This document shows, piece after piece, positions 1-44,173 of a stretch of 44,173 nt of DNA. This DNA comes from Planctomycetota bacterium (GTDB lineage Bacteria > Planctomycetota > Planctomycetia > Pirellulales > UBA1268). Numbering within the stretch: the first letter of the stretch is position 1; each line of letters starts with the position of its first letter. The stretch lies in assembly GCA_027592945.1 (NCBI GenBank), contig JAQCJP010000003.1, forward strand, positions 1-44,173. The letters are read 5' to 3'. The notes beneath the pieces were generated by a model. It saw only the letters and a program-made list of their open reading frames with translations. It made no database searches and was not told the origin of the DNA. The position numbers and the translations under genes are program-made.

Positions 1-156
1 ACTCGCCGCGATGGCCGGCGGCACCACGCGACCCCGCCGGAAAAGCTGACCAGCGTGAACGGGACGCCGATTCAGGCCGTGGTTGATCGTGGCCATGTGA
101 TCGTGGCCATGAAGGCTAGTTCGGTGGAACGAAGCAGCACCAACCACACCCAGTGA
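1..156 (+). CDS. Possible 3' end of an unidentified gene (partial)
   Basis: Frame 1 is open from the first base of the window to a TGA at 154-156. The last part reads VNGTPIQAVVDRGHVIVAM and has the alternating hydrophobic pattern of beta strands, so it may be the C-terminus of a real protein. It would stop 4 bases before the end of the convergent HD-GYP gene. Only 51 codons are visible and chance open frames are common at this GC content, so the call is weak. No family was recognised. Confidence 0.3.
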   Translation, partial: TRRDGRRHHATPPEKLTSVNGTPIQAVVDRGHVIVAMKASSVERSSTNHTQ

Positions 157-160
157 GCCT

Positions 161-1324
161 TTATCGCCCGTTCCGCTCCATGATCTGGTCGATCGCCTCC
201 TGGCTGGCCGCCAGGACCTCGACACACTCCGGATCGACCTTGCCGGCGGATGCCAGCCCGCAGAGATGCTCGAGCGCCGCCGCGGCCGTCCATGCCCGCT
301 TGTAGTCACGCTGGCTCGTGAGGGCGTCGAAGATGTCGGCCACCGTCACGATCCGGGCCTCGAGCGGGATCGCCGTGCCGCGGAGCCCGCTCGGGTAGCC
401 GCTGCCGTCGAGGAGCTCATGGTGGGCGGCCACGATGTTCCGCAGCACCTCGATGCCTGCCATCTGCTCCAGGCGGAAATGCCGGATCAGCTTCTCGACG
501 AGGTCGACGCCGAGCTCCACGTGGGTCGCCATCACGGTCCGTTCCTGCCGAGTGAGCGACTGCGGCTTGTGGAGAATCCCCTCGGGGATTCCGAGTTTGC
601 CGATGTCGTGCAACGGCGCAAACAAAAAGACCTGCTCCACGAACTCGTCGCTCAGGTCGTGGCGGGCCGTCAGCTGGCGGGCGATCAGTCGCGCGTAGCG
701 GGCCATCCGCTCGAGGTGCCCGGCCGAGTCGGAGTCGTGCAGCCGGGCAAACTCCCGGGCCACCCGCACCGAGCCGACTAACGCCCGCATGGCCGTCAGC
801 TGATGGCAGATCAGCATCCGGAGGAGGTTGACGTAGACCGCCAGCCGGTCGATGACCGCCTCACTAAAGACCGCCGGCTGGCGGGAGTCCATGAACAGGA
901 AGCCCTGGAGCTGATCACCGTCGAAGAGCGGCACGGTGTAGGACGAGCGGAAGCCCGCCTCGATGATGCGCCTGGAGTGGACGCTGCCGCCTGATGTCTG
1001 GGCCGGGATGTCGTCGAGCACCCTGCTGCTGCGGGTTGCCGCAAGCTCGCTGAGGCTGCGGCTGCCGCTCAGGGAAAACTCGTATCCCTGCAGCGGCGTG
1101 CCCGCCCGCGAACTGTCGACATAGGTCTTGAGGAGATCGGTGTCGGGGTCGTAGAGCACGCAGGCGATCTGGTCGACCTCGGGCACGACGCCGACGATCT
1201 GCTGATGGAGGCCGGCCAACCGCTCGCTCATCGTGACAGCCGGCTCGAGATCGAGCGACTGCAGCCGAGGCGGTTCTGGTCGTGGGGATGGCGTGGTCAT
1301 CAGCCGGTCGCTGCGGGTGGTCAT
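161..1324 (-). CDS. GAF + HD-GYP cyclic-di-GMP phosphodiesterase
   Basis: Predicted cytosolic phosphodiesterase that hydrolyses cyclic-di-GMP (387 aa). The first ~30 residues look disordered. A GAF-like sensor domain covers about residues 35-170, and an HD-GYP domain covers about 180-375. The HD-GYP signature is complete: an early GHLERMARYA helix, HDIGKLGIP, then HHELLDGSGYPSGL, followed by ADIFDALTSQRDYK. The ORF track gives a much longer frame, but its first 95 residues are Arg-rich shadow. The ATG at 1324 forms an ATGA overlap with the stop of the upstream diguanylate cyclase, which supports this start and suggests translational coupling. It is the last gene of a four-gene c-di-GMP operon. 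The GAF ligand cannot be told from sequence. Confidence 0.93.
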   Translation of the reverse strand: MTTRSDRLMTTPSPRPEPPRLQSLDLEPAVTMSERLAGLHQQIVGVVPEVDQIACVLYDPDTDLLKTYVDSSRAGTPLQGYEFSLSGSRSLSELAATRSSRVLDDIPAQTSGGSVHSRRIIEAGFRSSYTVPLFDGDQLQGFLFMDSRQPAVFSEAVIDRLAVYVNLLRMLICHQLTAMRALVGSVRVAREFARLHDSDSAGHLERMARYARLIARQLTARHDLSDEFVEQVFLFAPLHDIGKLGIPEGILHKPQSLTRQERTVMATHVELGVDLVEKLIRHFRLEQMAGIEVLRNIVAAHHELLDGSGYPSGLRGTAIPLEARIVTVADIFDALTSQRDYKRAWTAAAALEHLCGLASAGKVDPECVEVLAASQEAIDQIMERNGR

Positions 1325-2271
1325 GGGTCGGGCTGTTCTGGCAGGGCCGCGCAGGCGACGCGATTCCGTCCGGTCCGCTTGGCGGCATAGAGCCCGCGAT
1401 CGGCCAGATCCACGAGGCTGGCCGCTGAAGCGACGGCCTCGGGTGTCGCGGCGGCGGCGCCGGCCGAGATGGTCACGCCGCCGCCGGCTTCGGAGCAGCC
1501 GCAGGGGAGACGAGCGGTGCGGACGGCCGCCACGATCCGCTCCGCGGTGGCCACCGCTTCGTCGAGGTTCGCATCGGGCAAGACGGCCAGAAACTCCTCG
1601 CCGCCCCAACGCCCCAGCACCACCCCGGAACCCTCGCAGGCCTCCCGGATCGCGGCAGCGACCGCCACCAGACAGGCATCGCCGGCGAGGTGGCCGGAGG
1701 CGTCATTGAGCGCTTTGAAATGGTCGATGTCGGCCATCACGACGGCGAGCGATCCTCCCGTCTGCCGGCATCTCGTCCATTCCGCTTCGAGCACCGCATT
1801 GAGTTGCCGGCGGTTGACGAGGCCGGTGAGCGGGTCGGTCTCGGCCAGCGACCGAAGATCGCGGGTGGCCGCCGCGTCGCGGGAGTGCTTGGTGACCGCC
1901 AGGTCAATGGCGACCTTGAGATCACGGGCCCGAAACGGCTTGATCAGGTATCCAAAAGGGGAGACATCCAAGGCCCGGGCGAGGGTCGACTCGTCGGAGT
2001 GAGCCGTGAGAAAGACGATCGCCGTGTCGTGCCGGCTGCAGATCACCCGGGCCGTTTCGATTCCGTCGCCTCCGTTGGCTAACCTGACATCCATCAGCAC
2101 CAGGGCCGGCCGCTCCTGCACCGCCATCTCGACGGCATCATCGGCCGTATCGACCACGCCGCAGATCTCATACCCGAGCCCGGTCAGTTCGTTCGAGAGA
2201 TCGAGCGCGGTGACCGCCTCATCCTCGACAATCAGTACCCGAGGGCCCCGTTCGCTGTTGCTCGCCATCAT
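1321..2271 (-). CDS. Response regulator with GGDEF output (diguanylate cyclase)
   Basis: Two-domain response regulator (316 aa) predicted to make cyclic-di-GMP from two GTP when phosphorylated. The receiver domain is residues ~10-130: acidic pocket around Asp17, phospho-acceptor Asp61 in LVLMDVRL, and the Lys in YLIKPF. The GGDEF domain is residues ~145-310, with DIDHFKALND for metal and nucleotide binding and an active-site GGEEF in RWGGEEFLAVLP. The RxxD inhibitory site normally found a few residues before the GGDEF motif is absent (GSGV is there instead), so product feedback is probably weak or missing. The start shares an ATGA overlap with the upstream histidine kinase, its likely partner. 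Two ATG codons lie in tandem at 2271 and 2268; the outer one is taken. Confidence 0.94.
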   Translation of the reverse strand: MMASNSERGPRVLIVEDEAVTALDLSNELTGLGYEICGVVDTADDAVEMAVQERPALVLMDVRLANGGDGIETARVICSRHDTAIVFLTAHSDESTLARALDVSPFGYLIKPFRARDLKVAIDLAVTKHSRDAAATRDLRSLAETDPLTGLVNRRQLNAVLEAEWTRCRQTGGSLAVVMADIDHFKALNDASGHLAGDACLVAVAAAIREACEGSGVVLGRWGGEEFLAVLPDANLDEAVATAERIVAAVRTARLPCGCSEAGGGVTISAGAAAATPEAVASAASLVDLADRGLYAAKRTGRNRVACAALPEQPDP

Positions 2272-4259
2272 TCACTCCACCGGATCAGGACACCGTTGAT
2301 TCCATCTCGGGCGGCGACCGTTGCCGCGCCCCGAATCTGCCGGGTCAGCGAATCAATCAACTGCAGGCCGGTGCCGCGGCTGCCGCCGCTGGCCGGGCCG
2401 GGCCCGTCGTCCCCCACGAACAACTCGCAGGCATCGCCGCGGCGATGCAGGTGGGCCACGATCTGGCCCCGCTGGCGGGTCCTGAGGCCGTGCTTGAGGC
2501 CGTTGAGCACGAGCTCAGAGGCGATCAGCGAAAGGGGCACGGCATGATCGACCGAGACATGGAGCGGCTCGGCGGTGAGTGTGATGGCGACGTCGCAGCC
2601 GTCGGGCTTGTTGGAAGAAACCGTCAGCGAAAGCATCTCGCGGAGGAAGTCGGCAAAGTCGATGGCGGCGTAGTTGCCCGTCGAGTAGAGCCGATCGTGG
2701 ATCAGCGACATCGCCCGGATCCGTTCCCGGCACTCGAGAAACACCGCCCGGGGCCGGTCACCCTCGAGCTTGCCGGCCTGGATGCTCAGCAGGCTGGAAA
2801 TGACCTGCATGTTGTTCTTGATCCGGTGATGGACCTCCTTGAGCAGCGTCTCGGACTGAAAAAGTAGCCGCTGCTGCTCCTCGAACCGCTTGCGTTCGGC
2901 GATGTCGCGGAGGAACGCACAGGAGCCGGCCCCCGTGCTCGAGGGCACCGTCCAGGCGACCAGTTCGGCCGGGAAGGAGGAGCCGTCGGGCCGGGTCACG
3001 AGCACCTCCCGGGGGCCGGTATCGCTGGCCATTCCATGGGTGACATCGAGCAGCCCGACGGGCTTGCCGTCAGGCCATGTCAGGTGGAGCACGTCGTCGA
3101 CGGGCCGACCGATGGCCTCGGCCCGCGAGACTCCCAGGGAGGCTTCGGCTCGTCGATTCCATTCCTTCACGGTTCCGTCCGGCCCGACCTCGATGAAGCA
3201 GTCCGCAGCAGTCTCCAAGATGGACCGGAGCCGGTTTTCTTTTTCGGCCAGGGTGGCCGCTGAGGCCTGCTTCTCGGCCTCGAGGCGGGTCGCCTGGATG
3301 AGCGAGGCCGTTGAGGAGGCCAGCGGCGTGACAAGGTCGACGAGGTCTTGGGAGTAGCCGGATTCCCTATTGGCCAGACCGATCAGACCGACCATCTTGC
3401 CACCGTAGAAGCAGGGCAGCCCGAGAAACGAATGCATCGGAGGATGGCCCGGCGGCAGCCCACCTCGGCGGGAATCGGTCGCGGCCTGATTGGCGATGAC
3501 CGGCTCGTTGGTCGTCAGGGCGGCCCCGAAGAGCGTCTTGAGGTTGCGGAACTCGAAGCCGGTCAGCCGATTGGCCTCGTACAGGGCCCGGGTTTCCGGG
3601 TTCCAGGCGATGTTGGTGATCGCATGCGTCTTCAGGTAGGGCGTGCCGGCTTCGTCCTGCAGCACCTCGCCGATGAAGCCATATTCGCTGTCGGTGAAGC
3701 CGAGTATCCGATTCAGGAGGTCGGCAAAGAGCTGCTGCGATGCCACACCGGCAATGAACCGCTCCTGACTGGTGCGGACGATGTAGGCCATCTCCGCTGT
3801 CGCCTGCTCCTTGGACAACTGCTTGAAGTAGGCGGAGCGATCGCGAGCCACGCCGAGGTAGCCGACGGCCGTTCCGGCCTCGTCTCGCAGCCTCGAGACC
3901 GTCAGCAACACCGGAATCCGGCTGCCGTCCTTGCGAATGTAGGTCCAGGCCTCGGTGTGGGCCGCCTGATCCTGGAGCGGTCGCACAAAGGTGGCAAAGC
4001 CCGAGATCGGCTCGCCGTAGTGGCTGCTGAGACGGGCCGCCCGAGAGGCCACCTCGTCGGCGTCGTGAAAGGCCATTGGCGTGGCGACCCCGACCATTTC
4101 CGACTCGCTGTAGCCGAGCAAATCCTCAGCGGCCGGATTGAAGGCGGTGATCGTGCCCGTCGGCGAGGTCGCAATGATCGCCACCCCGGCATGGGCGATG
4201 ATCGCCTGGCTGATTTCAGCCGGGGTAGCCGTGGGGTCAGCCGGCGGGACAGTCATCAT
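2268..4259 (-). CDS. PAS-GAF-PAS sensor histidine kinase (HisKA_2 type)
   Basis: Sensor kinase of 663 aa without a predicted membrane segment, so probably cytosolic. Domain order: PAS/PAC at ~15-145, a GAF domain at ~165-325, a second PAS at ~340-458, a HisKA_2 dimerisation/phosphotransfer helix with EVHHRIKNNMQVIS (phospho-acceptor His477 or His478), and a C-terminal ATPase with N box ELVLNGLKHG and G box GDDGPGP. HisKA_2 kinases usually phosphorylate separate receivers, and a REC-GGDEF protein is encoded immediately downstream with an ATGA overlap. The PilZ gene lies 15 bases upstream. The signal is unknown; PAS and GAF could bind haem, flavin or small metabolites, and the sequence does not decide. 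Confidence 0.93.
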   Translation of the reverse strand: MMTVPPADPTATPAEISQAIIAHAGVAIIATSPTGTITAFNPAAEDLLGYSESEMVGVATPMAFHDADEVASRAARLSSHYGEPISGFATFVRPLQDQAAHTEAWTYIRKDGSRIPVLLTVSRLRDEAGTAVGYLGVARDRSAYFKQLSKEQATAEMAYIVRTSQERFIAGVASQQLFADLLNRILGFTDSEYGFIGEVLQDEAGTPYLKTHAITNIAWNPETRALYEANRLTGFEFRNLKTLFGAALTTNEPVIANQAATDSRRGGLPPGHPPMHSFLGLPCFYGGKMVGLIGLANRESGYSQDLVDLVTPLASSTASLIQATRLEAEKQASAATLAEKENRLRSILETAADCFIEVGPDGTVKEWNRRAEASLGVSRAEAIGRPVDDVLHLTWPDGKPVGLLDVTHGMASDTGPREVLVTRPDGSSFPAELVAWTVPSSTGAGSCAFLRDIAERKRFEEQQRLLFQSETLLKEVHHRIKNNMQVISSLLSIQAGKLEGDRPRAVFLECRERIRAMSLIHDRLYSTGNYAAIDFADFLREMLSLTVSSNKPDGCDVAITLTAEPLHVSVDHAVPLSLIASELVLNGLKHGLRTRQRGQIVAHLHRRGDACELFVGDDGPGPASGGSRGTGLQLIDSLTRQIRGAATVAARDGINGVLIRWSE

Positions 4260-4274
4260 TGCCTGGCGGCCTTG

Positions 4275-4676
4275 TCAGGGCGACTGGAGAGGATCTCCTG
4301 CGATCGCCGCAGCCTCATCACCGGCAGGCGATGCAAGCCGATCCTGCCAGTGGCGATACGCCATGTCCAGCAACTCCCATTTCACCGCCGGGTCAGCGTT
4401 GCGAAAGGCGATCCCAAGCGTCCAGCCCAGGGGTGTTTTCTGCCGCTGCACGACCTCCCCCACGATGATTCCCGTCGGAGCCCCGGGAGGCGTGGCAAAG
4501 TGAATCTCAACCATCTCGGTGGGCTTGCCGAGGTCGTCACCAGTCTCCAAGGAGCAACCCTGGCGGGAGACATCCCGGATTGTCCCGGCAGCCGGTTCCA
4601 TCACGATTTCGTGGAGTCGGAAGGCACATCGGAGGCCGAGCGGATAGCGAATACTGCGGCGGTCGTCGGCGTTCAT
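4275..4676 (-). CDS. PilZ-domain cyclic-di-GMP receptor
   Basis: Single-domain PilZ protein (133 aa), first gene of the c-di-GMP operon. Both ligand motifs are present: RRSIR near the N-terminus (RxxxR) and DVSRQG about 30 residues later ([D/N]xSxxG). The rest reads as a beta barrel with a C-terminal helix ending near MAYRHWQDR. Proteins of this kind bind c-di-GMP and pass the signal to a partner such as a motor, secretion or polysaccharide system; no effector domain is fused here. Its placement beside a synthase and a hydrolase suggests it reports their balance. The ATG at 4676 is the first in frame, and the kinase follows after a 15-base gap. Confidence 0.9.
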   Translation of the reverse strand: MNADDRRSIRYPLGLRCAFRLHEIVMEPAAGTIRDVSRQGCSLETGDDLGKPTEMVEIHFATPPGAPTGIIVGEVVQRQKTPLGWTLGIAFRNADPAVKWELLDMAYRHWQDRLASPAGDEAAAIAGDPLQSP

Positions 4677-4935
4677 GTCGATGTCCTCCCTGCCAGGCTG
4701 CCGAAGGAATACAGCCTATCTGTCATCGAATACTACGCAGGCCCCGGTCGCGAGGTCGTGCGATATCAGATCCACCCGCTTCAAGGCAGCCATCGGGCAG
4801 GGGACAGTTTCGGTGAGTGGAGCCCTGGCCCCCGCACGACCGTCCGTCATAATGGGTGGCGGATTCGGCACGGCATCGGCCGCCCCGCGGCGGTTTCCTG
4901 AACGAGAACCCACTCCGGCTCGCCCCACCCCATTT
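4677..4935. other. Divergent intergenic region, PilZ operon / DAHP synthase
   Basis: 259 bases between two divergent starts. It must hold the promoters for the c-di-GMP operon and for the DAHP synthase gene. The ORF track extends the DAHP synthase frame through this stretch, but the translation there is Arg/Pro/Ser-rich and unlike the family, so I treat it as non-coding. No convincing promoter hexamer pair, riboswitch or attenuator was recognised. Confidence 0.5.
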
Positions 4936-6000
4936 ATGCTCAACCCGCCCGGCGGTTCACCCCGCATCGATGACGTCCGGATCAGGAACCTCCGGCCGCT
5001 GCTGCCGCCGGCGATCCTCCACGAGGAGATGCCGGCCGGCGACGAAGTCGCCCGCCGGATCAGCCGGCATCGCGAGGACGTGCAGGCGATCCTGCAAGGA
5101 GCTGATCCCCGGCTGCTGGTGGTGGTGGGGCCCTGCTCGATCCACGACGTCAATGCTGCCCGGGAGTATGCCGCTCGCCTCGCGCCGCTGGCTGCCGAGT
5201 TTGCTGACCGGCTGAAAGTGGTCATGCGGGTCTACTTCGAGAAGCCCCGCACGACCGTCGGCTGGAAGGGGCTGATCAACGATCCGGGCCTCGACGGCAG
5301 CTTCCAGATCAACAACGGTCTGCGGGCGGCTCGCGGGCTGCTGGCCGACATCGCCGGCCTCGATCTGGCCGCCGGCTGCGAGTTTCTCGACACGATCACG
5401 CCCCAGTTCATCGCCGATCTTGTCAGCTGGGGGGCGATCGGCGCCCGTACCACCGAGAGCCAGGTGCACCGGGAACTGGCCAGCGGCCTCTCCTGCCCGG
5501 TCGGCTTCAAGAACAGCACCGATGGCCGCGTTGGCATCGCGATTGACGCGATCCGGGCCGCCGCGATCGGTCACCACTTTCTGTCGGTCACCAAGCAGGG
5601 CCTGGTCGCCATCGTCGAGACGACCGGCAACCCCGACTGCCATTTGATCCTGCGGGGCTCCGACCGGGGCCGCAACGACGACCCCGAGTCGGTGGCAGCC
5701 GCGGCGGCCGCCCTCCGAGATGCGGGGGTTTGCGAGCGGCTGATGGTCGATTGCTCCCACGGCAACAGCGGCAAGGATCACCGTCGCCAGCAGGATGTCG
5801 TTGCGAGCATCACGTCGCAGCGGGCAGCGGGCGGCTCACCGATCGTCGGGGCCATGATCGAGAGCCACCTGGTCGCGGGGCGGCAGGACTGCCGCGATCC
5901 GGCCGGCCTCGCCTACGGCCAGTCGATCACCGACGCCTGCGTCGGCTGGGAGGACACGGTAGAACTGCTCCACCGACTGGCCGAGCCGTCCTTCCGCTGA
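4936..6000 (+). CDS. aroG: 3-deoxy-7-phosphoheptulonate (DAHP) synthase, class I AroG type
   Basis: Catalyses condensation of phosphoenolpyruvate with erythrose 4-phosphate, the first step of the shikimate pathway. At 354 aa it matches the size of E. coli AroG-type enzymes. Diagnostic motifs are in order: [10 protein letters not shown] (PEP binding), [32 protein letters not shown], the GFKNSTDG loop, and [14 protein letters not shown] near the end. The ATG at 4936 is chosen because family homology begins soon after it ([11 protein letters not shown]); the 87 residues upstream in the ORF track look non-coding. Which aromatic amino acid inhibits it cannot be read from the sequence. It is not adjacent to other aro genes. 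Confidence 0.95.
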
Positions 6001-6058
6001 CCGGCTGCGGCAGGCCGGCCAGGCAGCACGCCGAGCCCTGAGGTTCCGAAAGATCGCC

Positions 6059-7012
6059 ATGACCGCCGCCCTGAGATCCCGTTCGTTCGCCAGGAATCAC
6101 CGTTCGCCTCGGGTCGGCTTCACCCTTGTCGAGCTGCTGGTGGTGATCGCGATCATCGCTACGCTGATCGGCCTCCTCCTGCCTGCCGTCCAGAGCGTCC
6201 GGGAGGCGGCCCGGCGGAGTGCCTGCAGCAACAATCTCCGCCAAATCGGCCTGGCGATCGCCGACCACGAGGTGGTTCGAAAAATCTTTCCCACGGGTCG
6301 GACCGTGCGGGATCCCTTCGGCTACTCCTGGTCGTTTCGGCTGTTGCCGCATCTTGAAGGGGGGTCGATCTTCGACAGTTATGTCGCCGAGGTGCCAGTC
6401 TGGGACGAGCGGAATGCCACCGCGATGCGCACCCCTGTGGCGACCTACTTCTGCCCGGGTCGCCGGGCTCCGGCGGCCGATCGCAACTTTGACAACAACG
6501 ACCAGCCGCCGGTGGTGCTTGGCCAGGCGGCCGGTGGAGACTACGCCGCCAATGCCGGCACCTACTTCAACTACGCTCCTCCCGAGGGCGGCGGCAGCGA
6601 CCCGCGGCTGGCCGGGCCGATCCACACCCTTTCGCGGGTGCGGGCCGCTCAGGTGAGCGACGGCCTGAGCAAGACCTTCGCCGTGGGCGAGCGGCACCTT
6701 CCGCCAGTCGATCCCTCCTGGCCGCCGGCCATGGTGCATCACCGGCAGGGCGATACCGCCTTCTTTGCGGCCGACACGCCGGCCACCCAGTTTCGCGACA
6801 CCTACCGCGGGCTTGCCTCTGCGCCGGACGATCGCAACACGCGGAAGTTTGGGAGCATGCACCCGGGCGTCGTGAGTTTCGTCTTTCTTGACGCCCACGT
6901 GCAGGCGATCTCGATCGACACCGATCTGAACGTGCTCCGCTGGTACAGTGCGATTGGCGACGGCAACGACCCCACTGCCCCGGGCGACGGCACCGACGAC
7001 GGGGGGAGTTGA
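6059..7012 (+). CDS. DUF1559-family type IV pilin-like protein
   Basis: 317 aa. The N-terminus carries a prepilin cleavage/methylation signal: a basic leader, then G20/F21 in [15 protein letters not shown] with the conserved Glu25, followed by a long hydrophobic helix. The core has the [10 protein letters not shown] motif typical of DUF1559 (SBP_bac_10). The C-terminus has an H-X9-D element, [14 protein letters not shown]; the usual Gly after the Asp is Ala here. Large DUF1559 families are characteristic of planctomycetes and presumed to be surface or periplasmic pseudopilins of unknown function. The gene stands 58 bases after aroG on the same strand, and its stop overlaps a possible TTG start of the next ORF. 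Confidence 0.93.
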
Positions 7013-7854
7013 ATCGCCCGGCTCGGAGGCACGCCCCGAAGGCGTTGCCCGCCCGGCAGCCCTGCCGGAGGATCACCACGATTTCCATCGACCTCGCCTT
7101 CAGCGACACTGGCTCCGGCCGTCCGCTGGTCATCCTGCACGGCCTCTTTGGCTCGAAGCGGAACTGGGCCGGTATCGCCCATCGGCTGGCAGCGGTCCGT
7201 CGGGTGGTGGTGCCCGATCTGCGGAATCACGGGGAGAGCCCCTGGGATCCGCGACACGACTACCCGGCCATGGCCGACGACGTGGCCGACCTGATCGCGC
7301 GGCGGATCGGGCCGCCGGCCGACGTGATCGGCCACAGCATGGGGGGCAAGGCGGCGATGACCCTCGCCCTCACCAGGCCGGAACTCGTCCGGCGGCTAAT
7401 CGTGGTCGACATCGCGCCGGCTCCCTCCACGGGCACGCCCGTTGAGTATGTCCGGGCGCTCAAGGCGGTGCCGCTGGGCGAGTACAGCCAGCGGCTCGAC
7501 GTCAAGGAGGCGTTGGCGACGGCGATCCCCGATCCGGCCGTGCGGGGCTTTCTGACGCTCAATCTCACCTCCGGACCAGACGGCTTTGCCTGGACGGTGA
7601 ATCTCGACGCCCTGGAGTCCAACTTTGAGGCGATCCTCGGCTTCCCCGAGGTGCCCGCCGGCTGGCGGTTCACGGGGCCGACCCTCTTCCTGACGGGCGG
7701 CCGCTCACCATATGTCCAGCCGGAGCACAGGCCCGAGATCGAGCGGCTCTTTCCGGCAGCGACATTCGAGGTGATCGCGGACGCCGGCCACTGGGTGCAC
7801 GCCGACGCGGCCGACGCGTTCGTGGCCGCCTGCGAGCGTTTTCTCGGCTACTGA
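7009..7854 (+). CDS. Alpha/beta-hydrolase (YbfF-like esterase)
   Basis: Serine hydrolase with a complete alpha/beta-hydrolase motif set: oxyanion-hole [11 protein letters not shown], then [11 protein letters not shown], the nucleophile elbow GHSMGGKAA, an acid region after [10 protein letters not shown], and the catalytic His in DAGHWVHAD. The family resembles E. coli YbfF-type esterases; the substrate is unknown. The start is uncertain. TTG at 7009 overlaps the previous stop and TTG at 7045 is internal, but the first ~24 residues are Arg/Pro-rich and outside the family. The best ribosome-binding site, GGAGG at 7067-7071, lies 9 bases before an in-frame ATT at 7081, exactly where homology should begin. 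Confidence 0.9.
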
Positions 7855-8053
7855 GCAGTTTTGGCCCCGTTGGGCTGTGTTCCAGGAAGGGCCGTGCGGG
7901 GCAAATCGCCGCCGACTGCCCGTCGCGGCCAAACAAAAATCTAACTCGCTACGTATCAAATTCTCTTGCAGGATGATTGGACAGCCTCCCTACGATTTCA
8001 TCGATTCGAGGGTTGCCACACGCCACCGACTACCAGGGCCAAGGAGGGACGTC

Positions 8054-8338
8054 ATGCGACGTGAAGAGTTGCTTTCGCTCTGTGACCGGTTTGCCAGCCG
8101 CCGCCGGCAGTTGCTCGTCGGCCGACTGAGTGTTGAATTGATCGATCCGGTGGGCGATCCCGTGCCGGAGATTCTCCGGAGTTTTCGCGAGGCGGAAATC
8201 TCCGAAAGCGAGAAGAACGCCCTGCTTTCAATGGTCTGCGACGAGGACGAGCCGGGCTTCTGCGACGATGAGGTCTGCATCACAGATCCCTACGCCGACG
8301 AACTGGCCGTCGCCTGCGACGACGACGACCTCCCCTGA
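8054..8338 (+). CDS. Small acidic hypothetical protein
   Basis: 94 aa, no recognised family. The ATG at 8054 is preceded by a strong AAGGAGG at 8041-8047 with 6-base spacing, which is why it is preferred over the longer frame in the ORF track. The N-terminal half is basic and helical (MRREELLSLCDRFASRRRQ); the C-terminal half is very acidic and ends in DDDDLP. Three Cys residues lie in the acidic part. There is no signal peptide or membrane segment. The roughly 200 bases upstream contain an AT-rich patch around 7930-7975 that may hold the promoter, but no clear hexamer pair was seen. Confidence 0.7.
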   Translation: MRREELLSLCDRFASRRRQLLVGRLSVELIDPVGDPVPEILRSFREAEISESEKNALLSMVCDEDEPGFCDDEVCITDPYADELAVACDDDDLP

Positions 8339-8382
8339 GCAGCCCCACCTCTCGCGAGCCCGGATTCCGCGCGTCCTCGAGT

Positions 8383-8433
8383 TGGAAAAGGGTACAGGCA
8401 CCTCGCTTCGCTCGGAGCCAGTCCCCTTTTCCA
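8383..8433. repeat. Imperfect palindrome between convergent genes (REP-like or bidirectional terminator)
   Basis: Two ~20-base arms, TGGAAAAGGGtACaGGCaCC and the complement of GGaGCCaGTcCCCTTTTCCA, flank a short centre TCGCTTCGCTC. Ten outer bases pair perfectly, then isolated mismatches alternate with pairs. The element lies between the stops of two convergent genes. Both strands end in CCCTTTTCC, which could terminate in both directions. The mismatched-arm layout also resembles REP elements mobilised by tyrosine transposases, though none is encoded here. Confidence 0.6.
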
Positions 8434-8455
8434 TAGGCCTCCCGGCCTCACCCGG

Positions 8456-11302
8456 TCAATCAACAAACTCGAACTCGGCCGTGGCCAAAACCGCCTGGGC
8501 AAGCCGCTCCCGCGGTCCGAAGCCGGCGGTCGCCGCGGCGTTCTCTTCGGTCCCGTGGCGTTCATGCTCGGCGTCGAGCCAGGCGACCGCCAGCGAGTGT
8601 TCCGACTCGCTGGGGTCCCGGCTGAGGGCAGTCCGCCAGAGCCCGCGGACAAACGCCGGTTCATCGTTGGCCGCCGCTTCCGACACCCGGGCCGCCAGCC
8701 GGCGAGCAGCCTCCACCACCAGCGGCGCGTTGAGGGCGGCCAGGGCTTGTTGGGGGATGGTTGTCCGCACGCGACGGTGCACCGCCGTGTCGGGGTTGGC
8801 GATGTCGAAGGTCCGCATGATGCCTGGCACCTCCTGGCGATCTAGCCTGGCGTAGAGCGAGCGGGTCGTCATCTGCTCGATCGCCAGCGGGTCGATCCCG
8901 GGCCCGCCGGCTTGCTGCTGCTCGAGCGCCCCCGCCGCGGCACAGAGCGCGTCACGCCAGGACTCCCAGCCGAGCCGCCGCCGATTGGCTCGGGCGAAAA
9001 GCCGATTGTCGGGGTCGGCGGCAGTCAGTTCAGGCCGCAGCGTGCTGGCCTGCCGCCAGGCCCGGCTGGTGACGATCTCCCGATGCAGCCAGCGAAGACT
9101 CCAGCCTCCCTCCTCGACGAAGCGGGAGGCAAGGTCGTCGAGCAGCTCCGGATGGCTCGCTGGGTCTCCGCGGAGGCCGAGGTCATCCGGCGTCGCCACC
9201 AGCCCGCGGCCAAAGTGATGGGTCCAGACCCAGTTGACGATGACGCGAGCCGTGAGCGGATTGGTCGGCGCGACGATGGCCCGGGCGAGTTCCAGCCGGC
9301 CGCTGGCATCGTGATCGACCGGCCTGCCGCCAAGCACCGCCGGCAGCCGCCGGGGCACCACCTCGCCCGGCCGGTCGGCGTTGCCCCGCACCAGGATCGG
9401 GCTGTCGTGCGGACTGGCATCGCGAAGCACCATCGCCCGCGGTGGCCCGCCTGGGGCCTCCGCCTGGTGTCGGGTGATCGCCCGCTTCCGCTTGCGGTGC
9501 TCCGTCCGCTCTTCCCGACGGGCCACCCGCATTGCCTCCTCGGGCAACACCACCAGCGGCTGGCCGGGCTTCAGGAAGGCTCGCTGGATGGCCCGCAGGG
9601 AGGCGGCGTCGGCGGGCTGGGTATCGGTTTCCTCCATGTCAGCGGCCCGCTGAATTAGGCGGGCGTAGACTTCGGCCAGCTGTCGCGGGCCGGTCGGCCG
9701 GGCGGCAAGCAGTTCGGCGCGAACCGCCGCGTTGACACCCGCGCCGGCAGCTCCCTCCCAGTCGGCCAGTCGGCTGGCGACGGCTGTTGCAAAGGCCTCG
9801 TCGGGAAGGCTTCGTACCTCCACCCAGAGCCCGCTGATCGGGTCGACCGGCGAACTACCATCGAGCTTGCGGGTCAGCCGATCGACGAGAAGCTGCTCGA
9901 TCACATAGCCGTCGTCGAGCCGGGGCGGCCGGCCATCGGGCCGGGGCAGCGGCCGGGACGTTTCCATCAGATAGTCGGCGGCATGGGCGATCGCCTCCCG
10001 ACTGGCCCGCTCGTGGACAGCCCGCTCGTGATCAGCGAGCCGCTGCTCGAGCTTTGCCATCTTCCGCGCGAAGGCCTCGGCCTCGGAGCCGGGCGGCGGC
10101 TCACCAATCACGGGCAACTCCTCGGGGACGACGCAGCTGGCGAAGATGCCATGCAGGGCGTAGTAGTCGGCCATCGTGATCGGCTCGTACTTGTGGTCGT
10201 GGCAGCGACTGCAGGCCACGGTCAGCCCCATCAGTCCGCGGGTGACCAGATCGATTCGGTCGTCGATGATGTCATGCTGGTTGCCGAGGAAGGTGCGGCC
10301 CACCGTCAGGAAGCCGAGCGCCGCAAGATCGGCGGGCGGTACCGCCGGCTCGACGAGGTCGGCGGCCAGCTGGAGCGTGACAAACTGATCGTAGGGAACG
10401 TCATCGTGCAGGGCCTGCACGACCCAGTCGCGGTAGGTCCAGGCAAAGGGATACCCGCTGGCCTGGCCATCAAGGGCGTAGCCCATCGTGTCGGCGTAGC
10501 GGGCCAGGTCGAGCCACATCCGGGCCCAGTGCTCGGCGTGTTCGCGGGAGGCGAGGAGCGTCTCGACGAGCTCGCGATAGGCGGCTTCGGAAGGGTCGCG
10601 GCAGAAGGCATCGGCCACCTCGGCCGACGGCGGCACGCCGGTGAGGTCAAAAGAGAGCCGGCGGACCAGCTGCCGGGGCGGGGCCTCGGGCGATGGCACG
10701 AGCCCCGCCGCTGCGATCTTCTCAGCCAGGAAGCGATCGCTGGCGTGGTGGGCCCAGGCTTCCCGGATACCCGCAGGAAACGACCCCGGCACCGCTGGCG
10801 GCTCGTGGCGGACGGGCGGCTGGAAGGCCCAATGGCCAGCCAGGGCCTCCCGGAGCCGAGCCTCCATGTCGGGCGGTCCGACCGCCGAGCCCAGCGGATC
10901 ATCCGCCGCGCCGCTGCCGGTTCCCGTCCAGGGCATTCCCTCGGCCACCCACCGCTCGAGCACCGTCACCTCGGCAGGCTCAAGCGGCTCGTCGGGCGGC
11001 ATCTGCAGGTCGCCGGTGCGGCGAACCGCCGCGATCAGCAGGCTTTGGTCGCTCTCCCCAGCAACCGCGGCAGGCCCCGACTGGCCCCCGGCGATCACGT
11101 TGGGCCGGCTGTCGAGCCGCAGCCCCGCCTCAGACATGGTCGCCCCGTGGCAGTCCTGGCACTTCTCCACCAAGAGCGGCCGAACCCGGTTTTCGAAGAA
11201 GGCCTCATGCTCGGGGGCGGCCGCGACGGGCCCGGCCGGGCTACAGAGCGCAGCGGCGGCTACCAACGGGTGAGCCCATCGGAAGCGTGGTTGCATGCTC
11301 AT
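8456..11302 (-). CDS. PSCyt1/DUF1549/DUF1553 planctomycete cytochrome protein
   Basis: Large exported protein (~948 aa from this start). The signal peptide MQPRFRWAHPLVAAAALC ends in a VAAA cleavage region. A PSCyt1 cytochrome-c-like domain follows, with CQDCHG as haem-binding motif and the usual LRLDSRPNVIAGG segment. A DUF1549 domain comes next (LSFDLTGVPPSAEV, WLDLARYADTMGY), including a second Cys pair, CSRCHDHKYEPI. DUF1553 fills the C-terminal part (NPLTARVIVNWVWTHHFG, SRAWRQAS). The family is abundant in planctomycetes and linked to carbohydrate breakdown and redox roles, function unproven. ATG at 11332 is possible, but 11302 gives a better signal peptide; a GTCGGC/GCCGAC hairpin lies between them. 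Its usual DUF1501 partner is head to head. Confidence 0.93.
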   Translation of the reverse strand: MSMQPRFRWAHPLVAAAALCSPAGPVAAAPEHEAFFENRVRPLLVEKCQDCHGATMSEAGLRLDSRPNVIAGGQSGPAAVAGESDQSLLIAAVRRTGDLQMPPDEPLEPAEVTVLERWVAEGMPWTGTGSGAADDPLGSAVGPPDMEARLREALAGHWAFQPPVRHEPPAVPGSFPAGIREAWAHHASDRFLAEKIAAAGLVPSPEAPPRQLVRRLSFDLTGVPPSAEVADAFCRDPSEAAYRELVETLLASREHAEHWARMWLDLARYADTMGYALDGQASGYPFAWTYRDWVVQALHDDVPYDQFVTLQLAADLVEPAVPPADLAALGFLTVGRTFLGNQHDIIDDRIDLVTRGLMGLTVACSRCHDHKYEPITMADYYALHGIFASCVVPEELPVIGEPPPGSEAEAFARKMAKLEQRLADHERAVHERASREAIAHAADYLMETSRPLPRPDGRPPRLDDGYVIEQLLVDRLTRKLDGSSPVDPISGLWVEVRSLPDEAFATAVASRLADWEGAAGAGVNAAVRAELLAARPTGPRQLAEVYARLIQRAADMEETDTQPADAASLRAIQRAFLKPGQPLVVLPEEAMRVARREERTEHRKRKRAITRHQAEAPGGPPRAMVLRDASPHDSPILVRGNADRPGEVVPRRLPAVLGGRPVDHDASGRLELARAIVAPTNPLTARVIVNWVWTHHFGRGLVATPDDLGLRGDPASHPELLDDLASRFVEEGGWSLRWLHREIVTSRAWRQASTLRPELTAADPDNRLFARANRRRLGWESWRDALCAAAGALEQQQAGGPGIDPLAIEQMTTRSLYARLDRQEVPGIMRTFDIANPDTAVHRRVRTTIPQQALAALNAPLVVEAARRLAARVSEAAANDEPAFVRGLWRTALSRDPSESEHSLAVAWLDAEHERHGTEENAAATAGFGPRERLAQAVLATAEFEFVD

Positions 11303-11472
11303 TGAAAGACCGTCGGCTTCCCGCCGACTCACATGAGGGGGCTTCGTTGGGTGCTGCCGATTTTACTCGCTGCCGACGCGGGGCTCTCGGCCGGGGGGTT
11401 TTTATGGCGAGGGGACGGGAAGGGGCACGCGGGGGAGCCGGGTCGTATGCTTGGGTTCGTGAGGGCTCCCGA

Positions 11473-12897
11473 ATGATCCACCGATCCGCGTTCTTCACGC
11501 CCGCGGTCTCCCGCCGCCAGGTGCTCGTGCAATCGGGCCTTGGGGTCGGCTGGCTCGGGGCCGCGAGCCTGTTTGCCGATGAGGTCCGCGAGGGTTCCGC
11601 AGCCACGCTCGCGCCGCGGCCGCCCCACTTTCAGCCGCGGGCCAAGGCGGTGATCCACATCTTCGCCAATGGTGGTCCGAGCCATATTGATACGTTCGAT
11701 CCCAAGCCGGCCCTTACGCGATACGCCGGGCGGGAGATTCCCAATGCCCTCACGACCGAGCGGCGGACCGGGGCCGCCTTCCCGTCGCCCTTCGCCTTCC
11801 GGCGGAACGGCGAGAGCGGCCTCGAGGTAAGCGAACTGTTTCCCGCGGTGGCCCGTCATGCCGACCGGCTCTGCGTGATCCGCGGGATGCACGCTGATGT
11901 GCCCAACCACGAGCCCTCGCTGATGCTGATGAACTGCGGCGATGGCCGGCTCGTGCGACCGGCGGCGGGGGCCTGGGTGACCTATGGGCTGGGCACGGAA
12001 AACCAGAACCTGCCCGGCTTCGTGGCGATGTGCCCGGGAGGGTATCCAATCAAGGGTACTGAGAACTGGCGAAGCGCCTTCCTGCCCGGTGCGTTCCAGG
12101 CTACCTACATCGACACGGAGAAGCGACAGGCCGAGGAGTTGGTGGAATACGTCCGTCATCCATTGCTCGATCGCGATACCCAGCGGCGGCAGTTCGACCT
12201 GACCACCAGCCTCGATCGCAGTCACCTGGCCGCCCGCCAACAAGACCCGCTCCTGGAAGCGCGGCTGGCGTCCCTGGAACTCGCCTGGCGAATGCAGGCC
12301 GAGGCGGCCGAGGCCTTCGACATCTCCCGGGAGCCGCGGCACGTGCTGGCGCGATACGGCGGCAACGTTCAGGGGCGACAGTTGCTGATCGCCCGACGGC
12401 TGGTGGAGCGGGGCGTGCGATACGTGCAGATCTGGCACGGCAAGGGGCAGCCCTGGGACAGTCACGAACACATCGAGAAGAACCACCGTCGCCTGGCCCG
12501 GGAGAGCGACCAGGCGATCGCCGCCCTCCTCGACGACCTCGTCGGCCTGGGGCTGCTCGAGAGCACGCTCGTCCTCTGGGGCGGGGAGTTTGGCCGGACG
12601 CCGACCGTCGAACTTCCAAACGACGCCGGGGTCAAGGTGGCCAGCGGCCGCGACCACAACCACCACGGCTTCACCGTCTGGCTGGCTGGTGGCGGCGTCA
12701 AAGGAGGACACGTGCATGGGGCCACCGATGAGTGTGGCTTCAAGGCAGTCGAGGGCCGTGTGCATGTTCATGACCTGCAGGCGACGATGCTCCACCTTCT
12801 CGGCCTTGACCACAAGCGGCTCACCTATCGCCACAGCGGCCGCGACTTCCGGCTGACCGACGTCCACGGACGGGTGGTCCACGAGATCGTCAGCTGA
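11473..12897 (+). CDS. DUF1501 exported protein
   Basis: 474 aa. The N-terminus has a twin-arginine-like signal (SRRQVLVQSGLGVGWLGAASL), suggesting Tat export. DUF1501 has an alkaline-phosphatase/sulfatase-like fold; hallmark motifs are present: HIFANGGPSHIDTFDPKP near the start, GMHADVPNHEPS, LWGGEFGRTPTVE, and the DHNHHGFTVWLAGGGVKGG block. DUF1501 proteins are nearly always paired with PSCyt/DUF1549/DUF1553 genes in planctomycetes, as here, but this pair is divergent rather than co-directional. The biochemical role is unknown. The ATG at 11473 is selected because upstream frame is Arg/Pro-rich and overlaps the divergent gene. It ends 10 bases from the convergent glycosyltransferase gene. 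Confidence 0.93.
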   Translation: MIHRSAFFTPAVSRRQVLVQSGLGVGWLGAASLFADEVREGSAATLAPRPPHFQPRAKAVIHIFANGGPSHIDTFDPKPALTRYAGREIPNALTTERRTGAAFPSPFAFRRNGESGLEVSELFPAVARHADRLCVIRGMHADVPNHEPSLMLMNCGDGRLVRPAAGAWVTYGLGTENQNLPGFVAMCPGGYPIKGTENWRSAFLPGAFQATYIDTEKRQAEELVEYVRHPLLDRDTQRRQFDLTTSLDRSHLAARQQDPLLEARLASLELAWRMQAEAAEAFDISREPRHVLARYGGNVQGRQLLIARRLVERGVRYVQIWHGKGQPWDSHEHIEKNHRRLARESDQAIAALLDDLVGLGLLESTLVLWGGEFGRTPTVELPNDAGVKVASGRDHNHHGFTVWLAGGGVKGGHVHGATDECGFKAVEGRVHVHDLQATMLHLLGLDHKRLTYRHSGRDFRLTDVHGRVVHEIVS

Positions 12898-12907
12898 CGA
12901 CGCTTGA

Positions 12908-14347
12908 TCAGGCGGCCCGGGCCACCTGGTCGGCCGCATCACCGGGAACCGGCAGCCGCACGACACGGGCGGTCGCCTCGCCGGACGACCGCAACTCGTC
13001 CAGCAGGCTCACCACAAACCAGGGGGTGAGCAGGGTGGTCGTCAGCGGTGCTAGCCACACCCCGCGGACGCCCGGAGCGAGCCTTCGGCCGAGCTCGTAA
13101 CTCCCGATGATGGCAATCGCGGCCAGCCAACCGCCGGCCACCACCACCCGGCGGGGAGGCCGGGCCGTTGCGGCCGCCGCCATCACCATCACGAGGGCCG
13201 GCACGATGCAGGCGTAGGTATTGTTCTCCGTGCGTGGCGACAAGAGCAGCAGCAGGGTGATGGTCAGCGTGAAGACGTGGAGCGTTGCCGACCCGGGATC
13301 GAGCCGCCGGAGGGCTTCCCGGCAGCCGAGCACGACGGCCAGGCTGGCGGCCAGTTGCACGGCGAGGCGAACCGGAGCCGGGACGGGATGCCCGGAGACG
13401 TTGAAGATGCCGAACAACGTGGCCCAGGCCTCCTGCCCCTGCATCTGCTGCGAAATCCGAAGCACCTCGAGAAAGCCCGCATTCTGCCGGTGCGCCCAGT
13501 CGGTATCAGTGATCAGGAAGGGCAGCCCGACCAGCAGCAGGCAGCCGGCTGCCAGGGGTGGGATCAGCCGCGGCCGCAGCAGGGCGAGCACCGCCACCAC
13601 CGGCAGCGCCAGAGGCTTCATGAGGATCGCCGCGGTGGCCGCGGCAGCGGCGATGCCATGACGCCGGGCCACGGTGGCGGCGATGGCCGCCACCAGAAAG
13701 GCCAGCATCGGCAGCGTGGCCTGGCCGTTCCGGGCGGCTGGAAAGGCGAGGATCACGCCCATGCCGCTCATGGCCAGAAAGCACGGGCTCCCGACACGTC
13801 GCTCGATCAGTCGGCCAGAGAACCAGAGGGCCAGGGCGAATGCGCCGATCGTGAAGACACGCCAGGCGATCTCGACGGCCGGGCCCGGCGTTGCCGCCAT
13901 CGGCACGAACAGCAGGCCGGAGATCGGCAGGTAGATGAAGCCGCTGCCGGCGCCGTTGTACATGTCTTCGCCGTGCAGCCAGCCATGCCCGCCCACGGCG
14001 TAGGCGCGGGTGACCGACTTCTGGTTGCCCGCCAGTTCGAGGCCGGCGGCCACGACGATCAGCAGGCCCCAGAGCGTCCAGCCGATGAGCTGGTCGTAAC
14101 GCTGCCACCAGGGTGCGACCGCTTTTGGTCGCAGCGCGAGAATCTCCCCGGCCGCCGCTGCGGGTTCGGCCGCACTGCCCAGGGCATGGTTGGAGATGCC
14201 GATCACAGGCTGTTCCAGATGAGAGATGCCGGTTTCATCGTCCACCAAGGAGGGGGATGCCGGCGATGGCACGGTCGGGGCACAAGGTTGCCCCAGATCG
14301 GCCAGGTCACGGCAAGCTGGGAAGGATGCGGGTAGAGTGCTGGGCAT
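12908..14347 (-). CDS. GT87/DUF2029-type membrane glycosyltransferase
   Basis: Polytopic membrane protein (479 aa) with about ten hydrophobic segments starting near residue 85 (LIGWTLWGLLIVVAAGLEL). The YNGAGSGFIYLPIS stretch in the first large loop and the overall layout fit DUF2029/GT87, polyprenol-phosphate-dependent mannosyl- or arabinosyltransferases of GT-C fold. The donor and acceptor cannot be inferred. The first ~80 residues are soluble and low in conservation signals. The ATG at 14347 is preceded by CAGGAGGT at ideal spacing, so the longer Arg-rich frame in the ORF track is rejected. It converges on the DUF1501 gene and diverges from the ketoacyl-synthase gene, leaving 236 bases for both promoters. 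Confidence 0.82.
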   Translation of the reverse strand: MPSTLPASFPACRDLADLGQPCAPTVPSPASPSLVDDETGISHLEQPVIGISNHALGSAAEPAAAAGEILALRPKAVAPWWQRYDQLIGWTLWGLLIVVAAGLELAGNQKSVTRAYAVGGHGWLHGEDMYNGAGSGFIYLPISGLLFVPMAATPGPAVEIAWRVFTIGAFALALWFSGRLIERRVGSPCFLAMSGMGVILAFPAARNGQATLPMLAFLVAAIAATVARRHGIAAAAATAAILMKPLALPVVAVLALLRPRLIPPLAAGCLLLVGLPFLITDTDWAHRQNAGFLEVLRISQQMQGQEAWATLFGIFNVSGHPVPAPVRLAVQLAASLAVVLGCREALRRLDPGSATLHVFTLTITLLLLLSPRTENNTYACIVPALVMVMAAAATARPPRRVVVAGGWLAAIAIIGSYELGRRLAPGVRGVWLAPLTTTLLTPWFVVSLLDELRSSGEATARVVRLPVPGDAADQVARAA

Positions 14348-14583
14348 GGCACCTCCTGTTCGTCTGCCGCTTCCGCGCCGAGGCCGTGGGAGCCGCCCGC
14401 AGCGGCTGGTGCTGCTCATCGCCGCGGTGGTCTCGGCGGTGGCTGTGGGCAGACGATCATCCGCTGCCGCCTCGCCGTGGCGGGCGGCCCATCCACGCAA
14501 CGGAGGCGAACGAGCAGACTGACGGCGGCCCCGGCGGGTCCCACTTCCCCGCCTGGGCTGCGGTGGTTTACTGTCAGGGTCGT

Positions 14584-15846
14584 ATGAAGCATCCCCGCGA
14601 CATCGTCATTACCGGCCTCGGGGTCGTCAGCCCGATCGGGATCGGCTCCGAACCCTTCTGGGAGGCGCTCGCCGCCGGCCAGAGCGGGATTCGGCCGGTC
14701 GATCTCTTCGACGCCAGTTCCTTGCGGGTCAGGTTCGGCGGCCAGATCACCGGTTTCGACCCCAAGCAGTACGTGCGGCCGCGGAAGAGCCTCAAGGTCA
14801 TGAGTCGCGAAATCCAGCTCGGCTTCGCGGCGGCCGATCTGGCGATGGCCGAGGCGGGGATCGCCGCCGGCAGCGTCGATCCGGAACGGTTCGGCGTCGT
14901 GTTCGGCAGCGACATGATCTACGCCGACCTGGAGGATCTCGAGCAGACCTACCGCCGCTCCTCGCGCGACGGCCAGTTCGACTTCCTGCTCTGGTCGGAG
15001 GCGATCCACGAGGAACTCCATCCGCTCTGGCTGCTCAAGCATCTCCCCAACATGGCCGCCTCCCACATCGCCATCGCCCACGACGCCCGTGGCCCCAACA
15101 ACTCGATCGTGCTCGGCGATGTCTCGGGGCTGCTGGCCATCGCCGAGGCGGCCAGCGTCATCGGCCGCGGCTGGGCCGACGTGATGCTCGCCGGCGGCAC
15201 CGGCTGCCGACTCCATCCGACGGCCCTGGTGGCTCGGGGCGATGCGCTCCTCTCCCACCGAGCCGATGACTTCCGGGCAGCCTGCCGGCCCTTCGATCGC
15301 GACCGGGACGGACTGGTCAACGGCGAGGGCGCGGGAACGCTCGTGCTGGAGGCCCGCGAACATGCCGAGCGGCGGGGTGCGAGGATTCGCGGGGAACTGC
15401 TGGCCACCGCCGCTCGCTGCGAACCGGGAGCCCATCACCGGGGCCTGACCGGCAGCTCGGTGCGGCAGGCGATTCAGGCGGCCTGCCAGGCCGCCGGGCT
15501 CGACGCCAAGAGCGTGGGGCACGTCAACGCCCACGGTGTCAGCACCGTCGAGATGGATCGGGTCGAGGCAAAGGCGATCGCCGCCGAACTCGGCGACGTG
15601 CCTGTGACCGCTCCCAAGAGTAGCTTCGGGCACCTCGGGGCCGGCGGCGGGACCGTGGAGCTGGCCGCCAGCCTGCTGGGACTCGAGCGGGGCCTGGTGC
15701 CTGCGACGCTCAACTACGAGAATCCTGACCCCGAGTGCCCCGTCAACGTGGTCCATGGCGAGCCGCTGGCCGGCCGCCCCGCGACGGTGGTGAAAGTCAA
15801 CCTCTCCACGACTGGTCAGGCAGTGGCGGTCGTGGTGAAGACCTGA
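14584..15846 (+). CDS. Beta-ketoacyl-synthase homologue lacking the catalytic Cys
   Basis: 420 aa, same length and fold as FabF-type condensing enzymes: ITGLGVVSPIGIG at the N-terminus, PFDRDRDGLVNGEGAG, NAHGVSTVEMDRVEAKAI with its His, and KSSFGHLGAGGG with Lys and His. At the nucleophile position, where family members read TACxSG, the sequence is LGDVSG, placing Asp179 where the Cys should be. It therefore should not form an acyl-thioester. Chain-length-factor subunits of type II polyketide synthases also lack this Cys, usually having Gln, so a partner or regulatory role is possible. No acyl carrier protein or second synthase is adjacent. The ATG at 14584 fits the family start; the upstream ORF-track extension is discarded. 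Confidence 0.9.
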   Translation: MKHPRDIVITGLGVVSPIGIGSEPFWEALAAGQSGIRPVDLFDASSLRVRFGGQITGFDPKQYVRPRKSLKVMSREIQLGFAAADLAMAEAGIAAGSVDPERFGVVFGSDMIYADLEDLEQTYRRSSRDGQFDFLLWSEAIHEELHPLWLLKHLPNMAASHIAIAHDARGPNNSIVLGDVSGLLAIAEAASVIGRGWADVMLAGGTGCRLHPTALVARGDALLSHRADDFRAACRPFDRDRDGLVNGEGAGTLVLEAREHAERRGARIRGELLATAARCEPGAHHRGLTGSSVRQAIQAACQAAGLDAKSVGHVNAHGVSTVEMDRVEAKAIAAELGDVPVTAPKSSFGHLGAGGGTVELAASLLGLERGLVPATLNYENPDPECPVNVVHGEPLAGRPATVVKVNLSTTGQAVAVVVKT

Positions 15847-15860
15847 GGCAGGCGGCGGCC

Positions 15861-17243
15861 CTACCAGCTCCCGTAGAAGCCAAAGGAGACACCGTTGTAG
15901 AAGGTCTGGCCGCCAACATCGATCGCGTTGTTGTCGCGGTTGTCCAGGTTGAACTGCCGCGTGGCGGTCGCCATGCCGGCAACCCAGAGGAAGTCGTAGC
16001 CGATCTGGAGCGAGAAGTTGGGGTTGATCTGCCAGCCGGCAAAGATGGTCAGGTCGCCGATGAAGCCGGCACCGGTTCGGGTCGCTTCGTCGCTGAAGCT
16101 GTAGGGGCCCTGCTGGCCGACGGGCTGTCCGGTGTTATTGATGCCGAGGGCCGATTGGGAGGTGCTTGCAAAGCTGAGGGCGGGCGCGGCCCGGCCTCGC
16201 AGGCCCCAGTAGTAGAACTCATTTTGACTGATGAGTTCGCTGCCGAGGTTGAGGCCCAACAGCCAGTTGGCGGCGCTGATATCGTAGCGGCCGCTGAAAT
16301 CACTCGTCGGGACACCCGGCCGGTCGCTGGTCAGCGAGAAGTCTTCGTTCACGTTGGCCAGCCGCACACCGAGAATCAGTGACGGCAGCCAGCCCCGTTC
16401 GGCGTGCCGGGTCCACTCCCCGTTCGGTCCCATGATCAACTGGTCGCGGCCCAGCCGGCGGCGGAGCTTGTAGTTCCATTCCCAGCTGTTGAAGTCGGAG
16501 TTGAAGGTGGTCTCGTAGCGGCCGGCGGCATTGAAGCCGGGAGCGCCGTAGAACAGCGGGGTCCAGAGCGTGTTGCCCCCGACACCGTTCCAGCCGTCGA
16601 CATCCTCGTAGCTCATGCCGCCGTAGTAGATGAACTCGATGGAGCGATCCCGGTCGAGGTAGTCGCGGCCGAGTGACTTGCCGATCGTCGCCCGGGCACC
16701 AGGGGCGACGTTGAAGGGCTGAGCGAAGGTGGTATAGGTGACAGTGCCGGTGACGATGTCGGCCGCGATCAGCGTCCGATTGTTGCGGCTGCGATCTATC
16801 CAGAGGCTCTCACCTCCGACATACCAGCCCCCGCTCCAAAACCAGCGTCCCGAGGAGGCCTCGAAGGGCATCTCGTCGAGGGCCCCGTCGTCGATCAGCA
16901 TCCCGTCGAAGGCGGAAACATCCATCAGGGCGGGGCCTTGGACAACCGCGTCGTCCATGTCGAGGGCCGCGGGGGCGGGCAAGGGCTCGGCGAGTGTCGG
17001 TTCCAGGGCCATCCCGGCGGCGGTCTCGGCAGCCGCGGGGAGATCGGGATCGAGCACGAGGGTCTCGGTGTAGGCCACTGGCTCGAGGGGTTCCTCGGAC
17101 GACTCGGTGGCGACGGCGGCCGGTTCCGGCGCGATGTGGGCGGCAGGCTCGGCCAGTTCGTCGGCCCGTGCCGCCGGGCAGGCGGTGAGGGCCAGAAGGG
17201 TGACGAGCGTCCGCAGGATCCAGGTCTTGAGTGAGGCGGTCAC
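15861..17243 (-). CDS. BBP7-family outer-membrane beta-barrel protein
   Basis: 460 aa with signal peptide MTASLKTWILRTLVTLLALTACPAARADE. A Pro/Glu/Ala-rich linker runs to about residue 125, then a planctomycete BBP7-type domain starts at WFWSGGWYVGGESLWIDRS. Alternating Gly/aromatic strands (RRLGRDQLIMG, GFIGDLTIFAGWQINPNFSLQIGYDFLWV) lead to a terminal GVSFGFYGSW, ending in an aromatic as barrels inserted by BAM do. Likely an outer-membrane porin or structural protein; cargo unknown. The start is taken as GTG at 17243 because it opens the signal peptide directly; TTG at 17282 is the alternative. It converges with the ketoacyl-synthase gene, 14 bases apart. Confidence 0.87.
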   Translation of the reverse strand: MTASLKTWILRTLVTLLALTACPAARADELAEPAAHIAPEPAAVATESSEEPLEPVAYTETLVLDPDLPAAAETAAGMALEPTLAEPLPAPAALDMDDAVVQGPALMDVSAFDGMLIDDGALDEMPFEASSGRWFWSGGWYVGGESLWIDRSRNNRTLIAADIVTGTVTYTTFAQPFNVAPGARATIGKSLGRDYLDRDRSIEFIYYGGMSYEDVDGWNGVGGNTLWTPLFYGAPGFNAAGRYETTFNSDFNSWEWNYKLRRRLGRDQLIMGPNGEWTRHAERGWLPSLILGVRLANVNEDFSLTSDRPGVPTSDFSGRYDISAANWLLGLNLGSELISQNEFYYWGLRGRAAPALSFASTSQSALGINNTGQPVGQQGPYSFSDEATRTGAGFIGDLTIFAGWQINPNFSLQIGYDFLWVAGMATATRQFNLDNRDNNAIDVGGQTFYNGVSFGFYGSW

Positions 17244-17580
17244 TGTCGGAGCATCCCAGGAGGTCGAGGAGACGCCGGGCAATCCCGCGGCGCCGGCAAT
17301 GTCATCGTCATCGGCACGACCGTTTCCCCAGGAATTTTCGGCAGGATCGACGTGACTTGCCCCAGGCCCCCCAGCTTCTCAGGTCGGGGCGGCAGGGCGG
17401 CGGACCCGGCATCGTTGGAAAACGCCTCACAATCGACCGCCGGACGCTCGGGCTGCAGGCGAGAAGGGAGATTGATCGATCTCCGAGTAGCCGCGGTGGT
17501 CTGCAACCGTCGGCCAATGACCGGCTGGCTCGGACACGACGAGATGGAGCGGCCGGGGGATCACCGCCCCGGGCGAGACG
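17244..17580. other. Divergent intergenic region, no gene recognised
   Basis: 337 bases between the starts of the BBP7 gene (minus) and the small membrane protein (plus). The ORF track shows frames here, but their translations are Arg/Pro/Ser-rich, lack domain character and lack ribosome-binding sites. Promoters for both flanking genes must lie here. I could not identify a convincing hexamer pair, hairpin or repeat. Confidence 0.45.
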
Positions 17581-17850
17581 ATGGGCATCAATCGAAATCA
17601 TCTGATCCTGGGCGGACTGCTGCTGTTCTTCCTGGGCGTCCAGTTCCGCGTGGTCGAATCCTTCACGCTCAGCGAGCGTTCAAGCAGCTTCGTGGCCACG
17701 CGTCTCGGGGCAGGCCCGACGGCGCAGCTCGCCTCCTGGCAGGCCCCGCCGCTTCGCAAGGTCGTCGAACCGCCCCGCTGGCTAGGGCTGGCGCTGATGA
17801 GCGTCGGAGCGGTCCTGACAATCAAGAGTCTTTCGACGAAGGGGGGGTGA
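17581..17850 (+). CDS. Small two-helix membrane protein (copy A)
   Basis: 89 aa, unrecognised family. One hydrophobic helix lies at residues ~7-22 (LILGGLLLFFLGVQF) and another at ~67-82 (WLGLALMSVGAVLTI), joined by a polar loop of about 45 residues. It is probably an inner-membrane protein with both ends on the same side. It resembles the product of 35558-35806 in layout and in local sequence: LGVQFRVVESFTL against LGVELLVIDSAVL, and LMSVGAVLTI against LLSVGAATIL. The ATG follows a GGGCGAG-like site. Its last 29 bases overlap the 3' end of the convergent OB-fold gene. Function unknown. Confidence 0.72.
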   Translation: MGINRNHLILGGLLLFFLGVQFRVVESFTLSERSSSFVATRLGAGPTAQLASWQAPPLRKVVEPPRWLGLALMSVGAVLTIKSLSTKGG

Positions 17851-18313
17851 CCGGGCCGCCGGCCCCGTCTGCCTCATCCTCGTCGACAATCTCAATCTGA
17901 GTCGGGCTCTCGACCACGATCTGGGCCTTGCCCGCGTGTTCCTCGATTACGCCACGGACGCGGACCTTCAGTTCGAGGTATTCCAGTGCCGGGTTCTCGA
18001 TGCCCTCAGCGGCAAACCGGGCCAGCCCGGCGCGAAAGATCACCGCCGTGAAGTTGCTGCTCTCCCGGTGATCGCGCAGGGAGTTGAGGAAGCAGATTCC
18101 CTTGTCGTCGAGCTTCCGGCCGGCCTTGACAGTGAACTCGACGATGCACTCCTCGCCGATGTGCTCGATGGCCGCCGCGGCCGAAATAACCTCGGCTGCC
18201 CCAGCCTCTGACGGGCCAGCATCGGTGACTGCCGCGTCGTCACCGCGACCGGTCGCACATGCGATCGTGAGACTGAGGGTGCAGGCCATCAGCAGCAGGC
18301 GAGCAGGCGGCAT
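17822..18313 (-). CDS. Exported OB-fold-like protein
   Basis: 163 aa. A signal peptide is evident at MPPARLLLMACTLSLTIACATG; the Cys could be a lipid site, although the context is not a strong lipobox. Residues ~45-145 read as a five-strand OB-fold-like domain: GEECIVEFTVKAGRKLDDKG, NFTAVIFRAGL, YLELKVRVRGVIEEHAGKAQIVVESPTQIEI. Similar exported domains are common in planctomycetes, with unknown ligands. The tail is acidic and Pro-rich. The ATG at 18313 has GGAGGAT just upstream, so the longer track frame is not used. It lies 86 bases downstream of lptB on the same strand and overlaps the convergent small membrane protein by 29 bases. Confidence 0.8.
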   Translation of the reverse strand: MPPARLLLMACTLSLTIACATGRGDDAAVTDAGPSEAGAAEVISAAAAIEHIGEECIVEFTVKAGRKLDDKGICFLNSLRDHRESSNFTAVIFRAGLARFAAEGIENPALEYLELKVRVRGVIEEHAGKAQIVVESPTQIEIVDEDEADGAGGPVTPPSSKDS

Positions 18314-18399
18314 GGGATCCTCCACAGGGGGCGGGGGGCACGTGTCGAGAGGATACCGCACGGCCGGAACCGAGGCGAACGGCCGCCCCCGGCCCGCCT

Positions 18400-19134
18400 T
18401 CAGGCGGCCGTCACGCCGTGACTCTCGCCGAAGTAGTACTTCTTCGCGTCGGGATGGTTGAGCACCTCCTCGGCGCTGCCGTGGCAGAGGACCTTGCCTG
18501 CCCGGATGACGTAACTGCGATCGGTGATCGCCAGCGTCTCCCGCTCCCGGTGGTCGGTGATTAGGATCGAGATCCCGTCATCGCGGAGGCCCTGGATGAT
18601 CTTCTGGATCGAGTGGATCGTGACCGGGTCGATACCGGTGAAGGGTTCGTCGAGGAGGATGATCCGCGGCTCGGTGACCAGGCAGCGGGCGATCTCGAGC
18701 CGCCGCTTCTCACCACCAGAAATGTAGTGCGACTTCGACTTGCGGATCCGGGCGATGTCGAACTGTTCGAGAAGTTCCTCGCACCGCCGCCGCCGTTCCT
18801 TGGGCGGCATGCCGATCAGTTCCATGATGGCCAGGAGGTTCTGCTCCACGGTGAGCTTGCGAAACACGCTCTGCTCCTGTGCCAGGTAGCCCATCCCACC
18901 GTCCCGGGCCCGTTTGTACATCGGCCAGTTCGTCACCTCGGCGTCATCGAGGAGCACTCGGCCCGAGTCGGGGATCACCATCCCGCATGTCATCCGGAAA
19001 CTCGTCGTCTTGCCGGCACCGTTGGGCCCCAGGAGGCCCACGATCTCGCCGGGATCGACATGGAAATCGACCCCGTCGACCACCCGGCGGCGACCGTAGA
19101 CCTTGACGAGCCCTTCGACGGACAGGAGCGACAT
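18400..19134 (-). CDS. lptB: LPS export ABC transporter ATPase LptB
   Basis: ATP-binding subunit predicted to power lipopolysaccharide extraction from the inner membrane with LptF/G/C. About 244 aa, as in the family. Walker A is GPNGAGKTTS, the Q loop is YLAQEQSVFRKLTVEQNL (the LptB-typical form), the signature is YISGGEKRRLEIARCL, Walker B is RIILLDEPFTGIDP, and the switch His is in ILITDHRERETL. The LptB-like ISGGEKRR and TGIDP elements distinguish it from amino-acid transporter ATPases. Other lpt genes are not in the window. The start MSLLSVEGLVK is used; an ATG 27 bases upstream (19161) is also possible. It follows lepB after 37 bases. Confidence 0.92.
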   Translation of the reverse strand: MSLLSVEGLVKVYGRRRVVDGVDFHVDPGEIVGLLGPNGAGKTTSFRMTCGMVIPDSGRVLLDDAEVTNWPMYKRARDGGMGYLAQEQSVFRKLTVEQNLLAIMELIGMPPKERRRRCEELLEQFDIARIRKSKSHYISGGEKRRLEIARCLVTEPRIILLDEPFTGIDPVTIHSIQKIIQGLRDDGISILITDHRERETLAITDRSYVIRAGKVLCHGSAEEVLNHPDAKKYYFGESHGVTAA

Positions 19135-19171
19135 CCCTGCGATCCCTGGGGAAGCCGGCATGCCGGCTGAC

Positions 19172-20854
19172 TCACCTCACAAACCGCATCCTGGCGAAGT
19201 TTGGCAGGCAGGGCAATCGCAGTTCCCAGCCGCAGCGTTGGGCGACCCGCACATTCCAGGCGGTGGGCACGGCGTGGGGCCAGAAGACCATCAACGCCCG
19301 GCCCACCAGGAGCCGCCGGTCGACGTGATGCAGGGGCTCCTCGGGGGTGCCCCAGGCCCGGCTGTCCTTGCTGGCCGAGGAGTTGTCGCCCAGCATGAAG
19401 AACTGGTCCTCTTCAAGCGGGTAGGAGACAACCGGTTCCTCGGCTTCACGGCCCACCAGCGCTCGCTGGCTGCCGCTGCTGACGTAGTAGAGATCACGGA
19501 GTACCCGCAGGTCCGCGACGGTGACGTCAGCCCCCTCGGCCGTCACGCCGGCGGGAGCCAGGTCGTCGGGGTCGGTGTCGCCCGGCCGGCCCGAACCGAC
19601 AACCGGCCGTGAACTGCTTGCCAATCGGATCTCCCGCCGCCACGTGGTCGGCGTGGCGGTCGTGATTCGGCGGCCATCGACGAACAGGGAGAGTTCATCG
19701 TCGACGTTGGCAAACAGAATCTCCCAGCGGCCCCGCCCTTTGATGCCGCAGTCGGCCGTCGCAGCGGCGGCCCCGCCCGTCAGCGTGGCGATGCCCGTGG
19801 CCAGATCAAACCGACAGGTGTGCCGCTGCCCCGCCTCCACCAGATCGAACTCGACAAAGCCGGCCTCGCTGCGGCTCTCCAGTTCGCATTCCACCGCCAG
19901 ATCACCCACCCAGTGGGCTCCGTCGACCATCGCGCCCAGCTCGTCATCGTCATGGAGCGAGAGATACTCCGGCGCCTGGTTGTAGGGCTGATAGTCACCC
20001 ACCAGAATCGGCACGGCCTCGGGCAGCGGGCTGTCGGGTCCGTCCCAGCCGTCAGGCACGAAATGCCGCCAGCGGAGCATGGCCGGGTCGGTGTTGGCCG
20101 CCACCGAGAAGGATCGGCCGGAGTCGGCGGTCGTCCAGCGGGGCTGTTCGCCCTCCGCCGACCAGTCCCGCCAGGCCAGCGGCCAGCCGGCATCGACCAA
20201 CGCCTCGGCGACGTGCCGGCTGTCGTGAACGCACTGCAGCATGGCCCGCAGTTTGGCCGGCGGCTTGCGGGCGATGCCAGGCGCTTCGTCTCCACGGCTC
20301 GTCCAAATGTCACCTCCGGCGATCGAGACCGTCTCTTCGGGCAGTCCGATCAGCCGCTTGATGTAGTTGACCCGGGCATCCTCCGGATATTTGAAGACGA
20401 CCACATCCCACCGGCTCGGCTCGACAAAGTCGTAGGCAAACTTCTCGACGATGATCCGATCACCCGTGAAAGGTGGGTAGGCGTGACGGTAGCGGCCGGT
20501 GGCATCGGTTAGCCGGGCGATGCTCCCGCAGTTGGGGCAGCGGGCCTGGTTGACAAAGAAGTTGGGATTGAGCTGGCAGGAGGCCTCGTTCAGCTCCTTG
20601 CTGGAGCCGACCCGGAAGGCCGCCTCGCAGGATTCACAGACGACGTCGCGGTGCCGGCCCATCAGGGTCGGGGCCATCGAGCCGGTCGGGATCACGAAGG
20701 CCTCGGCCTCGAATGATCGAAACAGCAGGGCCAGCACGAACGCCACCACGATTGATTCGATCGTTTCCCGCCCACCGCTGAGCGGGTTTTGCACGATGTC
20801 GCCCTTTCCGGGCGGAGCAGCGGGGTGCTGAGGCGGCATGCTGGTCTCGTTCAC
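19172..20854 (-). CDS. lepB: Signal peptidase I with zinc-ribbon-like and large insert domains
   Basis: Membrane serine protease that removes Sec/Tat signal peptides. At 560 aa it is far longer than typical LepB. One N-terminal helix is at ~32-50. The nucleophile is Ser59 in IPTGSMAPTLMG and the general base is Lys166 in NYIKRLIGLPEE; box E reads GDNSSASKDSRAWG near residue 490. Between Ser and Lys are CxxC pairs (CESC, CPNC), forming a likely zinc ribbon. Between the Lys and box E lie ~300 extra residues, partly resembling a beta-sandwich (SRSEAGFVEFDLVEAG, LSLFVDGRRITTA). GTG at 20854 overlaps the upstream stop as GTGA; ATG at 20839 is the alternative. It sits in an envelope cluster with lptB and lipoproteins. 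Confidence 0.93.
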   Translation of the reverse strand: MNETSMPPQHPAAPPGKGDIVQNPLSGGRETIESIVVAFVLALLFRSFEAEAFVIPTGSMAPTLMGRHRDVVCESCEAAFRVGSSKELNEASCQLNPNFFVNQARCPNCGSIARLTDATGRYRHAYPPFTGDRIIVEKFAYDFVEPSRWDVVVFKYPEDARVNYIKRLIGLPEETVSIAGGDIWTSRGDEAPGIARKPPAKLRAMLQCVHDSRHVAEALVDAGWPLAWRDWSAEGEQPRWTTADSGRSFSVAANTDPAMLRWRHFVPDGWDGPDSPLPEAVPILVGDYQPYNQAPEYLSLHDDDELGAMVDGAHWVGDLAVECELESRSEAGFVEFDLVEAGQRHTCRFDLATGIATLTGGAAAATADCGIKGRGRWEILFANVDDELSLFVDGRRITTATPTTWRREIRLASSSRPVVGSGRPGDTDPDDLAPAGVTAEGADVTVADLRVLRDLYYVSSGSQRALVGREAEEPVVSYPLEEDQFFMLGDNSSASKDSRAWGTPEEPLHHVDRRLLVGRALMVFWPHAVPTAWNVRVAQRCGWELRLPCLPNFARMRFVR

Positions 20855-21447
20855 TTGAGGGCAATGGTGGTCATGCCATTTTGGGGCAGCATCCCGCCGA
20901 CCGCCAGGCTCAGCGTGCTGGCGGCGTTGTACTTCGCTGGCAGCGGCTTGCGGTCGTTGCCCGTGCCGCTGATCTCCACGCGGTAGAGCCCGCAGTTGAC
21001 GCCGGGAAACTCACCGCCGGGAATTGTGGGGCTTCCCACGCCCGAGGCGTCGGTGGTGGCCACGGCCTCCTTGATCGTCCCGCCCATGCTGGCGTCGGGC
21101 ACGAGTTTCACCTCGACGCCCTCGAGGGGCCGGCCCAGGTGCGTCACCTGCACGGCGACGCTGGTGATGGCGACCTTTGATTCCCGGATCTCTTCCAGCC
21201 AGGCCGCGAGTTCGTCCCGAGAGACCTGCCCGTCGCCGTTGCCGTCCATCCCGCCCCGGCCGCCGGCGATGGCGGCGAGTTTCTCGAGGCCCCCGCTGCT
21301 GGCAACCGCGTCGGCGATCGCCGCCGGGTCGATCGCCGGGGCCGGAATCCGAGCCGGACGGGAGGAGCCGCAGCCGACTGCCGCGGCGAACAGAATCGCT
21401 CCGCCGACGCTGCAGGACAGAGCGAGAAGCCAGCGAGCCGAAACCAC
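20851..21447 (-). CDS. Lipoprotein with EF-hand-like loop and transthyretin-like domain
   Basis: 198 aa. The signal peptide ends in a lipobox-like AAVGC, so it is probably a lipoprotein. A calcium-binding EF-hand-type loop, DGNGDGQVSRDEL, follows at about residues 67-79. The C-terminal part (VQVTHLGRPLEGVEVKLVPD through YRVEISG) looks like a carboxypeptidase-regulatory or transthyretin-like beta sandwich, common in planctomycete exported proteins. GTG at 21447 is chosen because CCGGAGG precedes it by about 7 bases and it opens the signal peptide; the first 67 residues of the track ORF are non-coding in character. Its TGA overlaps the lepB GTG, suggesting translational coupling. Confidence 0.83.
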   Translation of the reverse strand: MVSARWLLALSCSVGGAILFAAAVGCGSSRPARIPAPAIDPAAIADAVASSGGLEKLAAIAGGRGGMDGNGDGQVSRDELAAWLEEIRESKVAITSVAVQVTHLGRPLEGVEVKLVPDASMGGTIKEAVATTDASGVGSPTIPGGEFPGVNCGLYRVEISGTGNDRKPLPAKYNAASTLSLAVGGMLPQNGMTTIALK

Positions 21448-21516
21448 GAGAGAGCCTCCGGAGCGATTGCGTCGAAACCCCGAGACACGACGCTGGCGAT
21501 TGCCCGCCGGCGCCGC

Positions 21517-21550
21517 CCCACCGGGCCTGGAGTTTATGCTCCCCGGTGGG
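21517..21550. other. Intercistronic hairpin
   Basis: Nine-base perfect arms CCCACCGGG (21517-21525) and CCCGGTGGG (21542-21550) enclose a 16-base loop that itself contains GGAG/CTCC. It lies in the 197-base gap between the TlpA-like gene and the EF-hand lipoprotein gene, both minus strand. There is no T-run after it on the minus strand, so it is not a standard intrinsic terminator; transcript processing or attenuation are possible roles. Confidence 0.55.
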
Positions 21551-21644
21551 CGGTACTCAAACGGCTCGCCTCGGGCCTGCTGCACGCGACCCCGGCCCCG
21601 GGGGCACGCTGTCGCCAAGCCGTCTCGCCGCCCACCGCGGTGCC

Positions 21645-22259
21645 TCATTCGGCCAGCAGACGGTCCACCGTCGCTGCGACGTCGTCGTAGGTGAAGGGGC
21701 GGTCGAGTTCTCGGGCGGCGAAGTCGTCGTCGTAGCGGATCGCCAGGGTGCCGTCGGGCTTCCAGATGAAGATGGCCGGCACGCTCACGATCTCGAGCTT
21801 CTCGGAGAGGCTGTCGGCGTCCTCCGTGGCCAGCATGTTCACCACATCACCTGCCCCAACCCGCTCGAGAAAGCCCTTGACCGGGCCGACGAGATCATCC
21901 ACCGCTCCAATCCCGTCGTAGTCGAAGCAGAGCGACAGGCATTGCACCCGATCCGGGTGGGCGGCCGCCAGTTCAACAAGCCCCGGAAACTCTTTGACGC
22001 AGGGAGGGCAGGAGGTGCTCCAGCAGTCGAGTACCACCACCTTGCCGCGGTGGCGGGCCACCTCCTCCATCAGCCCGTTGTGGTCAACCAGGTGAAGGGC
22101 AATCGTCACCGAGGGGTCGGCTGCTGGGCGGTCGGCCGCGGCCGGCGGGGCATCGGCTGGACGGGGCGAGCCGCAACCTGTGAGGATCACGACCGTCGCC
22201 ACGAGTGCCGTGGCCTGTCTCCAGCGGTCTGAGCCTGCGATGCCGTCGTTCGAGCACAT
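21645..22259 (-). CDS. TlpA-like thioredoxin-fold lipoprotein
   Basis: 204 aa. A signal peptide with lipobox LTGC (about residues 26-29) is followed by an Ala/Pro linker. The thioredoxin-like core begins near residue 50 with a beta strand, then VVVLDCWSTSCPPCVKEFPGL, giving a redox-active CPPC. The cis-Pro region is present in VSVPAIFIWKPDG. TlpA/ResA-type proteins reduce periplasmic disulfides, often for cytochrome c maturation; this genome encodes c-type cytochromes nearby, which fits but does not prove that role. The ATG at 22259 lies inside the 5' end of the divergent SpoU gene (20-base overlap), so the two genes' start regions overlap. Confidence 0.88.
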   Translation of the reverse strand: MCSNDGIAGSDRWRQATALVATVVILTGCGSPRPADAPPAAADRPAADPSVTIALHLVDHNGLMEEVARHRGKVVVLDCWSTSCPPCVKEFPGLVELAAAHPDRVQCLSLCFDYDGIGAVDDLVGPVKGFLERVGAGDVVNMLATEDADSLSEKLEIVSVPAIFIWKPDGTLAIRYDDDFAARELDRPFTYDDVAATVDRLLAE

Positions 22260-22758
22260 TCGTCACAAGCCTCCGGAGGTCCTGCCTGCCGGCCGCGAGC
22301 TGGTCGTGGCCTGCCCGCCGATGAGGAGCCAGGTCAATCTATCCCACATCGTACGAACCTGTGGTTGTTTCGGCATTCGGCGGGTCATCTTCTGCGGCGC
22401 GGCCAGGATCCGGGAGCGGATCGCCCGGAACGGCAGTGAGGCGGTGGCGATCGAGATCCATCGCAGCCTGCCGCCGGTGCTCGACCGGCTGCGGAGCGAG
22501 GGCTACGAGCTGGTCGGGCTCGAGCAGGCGACCGGGTCGGAATCGTTGCCCGCCTTCCGCTTCGCCGCCCGTACGGCGCTGATCGTCGGCAACGAGCGGA
22601 CGGGCCTCCTCCCTGAGGAACTTGCCAGGCTCGACAGGGTGGCGGAGATTCCGATGGCCGGCATGCCCCACAGTCTCAACGCGGCGACCGCCACAGCAGT
22701 GGCCGTTTACGAATACTGCCGACAGTGGCCGGGTGGCGGCAGCGAGGACACGCAGTGA
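22240..22758 (+). CDS. SpoU/TrmH-family RNA 2'-O-methyltransferase
   Basis: 172 aa, SPOUT-fold methyltransferase that uses S-adenosylmethionine to methylate ribose in tRNA or rRNA. All three SpoU motifs are present: NLSHIVRTCGCFGI (motif 1, catalytic Arg), ALIVGNERTGL (motif 2), and IPMAGMPHSLNAATATAVAVYE (motif 3, knotted SAM site). No N-terminal substrate-binding domain is present, so it resembles the minimal class. The target nucleotide cannot be inferred. ATG at 22240 overlaps the divergent TlpA-like gene by 20 bases; family-like sequence starts there (HIRHKPPE). Its TGA overlaps the GTG of the RNase HII-like gene, suggesting coupled translation. Confidence 0.9.
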   Translation: MPSFEHIRHKPPEVLPAGRELVVACPPMRSQVNLSHIVRTCGCFGIRRVIFCGAARIRERIARNGSEAVAIEIHRSLPPVLDRLRSEGYELVGLEQATGSESLPAFRFAARTALIVGNERTGLLPEELARLDRVAEIPMAGMPHSLNAATATAVAVYEYCRQWPGGGSEDTQ

Positions 22759-23705
22759 CCCTTGTAATCGGCACCGACGAGGCGGGCTACGGCCCCAACC
22801 TGGGGCCGCTGGTGGTCGCTGCGACGGCCTGGCGGCTCGAGGCCGGGCCGGCGGCCGTGGAACACCGCTTGGCCCGGGCGTTGGAGGAGGCCGGGCGGCT
22901 CGCACCGGGCGGCCGACTGTGGGGTGATTCCAAAGCGATCTACCGCGGCGGCAGGGGCCTCGAAGGGCTCGAGCGAGGTGTGCTTGTCGCGCTCGCTGTG
23001 GCCGGTCAGGGCCAGCCTGCCATCTGGCGGGATCTGATCGCAGGACTGACGGCCGACGGGCCGGAGCCGACAGCAGCACCGCCGGAACAGCGCTGCCTCG
23101 ATGACCTCTCGTTGCCGTGGCATCAGGCGGCAGGAGCCTGTCTGAAACTGGCCGCAGCCGTCGATTCCCGGCTGGCGGCCGCGGGCGTCAGCCTCGAGGC
23201 GGTCCGGTGCCGGCTGGTGCAGCCGGCCGAGTTCAATCGGCTGCTCGACGAGGGGCTCAACAAGAGCGACATCCTCTCGCGGATCACCCTCGAACTCGCG
23301 GCCCGGCTGGATGGCCGTGCCCACAACGAACCGGTGGTGATCTGGTGCGACCGTCACGGGGGTCGCCGCCGGTACGCGGCCCAGGTAACGCGGGCCTTCG
23401 ACACGCCGCTTGTGCAGCCGCTTGAAGAAACCCCCCGTTGCAGCCGTTATGCCTGCGGGCCGCGCCGCACGATCGAGTTCTCCGTGGCCGGTGAGTCACG
23501 GCTTCCCATTGCGGTGGCCAGCATGACTGCCAAATACCTCCGCGAACTGTCGATGCAGGCCTTCAACAGCCACTGGGGAAGCAGGCAGACCGGCTTGAAA
23601 CCGACGGCGGGCTATCCCGTCGATGCGGTCCGCTGGCGGAAGGAGGGGGCTGCCGCCGTCGAGTCGGCTGGCACGTCCTGGGATGCCGTCTGGCGACGGG
23701 CTTGA
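22755..23705 (+). CDS. Divergent RNase HII-like protein
   Basis: 316 aa. The N-terminus IGTDEAGYGPNLGPLVVAAT matches the RNase HII block GxDEAGrGPlaGP; then WGDSKAIY matches the DSK block, IWCDRHGG supplies a further Asp, and ASMTAKYLREL matches the SxxAKxxRD block. These include the expected metal-binding acidic residues, so an RNase H fold and possibly RNA/DNA-hybrid cleavage are likely. Spacing between the blocks is much larger than in true RNase HII (about 200 aa), suggesting a divergent subfamily. GTG at 22755 gives a GTGA overlap with the SpoU gene, and the DEAG motif begins soon after it. The substrate is unproven. Confidence 0.72.
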   Translation: MTLVIGTDEAGYGPNLGPLVVAATAWRLEAGPAAVEHRLARALEEAGRLAPGGRLWGDSKAIYRGGRGLEGLERGVLVALAVAGQGQPAIWRDLIAGLTADGPEPTAAPPEQRCLDDLSLPWHQAAGACLKLAAAVDSRLAAAGVSLEAVRCRLVQPAEFNRLLDEGLNKSDILSRITLELAARLDGRAHNEPVVIWCDRHGGRRRYAAQVTRAFDTPLVQPLEETPRCSRYACGPRRTIEFSVAGESRLPIAVASMTAKYLRELSMQAFNSHWGSRQTGLKPTAGYPVDAVRWRKEGAAAVESAGTSWDAVWRRA

Positions 23706-23747
23706 GGGCCGCTTGCGACAGGCCGGCCTGCCAACCAGAATCCTGGG

Positions 23748-24248
23748 ATGGCCATCCTCACCACCCGGCTCTACGTCGTCAGACACGCACCTGCCGAAGA
23801 TGCCGGGCCGGGCATCAGTGATTGTGATCGGCAGTTGACCGAGAAGGGCCGGCGGCGGTTTGCCCGAATGGTGCAGCGGCTGGTGGAACGTGGTCTGGAA
23901 ATTGACCTGGTGGCGACGAGCCCGCTTGTTCGTTGCCGCCAGACGGCGGACCTGCTGGCCGACTCGCTCCCGGGCCAGCCCCGGGTTGCCGTGGTCGATC
24001 GGCTCGCGCCCGGGGCTGACTGGGAGGCGGTGGTGGCCTGGACGGTGCAGCAGGATGCTCCGCGGGTCGCCTGGGTCGGCCATGCCCCTTGTGTGGGAAG
24101 GCTGGTGGCCATGTCGATCGGCGACGGGTCGGCGGCGGTTCGGATGCAGAAGGGCGCCGTCGCCGCGATCGCCCTGGACGACGGGCCCGGCCAGCCCGGC
24201 GAACTGCTTTGGCTTGTCTCTCCCGATTTGCTCGGCCGGCGGCACTGA
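23748..24248 (+). CDS. sixA: SixA-like histidine phosphatase
   Basis: 166 aa, short histidine-phosphatase fold. The catalytic RH motif is VVRHAPAED (Arg12, His13), the second Arg is in SPLVRCRQTA, and the second His is in WVGHAPCVGRL. Its length and lack of an extra cap domain fit SixA, which removes phosphate from phospho-histidine in HPt domains or phosphotransfer proteins such as NPr. No HPt gene is nearby, though a histidine kinase lies ~20 kb away; a link is only speculative. The ATG at 23748 follows the RNase HII-like gene by 42 bases on the same strand. Confidence 0.85.
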   Translation: MAILTTRLYVVRHAPAEDAGPGISDCDRQLTEKGRRRFARMVQRLVERGLEIDLVATSPLVRCRQTADLLADSLPGQPRVAVVDRLAPGADWEAVVAWTVQQDAPRVAWVGHAPCVGRLVAMSIGDGSAAVRMQKGAVAAIALDDGPGQPGELLWLVSPDLLGRRH

Positions 24249-24439
24249 TCGGCCCAAGAAACGCCCGCCCGGCGGAAGCCTCAGGGTGGTTTCCCCCGAT
24301 TCGCCAGCGGCCTATCATAAGAGGCCGTGGTGAGAGCGAATGTCTGGCGAGGCTTGTGCGTTCTTGCAGGCACCGTGAGGGCGGTTCGCTCTGCCCGCAT
24401 CCGATCACGAACACCCAGAGTATTGAAGGAGGCGTCGCC

Positions 24440-26008
24440 ATGTCGTGCCGCTTGCATGGTCTCACTCGATTTTTCACGGCAGGGGCACGATCGCTCGCAG
24501 CGATTGGTCTCCTGGTGGCCGGCTGCAGTCCCGAGGCCGGTCCTCCTCGGGAGGAAGTCGTCGAGATCGAGGAGATCGAGATCGCTCCGGCAGAGCCTTC
24601 TGAGCCTGAAACGCCGGCGGTCACCGGCGGCGAGGAGGCCCGTCAGGAGATCGACGAGGAAAAGGCCGCCGCCGACAAGGTAATCGACGAGGCCGCCGAG
24701 TCCGGTGCGTCAGAGCCAGAAATGAAGCAAGAGCCGGCGGAGCCGGCTGAGCCGGCAGGGGAGCCGGAGCCGGAGCCGGCTGAGCCCGCCGCCGAGCCCG
24801 CAGAAAGCCCAGAGCCGGAGATCGACCAAGAGGAGCCGGCGGAGGCTGTCGCGACCGACCCTGAACGCTTCATGCTTGGAGACCCTTCCCTCACGGCCGG
24901 CGTCCCCGGCTCGGGCCCGATCACGCTCGAGGAGATTGATGCCTGGCTGGCTGATCCCCGCAATCACGCGGTGCTGATCCCAGAGTTGCCGCTGGGGTTG
25001 TCGCAGGGAGCCGGCCAGATCCAGGGTCTCGAGGCCAACCCGCTGACGCGGGCCAAAGTCGAGCTTGGCCGCCAACTCTACTTCGACACTCGGCTGTCAG
25101 CGGATTCGACGGTCTCCTGTGCCAGCTGCCATGATCCGTCGATGGGCTACAGCGCCCGCACCAGGACGGGCGTCGGCATTGATGGCCAAGAGGGCGGGCG
25201 GAACTCGCCGGTTTCCTTCAACCGGATCCTCTCGGGAAAGCAGTTCTGGGACGGCCGGGTCGATTCGCTGGAGGCCCAGGCTGTCGGCCCCATTGCGAAC
25301 CCGATCGAGATGGGCTTCACGCACGAGGGTGTCGTCAAGCGGCTGGCCGGAATCCCGGCGTACGCCCGGCAGTTCGACCGGATCTTCGGAGAGCTGACGA
25401 TCGATCGTGTTGGCGAGGCAATCGCGGCCTTCGAGCGGGTGATCGTCACGCAGCCCTCGCCCTACGACTACTACGAGCAGCTCCTCCCCTTCACCCGCAT
25501 GGATGAGGAAGACATCGCTGATGACGAGGAGTTGGCGGAGCTCTATGCCGCCGCCAAGGAAGCCGCCGCCGCCCATCCGATGAGCGACTCGGCCAAGCGG
25601 GGCCGGGATCTCTTTTTCGGCAAGGCCAACTGCACCGCCTGCCACGTCGGCGCCAACCTGGCCGACGAGAAGTATCACAATCTCGGCGTCGGGATGGCCG
25701 CCGAGGAGCCCGATCTGGGCCGGTTCGTCGTCACCGGTGATGAAAAGGACAAGGGAGCCTTCAAGACCCCGACCGTCCGCAACGTCGCCCTGACGGCACC
25801 CTACATGCACGACGGCTCGCAGGCGACCCTCGAGGAAGTGGTGGAGTGGTACGACAAGGGCGGCCACCCCAATCCCTTTTTGAGCGACAAGATCAAGCCG
25901 CTCAACCTGACCGACCAGGAGCAGGCTGACCTGGTGGAGTTCATGCGGGCCTGCACCAGCCCGACGCCACCGGTGGAGACGGGGCGGTTGCCCGCCGCGG
26001 CCCTGTGA
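24440..26008 (+). CDS. Di-haem cytochrome c peroxidase (CcpA/MauG family) lipoprotein
   Basis: 522 aa. The signal peptide ends in lipobox VAGC. Residues ~30-145 are a low-complexity Glu/Pro/Ala linker of short EPAEP-type repeats. The peroxidase core follows: LGRQLYFDTRLS, first haem site CASCHDPSMGYS, WDGRVDSLEAQA, second haem site CTACHVGANL, and the C-terminal FKTPTVRNVALTAPYMHDG block. It probably reduces hydrogen peroxide, or acts like MauG, at the periplasmic face of a membrane. The linker would hold the catalytic domain away from the lipid anchor. The ATG at 24440 has AAGGAGG seven bases upstream. Its TGA overlaps the GTG of the ROK kinase gene. Confidence 0.93.
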   Translation: MSCRLHGLTRFFTAGARSLAAIGLLVAGCSPEAGPPREEVVEIEEIEIAPAEPSEPETPAVTGGEEARQEIDEEKAAADKVIDEAAESGASEPEMKQEPAEPAEPAGEPEPEPAEPAAEPAESPEPEIDQEEPAEAVATDPERFMLGDPSLTAGVPGSGPITLEEIDAWLADPRNHAVLIPELPLGLSQGAGQIQGLEANPLTRAKVELGRQLYFDTRLSADSTVSCASCHDPSMGYSARTRTGVGIDGQEGGRNSPVSFNRILSGKQFWDGRVDSLEAQAVGPIANPIEMGFTHEGVVKRLAGIPAYARQFDRIFGELTIDRVGEAIAAFERVIVTQPSPYDYYEQLLPFTRMDEEDIADDEELAELYAAAKEAAAAHPMSDSAKRGRDLFFGKANCTACHVGANLADEKYHNLGVGMAAEEPDLGRFVVTGDEKDKGAFKTPTVRNVALTAPYMHDGSQATLEEVVEWYDKGGHPNPFLSDKIKPLNLTDQEQADLVEFMRACTSPTPPVETGRLPAAAL

Positions 26009-27054
26009 GCGAACGCAGTTTGTTGCCCCTGGCCGAGGCCCGCCGGCCGCTCTATGCCGGTGTTGATCTCGGCGGCACCAACATCAAGGCGGCCCTCGTT
26101 GACGACGAGGGCCGCCTGATCGTCTTCCACACCGAGAAGACCCACGTCGACCGCGGGCCTGAGGACGCCGCCGCTCGGATGGGGCAGAGCGTCCACGCCC
26201 TCGCTCACCAGGCCGGCATCGCCACGGCCGACATCACCGCTGTCGGGCTGGGGTCTCCAGGGCCGCTCGACCTTCCGGCGGGCACGATCGTGCGGGCAGG
26301 CAATCTCGTCGGCTGGGACAACTTCCCGCTCCGCGACCGCGTCTCGGCCCACTGCGGACTGCCGGTGACCTTCGCCAACGACGCCAACGCGGCCGCCTAC
26401 GGAGAGTTTTGGGTTGGTTCCGGCCGCGACTACGACTCGCTGATCCTGCTTACGCTCGGCACCGGCGTGGGCGGCGGGATCATCATCGGTGACTTGAACA
26501 TCGAGGGCGCTCACAGCCACGGCTCGGAGTGCGGCCACATGGTGGTCGATCCTGCCGAGACCGCCCGGATGTGTCCCTGCGGCCAGCCGGGGCACCTGGA
26601 GGCCTATTGCAGCGCCAAGTCGATCGTGGCCAGGGCCGAGGAGGCGGTTGCCGGCGGGGCAACCGGCTCCCTGGCCGCGGCAGTGAGGGGCGGTGAAAAA
26701 CTCACCCCGATCCTGATCGGCCGGGAGGCGGAAAACGGTGATCCGCTGGCGACCGAACTTGTCATGGAGACGGCCCGCTGGCTGGGCATCGGGATCGTAT
26801 CACTTGTCCACGCCATCGATCCCGAGGCGGTGATGATCGGCGGGGCGATGACCTTCGGCGGTGCGCGGACACCGCTGGGAAGAGCCTTCCTGGAGCGGAT
26901 GCACCAGGAGTTTCGGCAGCGGACGTTCCCATCGCTGGCGGACAAGACGGCGATCGGCTTCGCAAGCCTCGGGGGCGACGCCGGGTCCATCGGGGCCGCC
27001 GGGTTGGCCCGGCTGGCGACGCGGCAGGGCAGGAATCCCGCGTCCGCCCGCTAG
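26005..27054 (+). CDS. glk: ROK-family sugar kinase (probable glucokinase)
   Basis: 349 aa. ATP-binding motif YAGVDLGGTNIKAALVD lies at the N-terminus, GLGSPGPLD follows, then the sugar-binding FANDANAAAYGE with the catalytic Asp, and TLGTGVGGGII. The ROK zinc motif is recognisable: ECGHMVVD then CPCGQPGHLE. The last zinc ligand is His where most members have Cys; His can also bind zinc. ROK glucokinases phosphorylate glucose at C6, but N-acetylmannosamine or other sugars are possible. GTG at 26005 overlaps the peroxidase stop as GTGA. The stop is 10 bases before the lepA start, so the two may be co-transcribed. Confidence 0.9.
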   Translation: MSERSLLPLAEARRPLYAGVDLGGTNIKAALVDDEGRLIVFHTEKTHVDRGPEDAAARMGQSVHALAHQAGIATADITAVGLGSPGPLDLPAGTIVRAGNLVGWDNFPLRDRVSAHCGLPVTFANDANAAAYGEFWVGSGRDYDSLILLTLGTGVGGGIIIGDLNIEGAHSHGSECGHMVVDPAETARMCPCGQPGHLEAYCSAKSIVARAEEAVAGGATGSLAAAVRGGEKLTPILIGREAENGDPLATELVMETARWLGIGIVSLVHAIDPEAVMIGGAMTFGGARTPLGRAFLERMHQEFRQRTFPSLADKTAIGFASLGGDAGSIGAAGLARLATRQGRNPASAR

Positions 27055-27064
27055 AATCTCTGCC

Positions 27065-28876
27065 ATGCCAATCGACTGCCACCACATCCGCAACTTCTCG
27101 ATCATCGCCCACATCGACCACGGCAAGAGCACGCTGGCGGACCGCCTGCTCGAGTCGACCGGTACGGTCGACAAGCGGCAGCTCAAGACCCAGATGCTCG
27201 ACGACATGGAACTCGAGCGGCAGCGGGGGATCACGATCAAGGCCCGGGCGGTGCGGATGGAATATCGCCACGAGGGCGAGACCTACGAACTCAACCTGAT
27301 CGACACTCCCGGCCACGTCGACTTCCACTACGAGGTCTCCCGGAGCCTGGCCTGTTGCGAAGGAGCCCTGTTGCTGGTCGATGCTTTTCAGGGGGTCGAG
27401 GCCCAGACGGTTGCCAACACCTATGCCGCCATGGAGCAGGACCTCACGATCGTGCCGGTGATCAACAAAGTTGATCTCGTGCATGCCCGGGTCGACGAGG
27501 TGCTCCTCGAAATGGAGCAGAGCCTGGCGGCCGACCCCGACGAGGTGATCAAGGTCAGCGCCAAGACGGGGGTCGGCATCCCCGAGTTGCTCGCGGCGAT
27601 CGTGAAGCGGATTCCGCCGCCGCAGGGCGACCCGGAGGCGACCCTCCGGGCAATGATTTTCGACAGTCATTACGACTCGTACCGGGGCGCCATCACCTAC
27701 GTGCGGCTGCTCGACGGCACGATCCGCAAGGGCCAGAAGATTCGCTTTCTCAGGCAGGGCACGACCCACGAGGTGCTCGAGCTGGGGCAGTTCGTGCCGC
27801 AGCGACGGCCCTGCGAGACACTGTCAGCGGGCCAGGTGGGCTATCTCGTCTGCAACATCAAGGACGTCAAGGATGTCCATATCGGCGACACGGTAACGGT
27901 CCCGGGGAACGAGGCGGCTCCCCCGCTGCCCGGCTATAAGCCGCCCCAGCGAATGGTCTACTGCGGCCTCTATCCCAGCGATGGTGAGAACTTCGAGGAA
28001 CTCCGGGACGCCCTGGAAAAGTTGGCCATCAACGATCCCTCCTTCGAATACTCACCGGAGAGCAGCGAGGCACTCGGCTTTGGGTTCCGGTGCGGATTCC
28101 TCGGCCTTCTCCACATGGAGATCATCCAGCAGCGGCTGGAGCAGGAGGCCGATCTCGATCTGGTTCAGACCGCTCCTAACGTCACCTACCAGATCCTCAA
28201 GAAGACCGGCGAGACGATCGAGATCACCAATCCTCAGGATGTTCCCGAGACCGGTCAGATCGAGGAGTTTCGCCAGCCGATCGTGCGGACCAACTTTCTG
28301 GTGCCCGTGGAGTTCATCGGGCCGGTGATGCAACTCTGCACCGATCGGCGGGGCGTCTACCTGAAGACGGAATACCTCTCGCCGACCCGCGCGATGCTCA
28401 CCTTCGACCTTCCGCTGGCGGAGGTGATCTACGACCTCCACGACAAGCTCAAAAGCGTGACCCGCGGCTACGGCACCATGGACTACGAGCTGGTCGGCTA
28501 TTTTCTGGCCGATCTCGTCCGGCTCGACATCCTGGTGGGCGGCAAGAAGGTCGACGCCCTCTCGATCATTTGTGATCGCCGCGACTCCGACCGGCGGGGT
28601 CGGGCAATCGTCAAGAAGCTCCGTGGTGAGATCGATCGGCACATGTTCGAGGTCGCCCTCCAGGCGGCGATCGGCACCAAGGTGATCGCCCGCGAGACGA
28701 TCTCGGCTCTCCGCAAGAATGTGACAGCCAAGTGCTACGGCGGCGACATCTCCCGCAAGAAGAAGCTCTGGGCGAAGCAGAAGGAAGGCAAGAAGCGAAT
28801 GAAGAGCGTCGGCAGCGTCGACATCCCGCAGAAGGCCTTCATGGCGGTGCTCGACACCGGAACCGAGCGGCAGTAG
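27065..28876 (+). CDS. lepA: Elongation factor 4 (LepA) GTPase
   Basis: 603 aa, normal LepA length. Ribosome-associated GTPase that can back-translocate or otherwise remodel stalled ribosomes. G1 is AHIDHGKSTLADRLL, G2 lies in RQRGITIKA, G3 is DTPGHVDFHYEV, and G4 is NKVDL. Domains II-V follow, with FRCGFLGLLHMEI, and the C-terminal LepA-specific domain ends ISRKKKLWAKQKEGKKRMKSVG. The ATG at 27065 begins exactly at the family start (HHIRNFSIIAHIDHGK); the longer track frame runs back through the ROK gene and is a shadow. No good Shine-Dalgarno sequence is visible. Confidence 0.97.
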   Translation: MPIDCHHIRNFSIIAHIDHGKSTLADRLLESTGTVDKRQLKTQMLDDMELERQRGITIKARAVRMEYRHEGETYELNLIDTPGHVDFHYEVSRSLACCEGALLLVDAFQGVEAQTVANTYAAMEQDLTIVPVINKVDLVHARVDEVLLEMEQSLAADPDEVIKVSAKTGVGIPELLAAIVKRIPPPQGDPEATLRAMIFDSHYDSYRGAITYVRLLDGTIRKGQKIRFLRQGTTHEVLELGQFVPQRRPCETLSAGQVGYLVCNIKDVKDVHIGDTVTVPGNEAAPPLPGYKPPQRMVYCGLYPSDGENFEELRDALEKLAINDPSFEYSPESSEALGFGFRCGFLGLLHMEIIQQRLEQEADLDLVQTAPNVTYQILKKTGETIEITNPQDVPETGQIEEFRQPIVRTNFLVPVEFIGPVMQLCTDRRGVYLKTEYLSPTRAMLTFDLPLAEVIYDLHDKLKSVTRGYGTMDYELVGYFLADLVRLDILVGGKKVDALSIICDRRDSDRRGRAIVKKLRGEIDRHMFEVALQAAIGTKVIARETISALRKNVTAKCYGGDISRKKKLWAKQKEGKKRMKSVGSVDIPQKAFMAVLDTGTERQ

Positions 28877-28892
28877 GGCGGGTTCTCCTCAC

Positions 28893-29044
28893 TCGCGGCT
28901 CGGGGTGGGCCCGTGCCATCTCGCCGGACGCTCGCTGCGGGCATCCATGCCCTCCGCTCGCTCGTGGGAAACCGAGCTTCGCCATCCTGGCTACGCTTCG
29001 GTTTCCCAACGCCGGCTCGACTGGCACGGGCTCACCCCTCGCGA
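28893..29044. repeat. Long nested imperfect palindrome between convergent genes
   Basis: Outer arms 28893-28918 and 29022-29044 share TCGCG..GGGGTG-GCCCGTGCCA as inverted copies with a few differences. Inner arms TGGGAAACCGAGC (28965-28977) and GCTTCGGTTTCCCA (28995-29008) pair with one extra base. The whole unit, about 150 bases, fills most of the 203-base gap between lepA and the HAD gene, both of which end here. No ORF or T-run terminator is inside. It may be a palindromic mobile repeat or a large bidirectional termination structure. Confidence 0.6.
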
Positions 29045-29079
29045 ACCCTTGGTTCCGTTTCCGGCGGTCCCGTGATCCC

Positions 29080-29793
29080 TCACCGCCGCCAGAGCAACTC
29101 GGCGTCGGGGCCTGCCGGCGTCGCCAGGACATGCCAGCCGGCTCGACGGGCGGCGGTGATGTCGAGCTGGGGGTCGTCGCCGACGAGGATGAGCTCCTCA
29201 GGGCCGAGGCCAAGCCGCTGCTCGACCGCCCGGAAAAACTCCGCCGCCGGCTTCCGCCAGCCGAGTTCCGACGAGGCGAAGACATGGTCGGCCAACGTCA
29301 GCGGCTCGACCACCTTGGCGATGGACAGAAGCCGCTCGTCGAAGTTGCTGGCCAGGGCGACCGGCAGGCCAGCCGCCCGAGCCGCGAGCAGTAACTGCCG
29401 GCCGGCGGGCACCGCCCGCCAGGACGTCGGTTTGCCGAAGTGGTCCCAGAGATCGGCAAAGATCGCCTCGCTGGACGGGGCGTCATCAAAGACGTCGGCG
29501 ACGATCTGCCGCCAGCGATCAGCCTCCCTGGCTCTGCTGGTGGCAAAGGCGGGCCGGGCCGAGGCGTCCTCCAGTTCCTGCCTGCGCCAAGCGATCCGAA
29601 AGCGTTCCTCGATCACGGCCGGATCGAGCCGGATGCCATGGCGGCAGCCGGCCTCGGAGTAGGCCAGGGCCACCGATGGGGCAGGTTCCGCGAGCGTGTG
29701 GACGACGTCAAACACCACCGCCCGCACGCCCGGAGGCGGAAACGGGAGGCTGCCAGGACGATCAGCAGCTGCCGTGGAGAGAGCGACGCTCAT
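29080..29793 (-). CDS. HAD-family hydrolase (DREG-2/HDHD3-like)
   Basis: 237 aa haloacid-dehalogenase fold protein. Motif I is VVFDVVHTL, with the nucleophile Asp but Val where many phosphatases have the second Asp; DREG-2/HDHD3-type members share this feature. Motif II is LASNF, motif III is the Lys in GWRKPAAEFF, and motif IV is LVGDDPQLDI. A helical cap lies between motif I and motif II (about residues 45-125). It may be a phosphatase on an unknown small molecule, or weakly active given motif I. It follows rseP by 46 bases on the same strand and ends facing lepA across the palindrome. Confidence 0.85.
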   Translation of the reverse strand: MSVALSTAAADRPGSLPFPPPGVRAVVFDVVHTLAEPAPSVALAYSEAGCRHGIRLDPAVIEERFRIAWRRQELEDASARPAFATSRAREADRWRQIVADVFDDAPSSEAIFADLWDHFGKPTSWRAVPAGRQLLLAARAAGLPVALASNFDERLLSIAKVVEPLTLADHVFASSELGWRKPAAEFFRAVEQRLGLGPEELILVGDDPQLDITAARRAGWHVLATPAGPDAELLWRR

Positions 29794-29839
29794 GCAGGCA
29801 GCATAGGCCGCTCGCTTCTTGCGGGGATGGGCGAGCCGC

Positions 29840-31915
29840 TCACTGCCGGGGGATCAGCCCCAAATCCAGGCCGAACACGAACATCATCAGCGACAGGATC
29901 AGGGCCAGTCCCAGGTAGGACAGGATCCCCACGACATGCTCGCTTGGCGGCTTGCCACGGATCAGCTCATAGAGCAGAAACACCATGTGGCCCCCGTCAA
30001 GGACGGGAATCGGCAGGAAGTTCACGACGGCCAGATTCGCCGAGAGCATGGTGAGAAACAGCAGCAGCCGGCCGAAGCCCTCCTCGGCCGACTTGCCCGC
30101 CTGCTTGGCGATCTCGATCGGGCCGCCCAGCAGTCGCGGGCTGATGCGGTTCTCCCAGAGTTTGCCCAGGAAACTCGCCACGAGGGTGAGGTCCTCCCAG
30201 GCCTTCCGGCCGCCTCGTCGGAAAGCGTCGGCGAGCGATGCCGCCTGCACCTTCTCGAAGACCGGCTCGAAGACAAGTCCGCGATCGACGACGAACTGCT
30301 CGGTCGCGGCGACCGGTTCCACCTCGACCTGCCGAGGCTCACCGGCCGCGGGCTCGACTTCCAGCCGAAGCCGGGTGCCTTCCGGCAGTCGCTGGAGCAC
30401 GGCCATGGCGGCCGGCCAGTTGGGCTCCTCCGCAGAAAGCGGGATGCCTTCGCCCACCTCGGTCTCGCCGGGCACCAGGAACGTGACCCGGGTCAGCCGG
30501 TCGCCCGGCATGATGCCCGCCATGCCGCCCGGGCCGTCCGGGGTCACCTCGGCGACGACCGCCGAGACGGGGATGGCCAGTCCGAGCGATGCGATAGAGA
30601 CCGGACAGCCGCGGCCGGTCGTCTCGTCGTCTCGCCAGGTGACCTGGCGAGGCGTGATGCTGACTTGACGGTCGCCCCCGTCCGCGGCGCTCAGCGTGAG
30701 CGTGACCGACTCACCGGCACGTTTTGCGATCCGGTCGTCCAGCGTGAGTGGGTCGCCGAGGGGCTCTCCGGCGACCAGCGTGATGGTTTCACCCGGTTCG
30801 ATGCCGGCTGCTTCAGCAGGAGAGCCGGCTTGCACTGCCGCGACCGGCCCGGCCGTCATGACCAGGCCGGTCTCGAGCCGCCGCTGGGACGGAAGCACGA
30901 CCGACAGCCGCTCCGGGTCACCGTCGCCCGCCTGGCGATCGACGCCGAGGGTGACCGATTCGGCCTGGTTGAGGGCAAGGACCGCCAAGAGTTCGGCGTA
31001 GGTGCCAACTTCCTCACCGTTGACGGTCTGGATCGTGTCGTTGGGCTCGAGGGCCGGCTCGGCCTCGCCGGCCGCACCGGGCAGACCCCGGCCGAAGTCT
31101 TCAGGCAGGCGGAGCGAGAAAGGGCTCGTCACGCCGATCGTGGGCGCGCCGAGGTCGGTGTCGGGCTTGAGCAGAACCGTGCGGGTCGTCTCATCGGCAG
31201 GCCGGTGGACCACGAACTCGATGCCCTCATCCACGTCACCGACGGTGACGCCGTGCCGCAGATCGTTGAAGATCGGATTCTCCCGATCACCGATCCTGAT
31301 GATCTCGTCACCGGTCCGGAGGCCGGCCTTCCAGGCGGCGCCACCGGTGCGAACACTCGAAATCGTGCAGGTCAGTTCCTTCACGCCCAGGCCGTAGGCC
31401 AGTGAGGCCATCAGGACGGCGAAGATCACGTTCATGATCACGCCGGCCGAGATGATCGCCATCCGCTTGGGCACGTTCTGGGCCGGATAGCTGCGGGGAT
31501 CCCAGGCCGGGTGGACGTCGGCAGTCGGTTCCGGCGGGAGATCGCCGGCGGTGAGCGGATGGCCCGGCCCGGCTGCCCGGGCCCGCTGGGCTTCCGCGGC
31601 GGCCGCCGCCGGGTTGTCATCCTGGCCAAGCATTTTGACGTAGCCGCCCAGGGGGAGGATGCCGATGCCGTATTCCGTCTCACCCCAGGTGAAGGAGAGG
31701 AGTTTCAGGCCGCCCACGTCGAAGCCCAGGAAAAACTTCTCGCACTTCACGCCGCAGGCCTTCGCCACAAGAAAATGACCCAACTCGTGGACGAAAATCA
31801 CGAACCCGAGGCCGCCGGCCACCTGCAGAATCACGCCCCAACTCGCCGGCTGGAGAATCCATTCCAGCCAGGTTGCCGCCCCGAGCAGCCCGCCGCCTGT
31901 CAGACACACGCCCAC
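29840..31915 (-). CDS. rseP: RseP-like site-2 zinc metalloprotease with several PDZ domains
   Basis: 691 aa intramembrane protease, longer than E. coli RseP (~450). The zinc motif HELGH is in an early helix (VIFVHELGHFLVAKACG). The second metal motif is in NFLPIPVLDGGH near the C-terminus, flanked by membrane helices. Between them are probably three or four PDZ-like modules (for example GAAWKAGLRTGDEII, SPAEAAGIEPGETITL, GGMAGIMPGDRLT), more than usual. Site-2 proteases release anti-sigma factors or clear signal-peptide remnants. The GTG at 31915 overlaps the end of dxr by 16 bases; dxr-rseP adjacency is common in bacteria. Four or more membrane helices are visible. Confidence 0.93.
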   Translation of the reverse strand: MGVCLTGGGLLGAATWLEWILQPASWGVILQVAGGLGFVIFVHELGHFLVAKACGVKCEKFFLGFDVGGLKLLSFTWGETEYGIGILPLGGYVKMLGQDDNPAAAAAEAQRARAAGPGHPLTAGDLPPEPTADVHPAWDPRSYPAQNVPKRMAIISAGVIMNVIFAVLMASLAYGLGVKELTCTISSVRTGGAAWKAGLRTGDEIIRIGDRENPIFNDLRHGVTVGDVDEGIEFVVHRPADETTRTVLLKPDTDLGAPTIGVTSPFSLRLPEDFGRGLPGAAGEAEPALEPNDTIQTVNGEEVGTYAELLAVLALNQAESVTLGVDRQAGDGDPERLSVVLPSQRRLETGLVMTAGPVAAVQAGSPAEAAGIEPGETITLVAGEPLGDPLTLDDRIAKRAGESVTLTLSAADGGDRQVSITPRQVTWRDDETTGRGCPVSIASLGLAIPVSAVVAEVTPDGPGGMAGIMPGDRLTRVTFLVPGETEVGEGIPLSAEEPNWPAAMAVLQRLPEGTRLRLEVEPAAGEPRQVEVEPVAATEQFVVDRGLVFEPVFEKVQAASLADAFRRGGRKAWEDLTLVASFLGKLWENRISPRLLGGPIEIAKQAGKSAEEGFGRLLLFLTMLSANLAVVNFLPIPVLDGGHMVFLLYELIRGKPPSEHVVGILSYLGLALILSLMMFVFGLDLGLIPRQ

Positions 31916-33120
31916 TTGCCAACCTCCTGTCTGGCCCAGGCGTCGAGACGCGAGATGTCCTCGAGCGTGGGATTGTCTTGAAAGGGATGCTCGTCGAGCA
32001 CCCGGCTGCAGAGTTCTGCGATGTCGGTGAACCGGATGGCACCGTCGAGAAATCCGCGAACTGCCTCCTCGTTGGCCGCGTTGAGCACCGCTCCTGCGGT
32101 ACCGCCCCGGGCCGCTGCCTCATGTCCCAGCCGAACCGCCGGAAACCGCTCCAGGTCGGGTGGCTCGAAGTCGAGCTGAAGGGCAGCTGCGAAGTCGAGT
32201 CGCCGAGCCGGGCCGGAGATTCGATCGGGGAACAGGAGAGCGTACTGGATCGGAAGCCGCATGTCGGGGGGGCCCAGTTGGGCCATCACGGCACCGTCCA
32301 CAAACTCAACCAGCGAATGCACGATGGACTGGGGATGCACCACGACGGCGAGTTTTTCCGCCGGCAGCCCGAACAGCCACCTCGCTTCGATGAGTTCAAG
32401 CGCCTTGTTCATCATCGTGGCCGAGTCGATGGTGATCTTCGGGCCCATCGACCAGGTGGGATGGCAGAGGGCTTCAGCGGGAGTCGCCTCGGCGAGAGAC
32501 TCACGAGAACGGGTTCGAAACGGACCGCCGCTGGCGGTCAGCACGAGCCGCTCGACTTCATGGGGCTGGCCGCAGGCAAGAGCCTGATGAATGGCGGAGT
32601 GTTCGCTGTCGACGGGAATGATGCTTGCACCGGTCGCTGCAGCTCGTTGCATGACCAGCGGACCGGCCATCACGAGCGTCTCCTTGTTGGCCAGGGCGAT
32701 GGTCTTGCCGGCCTCGATGGCAGCCCAGGTGCTCCTCAGCCCGGCAGCCCCGACGATCGCCGAGACGACCCGGTCAATCGAGGGGTCGGCCACGAGTTCG
32801 TCGAGGGCGTCCGGACCCGCGGCCAGCCTCGTTCCCTCCGGGAGCGCCGTCGTGTCGATTTCGGCTGCGGCCTGCCGGTCGGTCACAACCACCCAGCGAG
32901 GCCTTGTCGCCCGGGCCTGCTCGAGGAGTTTTGCAGTGCTGGAATGAGCGGCCAGCAGCCAGGCCCGGAGGCGACCGCCCGAGTGGGCGATGACGTCCAG
33001 CGTGCTCTGGCCGATGCTGCCGGTCGAACCGAGCACGGCCACCCGCAGAGCGGTCTCGCCACGGCCAGCCAAGCCCTGGGGGAGAGCTTCGGCTGTGTGA
33101 TCGCGGTAGGAGGGGGGCAT
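31900..33120 (-). CDS. dxr: 1-deoxy-D-xylulose 5-phosphate reductoisomerase
   Basis: 406 aa. NADPH-dependent enzyme that makes 2-C-methyl-D-erythritol 4-phosphate in the non-mevalonate isoprenoid pathway. The nucleotide-binding motif is VAVLGSTGSIGQSTLDV. Substrate and metal motifs are VDSEHSAIHQAL, LTASGGPFRT, HPTWSMGPKITIDSATMMNKALE and HPQSIVHSLVEF. The first ~25 residues precede the usual family start; the ATG at 33120 is the first in frame, with GGAGG-like sequence weak or absent upstream. It diverges from ftsH across 199 bases and is the first gene of a dxr-rseP-HAD run. Confidence 0.95.
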   Translation of the reverse strand: MPPSYRDHTAEALPQGLAGRGETALRVAVLGSTGSIGQSTLDVIAHSGGRLRAWLLAAHSSTAKLLEQARATRPRWVVVTDRQAAAEIDTTALPEGTRLAAGPDALDELVADPSIDRVVSAIVGAAGLRSTWAAIEAGKTIALANKETLVMAGPLVMQRAAATGASIIPVDSEHSAIHQALACGQPHEVERLVLTASGGPFRTRSRESLAEATPAEALCHPTWSMGPKITIDSATMMNKALELIEARWLFGLPAEKLAVVVHPQSIVHSLVEFVDGAVMAQLGPPDMRLPIQYALLFPDRISGPARRLDFAAALQLDFEPPDLERFPAVRLGHEAAARGGTAGAVLNAANEEAVRGFLDGAIRFTDIAELCSRVLDEHPFQDNPTLEDISRLDAWARQEVGKWACV

Positions 33121-33241
33121 GAAACGACAGCGGGGGGATCCGGGCGAACATACCAGTTTAAAAATCCCGGGCCGGAAGTTCCAACGGCCAAAACTGCCGG
33201 AATCGCGGCCTGTTCCAGCCGCGAAACAGTCTCAGGCCTGT

Positions 33242-33270
33242 TTGTCTGCCGATTTTTCCCGGCGTAGGAT
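33242..33270 (+). promoter_or_regulatory. Candidate sigma-70-type promoter for ftsH
   Basis: TTGTCT at 33242-33247 and TAGGAT at 33265-33270 are separated by exactly 17 bases. Each matches its consensus hexamer at four of six positions. The site lies about 50 bases before the ftsH ATG. This is a sequence match only. Confidence 0.4.
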
Positions 33271-33282
33271 GCGAAAGTGATG

Positions 33283-33299
33283 GTCAGGAGCCCCCTGAC
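33283..33299 (+). other. Hairpin in the ftsH leader
   Basis: Six-base arms GTCAGG and CCTGAC enclose a 5-base loop AGCCC, 20 bases before the ftsH start. It lies just downstream of the candidate promoter and upstream of the GGAAAGG ribosome-binding site, so it would form in the mRNA leader. A second perfect stem, TCGCGGC/GCCGCGA at 33203-33224, lies upstream of the promoter. Confidence 0.45.
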
Positions 33300-33319
33300 G
33301 GCAGTCCCCTGGAAAGGTT

Positions 33320-35410
33320 ATGAGCAGCAAACGCGACACGCCCAAGCGGCCCACCGATAGGAAGCCCTCCCTGGGCGGTAACCTCCTCTGGTCGCTGCTG
33401 GCAGCCGGGGTGGCAGGCCTCTTTGCCATCAGCCTCATTGGCTCAGCCAGCGAGTTGAAGGTTTCCTACAGCGACCTGCAGCGGCTGATCCGGGCCGCGA
33501 CGGCCGTCGGCGAGGATCGCTTCATTACCATCTCCGCCGAAGACGGTGGGGGAGCTGGCCTCTACGGCGACCTCCACGACGTCGTGATCGGCGGCTACGA
33601 GGTGGCCGGCAAGATCCGCCAACTCCCCGATGGCAGCACGGCTGCCGAGGCGGCCGAGAGTCAGCCTCCGCTGCCGGGCGAGGCCGGGACGGCCGGAATG
33701 GTTCGTCGGTTTACCACCGCGAAGTTGCCAACGGAAAACTCCGAATCAGACCTGATGGGACTTCTCGAGGAGCATGGCGTTGCCTTCCGCTACGAGGATC
33801 CGCCGAGCCCCTGGCGGAACTGGATGCCGATGCTCCTGCTGACCGGTCTCTTTGGGGTGCTCTTTTTCCTGATGATCCGACGGCTCGGCGGGGCGGGCAG
33901 TCCGATGGCCTTCGGCCGCTCGCGGGGCAAGATGTATGCCCAGGAAGATCTGGGGATCACCTTCGACGACGTGGCGGGCATCGAGGAGGCGGTCGAGGAA
34001 CTCCGCGAGGTGGTCGAGTTTTTGCGGAGTCCGGAGAAGTATCAGGTACTTGGGGGCCACATCCCCAAAGGGGTGCTCTTGGTCGGTCCGCCCGGCACCG
34101 GCAAGACGCTCCTGGCCAAGGCGATCGCCGGCGAGGCGGGCGTGCCCTTCTTCGGCCTCTCCGGCAGCGACTTTGTGGAGATGTTCGTGGGTGTCGGAGC
34201 GGCCCGCGTCCGCGACATGTTTCAGCAGGCTGCCGCCAAGGCTCCCTGCATCATCTTCATCGACGAACTCGACGCCCTCGGCAAGACCCGCGGCTCGAGC
34301 GTGGTCGGCGGCCACGACGAGCGGGAGCAGACGCTCAACGCCCTGCTCGTGGAAATGGATGGCTTTGGCAGCAACTCCGGAGTGATCGTGCTGGCCGCCA
34401 CCAACCGTCCCGAGACCCTGGATCCAGCGCTCCTGCGGCCGGGCCGGTTTGACAGGCATGTCTTGGTCGATCGCCCCGATGTGCGAGGCCGGGAGGAGAT
34501 CCTTCGGGTGCATGTGGCCAACGTCAAACTCGATCCGGAAGTCGATATCGGCCAGATCGCCCGGATCACATCGGGGTTCGTCGGGGCCGACCTGGCCAAT
34601 CTCGTCAACGAGGCCGCCCTGCTGGCGGCCCGCAACGACAAGGAATCGGTCGGGATGGAGGAGTTCAACGAGGGCGTGGAGCGGGTCACCGCCGGCCTGG
34701 AGAAGAAGCGACGGGTGATCCACGAGGACGAAAAGAAGCGTGTCGCCTACCACGAGGCGGCCCACGCCCTGGTCGCCCTTTCCCTGCCCAACACGGACCC
34801 GGTGCACAAGGTCTCCATCATCCCCCGCGGGCTGGCGGCACTCGGCTACACGATGCAGCGGCCCGAAGACGATCGCTACCTGCTGACGCAGACCGAACTC
34901 GAGAGCCGCATCCAGGTGCTCTTGGCCGGCACGATCGCCGAGGAGATGGTTTACGCCGATGTCTCGACCGGGGCCCAGAATGACCTCGAGCGAGCCAGCG
35001 AGATCGCCCGGGCCATGGTGATGGACTACGGCATGAGCCGGCTGGGCCGGGTCGCCTACCGCGAAAGCCCGCGGTCTCCCTTCCTGGCGACCGGCGGGGC
35101 TGATCTGCCCGCGTCGCGGACCCACAGCGAGGAGACGGCCCGCGAGATCGACGAAGAGGTGCGGCGGATCGTCGATACCTCGATCGAGGCGGTACGGCAG
35201 ATTCTGGCATCGCGGCGGGCCGCCCTCGAGACGGTGACCAGCCGGCTGATGGAGGCCGAGGTGATCGATGGCGAGGAACTGCGGGCCCTCGTCGAGGCTT
35301 CCACCGGGACCCCCCAGCTCGTGCCGGGCACGGCGACTGACCGGCGGCCGGCTCGCCCGCAGCCGAAAGGCGAGCAGCCGGGGGCTGCCGCCGGCGGGGC
35401 CGACTCCTGA
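33320..35410 (+). CDS. ftsH: ATP-dependent zinc metalloprotease FtsH
   Basis: 696 aa membrane AAA+ protease for quality control of membrane proteins and, in many diderms, control of lipid A enzymes. One helix is at ~23-44, followed by a periplasmic region of about 110 residues, then a second helix at ~170-187 ([16 protein letters not shown]). Walker A is GPPGTGKT (~256-263), Walker B is [10 protein letters not shown], and the second region of homology is [18 protein letters not shown]. The zinc site is HEAAH (~478) with a further Asp in [11 protein letters not shown]. The C-terminal 35 residues are Pro/Gly-rich. GGAAAGG precedes the ATG at 33320. It is divergent from dxr. Confidence 0.96.
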
Positions 35411-35557
35411 TCCGGCACGATCGCTACGACTGGCAGGGTTGCGGTTGCCGGTGCAGATTTTTGCCCCGCGTGACGAATACAACGACAGCGGTGCGGCGTC
35501 AGGGTGCCGCCGTTTCCAGCTGTCTCATGGCTGCCGGCAGCGACCGGCAGGTGGTCG

Positions 35558-35806
35558 ATGTGGAAGAGTGTGTTTCTTGCCTGCGGCATCTTTGCCTGCA
35601 TTCTGGGCGTTGAGTTGCTTGTCATCGATTCGGCCGTGCTCGTCCCGCTGAGCGGTCGGGGTGAGGCCTCGACGTTCCGGGCCCCTGACTGGGCGCCTTG
35701 GACGCTCCTCTCCGTGGGAGCCGCGACAATCCTCCATTTCTGCCAACTGCCTCGCTTCGGGTCGTCAGCGCATCGCTCGCACGTGCATCAAATGCAGTCC
35801 CATTAA
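35558..35806 (+). CDS. Small two-helix membrane protein (copy B)
   Basis: 82 aa, no recognised family. Hydrophobic helices lie at ~4-20 (SVFLACGIFACILGVEL) and ~48-63 (TLLSVGAATILHF), separated by a polar loop. The layout and several short segments match the product of 17581-17850, suggesting paralogues. The tail is His/Ser-rich (SSAHRSHVHQMQSH). The ATG at 35558 is chosen because the first helix begins directly after it; the 18 residues before it in the track frame look non-coding. The gene lies 147 bases after ftsH on the same strand. Function unknown. Confidence 0.68.
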   Translation: MWKSVFLACGIFACILGVELLVIDSAVLVPLSGRGEASTFRAPDWAPWTLLSVGAATILHFCQLPRFGSSAHRSHVHQMQSH

Positions 35807-35965
35807 GGTCTGGGGGCCACGGCTCCGGCCGTCGGCAAGGCCTGATCGGTTGCAGGACGCCGCGGGATGCGGTTCTTCTTGAGAGGGAATCTTGATTGAA
35901 GGCGGCAGCAAGGACTGCCCGCCAGCGGCTTGAGTCGGGTCGCCCCGGCAAAGAAGACCACACCC

Positions 35966-36370
35966 GTGCCCGCCATCCTCACCACCACCCGGCCTGACCG
36001 CGACACCGTGCTCTACGACGGCCAGTGCCGCTTCTGCCGGGGCCAGATTGCGGTCTTGCGGCGGTTCGACCTTACCGGCCGGCTGCTCTTTCGCTCGCTC
36101 CACGACCCGGCGGTATCCCGGGATTTTCCGGAACTTTCAGCCGACGACCTGATGCGGGAGATGTATGTGGTCGACCGGCAGGGCCGGGCCCGGCCTGGGG
36201 CGGAGGCGGTCCGCTATCTCTCCCGGCGACTGCCCTTGCTCTGGCCGCTGGCCGTGCCGCTGCATGTGCCGGGCAGCCTGCCGGTCTGGAAGTGGCTTTA
36301 CCGGCTGGTGGCCCGAAATCGCTACCGCTTGGCCGGCCGCTGCAACGAAGGAACCTGCCACCTGCACTAA
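35966..36370 (+). CDS. DCC (DUF393) thiol-disulfide oxidoreductase-like protein
   Basis: 134 aa. The family motif DxxCxxC is present as LYDGQCRFCRGQI near residue 20; the following segments (LLFRSLHDP, MYVVDRQGRARPGAEAVRYLSRRLP) and the C-terminal LYRLVARNRYRL fit DUF393. Members are predicted small thioredoxin-like proteins of unclear substrate. Two more Cys residues lie at the end (GRCNEGTCHLH). The start is uncertain: GTG at 35966 begins close to the family start, while TTG at 35930 gives 12 more residues. It ends 10 bases from the convergent sigma-54 activator gene. Confidence 0.83.
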   Translation: MPAILTTTRPDRDTVLYDGQCRFCRGQIAVLRRFDLTGRLLFRSLHDPAVSRDFPELSADDLMREMYVVDRQGRARPGAEAVRYLSRRLPLLWPLAVPLHVPGSLPVWKWLYRLVARNRYRLAGRCNEGTCHLH

Positions 36371-36379
36371 GCAGGAAAC

Positions 36380-37438
36380 TCAGGCGTCGCCAGCGTCGGT
36401 CGACTTGTCCTCAAGTTCCTTGAGGAGCCGGGTCATCGTGTTGGCGTGAACGCCAAGCAGTTTCGCGGCTTTGGCCTTGTGACCTCGGGTGACATCGAGC
36501 GCCTCGCGGATTGCCCGCTCCCGAAGTTTGGCAAGATCGAGGCAGGGGAGCCGACCGGAGCCAGCAACCCGAGCCGTCGACTTGAGGGGGAGCTTCGGCT
36601 CTTCCTGGAGCACGTAGGCCTGCTCGATGCAGTGCTCCAACTGACGGACGTTGCCGGGCCACTCGAAGCTGCAGAACTCCGCGAGCTGCTCTTCGGTTGG
36701 CTCCCAGGTCGGTAGGTGATAGCGATCGGCAAATCGTTGGGCGAAGAACTCGATAAAGGAGGGGATGTCTTCGGGCCGCTCACGGAGCGGCGGAACCTCC
36801 AACTCGATCATGTTGAGGCGATAGTAGAGGTCTTCTCGGAAGGCGCCCTTCTCAACCTCCTGCTCCAGGTCGCGATTGGTCGCCGCCACGACCTGCACGT
36901 CAATCGGCACGGGCTCAGAAGAACCGACCGGCATAACCTCTCGCTGCTGCAAGACACGCAGGAGTTTCGGCTGCAACTCCGGGGGCATCTCACCGATTTC
37001 ATCGAGGAAGACCACGCCCCCTTCCGCGGCTCGGAAGATGCCGAGCGAGCGACCTGCGGCACCGGTGAACGCCCCCTTCTCATGTCCAAACAGTTGGCTT
37101 TCCGCCAGCGACGGCGTGAGCGCCGCGCAGTTGACCGGCACAAACGCCTTGTTGCGACGCGGTCCGCTGCGATGCAGCAATCGCGCCCAGAGTTCTTTGC
37201 CGGTGCCCGTCTCGCCGCTGACGAGCACGGTGCATTCCACCTCGGCAGCGCGTTCAATCGACTTGGCGATCCGCCGCATCCGCGGATTCGAGCCGAGCAC
37301 CCAGTTGGTGCCAAACATCGGTTCGGCAACGCAGGTCGAGGTGGCCACATCTTCGACGATGGCCGGATCGAGAGAGCCACCACGCGGATTCCGCGAGGCG
37401 GCATCAGCTGCACGGAAACTCATTGGGCGGATCGACAT
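36380..37438 (-). CDS. Sigma-54-dependent transcriptional activator without receiver domain
   Basis: 352 aa bacterial enhancer-binding protein. The AAA+ domain starts near residue 45: Walker A GETGTGKE (75-82), sigma-54 loop GAFTGA (122-127), Walker B GGVVFLDEIGEM, and arginine-finger region FREDLYYRLN. A Fis-type helix-turn-helix is at the C-terminus (AIREALDVTRGHKAKAAKLLGVHANTMTRLLKEL). The N-terminus is only ~45 residues with no receiver, PAS or GAF domain, so control may be by a partner protein or by expression level. Two ATG codons are possible (37438 and 37423). A good promoter match lies about 75 bases upstream. Targets are unknown. Confidence 0.92.
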   Translation of the reverse strand: MSIRPMSFRAADAASRNPRGGSLDPAIVEDVATSTCVAEPMFGTNWVLGSNPRMRRIAKSIERAAEVECTVLVSGETGTGKELWARLLHRSGPRRNKAFVPVNCAALTPSLAESQLFGHEKGAFTGAAGRSLGIFRAAEGGVVFLDEIGEMPPELQPKLLRVLQQREVMPVGSSEPVPIDVQVVAATNRDLEQEVEKGAFREDLYYRLNMIELEVPPLRERPEDIPSFIEFFAQRFADRYHLPTWEPTEEQLAEFCSFEWPGNVRQLEHCIEQAYVLQEEPKLPLKSTARVAGSGRLPCLDLAKLRERAIREALDVTRGHKAKAAKLLGVHANTMTRLLKELEDKSTDAGDA

Positions 37439-37511
37439 GCAGCGGAACCTTTCGCTCTGGAGCGGTCAGTCGTCAGACCAACCCCCGATTTCTCCTTGCC
37501 CTACGCTCCCC

Positions 37512-37540
37512 AGTATCTCCGGCCCGGGGCCGGGATGCAA
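37512..37540 (-). promoter_or_regulatory. Candidate sigma-70-type promoter for the sigma-54 activator
   Basis: On the minus strand TTGCAT (37540-37535) is followed after 17 bases by GATACT (37517-37512). Each hexamer matches its consensus at four positions. It would give a leader of about 65 bases before the ATG at 37438. No GG-N10-GC sigma-54 site was seen here. Confidence 0.45.
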
Positions 37541-37618
37541 CAGGCCGGGATCGATTTTCAGCCTTTTTCGAGCCGTCAGAAAACCGCTGGCCCGCGAGGA
37601 AAAACCCGATTTACCCGG

Positions 37619-38362
37619 TCAATCCGCCGGAACCCCCTCCCGGGAGGTAGCCTCCGCCCGGAAAAACATCAAATGTTGCCAGGGGAGGCGGTCGAACTCG
37701 CGAGCCAGTTGAAAACCTGCCGGCTCGAGTTCGGCACGCACCTGGGCCTTGGTCATCTTGTGAAGCGGCTTGATCGGCACGGCCGGATCCTCGCCACGGA
37801 ACTCCGCGAGCACCAGCCGCCCCTTCTCGGCCAGGCTCTCCCGAATCCGGGCGAGCATCTGCTCAGGGTGGGAGAACTCGTGGTAGACGTCGACGCACAG
37901 CACCATGTCAACCTCACCTGCCGGAAGCCGAGGGTCGACGATGGTCCCCAGGATCGGCCGGATGTTGGTCAGCCCGGCGGCAGCCGCTCGACGGGCGAGC
38001 ATGCGGAGCATCTCCGGCTGGATGTCGACGGCATAGACGAGGCCCTCAGGACCCACCTGGCGAGCCAACTGAAGGGTGTAGAAGCCGTTGCCGCTGCCGA
38101 GGTCGCAGACCCGCTGGCCCTGCTTGATCTCGAGGGCCTCGAGCAGCAGGCGGCAGTCTTCTTCCCGCTGGCGGCTTTCCCGCACCAGCCAGGGGGCACC
38201 GGTGTAGTGCATCGTCTGGGCGATCTCCCGACCATGGAAGCGGGTCGCTGCTGGCGGGATCACCACCGAGCGATCGATCTCCATGTCAATCGGCAGCGGG
38301 GGGGCCGCTGCCACCGGGAGCACCGCGACCAAAGCGAGAAGGGGGGCGAGGGATCGTCTCAT
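37619..38362 (-). CDS. Exported class I SAM-dependent methyltransferase-like protein
   Basis: 247 aa. The N-terminus MRRSLAPLLALVAVLPVAAAPPLP is a clear signal peptide. The rest is a class I methyltransferase: motif I VCDLGSGNGFYTLQLA, the acidic residue in VYAVDIQPEM, and DMVLCVDVYHEFSHP as motif IV region, then GRLVLAEFRGED. Such enzymes need S-adenosylmethionine, which is cytosolic, so export is puzzling: either the product binds another ligand, acts before export, or the signal acts as an anchor. The ATG at 38362 is taken because it opens the signal peptide. It lies 43 bases downstream of lpxI, probably in the same operon. Confidence 0.85.
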   Translation of the reverse strand: MRRSLAPLLALVAVLPVAAAPPLPIDMEIDRSVVIPPAATRFHGREIAQTMHYTGAPWLVRESRQREEDCRLLLEALEIKQGQRVCDLGSGNGFYTLQLARQVGPEGLVYAVDIQPEMLRMLARRAAAAGLTNIRPILGTIVDPRLPAGEVDMVLCVDVYHEFSHPEQMLARIRESLAEKGRLVLAEFRGEDPAVPIKPLHKMTKAQVRAELEPAGFQLAREFDRLPWQHLMFFRAEATSREGVPAD

Positions 38363-38405
38363 CCCCGCGAGTATACGTCGGCCGACTGATCGGGCGGCCC
38401 CGACC

Positions 38406-39326
38406 TCAGGCAGCCGCCTCGAGGCCGGCCTCGCCGGCGGCATCGCAGAGGCTGGCGATCGTGATGCCGGCCCGCGTGGCAACTTCGGCCAGCCGTTCTC
38501 GATCGACCAGGATCGTGCGACCGGCCTCGATCGCCAGCACCCGTGCGCCGGCAGCCCGCAGCGACTCGAGCGTGCCGACCCCGATCGTCGGCATGTCGAA
38601 GCGAAGATCCTGCCGAGGCTTGGCGACCTTGACCGCCGTCATGCCGCCGGCCGGGCAGAGCCGGCCGGCCCGGCGGATGCATTCGTCGGTGCCTTCGATC
38701 GCTTCCAGCGCCAGGGGTGCCCGGTTCTTGACCACGACGGTCTGGCCGATGTCGAGGCGGCCCAGCTCCTTGGCCAGTCGCCATCCGAAGGCGACATCGG
38801 CCAGCTGCCGCGGCGAGAGCGGCCGACCCGCCAGCACGCCCTCCTCGGCCAGCAACTCCGGCGCAAAGTCGGTCGCCGGGCAGATCGCCACGCCGCGGCC
38901 GTCGAAGGCATGGGCGATTGCTCCCAGCAGCGAGTCATCGCGGTTATCGCGGCGGCGGCTGATGAAGTGGGGCCAGAAGGTCCGCAGGCCGGTCCAGTCG
39001 GGAAGGTGCCGCAGCCAGGCGTAGCGGGAAAAGAGGGTCTTCTTGTGGATCTTGCCGGCCATCGTGGCCCGGCGGACGCCGTGCCGCCGAAAAAAATCGA
39101 CCGCTCGGCCGATCTCCGCCACGCCCACCTCGCCCGACACGTCGGCCAAGGAGTCGAGCGACTGATCGGCGTGGTCGCGGATGGCGAGGATCGCGGTGCG
39201 GCCGCCGTGACGGCGGATCGCTTCGGCCACCGCGACTGGAAAGCGTCCCCACCCGGCAAGAATGCCGATCGTCTCGCCATCGAGGCCGGCGGGGGCGTGC
39301 TCGCGTCGGAGATCCATGGGCGGCAT
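38406..39326 (-). CDS. lpxI: UDP-2,3-diacylglucosamine pyrophosphatase LpxI
   Basis: 306 aa. LpxI hydrolyses UDP-2,3-diacylglucosamine to lipid X and UMP in lipid A synthesis, replacing LpxH in many bacteria. The N-terminal motif IGILAGWGRFPVAVAEA, the AGKIHKKTLF segment and the C-terminal AKPRQDLRFDMPTIGVGT block are characteristic. It follows lpxD after 5 bases, which fits a lipid A operon. Two ATG codons (39326 and 39317) are possible; the outer is used. The enzyme acts at the cytosolic face of the inner membrane. Confidence 0.93.
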   Translation of the reverse strand: MPPMDLRREHAPAGLDGETIGILAGWGRFPVAVAEAIRRHGGRTAILAIRDHADQSLDSLADVSGEVGVAEIGRAVDFFRRHGVRRATMAGKIHKKTLFSRYAWLRHLPDWTGLRTFWPHFISRRRDNRDDSLLGAIAHAFDGRGVAICPATDFAPELLAEEGVLAGRPLSPRQLADVAFGWRLAKELGRLDIGQTVVVKNRAPLALEAIEGTDECIRRAGRLCPAGGMTAVKVAKPRQDLRFDMPTIGVGTLESLRAAGARVLAIEAGRTILVDRERLAEVATRAGITIASLCDAAGEAGLEAAA

Positions 39327-39331
39327 TGCTG

Positions 39332-40393
39332 TCAGGCGGCGTCGGCAGTCGTGCCGGGTCCGGCGGTGGCTCGCTCGACGGCCTCAACCCGGGCGGCGAG
39401 TGCCTTGAGATCCTTCCGCATCTCGGGAAGCTTCGAGATCGTGGCCAGTTGGAGCTTGCGGTCTCGAAGGTCGACGGCCGGCTCACCGAGCACCGTTTTG
39501 CCCGCGGCGATGTCGCACGAGACTCCGGAGCGGGCCCCCAGGACCGCCTTGTCGCCGATGTGGACATGATCCCGGACACCCACCTGACCGGCCATCACCA
39601 CCCAGTCGCCGGTGGAGGTGCTACCGGCCACGCCCACCTGCGAGCAGATCATGTTGTGGCAACCGAGCCGGCAGTTGTGGGCGATCATGACCAGGTTGTC
39701 GATCTTCGTTCCCGCACCGATCATCGTCGGGCCGTAGGTGCCCCGGTCGATGGTGCTGCCCGCCCCCACCTCGACATCGTCGGCCAGTTCGACCCAGCCG
39801 AGTTGTGCCGAGAGCTGATAGCGGCCGTCGGCCACCTTGTAGCCGAAGCCATGGGCCCCCAGGACGGCGTTTGCGTGAATCGTGCACCGCTGGCCGACCA
39901 CGGTGTTTTCGTAGAGCACCGCGTTGGGATAGATGGTGGTGCCCGCAGCAATCCGGCAGCCGGCCAGCAGCCGGACACCGGAATGAATCGTGACGCCGGG
40001 GCCGATCTCGCAGTCAGGGCCGACCGTAGCCAGCGGGTGGATTTCGACGTCGGCAGCGATCCTGGCCGAGGGATCGACGACAGCCTGCGGACTCACGCCT
40101 CCGCGGCGGGCTTCCCGGGCGGGGCGGAACCGGAGGATCATCGCCGCGAAGGCGGCATGGACGTCGGGCACCTCGATCGTCGGAAGGTGCAGCGGTCCCG
40201 AGCCCACCGGCACAATGGCGGCGGTGGCGGCGGTCTTGGCCAGGAGGTGGAGTTTCTCCGTGGCGTCGACGAGCGTGATGTCCCCCGGTGACGCTGTTTC
40301 AAGCGTGGCGGCTCCGGTGATCGGCAGCGCGGCCCCGCTTCCGACCAGGCCGCCGCCGACGAGTGTCGCGAGATCCTCGAGCGTGATCGACAT
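39332..40393 (-). CDS. lpxD: UDP-3-O-acylglucosamine N-acyltransferase LpxD
   Basis: 353 aa. LpxD adds the N-linked hydroxyacyl chain from acyl-ACP to UDP-3-O-acylglucosamine. An N-terminal uridine-binding domain covers ~1-100; a left-handed beta helix of hexapeptide repeats covers ~105-320 (IAADVEIHP, IGPGVTIHSGV). The catalytic His239 is in DNLVMIAHN and NAVLGAHGFGY is present. The C-terminus is a short helix (RKDLKALAARVEAVERA). The ribosome-binding site GGGAGG lies in a possible leader hairpin. The presence of lpxD, lpxI and lptB supports a lipid A outer membrane in this organism. Confidence 0.95.
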   Translation of the reverse strand: MSITLEDLATLVGGGLVGSGAALPITGAATLETASPGDITLVDATEKLHLLAKTAATAAIVPVGSGPLHLPTIEVPDVHAAFAAMILRFRPAREARRGGVSPQAVVDPSARIAADVEIHPLATVGPDCEIGPGVTIHSGVRLLAGCRIAAGTTIYPNAVLYENTVVGQRCTIHANAVLGAHGFGYKVADGRYQLSAQLGWVELADDVEVGAGSTIDRGTYGPTMIGAGTKIDNLVMIAHNCRLGCHNMICSQVGVAGSTSTGDWVVMAGQVGVRDHVHIGDKAVLGARSGVSCDIAAGKTVLGEPAVDLRDRKLQLATISKLPEMRKDLKALAARVEAVERATAGPGTTADAA

Positions 40394-40398
40394 GGCAA

Positions 40399-40452
40399 GG
40401 CCTCCCTGGGAGTCGCCGGCGGTTCCGGCGGGGCGGGGAGAATAGGGAGGCC
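40399..40452 (-). promoter_or_regulatory. Leader hairpin that would cover the lpxD ribosome-binding site
   Basis: Nine-base perfect arms GGCCTCCCT (40399-40407) and AGGGAGGCC (40444-40452) enclose a second hairpin, CGCCGG-CGGTT-CCGGCG. On the mRNA the 3' arm contains GGGAGG, the lpxD Shine-Dalgarno sequence, 7 bases before the ATG. Pairing would hide it. The pairing is read from sequence; regulation is inferred. Confidence 0.5.
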
Positions 40453-40546
40453 CTCAGGGCGGGACAAGGTGAAATCACCGTCGGTTTTCGCGGCCACCCC
40501 ACCGCTCATCGCACGCCTGAGCGGTCCTCCAGCCGGCGTCCTGCTG

Positions 40547-41296
40547 TCAGCCCGAGCGGGTCTTGAGATCAGCCAGGCCGCCGTCGACACCGAGAACCTG
40601 TCCGGTGATCCAGTCCTGGGCCGGGTCGAGCAGGAAAGCGATTGCCCGGGCGACGTCCTCTGGTTCCCCGAGCCTGCCGAGCGGATGCATGGCGATTGAC
40701 GCCTTCTCAGCCAGTTCACTGGCGACCAGTCCGGCGGTCAGCGGGGTGCGGACGAGGCCGGGGGCGACGGCGTTAAACCGGATCTTCTGGCGGGCGTAGG
40801 TGGCGGCCGCGGAAAGCACGAGGCCAATGATCCCGGCCTTTGCCGCGGCGATCGCCTCATGGTTGGCCAGCCCGATTCGGGCGGCCGCACTCGAAACGAG
40901 CACGACGGAGCCCCCGCCTGCCTTGAGCAGCCGGCCGGCCGCCCGCACGCAGCCAAAGGCGGCGGTCAAATTGGCCGCAAGCGTCGCCTGCCACTCGGCG
41001 GTGGTAGTCAGATGGGCCGGCTTGAGCAGGAGCGATCCGGCGCAGCAGGAGATTCCCGTCAGGCCGCCGAGCTGCTCGGCGGCGGCGTCGGCGCAGGCAT
41101 CGATCGCATCAGGATCGGCAGCATCGACCGCCGCCCAACGTCCGTCCAGTTCGCCGGCAGTCGCCTCGAGTTTCGCGGCATCACGACCCGCCAGAAAGAC
41201 CCGCCCGCCGCCGGCGACGATGCTCCGGGCCACGGCCGAGCCGATGCCGCCGGCCCCACCGATGATGAAGACCCGCTGCGGGGCGGCTGCGGTCAT
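40547..41296 (-). CDS. SDR-family protein lacking the catalytic Tyr
   Basis: 249 aa short-chain dehydrogenase/reductase fold. The nucleotide motif is FIIGGAGGIGSAVA and the structural NAG-like motif is CCAGSLLL. The active-site Ser is in VVLVSSAAARIG. Where YxxxK should be, the sequence is ANHEAIAAAKAG, so the Lys is kept but the Tyr position is Ile. Classical oxidoreductase chemistry is therefore doubtful. The C-terminal GQVLGVDGGLADL is normal. The ATG at 41296 overlaps the stop of the upstream sigma-factor gene by one base (TGATG), indicating coupling; the track's start at 41299 is a TTG. The ligand is unknown. Confidence 0.9.
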   Translation of the reverse strand: MTAAAPQRVFIIGGAGGIGSAVARSIVAGGGRVFLAGRDAAKLEATAGELDGRWAAVDAADPDAIDACADAAAEQLGGLTGISCCAGSLLLKPAHLTTTAEWQATLAANLTAAFGCVRAAGRLLKAGGGSVVLVSSAAARIGLANHEAIAAAKAGIIGLVLSAAATYARQKIRFNAVAPGLVRTPLTAGLVASELAEKASIAMHPLGRLGEPEDVARAIAFLLDPAQDWITGQVLGVDGGLADLKTRSG

Positions 41297-42303
41297 CAAA
41301 GCCAGTTACCCACGGTCTGCTCGAGCTTCGCGTCCGCAGCGAGGCTGCGGAGCTTTTCCATCGCCCGTCCCTGAATCTGCCGAATCCGCTCCTTGCAGAC
41401 GCCCATCTGGCTGCCGAGTTCGCGGAAGGTTCGGGGCGGCTTGCCATCGAAGCCAAACCTGGCCACGACGATCCGCCGTTCCCGGGGCTCGAGTTCACCG
41501 AGAAATCCGGTGAACAACTCCTTGAGTGTCGCGATCTGCTCGCTCGAGCAGTAGTCGTGCTCCGGTTCCTGCTCGGGCCGATCCTTGAGCGCCTCGTCGT
41601 CGGCGATAAACCGCTTGCGAAACTGCCGGCCCCGTTGGGAGAGCCGATAGAAGTGACGCTGGATGGCGTAGGTGGCATACGTGCTGAACCGATTGCCGAG
41701 GGCGAAGTTGAACTTTTCGACCGCCCGCATCAGCGCCAGATTGCCCTCACTGACCAGCTCATCAAACGACCACGTGGGGTCGACGAACTTCTTCGCGATC
41801 GAGACAACCAGCCGAAGGTTGGAGGTGATCAGGATCGCCTTGACGGTTTCCGCCTCTGCGAGAAAGCCCTCGACAAGTTCGATCTGTCGCAGCGAGGCGC
41901 GGCGCCGGTCGTAGCGGCCCCGGGTTGTGGCAGCCTTGAACTTCAGCCAGTTCATCCGCCGGAAATAAAACTGCTCTTCCTCTTTCGTCAGGAGCCGGTT
42001 CTGGTAGAGGCTGGCGATGTAGGGAGTCATCCCGGAGCTGCTCGACGGAGCCGCACCGGACCGTTCCAGCGGAACCGCAGCCTCGGCAGGAGGCATCGTC
42101 GCCAGCCGCTCCGCGTTGCTCTTGAGAAACTCCCGGCACGGGATGTAGTCGATCTCTCGGGAGAAGAGCGCGGCTCGCCGAGACCGCACCTCGGCGAGTC
42201 GCTTTTGCCGGGCAGCCTCGCTGCGGCGAGCGGATGACGAACCCCGCTTCCCGTCAGACTTCTGTTTCGATGCAGCCTTGCGAGGCTTGGCGATGGCGAT
42301 CAT
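41296..42303 (-). CDS. Sigma-70-family RNA polymerase sigma factor
   Basis: 335 aa. The first ~90 residues are basic and Ser/Ala-rich. Region 1.2-like MTPYIASLYQNRLLTKEEEQ is followed by region 2: NLRLVVSIAKKFV, DELVSEGNLALMRAVEKFN and the -10-binding helix RFSTYATYAIQRHFYRL. Regions 3-4 end in a helix-turn-helix, TFRELGSQMGVCKERIRQIQGRAMEKLR. It is a group 2/3-like alternative sigma factor of a type seen in planctomycetes. No anti-sigma gene is adjacent; an SDR-fold gene is translationally coupled behind it. AAGGA lies 7 bases before the ATG at 42303, and the leader contains two hairpins. Confidence 0.92.
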   Translation of the reverse strand: MIAIAKPRKAASKQKSDGKRGSSSARRSEAARQKRLAEVRSRRAALFSREIDYIPCREFLKSNAERLATMPPAEAAVPLERSGAAPSSSSGMTPYIASLYQNRLLTKEEEQFYFRRMNWLKFKAATTRGRYDRRRASLRQIELVEGFLAEAETVKAILITSNLRLVVSIAKKFVDPTWSFDELVSEGNLALMRAVEKFNFALGNRFSTYATYAIQRHFYRLSQRGRQFRKRFIADDEALKDRPEQEPEHDYCSSEQIATLKELFTGFLGELEPRERRIVVARFGFDGKPPRTFRELGSQMGVCKERIRQIQGRAMEKLRSLAADAKLEQTVGNWL

Positions 42304-42313
42304 GCAGAATCCT

Positions 42314-42398
42314 TGCGGTTTTCATGGAGGCGTGTCTCCTGAGAGAACCGCAGGCCGGCGGTCCGGCTAACCGCTCGAAGCGGATTTCCGGACCCGCC
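42314..42398 (-). promoter_or_regulatory. Two nested hairpins in the sigma-factor leader
   Basis: Hairpin 1 pairs TGCGGTTTTC (42314-42323) with GAGAACCGCA (42343-42352), with an inner GGAG/CTCC. Hairpin 2 pairs GGCGGTCCGG (42357-42366) with CCGGACCCGCC (42388-42398), with an inner CCGCT-CGA-AGCGG. Both lie between the end of the PEP-CTERM gene and the sigma start. Hairpin 1 ends next to the AAGGA ribosome-binding site. A run of six T follows hairpin 2 on the plus strand only. Confidence 0.5.
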
Positions 42399-42414
42399 AA
42401 TTTTTTCGCATGTT

Positions 42415-43242
42415 TCAGCCCCCTGCCACCGAGCAACCGCGACGGCGGAGCCGCGACAGGGGCACGACGGCCGCCGCCGCCAGGGCAGCCAGGGCGAGCG
42501 TGGAAGGCTCGGGGACAACCTGGAAGGTGTAGACGGCCGAGCCGCTCACCTGGGTCGCCCCGTTGAGGCCAGCGGCCTGGATGCCGACCTGGTAGAGGCC
42601 CGGCTCGGTGAAGAAGAGCGTCCGGTGAATGTGGCCGTCGGCCGGCACGGAGAAGGAGTCGCCCGTGAAGGTGGTGTCGCCATCCTGGAGCACCCAGAGC
42701 TGGGTCGAGCCGTCGTAGATCGCCATCGTGCCGCCGGCTGGCGCGGTGAAGGACGTCGGCGTGAAGGTGACGTTGCCGAAGTTCTCGCCGGCAAAGCCCT
42801 CCTCGGTGGCCCAGCCGAGGAAGGGGGTATCGTAGTGGTCGGCGTCGGCACCAGTGGGCGAGAGGACCCAGAGCGGACTGCCGACCGGCACGCCCAGAGC
42901 GTCGTATTGGGAGCCCGTGAAGTCGTAGCCCGTGGCCAGGCCGGTCCAGAAGCCCGTGGGGTTGTCGATCCGGCCCAGGTCGGCCGTCTGCGGGATGCGG
43001 ATCGTGACATCGGCCGGCTCGAAGGGCTGGCCGTCGGGATCGGTGACCACGACCCCGTCGATCGTCGCCCCCTGCTCGGCGTGGACCTCCATCTCGAAGG
43101 CCGTGGGATCGAGCGGGTCGTAGGCAACGCCAATGTCGCCGTGGCCCGCCGACCAGACTTCTCCGCGGGCGGTTGAGATGGGCAGAACTGCCAGTGCGGC
43201 CGGCACAAGCAGGGCTGGAAGCATCAGGCGACGGATCGTCAT
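42415..43242 (-). CDS. PEP-CTERM protein with choice-of-anchor-M-like domain
   Basis: 275 aa. The signal peptide is MTIRRLMLPALLVPAALAVLPISTARG. The body starts VWSAGHGDIGVAYDP and ends with HIHRTLFFTEPGLYQVGIQA, resembling the surface-anchored choice-of-anchor M family. The C-terminus is a PEP-CTERM sorting signal: VPEPSTLALAALAAAAVVPLSRLRRR, recognised by exosortase for surface attachment. The ATG at 43242 has GGAG about 9 bases upstream; another ATG at 43257 gives five more residues. The ligand is unknown. It lies downstream of a second PEP-CTERM gene on the same strand. Confidence 0.87.
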   Translation of the reverse strand: MTIRRLMLPALLVPAALAVLPISTARGEVWSAGHGDIGVAYDPLDPTAFEMEVHAEQGATIDGVVVTDPDGQPFEPADVTIRIPQTADLGRIDNPTGFWTGLATGYDFTGSQYDALGVPVGSPLWVLSPTGADADHYDTPFLGWATEEGFAGENFGNVTFTPTSFTAPAGGTMAIYDGSTQLWVLQDGDTTFTGDSFSVPADGHIHRTLFFTEPGLYQVGIQAAGLNGATQVSGSAVYTFQVVPEPSTLALAALAAAAVVPLSRLRRRGCSVAGG

Positions 43243-43281
43243 AGCGGTTTTCTCCATGCAAGAAGGAAAGGTCGCGAATGT

Positions 43282-43300
43282 GCAAATGCAACACATTTGC
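43282..43300. promoter_or_regulatory. Inverted repeat GCAAATG-CAACA-CATTTGC upstream of a PEP-CTERM gene
   Basis: Seven-base perfect arms with a 5-base centre, 40 bases before the start of the choice-of-anchor-M gene. It sits in an unusually AT-rich patch for this window. It could be an operator or a leader hairpin; no function is shown. Confidence 0.45.
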
Positions 43301-43324
43301 GTATTCTGGCGGCCCCCTCGAGAA

Positions 43325-43343
43325 TTTGCAATAGTATTGCAAA
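43325..43343. promoter_or_regulatory. Perfect 19-base palindrome TTTGCAATA-G-TATTGCAAA
   Basis: Nine-base perfect arms around a single G, in the gap between the two PEP-CTERM genes. The form is that of a dimeric regulator's operator. It also contains TTGCAA, a fair -35 match, on the minus strand. Read on the minus strand it follows the upstream gene's stop, so a termination role is also possible. Confidence 0.5.
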
Positions 43344-43375
43344 AAAGAGGGTCGCTCTTCGGCCTGCCGTCAGGC
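43341..43375 (-). terminator. Possible intrinsic terminator after the distal PEP-CTERM gene
   Basis: On the minus strand the stop codon lies in GCCTG-ACGG-CAGGC, followed by AAGAG-CGACC-CTCTT and a T-rich run. The second stem is short and AT-rich, so the call is tentative. If real, it separates transcription of the two PEP-CTERM genes. Confidence 0.35.
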
Positions 43376-44080
43376 AGCCCTTTTTCGTGACCGCCGGACG
43401 ACACGCCAGAGTCCGCCGGCTGCCGCGATTCCCATCAGCCCAAGCGTCGAGGGCTCCGGCACCGGGGCGAAGGCGACGTCGACCATTGCCTGGACACCCG
43501 CGGGCACGTTGCTGGCGAAGCCCTGCTCGAAGGTGACCAGAAAGGGCTCCGAGGTGGTGAAGCCCGTGCTGCCTGCACCTGGTCCGAGCGTCAGAACGAC
43601 TCCGTAGAGGCCGGTCGTCGCCCCGTCCGGCAGCGAATAGTCGATGTGTTCGTGGAAGGCGCCGGTGCTGGGCACCGAGGTGATCACAAAGCCCGGCGCG
43701 CCGGCGGTGTCGCTGCCGGTGATCGTCGCCGAACGGACGCCCTGGTAGTCGAGGGTCATCGCGGCCGGAGGGGGAGCCAGCGCAAAGCCGTCCCAGTAGA
43801 GAAGCTGCTTGGCGAAATCGACTCGGATCGTGGCCCCTGCAGGGAAGGTGCCCGCCAGGCTGTCAAAGCCGGGGCTTTCAGTGGTGTAGGGCGTGGCCAG
43901 CGGCATGAGTCCCTCGTCGAAGACCCGCCCGGCATACTCGCCGGACCAGGTGCCCCCGCTCGTCGCGATCGGCCCGTCGGCCGTCGGTACGGTCAGCAGG
44001 ATGTCTCCCTGATGCTGGGCCGCCGCCGGGATCGCCGGGACGAGCAGGCACGACAGGATGACGAAGGGAAGGCACCGCAT
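43370..44080 (-). CDS. PEP-CTERM exported protein
   Basis: 236 aa. The signal peptide is MRCLPFVILSCLLVPAIPAAAQ, and the body looks like a beta-rich surface protein without a recognised family. The C-terminus is a PEP-CTERM signal: VPEPSTLGLMGIAAAGGLWRVVRRSRKR, for exosortase-mediated anchoring. Internal segments such as FHEHIDYSLPDG and TSEPFLVTFEQGF resemble those of planctomycete proteins that describe observed physical features, but no function is known. The ATG at 44080 has GAGGTGAT upstream. It lies 30 bases after the partial gene at the window end. Confidence 0.85.
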   Translation of the reverse strand: MRCLPFVILSCLLVPAIPAAAQHQGDILLTVPTADGPIATSGGTWSGEYAGRVFDEGLMPLATPYTTESPGFDSLAGTFPAGATIRVDFAKQLLYWDGFALAPPPAAMTLDYQGVRSATITGSDTAGAPGFVITSVPSTGAFHEHIDYSLPDGATTGLYGVVLTLGPGAGSTGFTTSEPFLVTFEQGFASNVPAGVQAMVDVAFAPVPEPSTLGLMGIAAAGGLWRVVRRSRKRAA

Positions 44081-44110
44081 GGGATCACCTCGCAACACGT
44101 AAAACACGAT

Positions 44111-44173
44111 TCACTGGGCGGGCTTGGCAAACTCGAAACCCGTTTCGACCCACTCCCCGATCTGCGACTCGGG
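44111..44173 (-). CDS. Possible C-terminus of a gene cut by the window end
   Basis: Reading in from the right edge on the minus strand gives 20 codons and a TGA at 44113-44111, ending GEWVETGFEFAKPAQ. The composition is protein-like and the position is right for an upstream gene of the PEP-CTERM protein. The visible part is too short for a family call and could be chance. Confidence 0.35.
   Translation of the reverse strand, partial: PESQIGEWVETGFEFAKPAQ

Follow-up and report, generated by a model that had tools for sequence, protein, structure and literature searches.

We propose that the Cys-less ketosynthase (KS) homologue encoded at 14584-15846 is probably the non-condensing subunit of a heterodimeric KS, akin in role to a chain-length factor (CLF), and that it pairs with the Cys-bearing KS encoded on contig C83 of the same genome. 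The proposal builds on features read directly from sequence: a FabF fold in which both the catalytic Cys and the gating loop are lost, an operon of other planctomycete families in which the gene stands beside a Cys-KS, and ACP-docking helices that are complementary between the two proteins. The gene lies in a stretch of 44,173 nucleotides from a Planctomycetota bacterium (contig JAQCJP010000003.1, assembly GCA_027592945.1), hereafter the window, where its features are located as follows.

14584..15846, + strand: ketosynthase homologue of 420 aa with Asp for the Cys, which we propose to be the non-condensing, ACP-docking half of a heterodimeric KS.
14776..14808, + strand: RPRKSLKVMSR, the ACP-docking helix (FabF region 1, K65/R68/K69), net charge +4; the Cys-KS of the same genome has -1.
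14908..15045, + strand: 46-residue segment corresponding to FabF 106-138; the partner-type Cys-KS has the same length here, FabF and CLF have 33 residues.
15118..15120, + strand: codon of Asp179, at the position of the catalytic Cys163 of FabF (alignment); Asp or Glu in 63 of 65 non-redundant relatives.
15532..15534, + strand: His317, the His303 of FabF, kept (alignment).
15616..15618, + strand: Lys345, the Lys335 of FabF, kept (alignment); CLFs keep this Lys too.
15631..15633, + strand: His350, the His340 of FabF (alignment); the genus of the window keeps it, most of the family having Asn.
15805..15816, + strand: STTG replacing the GFGG gating loop of FabF, with loss of Phe400 (alignment; loop function from PMC7138838).

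The product carries both ketoacyl-synthase domains in Pfam (PF00109, 137 bits; PF02801, 72 bits). It scores 301 bits against the FabF equivalog model TIGR03150, under the cut-off of 493.75, and hence does not classify as a FabF equivalog; it also departs from the catalytic make-up of FabF by having Asp179 for the Cys and STTG for GFGG. We rejected membership in PRK06519 and PRK06501, which we take to be the models covering the rhizobial pair of FabF-type proteins, because its scores are far below cut-off; that pair is thus not close in sequence. The AlphaFold model has a mean pLDDT of 90 and a pTM of 0.90, and the closest solved folds are those of FabF, with Z about 60 and rmsd about 2 Å, which places the protein in the FabF/thiolase fold. 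Ranking PDB folds does not separate KS from CLF (Z 59-61 for FabF structures, 59.1 for 1tqy_B). FabF structures align over nearly the full length of the protein, gapless around the active site, and put the Asp179 of LGDVSG on the Cys of TACxSG, as the earlier note on this DNA had claimed. That note was also right in stating that both His and the Lys are kept (H317, K345 and H350 are H303, K335 and H340 of FabF), but not that the Cys alone was lost. In the same alignment the NSFGFGG of FabF becomes LSTTGQ, i.e. the GFGG gating loop (PMC7138838) is gone with its Phe400, and this gate is lost throughout the class representatives of the Cys-less family. The reading frame stays open upstream to 14113, and homologues start at the ATG at 14584.

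The substitution is shared by the whole family. A search of the genome collection returned about 36 loci, 67-85% identical, and each site read among them has (G/S)DVS[GS]; whole-genome searches found matches to the window KS in 40/40 relatives and 118/118 members of the class. These counts give presence by match only, and Cys-intact relatives can score equally, hence active-site residues were read directly. Presence calls by E-value alone were rejected, since the Cys-intact KSx of family f36 scores like distant Cys-less members; the f36 match in G162, at 1e-97, carries a Cys when its residues are read. Among the 65 non-redundant relatives, none has Cys at the Cys position and all have the acid except two, with Ser and Asn. 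Lys335 is almost invariant in the family, most members have Asn for His340, and roughly one in four has Gln, Asn, Thr, Phe or another residue for His303; just 14 of the 65 retain both His, the window's genus being among the keepers. With Asp or Glu family-wide and the gene at full length, a sequencing error or a pseudogene is ruled out. Close homologues bearing a Cys, which would have pointed to such an error, do not turn up: the Cys is found only in deep relatives at the same operon position (L188, L229, L040). In four loci of genus g18, family f15 (L119, L124, L125, L127), Ser occupies the Cys site and Asp the residue before it, which leaves the alignment of the acid ambiguous. Two other loci hold a second D-type-like copy near the first and on the opposite strand (L011, 14823-16067; L013, 10112-10417); His340 is Asn in both of these copies, and His303 is Asn too in that of L013.

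These residues bear on whether the protein might be a KSQ-like malonyl-ACP decarboxylase, acting as a homodimer or as half of a heterodimer and making acetyl-ACP starters with Asp in place of Gln, which we consider unlikely, though conceivable for the window's genus. Decarboxylation by a KS requires both His, the Cys being dispensable, and the window's genus does keep both His and the Lys alongside its Asp, just as the KSQ loading domains of modular polyketide synthases keep them where the Cys is replaced. Yet the two His are retained together by a minority of the relatives, most of which have lost His340; the acid is present in nearly all of them and the Gln of KSQ in none; a carboxylate beside the malonyl carboxylate would be electrostatically unfavourable; and, unlike a KSQ domain, the window KS is stand-alone. 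Of the two roles first suggested for it, CLF-like or decarboxylating, the second is thus weakened, whereas the first is favoured by the gate loss, the operon pairing and the docking helices.

In other planctomycetes the Cys-less KS belongs to an operon with the order FabZ-FabG-ACP-FabZ-[Cys-less KS]-KS-hydrolase-GH3. Besides the KSs it encodes FabG, two FabZ-like proteins (the first a dehydratase) and a long ACP of about 128 aa, and often also a GH3 enzyme and an alpha/beta hydrolase. The Cys-less gene is directly upstream of the Cys-KS, whose active site mostly reads CLTACAAS, in 14 loci (L034, L037, L181, L182, L184, L185, L186, L187, L189, L190, L220, L223, L224 and L227). These span ten coded families, within the class (f20, f22, f23, f24, f25) and outside it (f47, f57, f69, f73, f76), plus two uncoded MAGs (L034, L037). 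The operon persists in family f21 and in the window's order too, but there the Cys-less gene is absent from it and stands alone elsewhere. We take this order to be Pirellulales, because the named loci L036, L046 and L063 group with genomes belonging to it. Contig C83 of the window's genome accordingly encodes FabZ, the long ACP, FabZ and the Cys-KS, with nothing between FabZ and the KS. The earlier note had seen no partner next to the gene, which holds within the window, but the likely partner is in the same genome; both the Cys-containing paralogue and the ACP that it had proposed to look for are there. The window-type and C83-type KSs also have in common the 46-residue segment, in a region of FabF that sits at the dimer interface and the acyl tunnel.

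Across a phylum-wide sample, all 16 genomes with a protein like the window KS (P0001-like) have a C83-type KS and a long ACP, which are present in 7 and 9, respectively, of the 102 genomes without such a protein; this co-occurrence is confounded by shared ancestry, and four of the 16 genomes are from family f36, of which the two read (L188, L229) carry a Cys-intact KS in the same operon slot, as does L040. On inspection, five of the exceptions lacking a P0001-like match proved to encode a Cys-less KS of greater divergence, next to the KS or close by.

Other neighbours of the gene were considered. The conserved gene upstream was rejected as a functional partner: it encodes an SNase-domain nuclease and is degraded in the window. 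Many sister loci have an intact copy of this thermonuclease-like gene immediately upstream of the KS (e.g. L001:9363-9929), and only traces of it are left at 14416-14507 of the window. The flanking GT87 and BBP7-type genes of the window showed no functional link to the KS. The GH3 enzyme ending the operon in L034 (13853-15616) has weak similarity to OlsH, the lyso-ornithine lipid synthetase (112 bits against a cut-off of 620), which is a hint at the operon product.

The two subunits differ in their ACP-docking helix. In AcpP-FabF crystals most ACP contacts are made by the non-reacting monomer, with Lys65, Arg68 and Lys69 constituting region 1 (PMC7138838). Position 65 is basic in 24/25 FabF, in 2/26 C83-type KS (13 of which are acidic there) and in 51/51 D-type Cys-less proteins, 50 of the latter being basic at position 68. 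The mean net charge of residues 62-73 is +2.0 in FabF, -0.6 in C83-type KS and +3.7 in D-type Cys-less proteins. The pattern is present in linked pairs, being weaker in L186 and in the two f76 pairs (KS +1 to +3), and in unlinked pairs as well; in the unlinked pair of the window's genome the C83 KS has -1 and the window KS +4. The same holds in f36, whose upstream KS retains its Cys: there the KS has -4 and -5, and its upstream partner +4 and +3. Planctomycete core FabF has kept its docking helix, at +2. The Cys-bearing subunit seems poorly able to dock ACP for its mate and the docking-capable subunit is without the Cys, such that the two would jointly provide one working site. Since ACP docks mainly opposite the reacting subunit, the complementary helices indicate an obligate KS/CLF-like heterodimer, an argument built on the geometry of E. 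coli FabF.

The docking helices are also relevant to the idea that the acidic residue performs a new chemistry in the KS fold (acyl-ACP hydrolysis, dehydration or cyclisation), like AmcG of cispentacin biosynthesis. There is a precedent in AmcF-AmcG for a KS partner with a role other than that of a CLF (PMC10698177), and the prevalence of Asp or Glu, the near invariance of Lys335 and the retention of His303 in most members suggest a carboxylate under selection and not mere decay. We nevertheless find this improbable, because a quarter or so of the family has replaced His303 and because the docking surface of the partner, which would bring ACP to the Asp site, is degraded.

Most genomes of the window's order have two Cys-less KSs, one of the D-type seen in the window and one paralogue of Glu type. 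In several genomes the gene of the latter comes shortly after that of the core FabF, and one might speculate that it is the core FabF (contig C136), and not the C83 KS, which the window KS regulates or has as its partner. This is very unlikely: in the loci read the D-type gene never adjoins the core FabF, which has a docking helix of its own and a 106-138 segment of 33 and not 46 residues. In the window's genome there are two similar Glu-type copies (about 80% by eye), both at contig ends, L089 (G000:C30, 10643-11977) and L088 (G000:C136, 2-712), whose combined neighbours match a single locus of G012 (FabF-hyp-KS-NusA). This suggests a strain mixture in the MAG, or a duplicate. Between the core FabF and the Glu-type KS, L088 encodes a protein without Pfam match (763-1746) that is conserved in several genomes of the order. 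As for a decaying, functionless FabF duplicate, the loss of the catalytic residue and of the gate and the orphan position in the window would fit, but a close match in all 118 class genomes searched, the high identity across genus and family, an enhanced docking helix and invariant columns across 56 diverse members make this scarcely tenable.

In a first tree the Asp/Glu proteins form one clade (49 rows, SH-aLRT 100) apart from FabF, C83-type KS, Streptomyces KS-alpha and the Streptomyces/actinorhodin CLFs. The window KS does not group with the actinobacterial CLFs: the clades are separate, each with support 100, and the CLF branch is long. The comparison with FabF and CLF sequences, proposed at the outset, hence gave the protein a clade of its own, apart from both. 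The actinorhodin CLF reference is identical to 1tqy_B, and the E. coli FabF reference differs from the FabF C163Q chain 9lpl only at the mutated Cys and at one Val/Ile position. A second tree, including members outside the class, was made by a quick search with SH-aLRT support and without one L042 protein (Asp, LDVGG; long branch). All 34 Cys-less rows fall on one side of a branch with support 100, and the Cys-intact L188, L229 and L040 attach beside the Cys-less clade. L040 (3508-4788) is a Wallbacteria tandem KS pair, of which the first KS has the Cys and both His, with Thr for Lys335. Deltaproteobacterial arrays of several tandem KS genes (L041, L042, L071) include KSs with SSYTGG or SSLDVGG at the Cys site, Cys-less proteins that are outside the planctomycete clade in the trees built.

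We infer the following mode of action for the heterodimer. The Cys-less subunit would offer a basic surface to the dedicated long ACP and form one half of the acyl tunnel; the Cys of the C83 KS would receive the acyl chain, and condensation with malonyl-ACP would take place there. The products are possibly long-chain or 3-hydroxyacyl chains. Historically, a tandem KS pair would have divided the work, the catalytic subunit losing its docking helix; the unserved active site of the other subunit would then have lost its Cys, next its gate and often His340; and later, in the window's order, the Cys-less gene would have left the operon. Under this proposal, the Cys was lost in one subunit because the docking surface of the catalytic subunit had already gone. 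A salt bridge between the acid and Lys335 is a plausible structural reason for an acid rather than Gln. Some observations speak against the heterodimer. In the window's order the gene pair is not linked, and the Glu-type paralogue downstream of the core FabF leaves room for an exchange or a sharing of partners. His303, Lys335 and, at the level of the genus, His340 are conserved beyond purely structural need, and so strict an acid, unlike the Gln of known CLFs, suggests a carboxylate with a job of its own. There is a slim chance that this carboxylate is catalytic within the heterodimer, Asp/Glu, His303 and Lys335 running a second reaction on the ACP-bound chain, e.g. hydrolysis, dehydration or isomerisation. 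If true, this would be a two-activity ketosynthase conserved across Planctomycetia.

KS partners devoid of Cys are known from KS-CLF pairs, ApeO-ApeC and AmcF-AmcG (for the last, PMC10698177). In the KS-CLF pairs of type II polyketide synthases (actinorhodin, 1tqy; ishigamide Iga11-Iga12, 6kxd) a Cys-less protein of KS fold is likewise found beside a Cys-KS, in operons likewise encoding an ACP, a reductase and a dehydratase, and the CLF also keeps Lys335 and has an altered gate. The likeness in adjacency comes from ten or more other planctomycete families, the genes being unlinked in the window's genome. At the Cys/His/Lys/His positions the actinorhodin and Streptomyces CLFs read have Gln-Asp-Lys-Arg, whereas the window KS has Asp-His-Lys-His and its family has Asp/Glu, usually His, Lys, and Asn or His, in a clade separate from the CLFs. 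Nor is the docking-helix complementarity of the planctomycete pairs seen in the Streptomyces pairs read. The aryl polyene ApeO-ApeC is likewise a KS/CLF pair in a reducing, fatty-acid-like pathway, but the A. baumannii ApeC amounts to roughly half a KS (PMC8358021) and the window KS is full length. The rhizobial acpXL-fabZXL-fabF2XL-fabF1XL operon for very-long-chain fatty acids (VLCFA) has a neighbouring pair of genes of FabF type, along with a FabZ and a dedicated ACP (PMC11901934), and is an analogy only.

The planctomycete proteins themselves have been seen before. Rattray et al. 2009 (PMC2649909) reported that the Rhodopirellula baltica FabF paralogues RB3714 and RB4527 have Asp and Glu, respectively, at Cys163, and the window KS fits this description. 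As in the window's genome, there is an acid at this position and there are two paralogues per genome; RB3714 is listed with Ile at the Lys position, whereas the window KS keeps the Lys. Both are entries in a table of ladderane genes, which assigns them no function and describes neither operon nor partner nor the wider family (PMC2649909). In the open-access literature searched we found nothing direct on a KS-CLF or VLCFA function in planctomycetes, and no report of the operon pairing, the relocation or the docking complementarity.

Our proposal offers a testable explanation for the acid-for-Cys ketosynthases of planctomycetes, noted in 2009 and left unexplained. If it is right, a CLF-like heterodimer arose independently of the antibiotic type II polyketide synthases, within a fatty-acid-like operon that is conserved in a whole bacterial class. 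The Cys-less family shows what appear to be the stages of this process, from a tandem pair with both Cys to the loss of the Cys, the loss of the gate and relocation. The proposal would also provide a rule for recognising obligate KS heterodimers whose genes are not adjacent, with the docking helix on one subunit and the Cys on the other, and would open a way into planctomycete lipids, which are poorly known.
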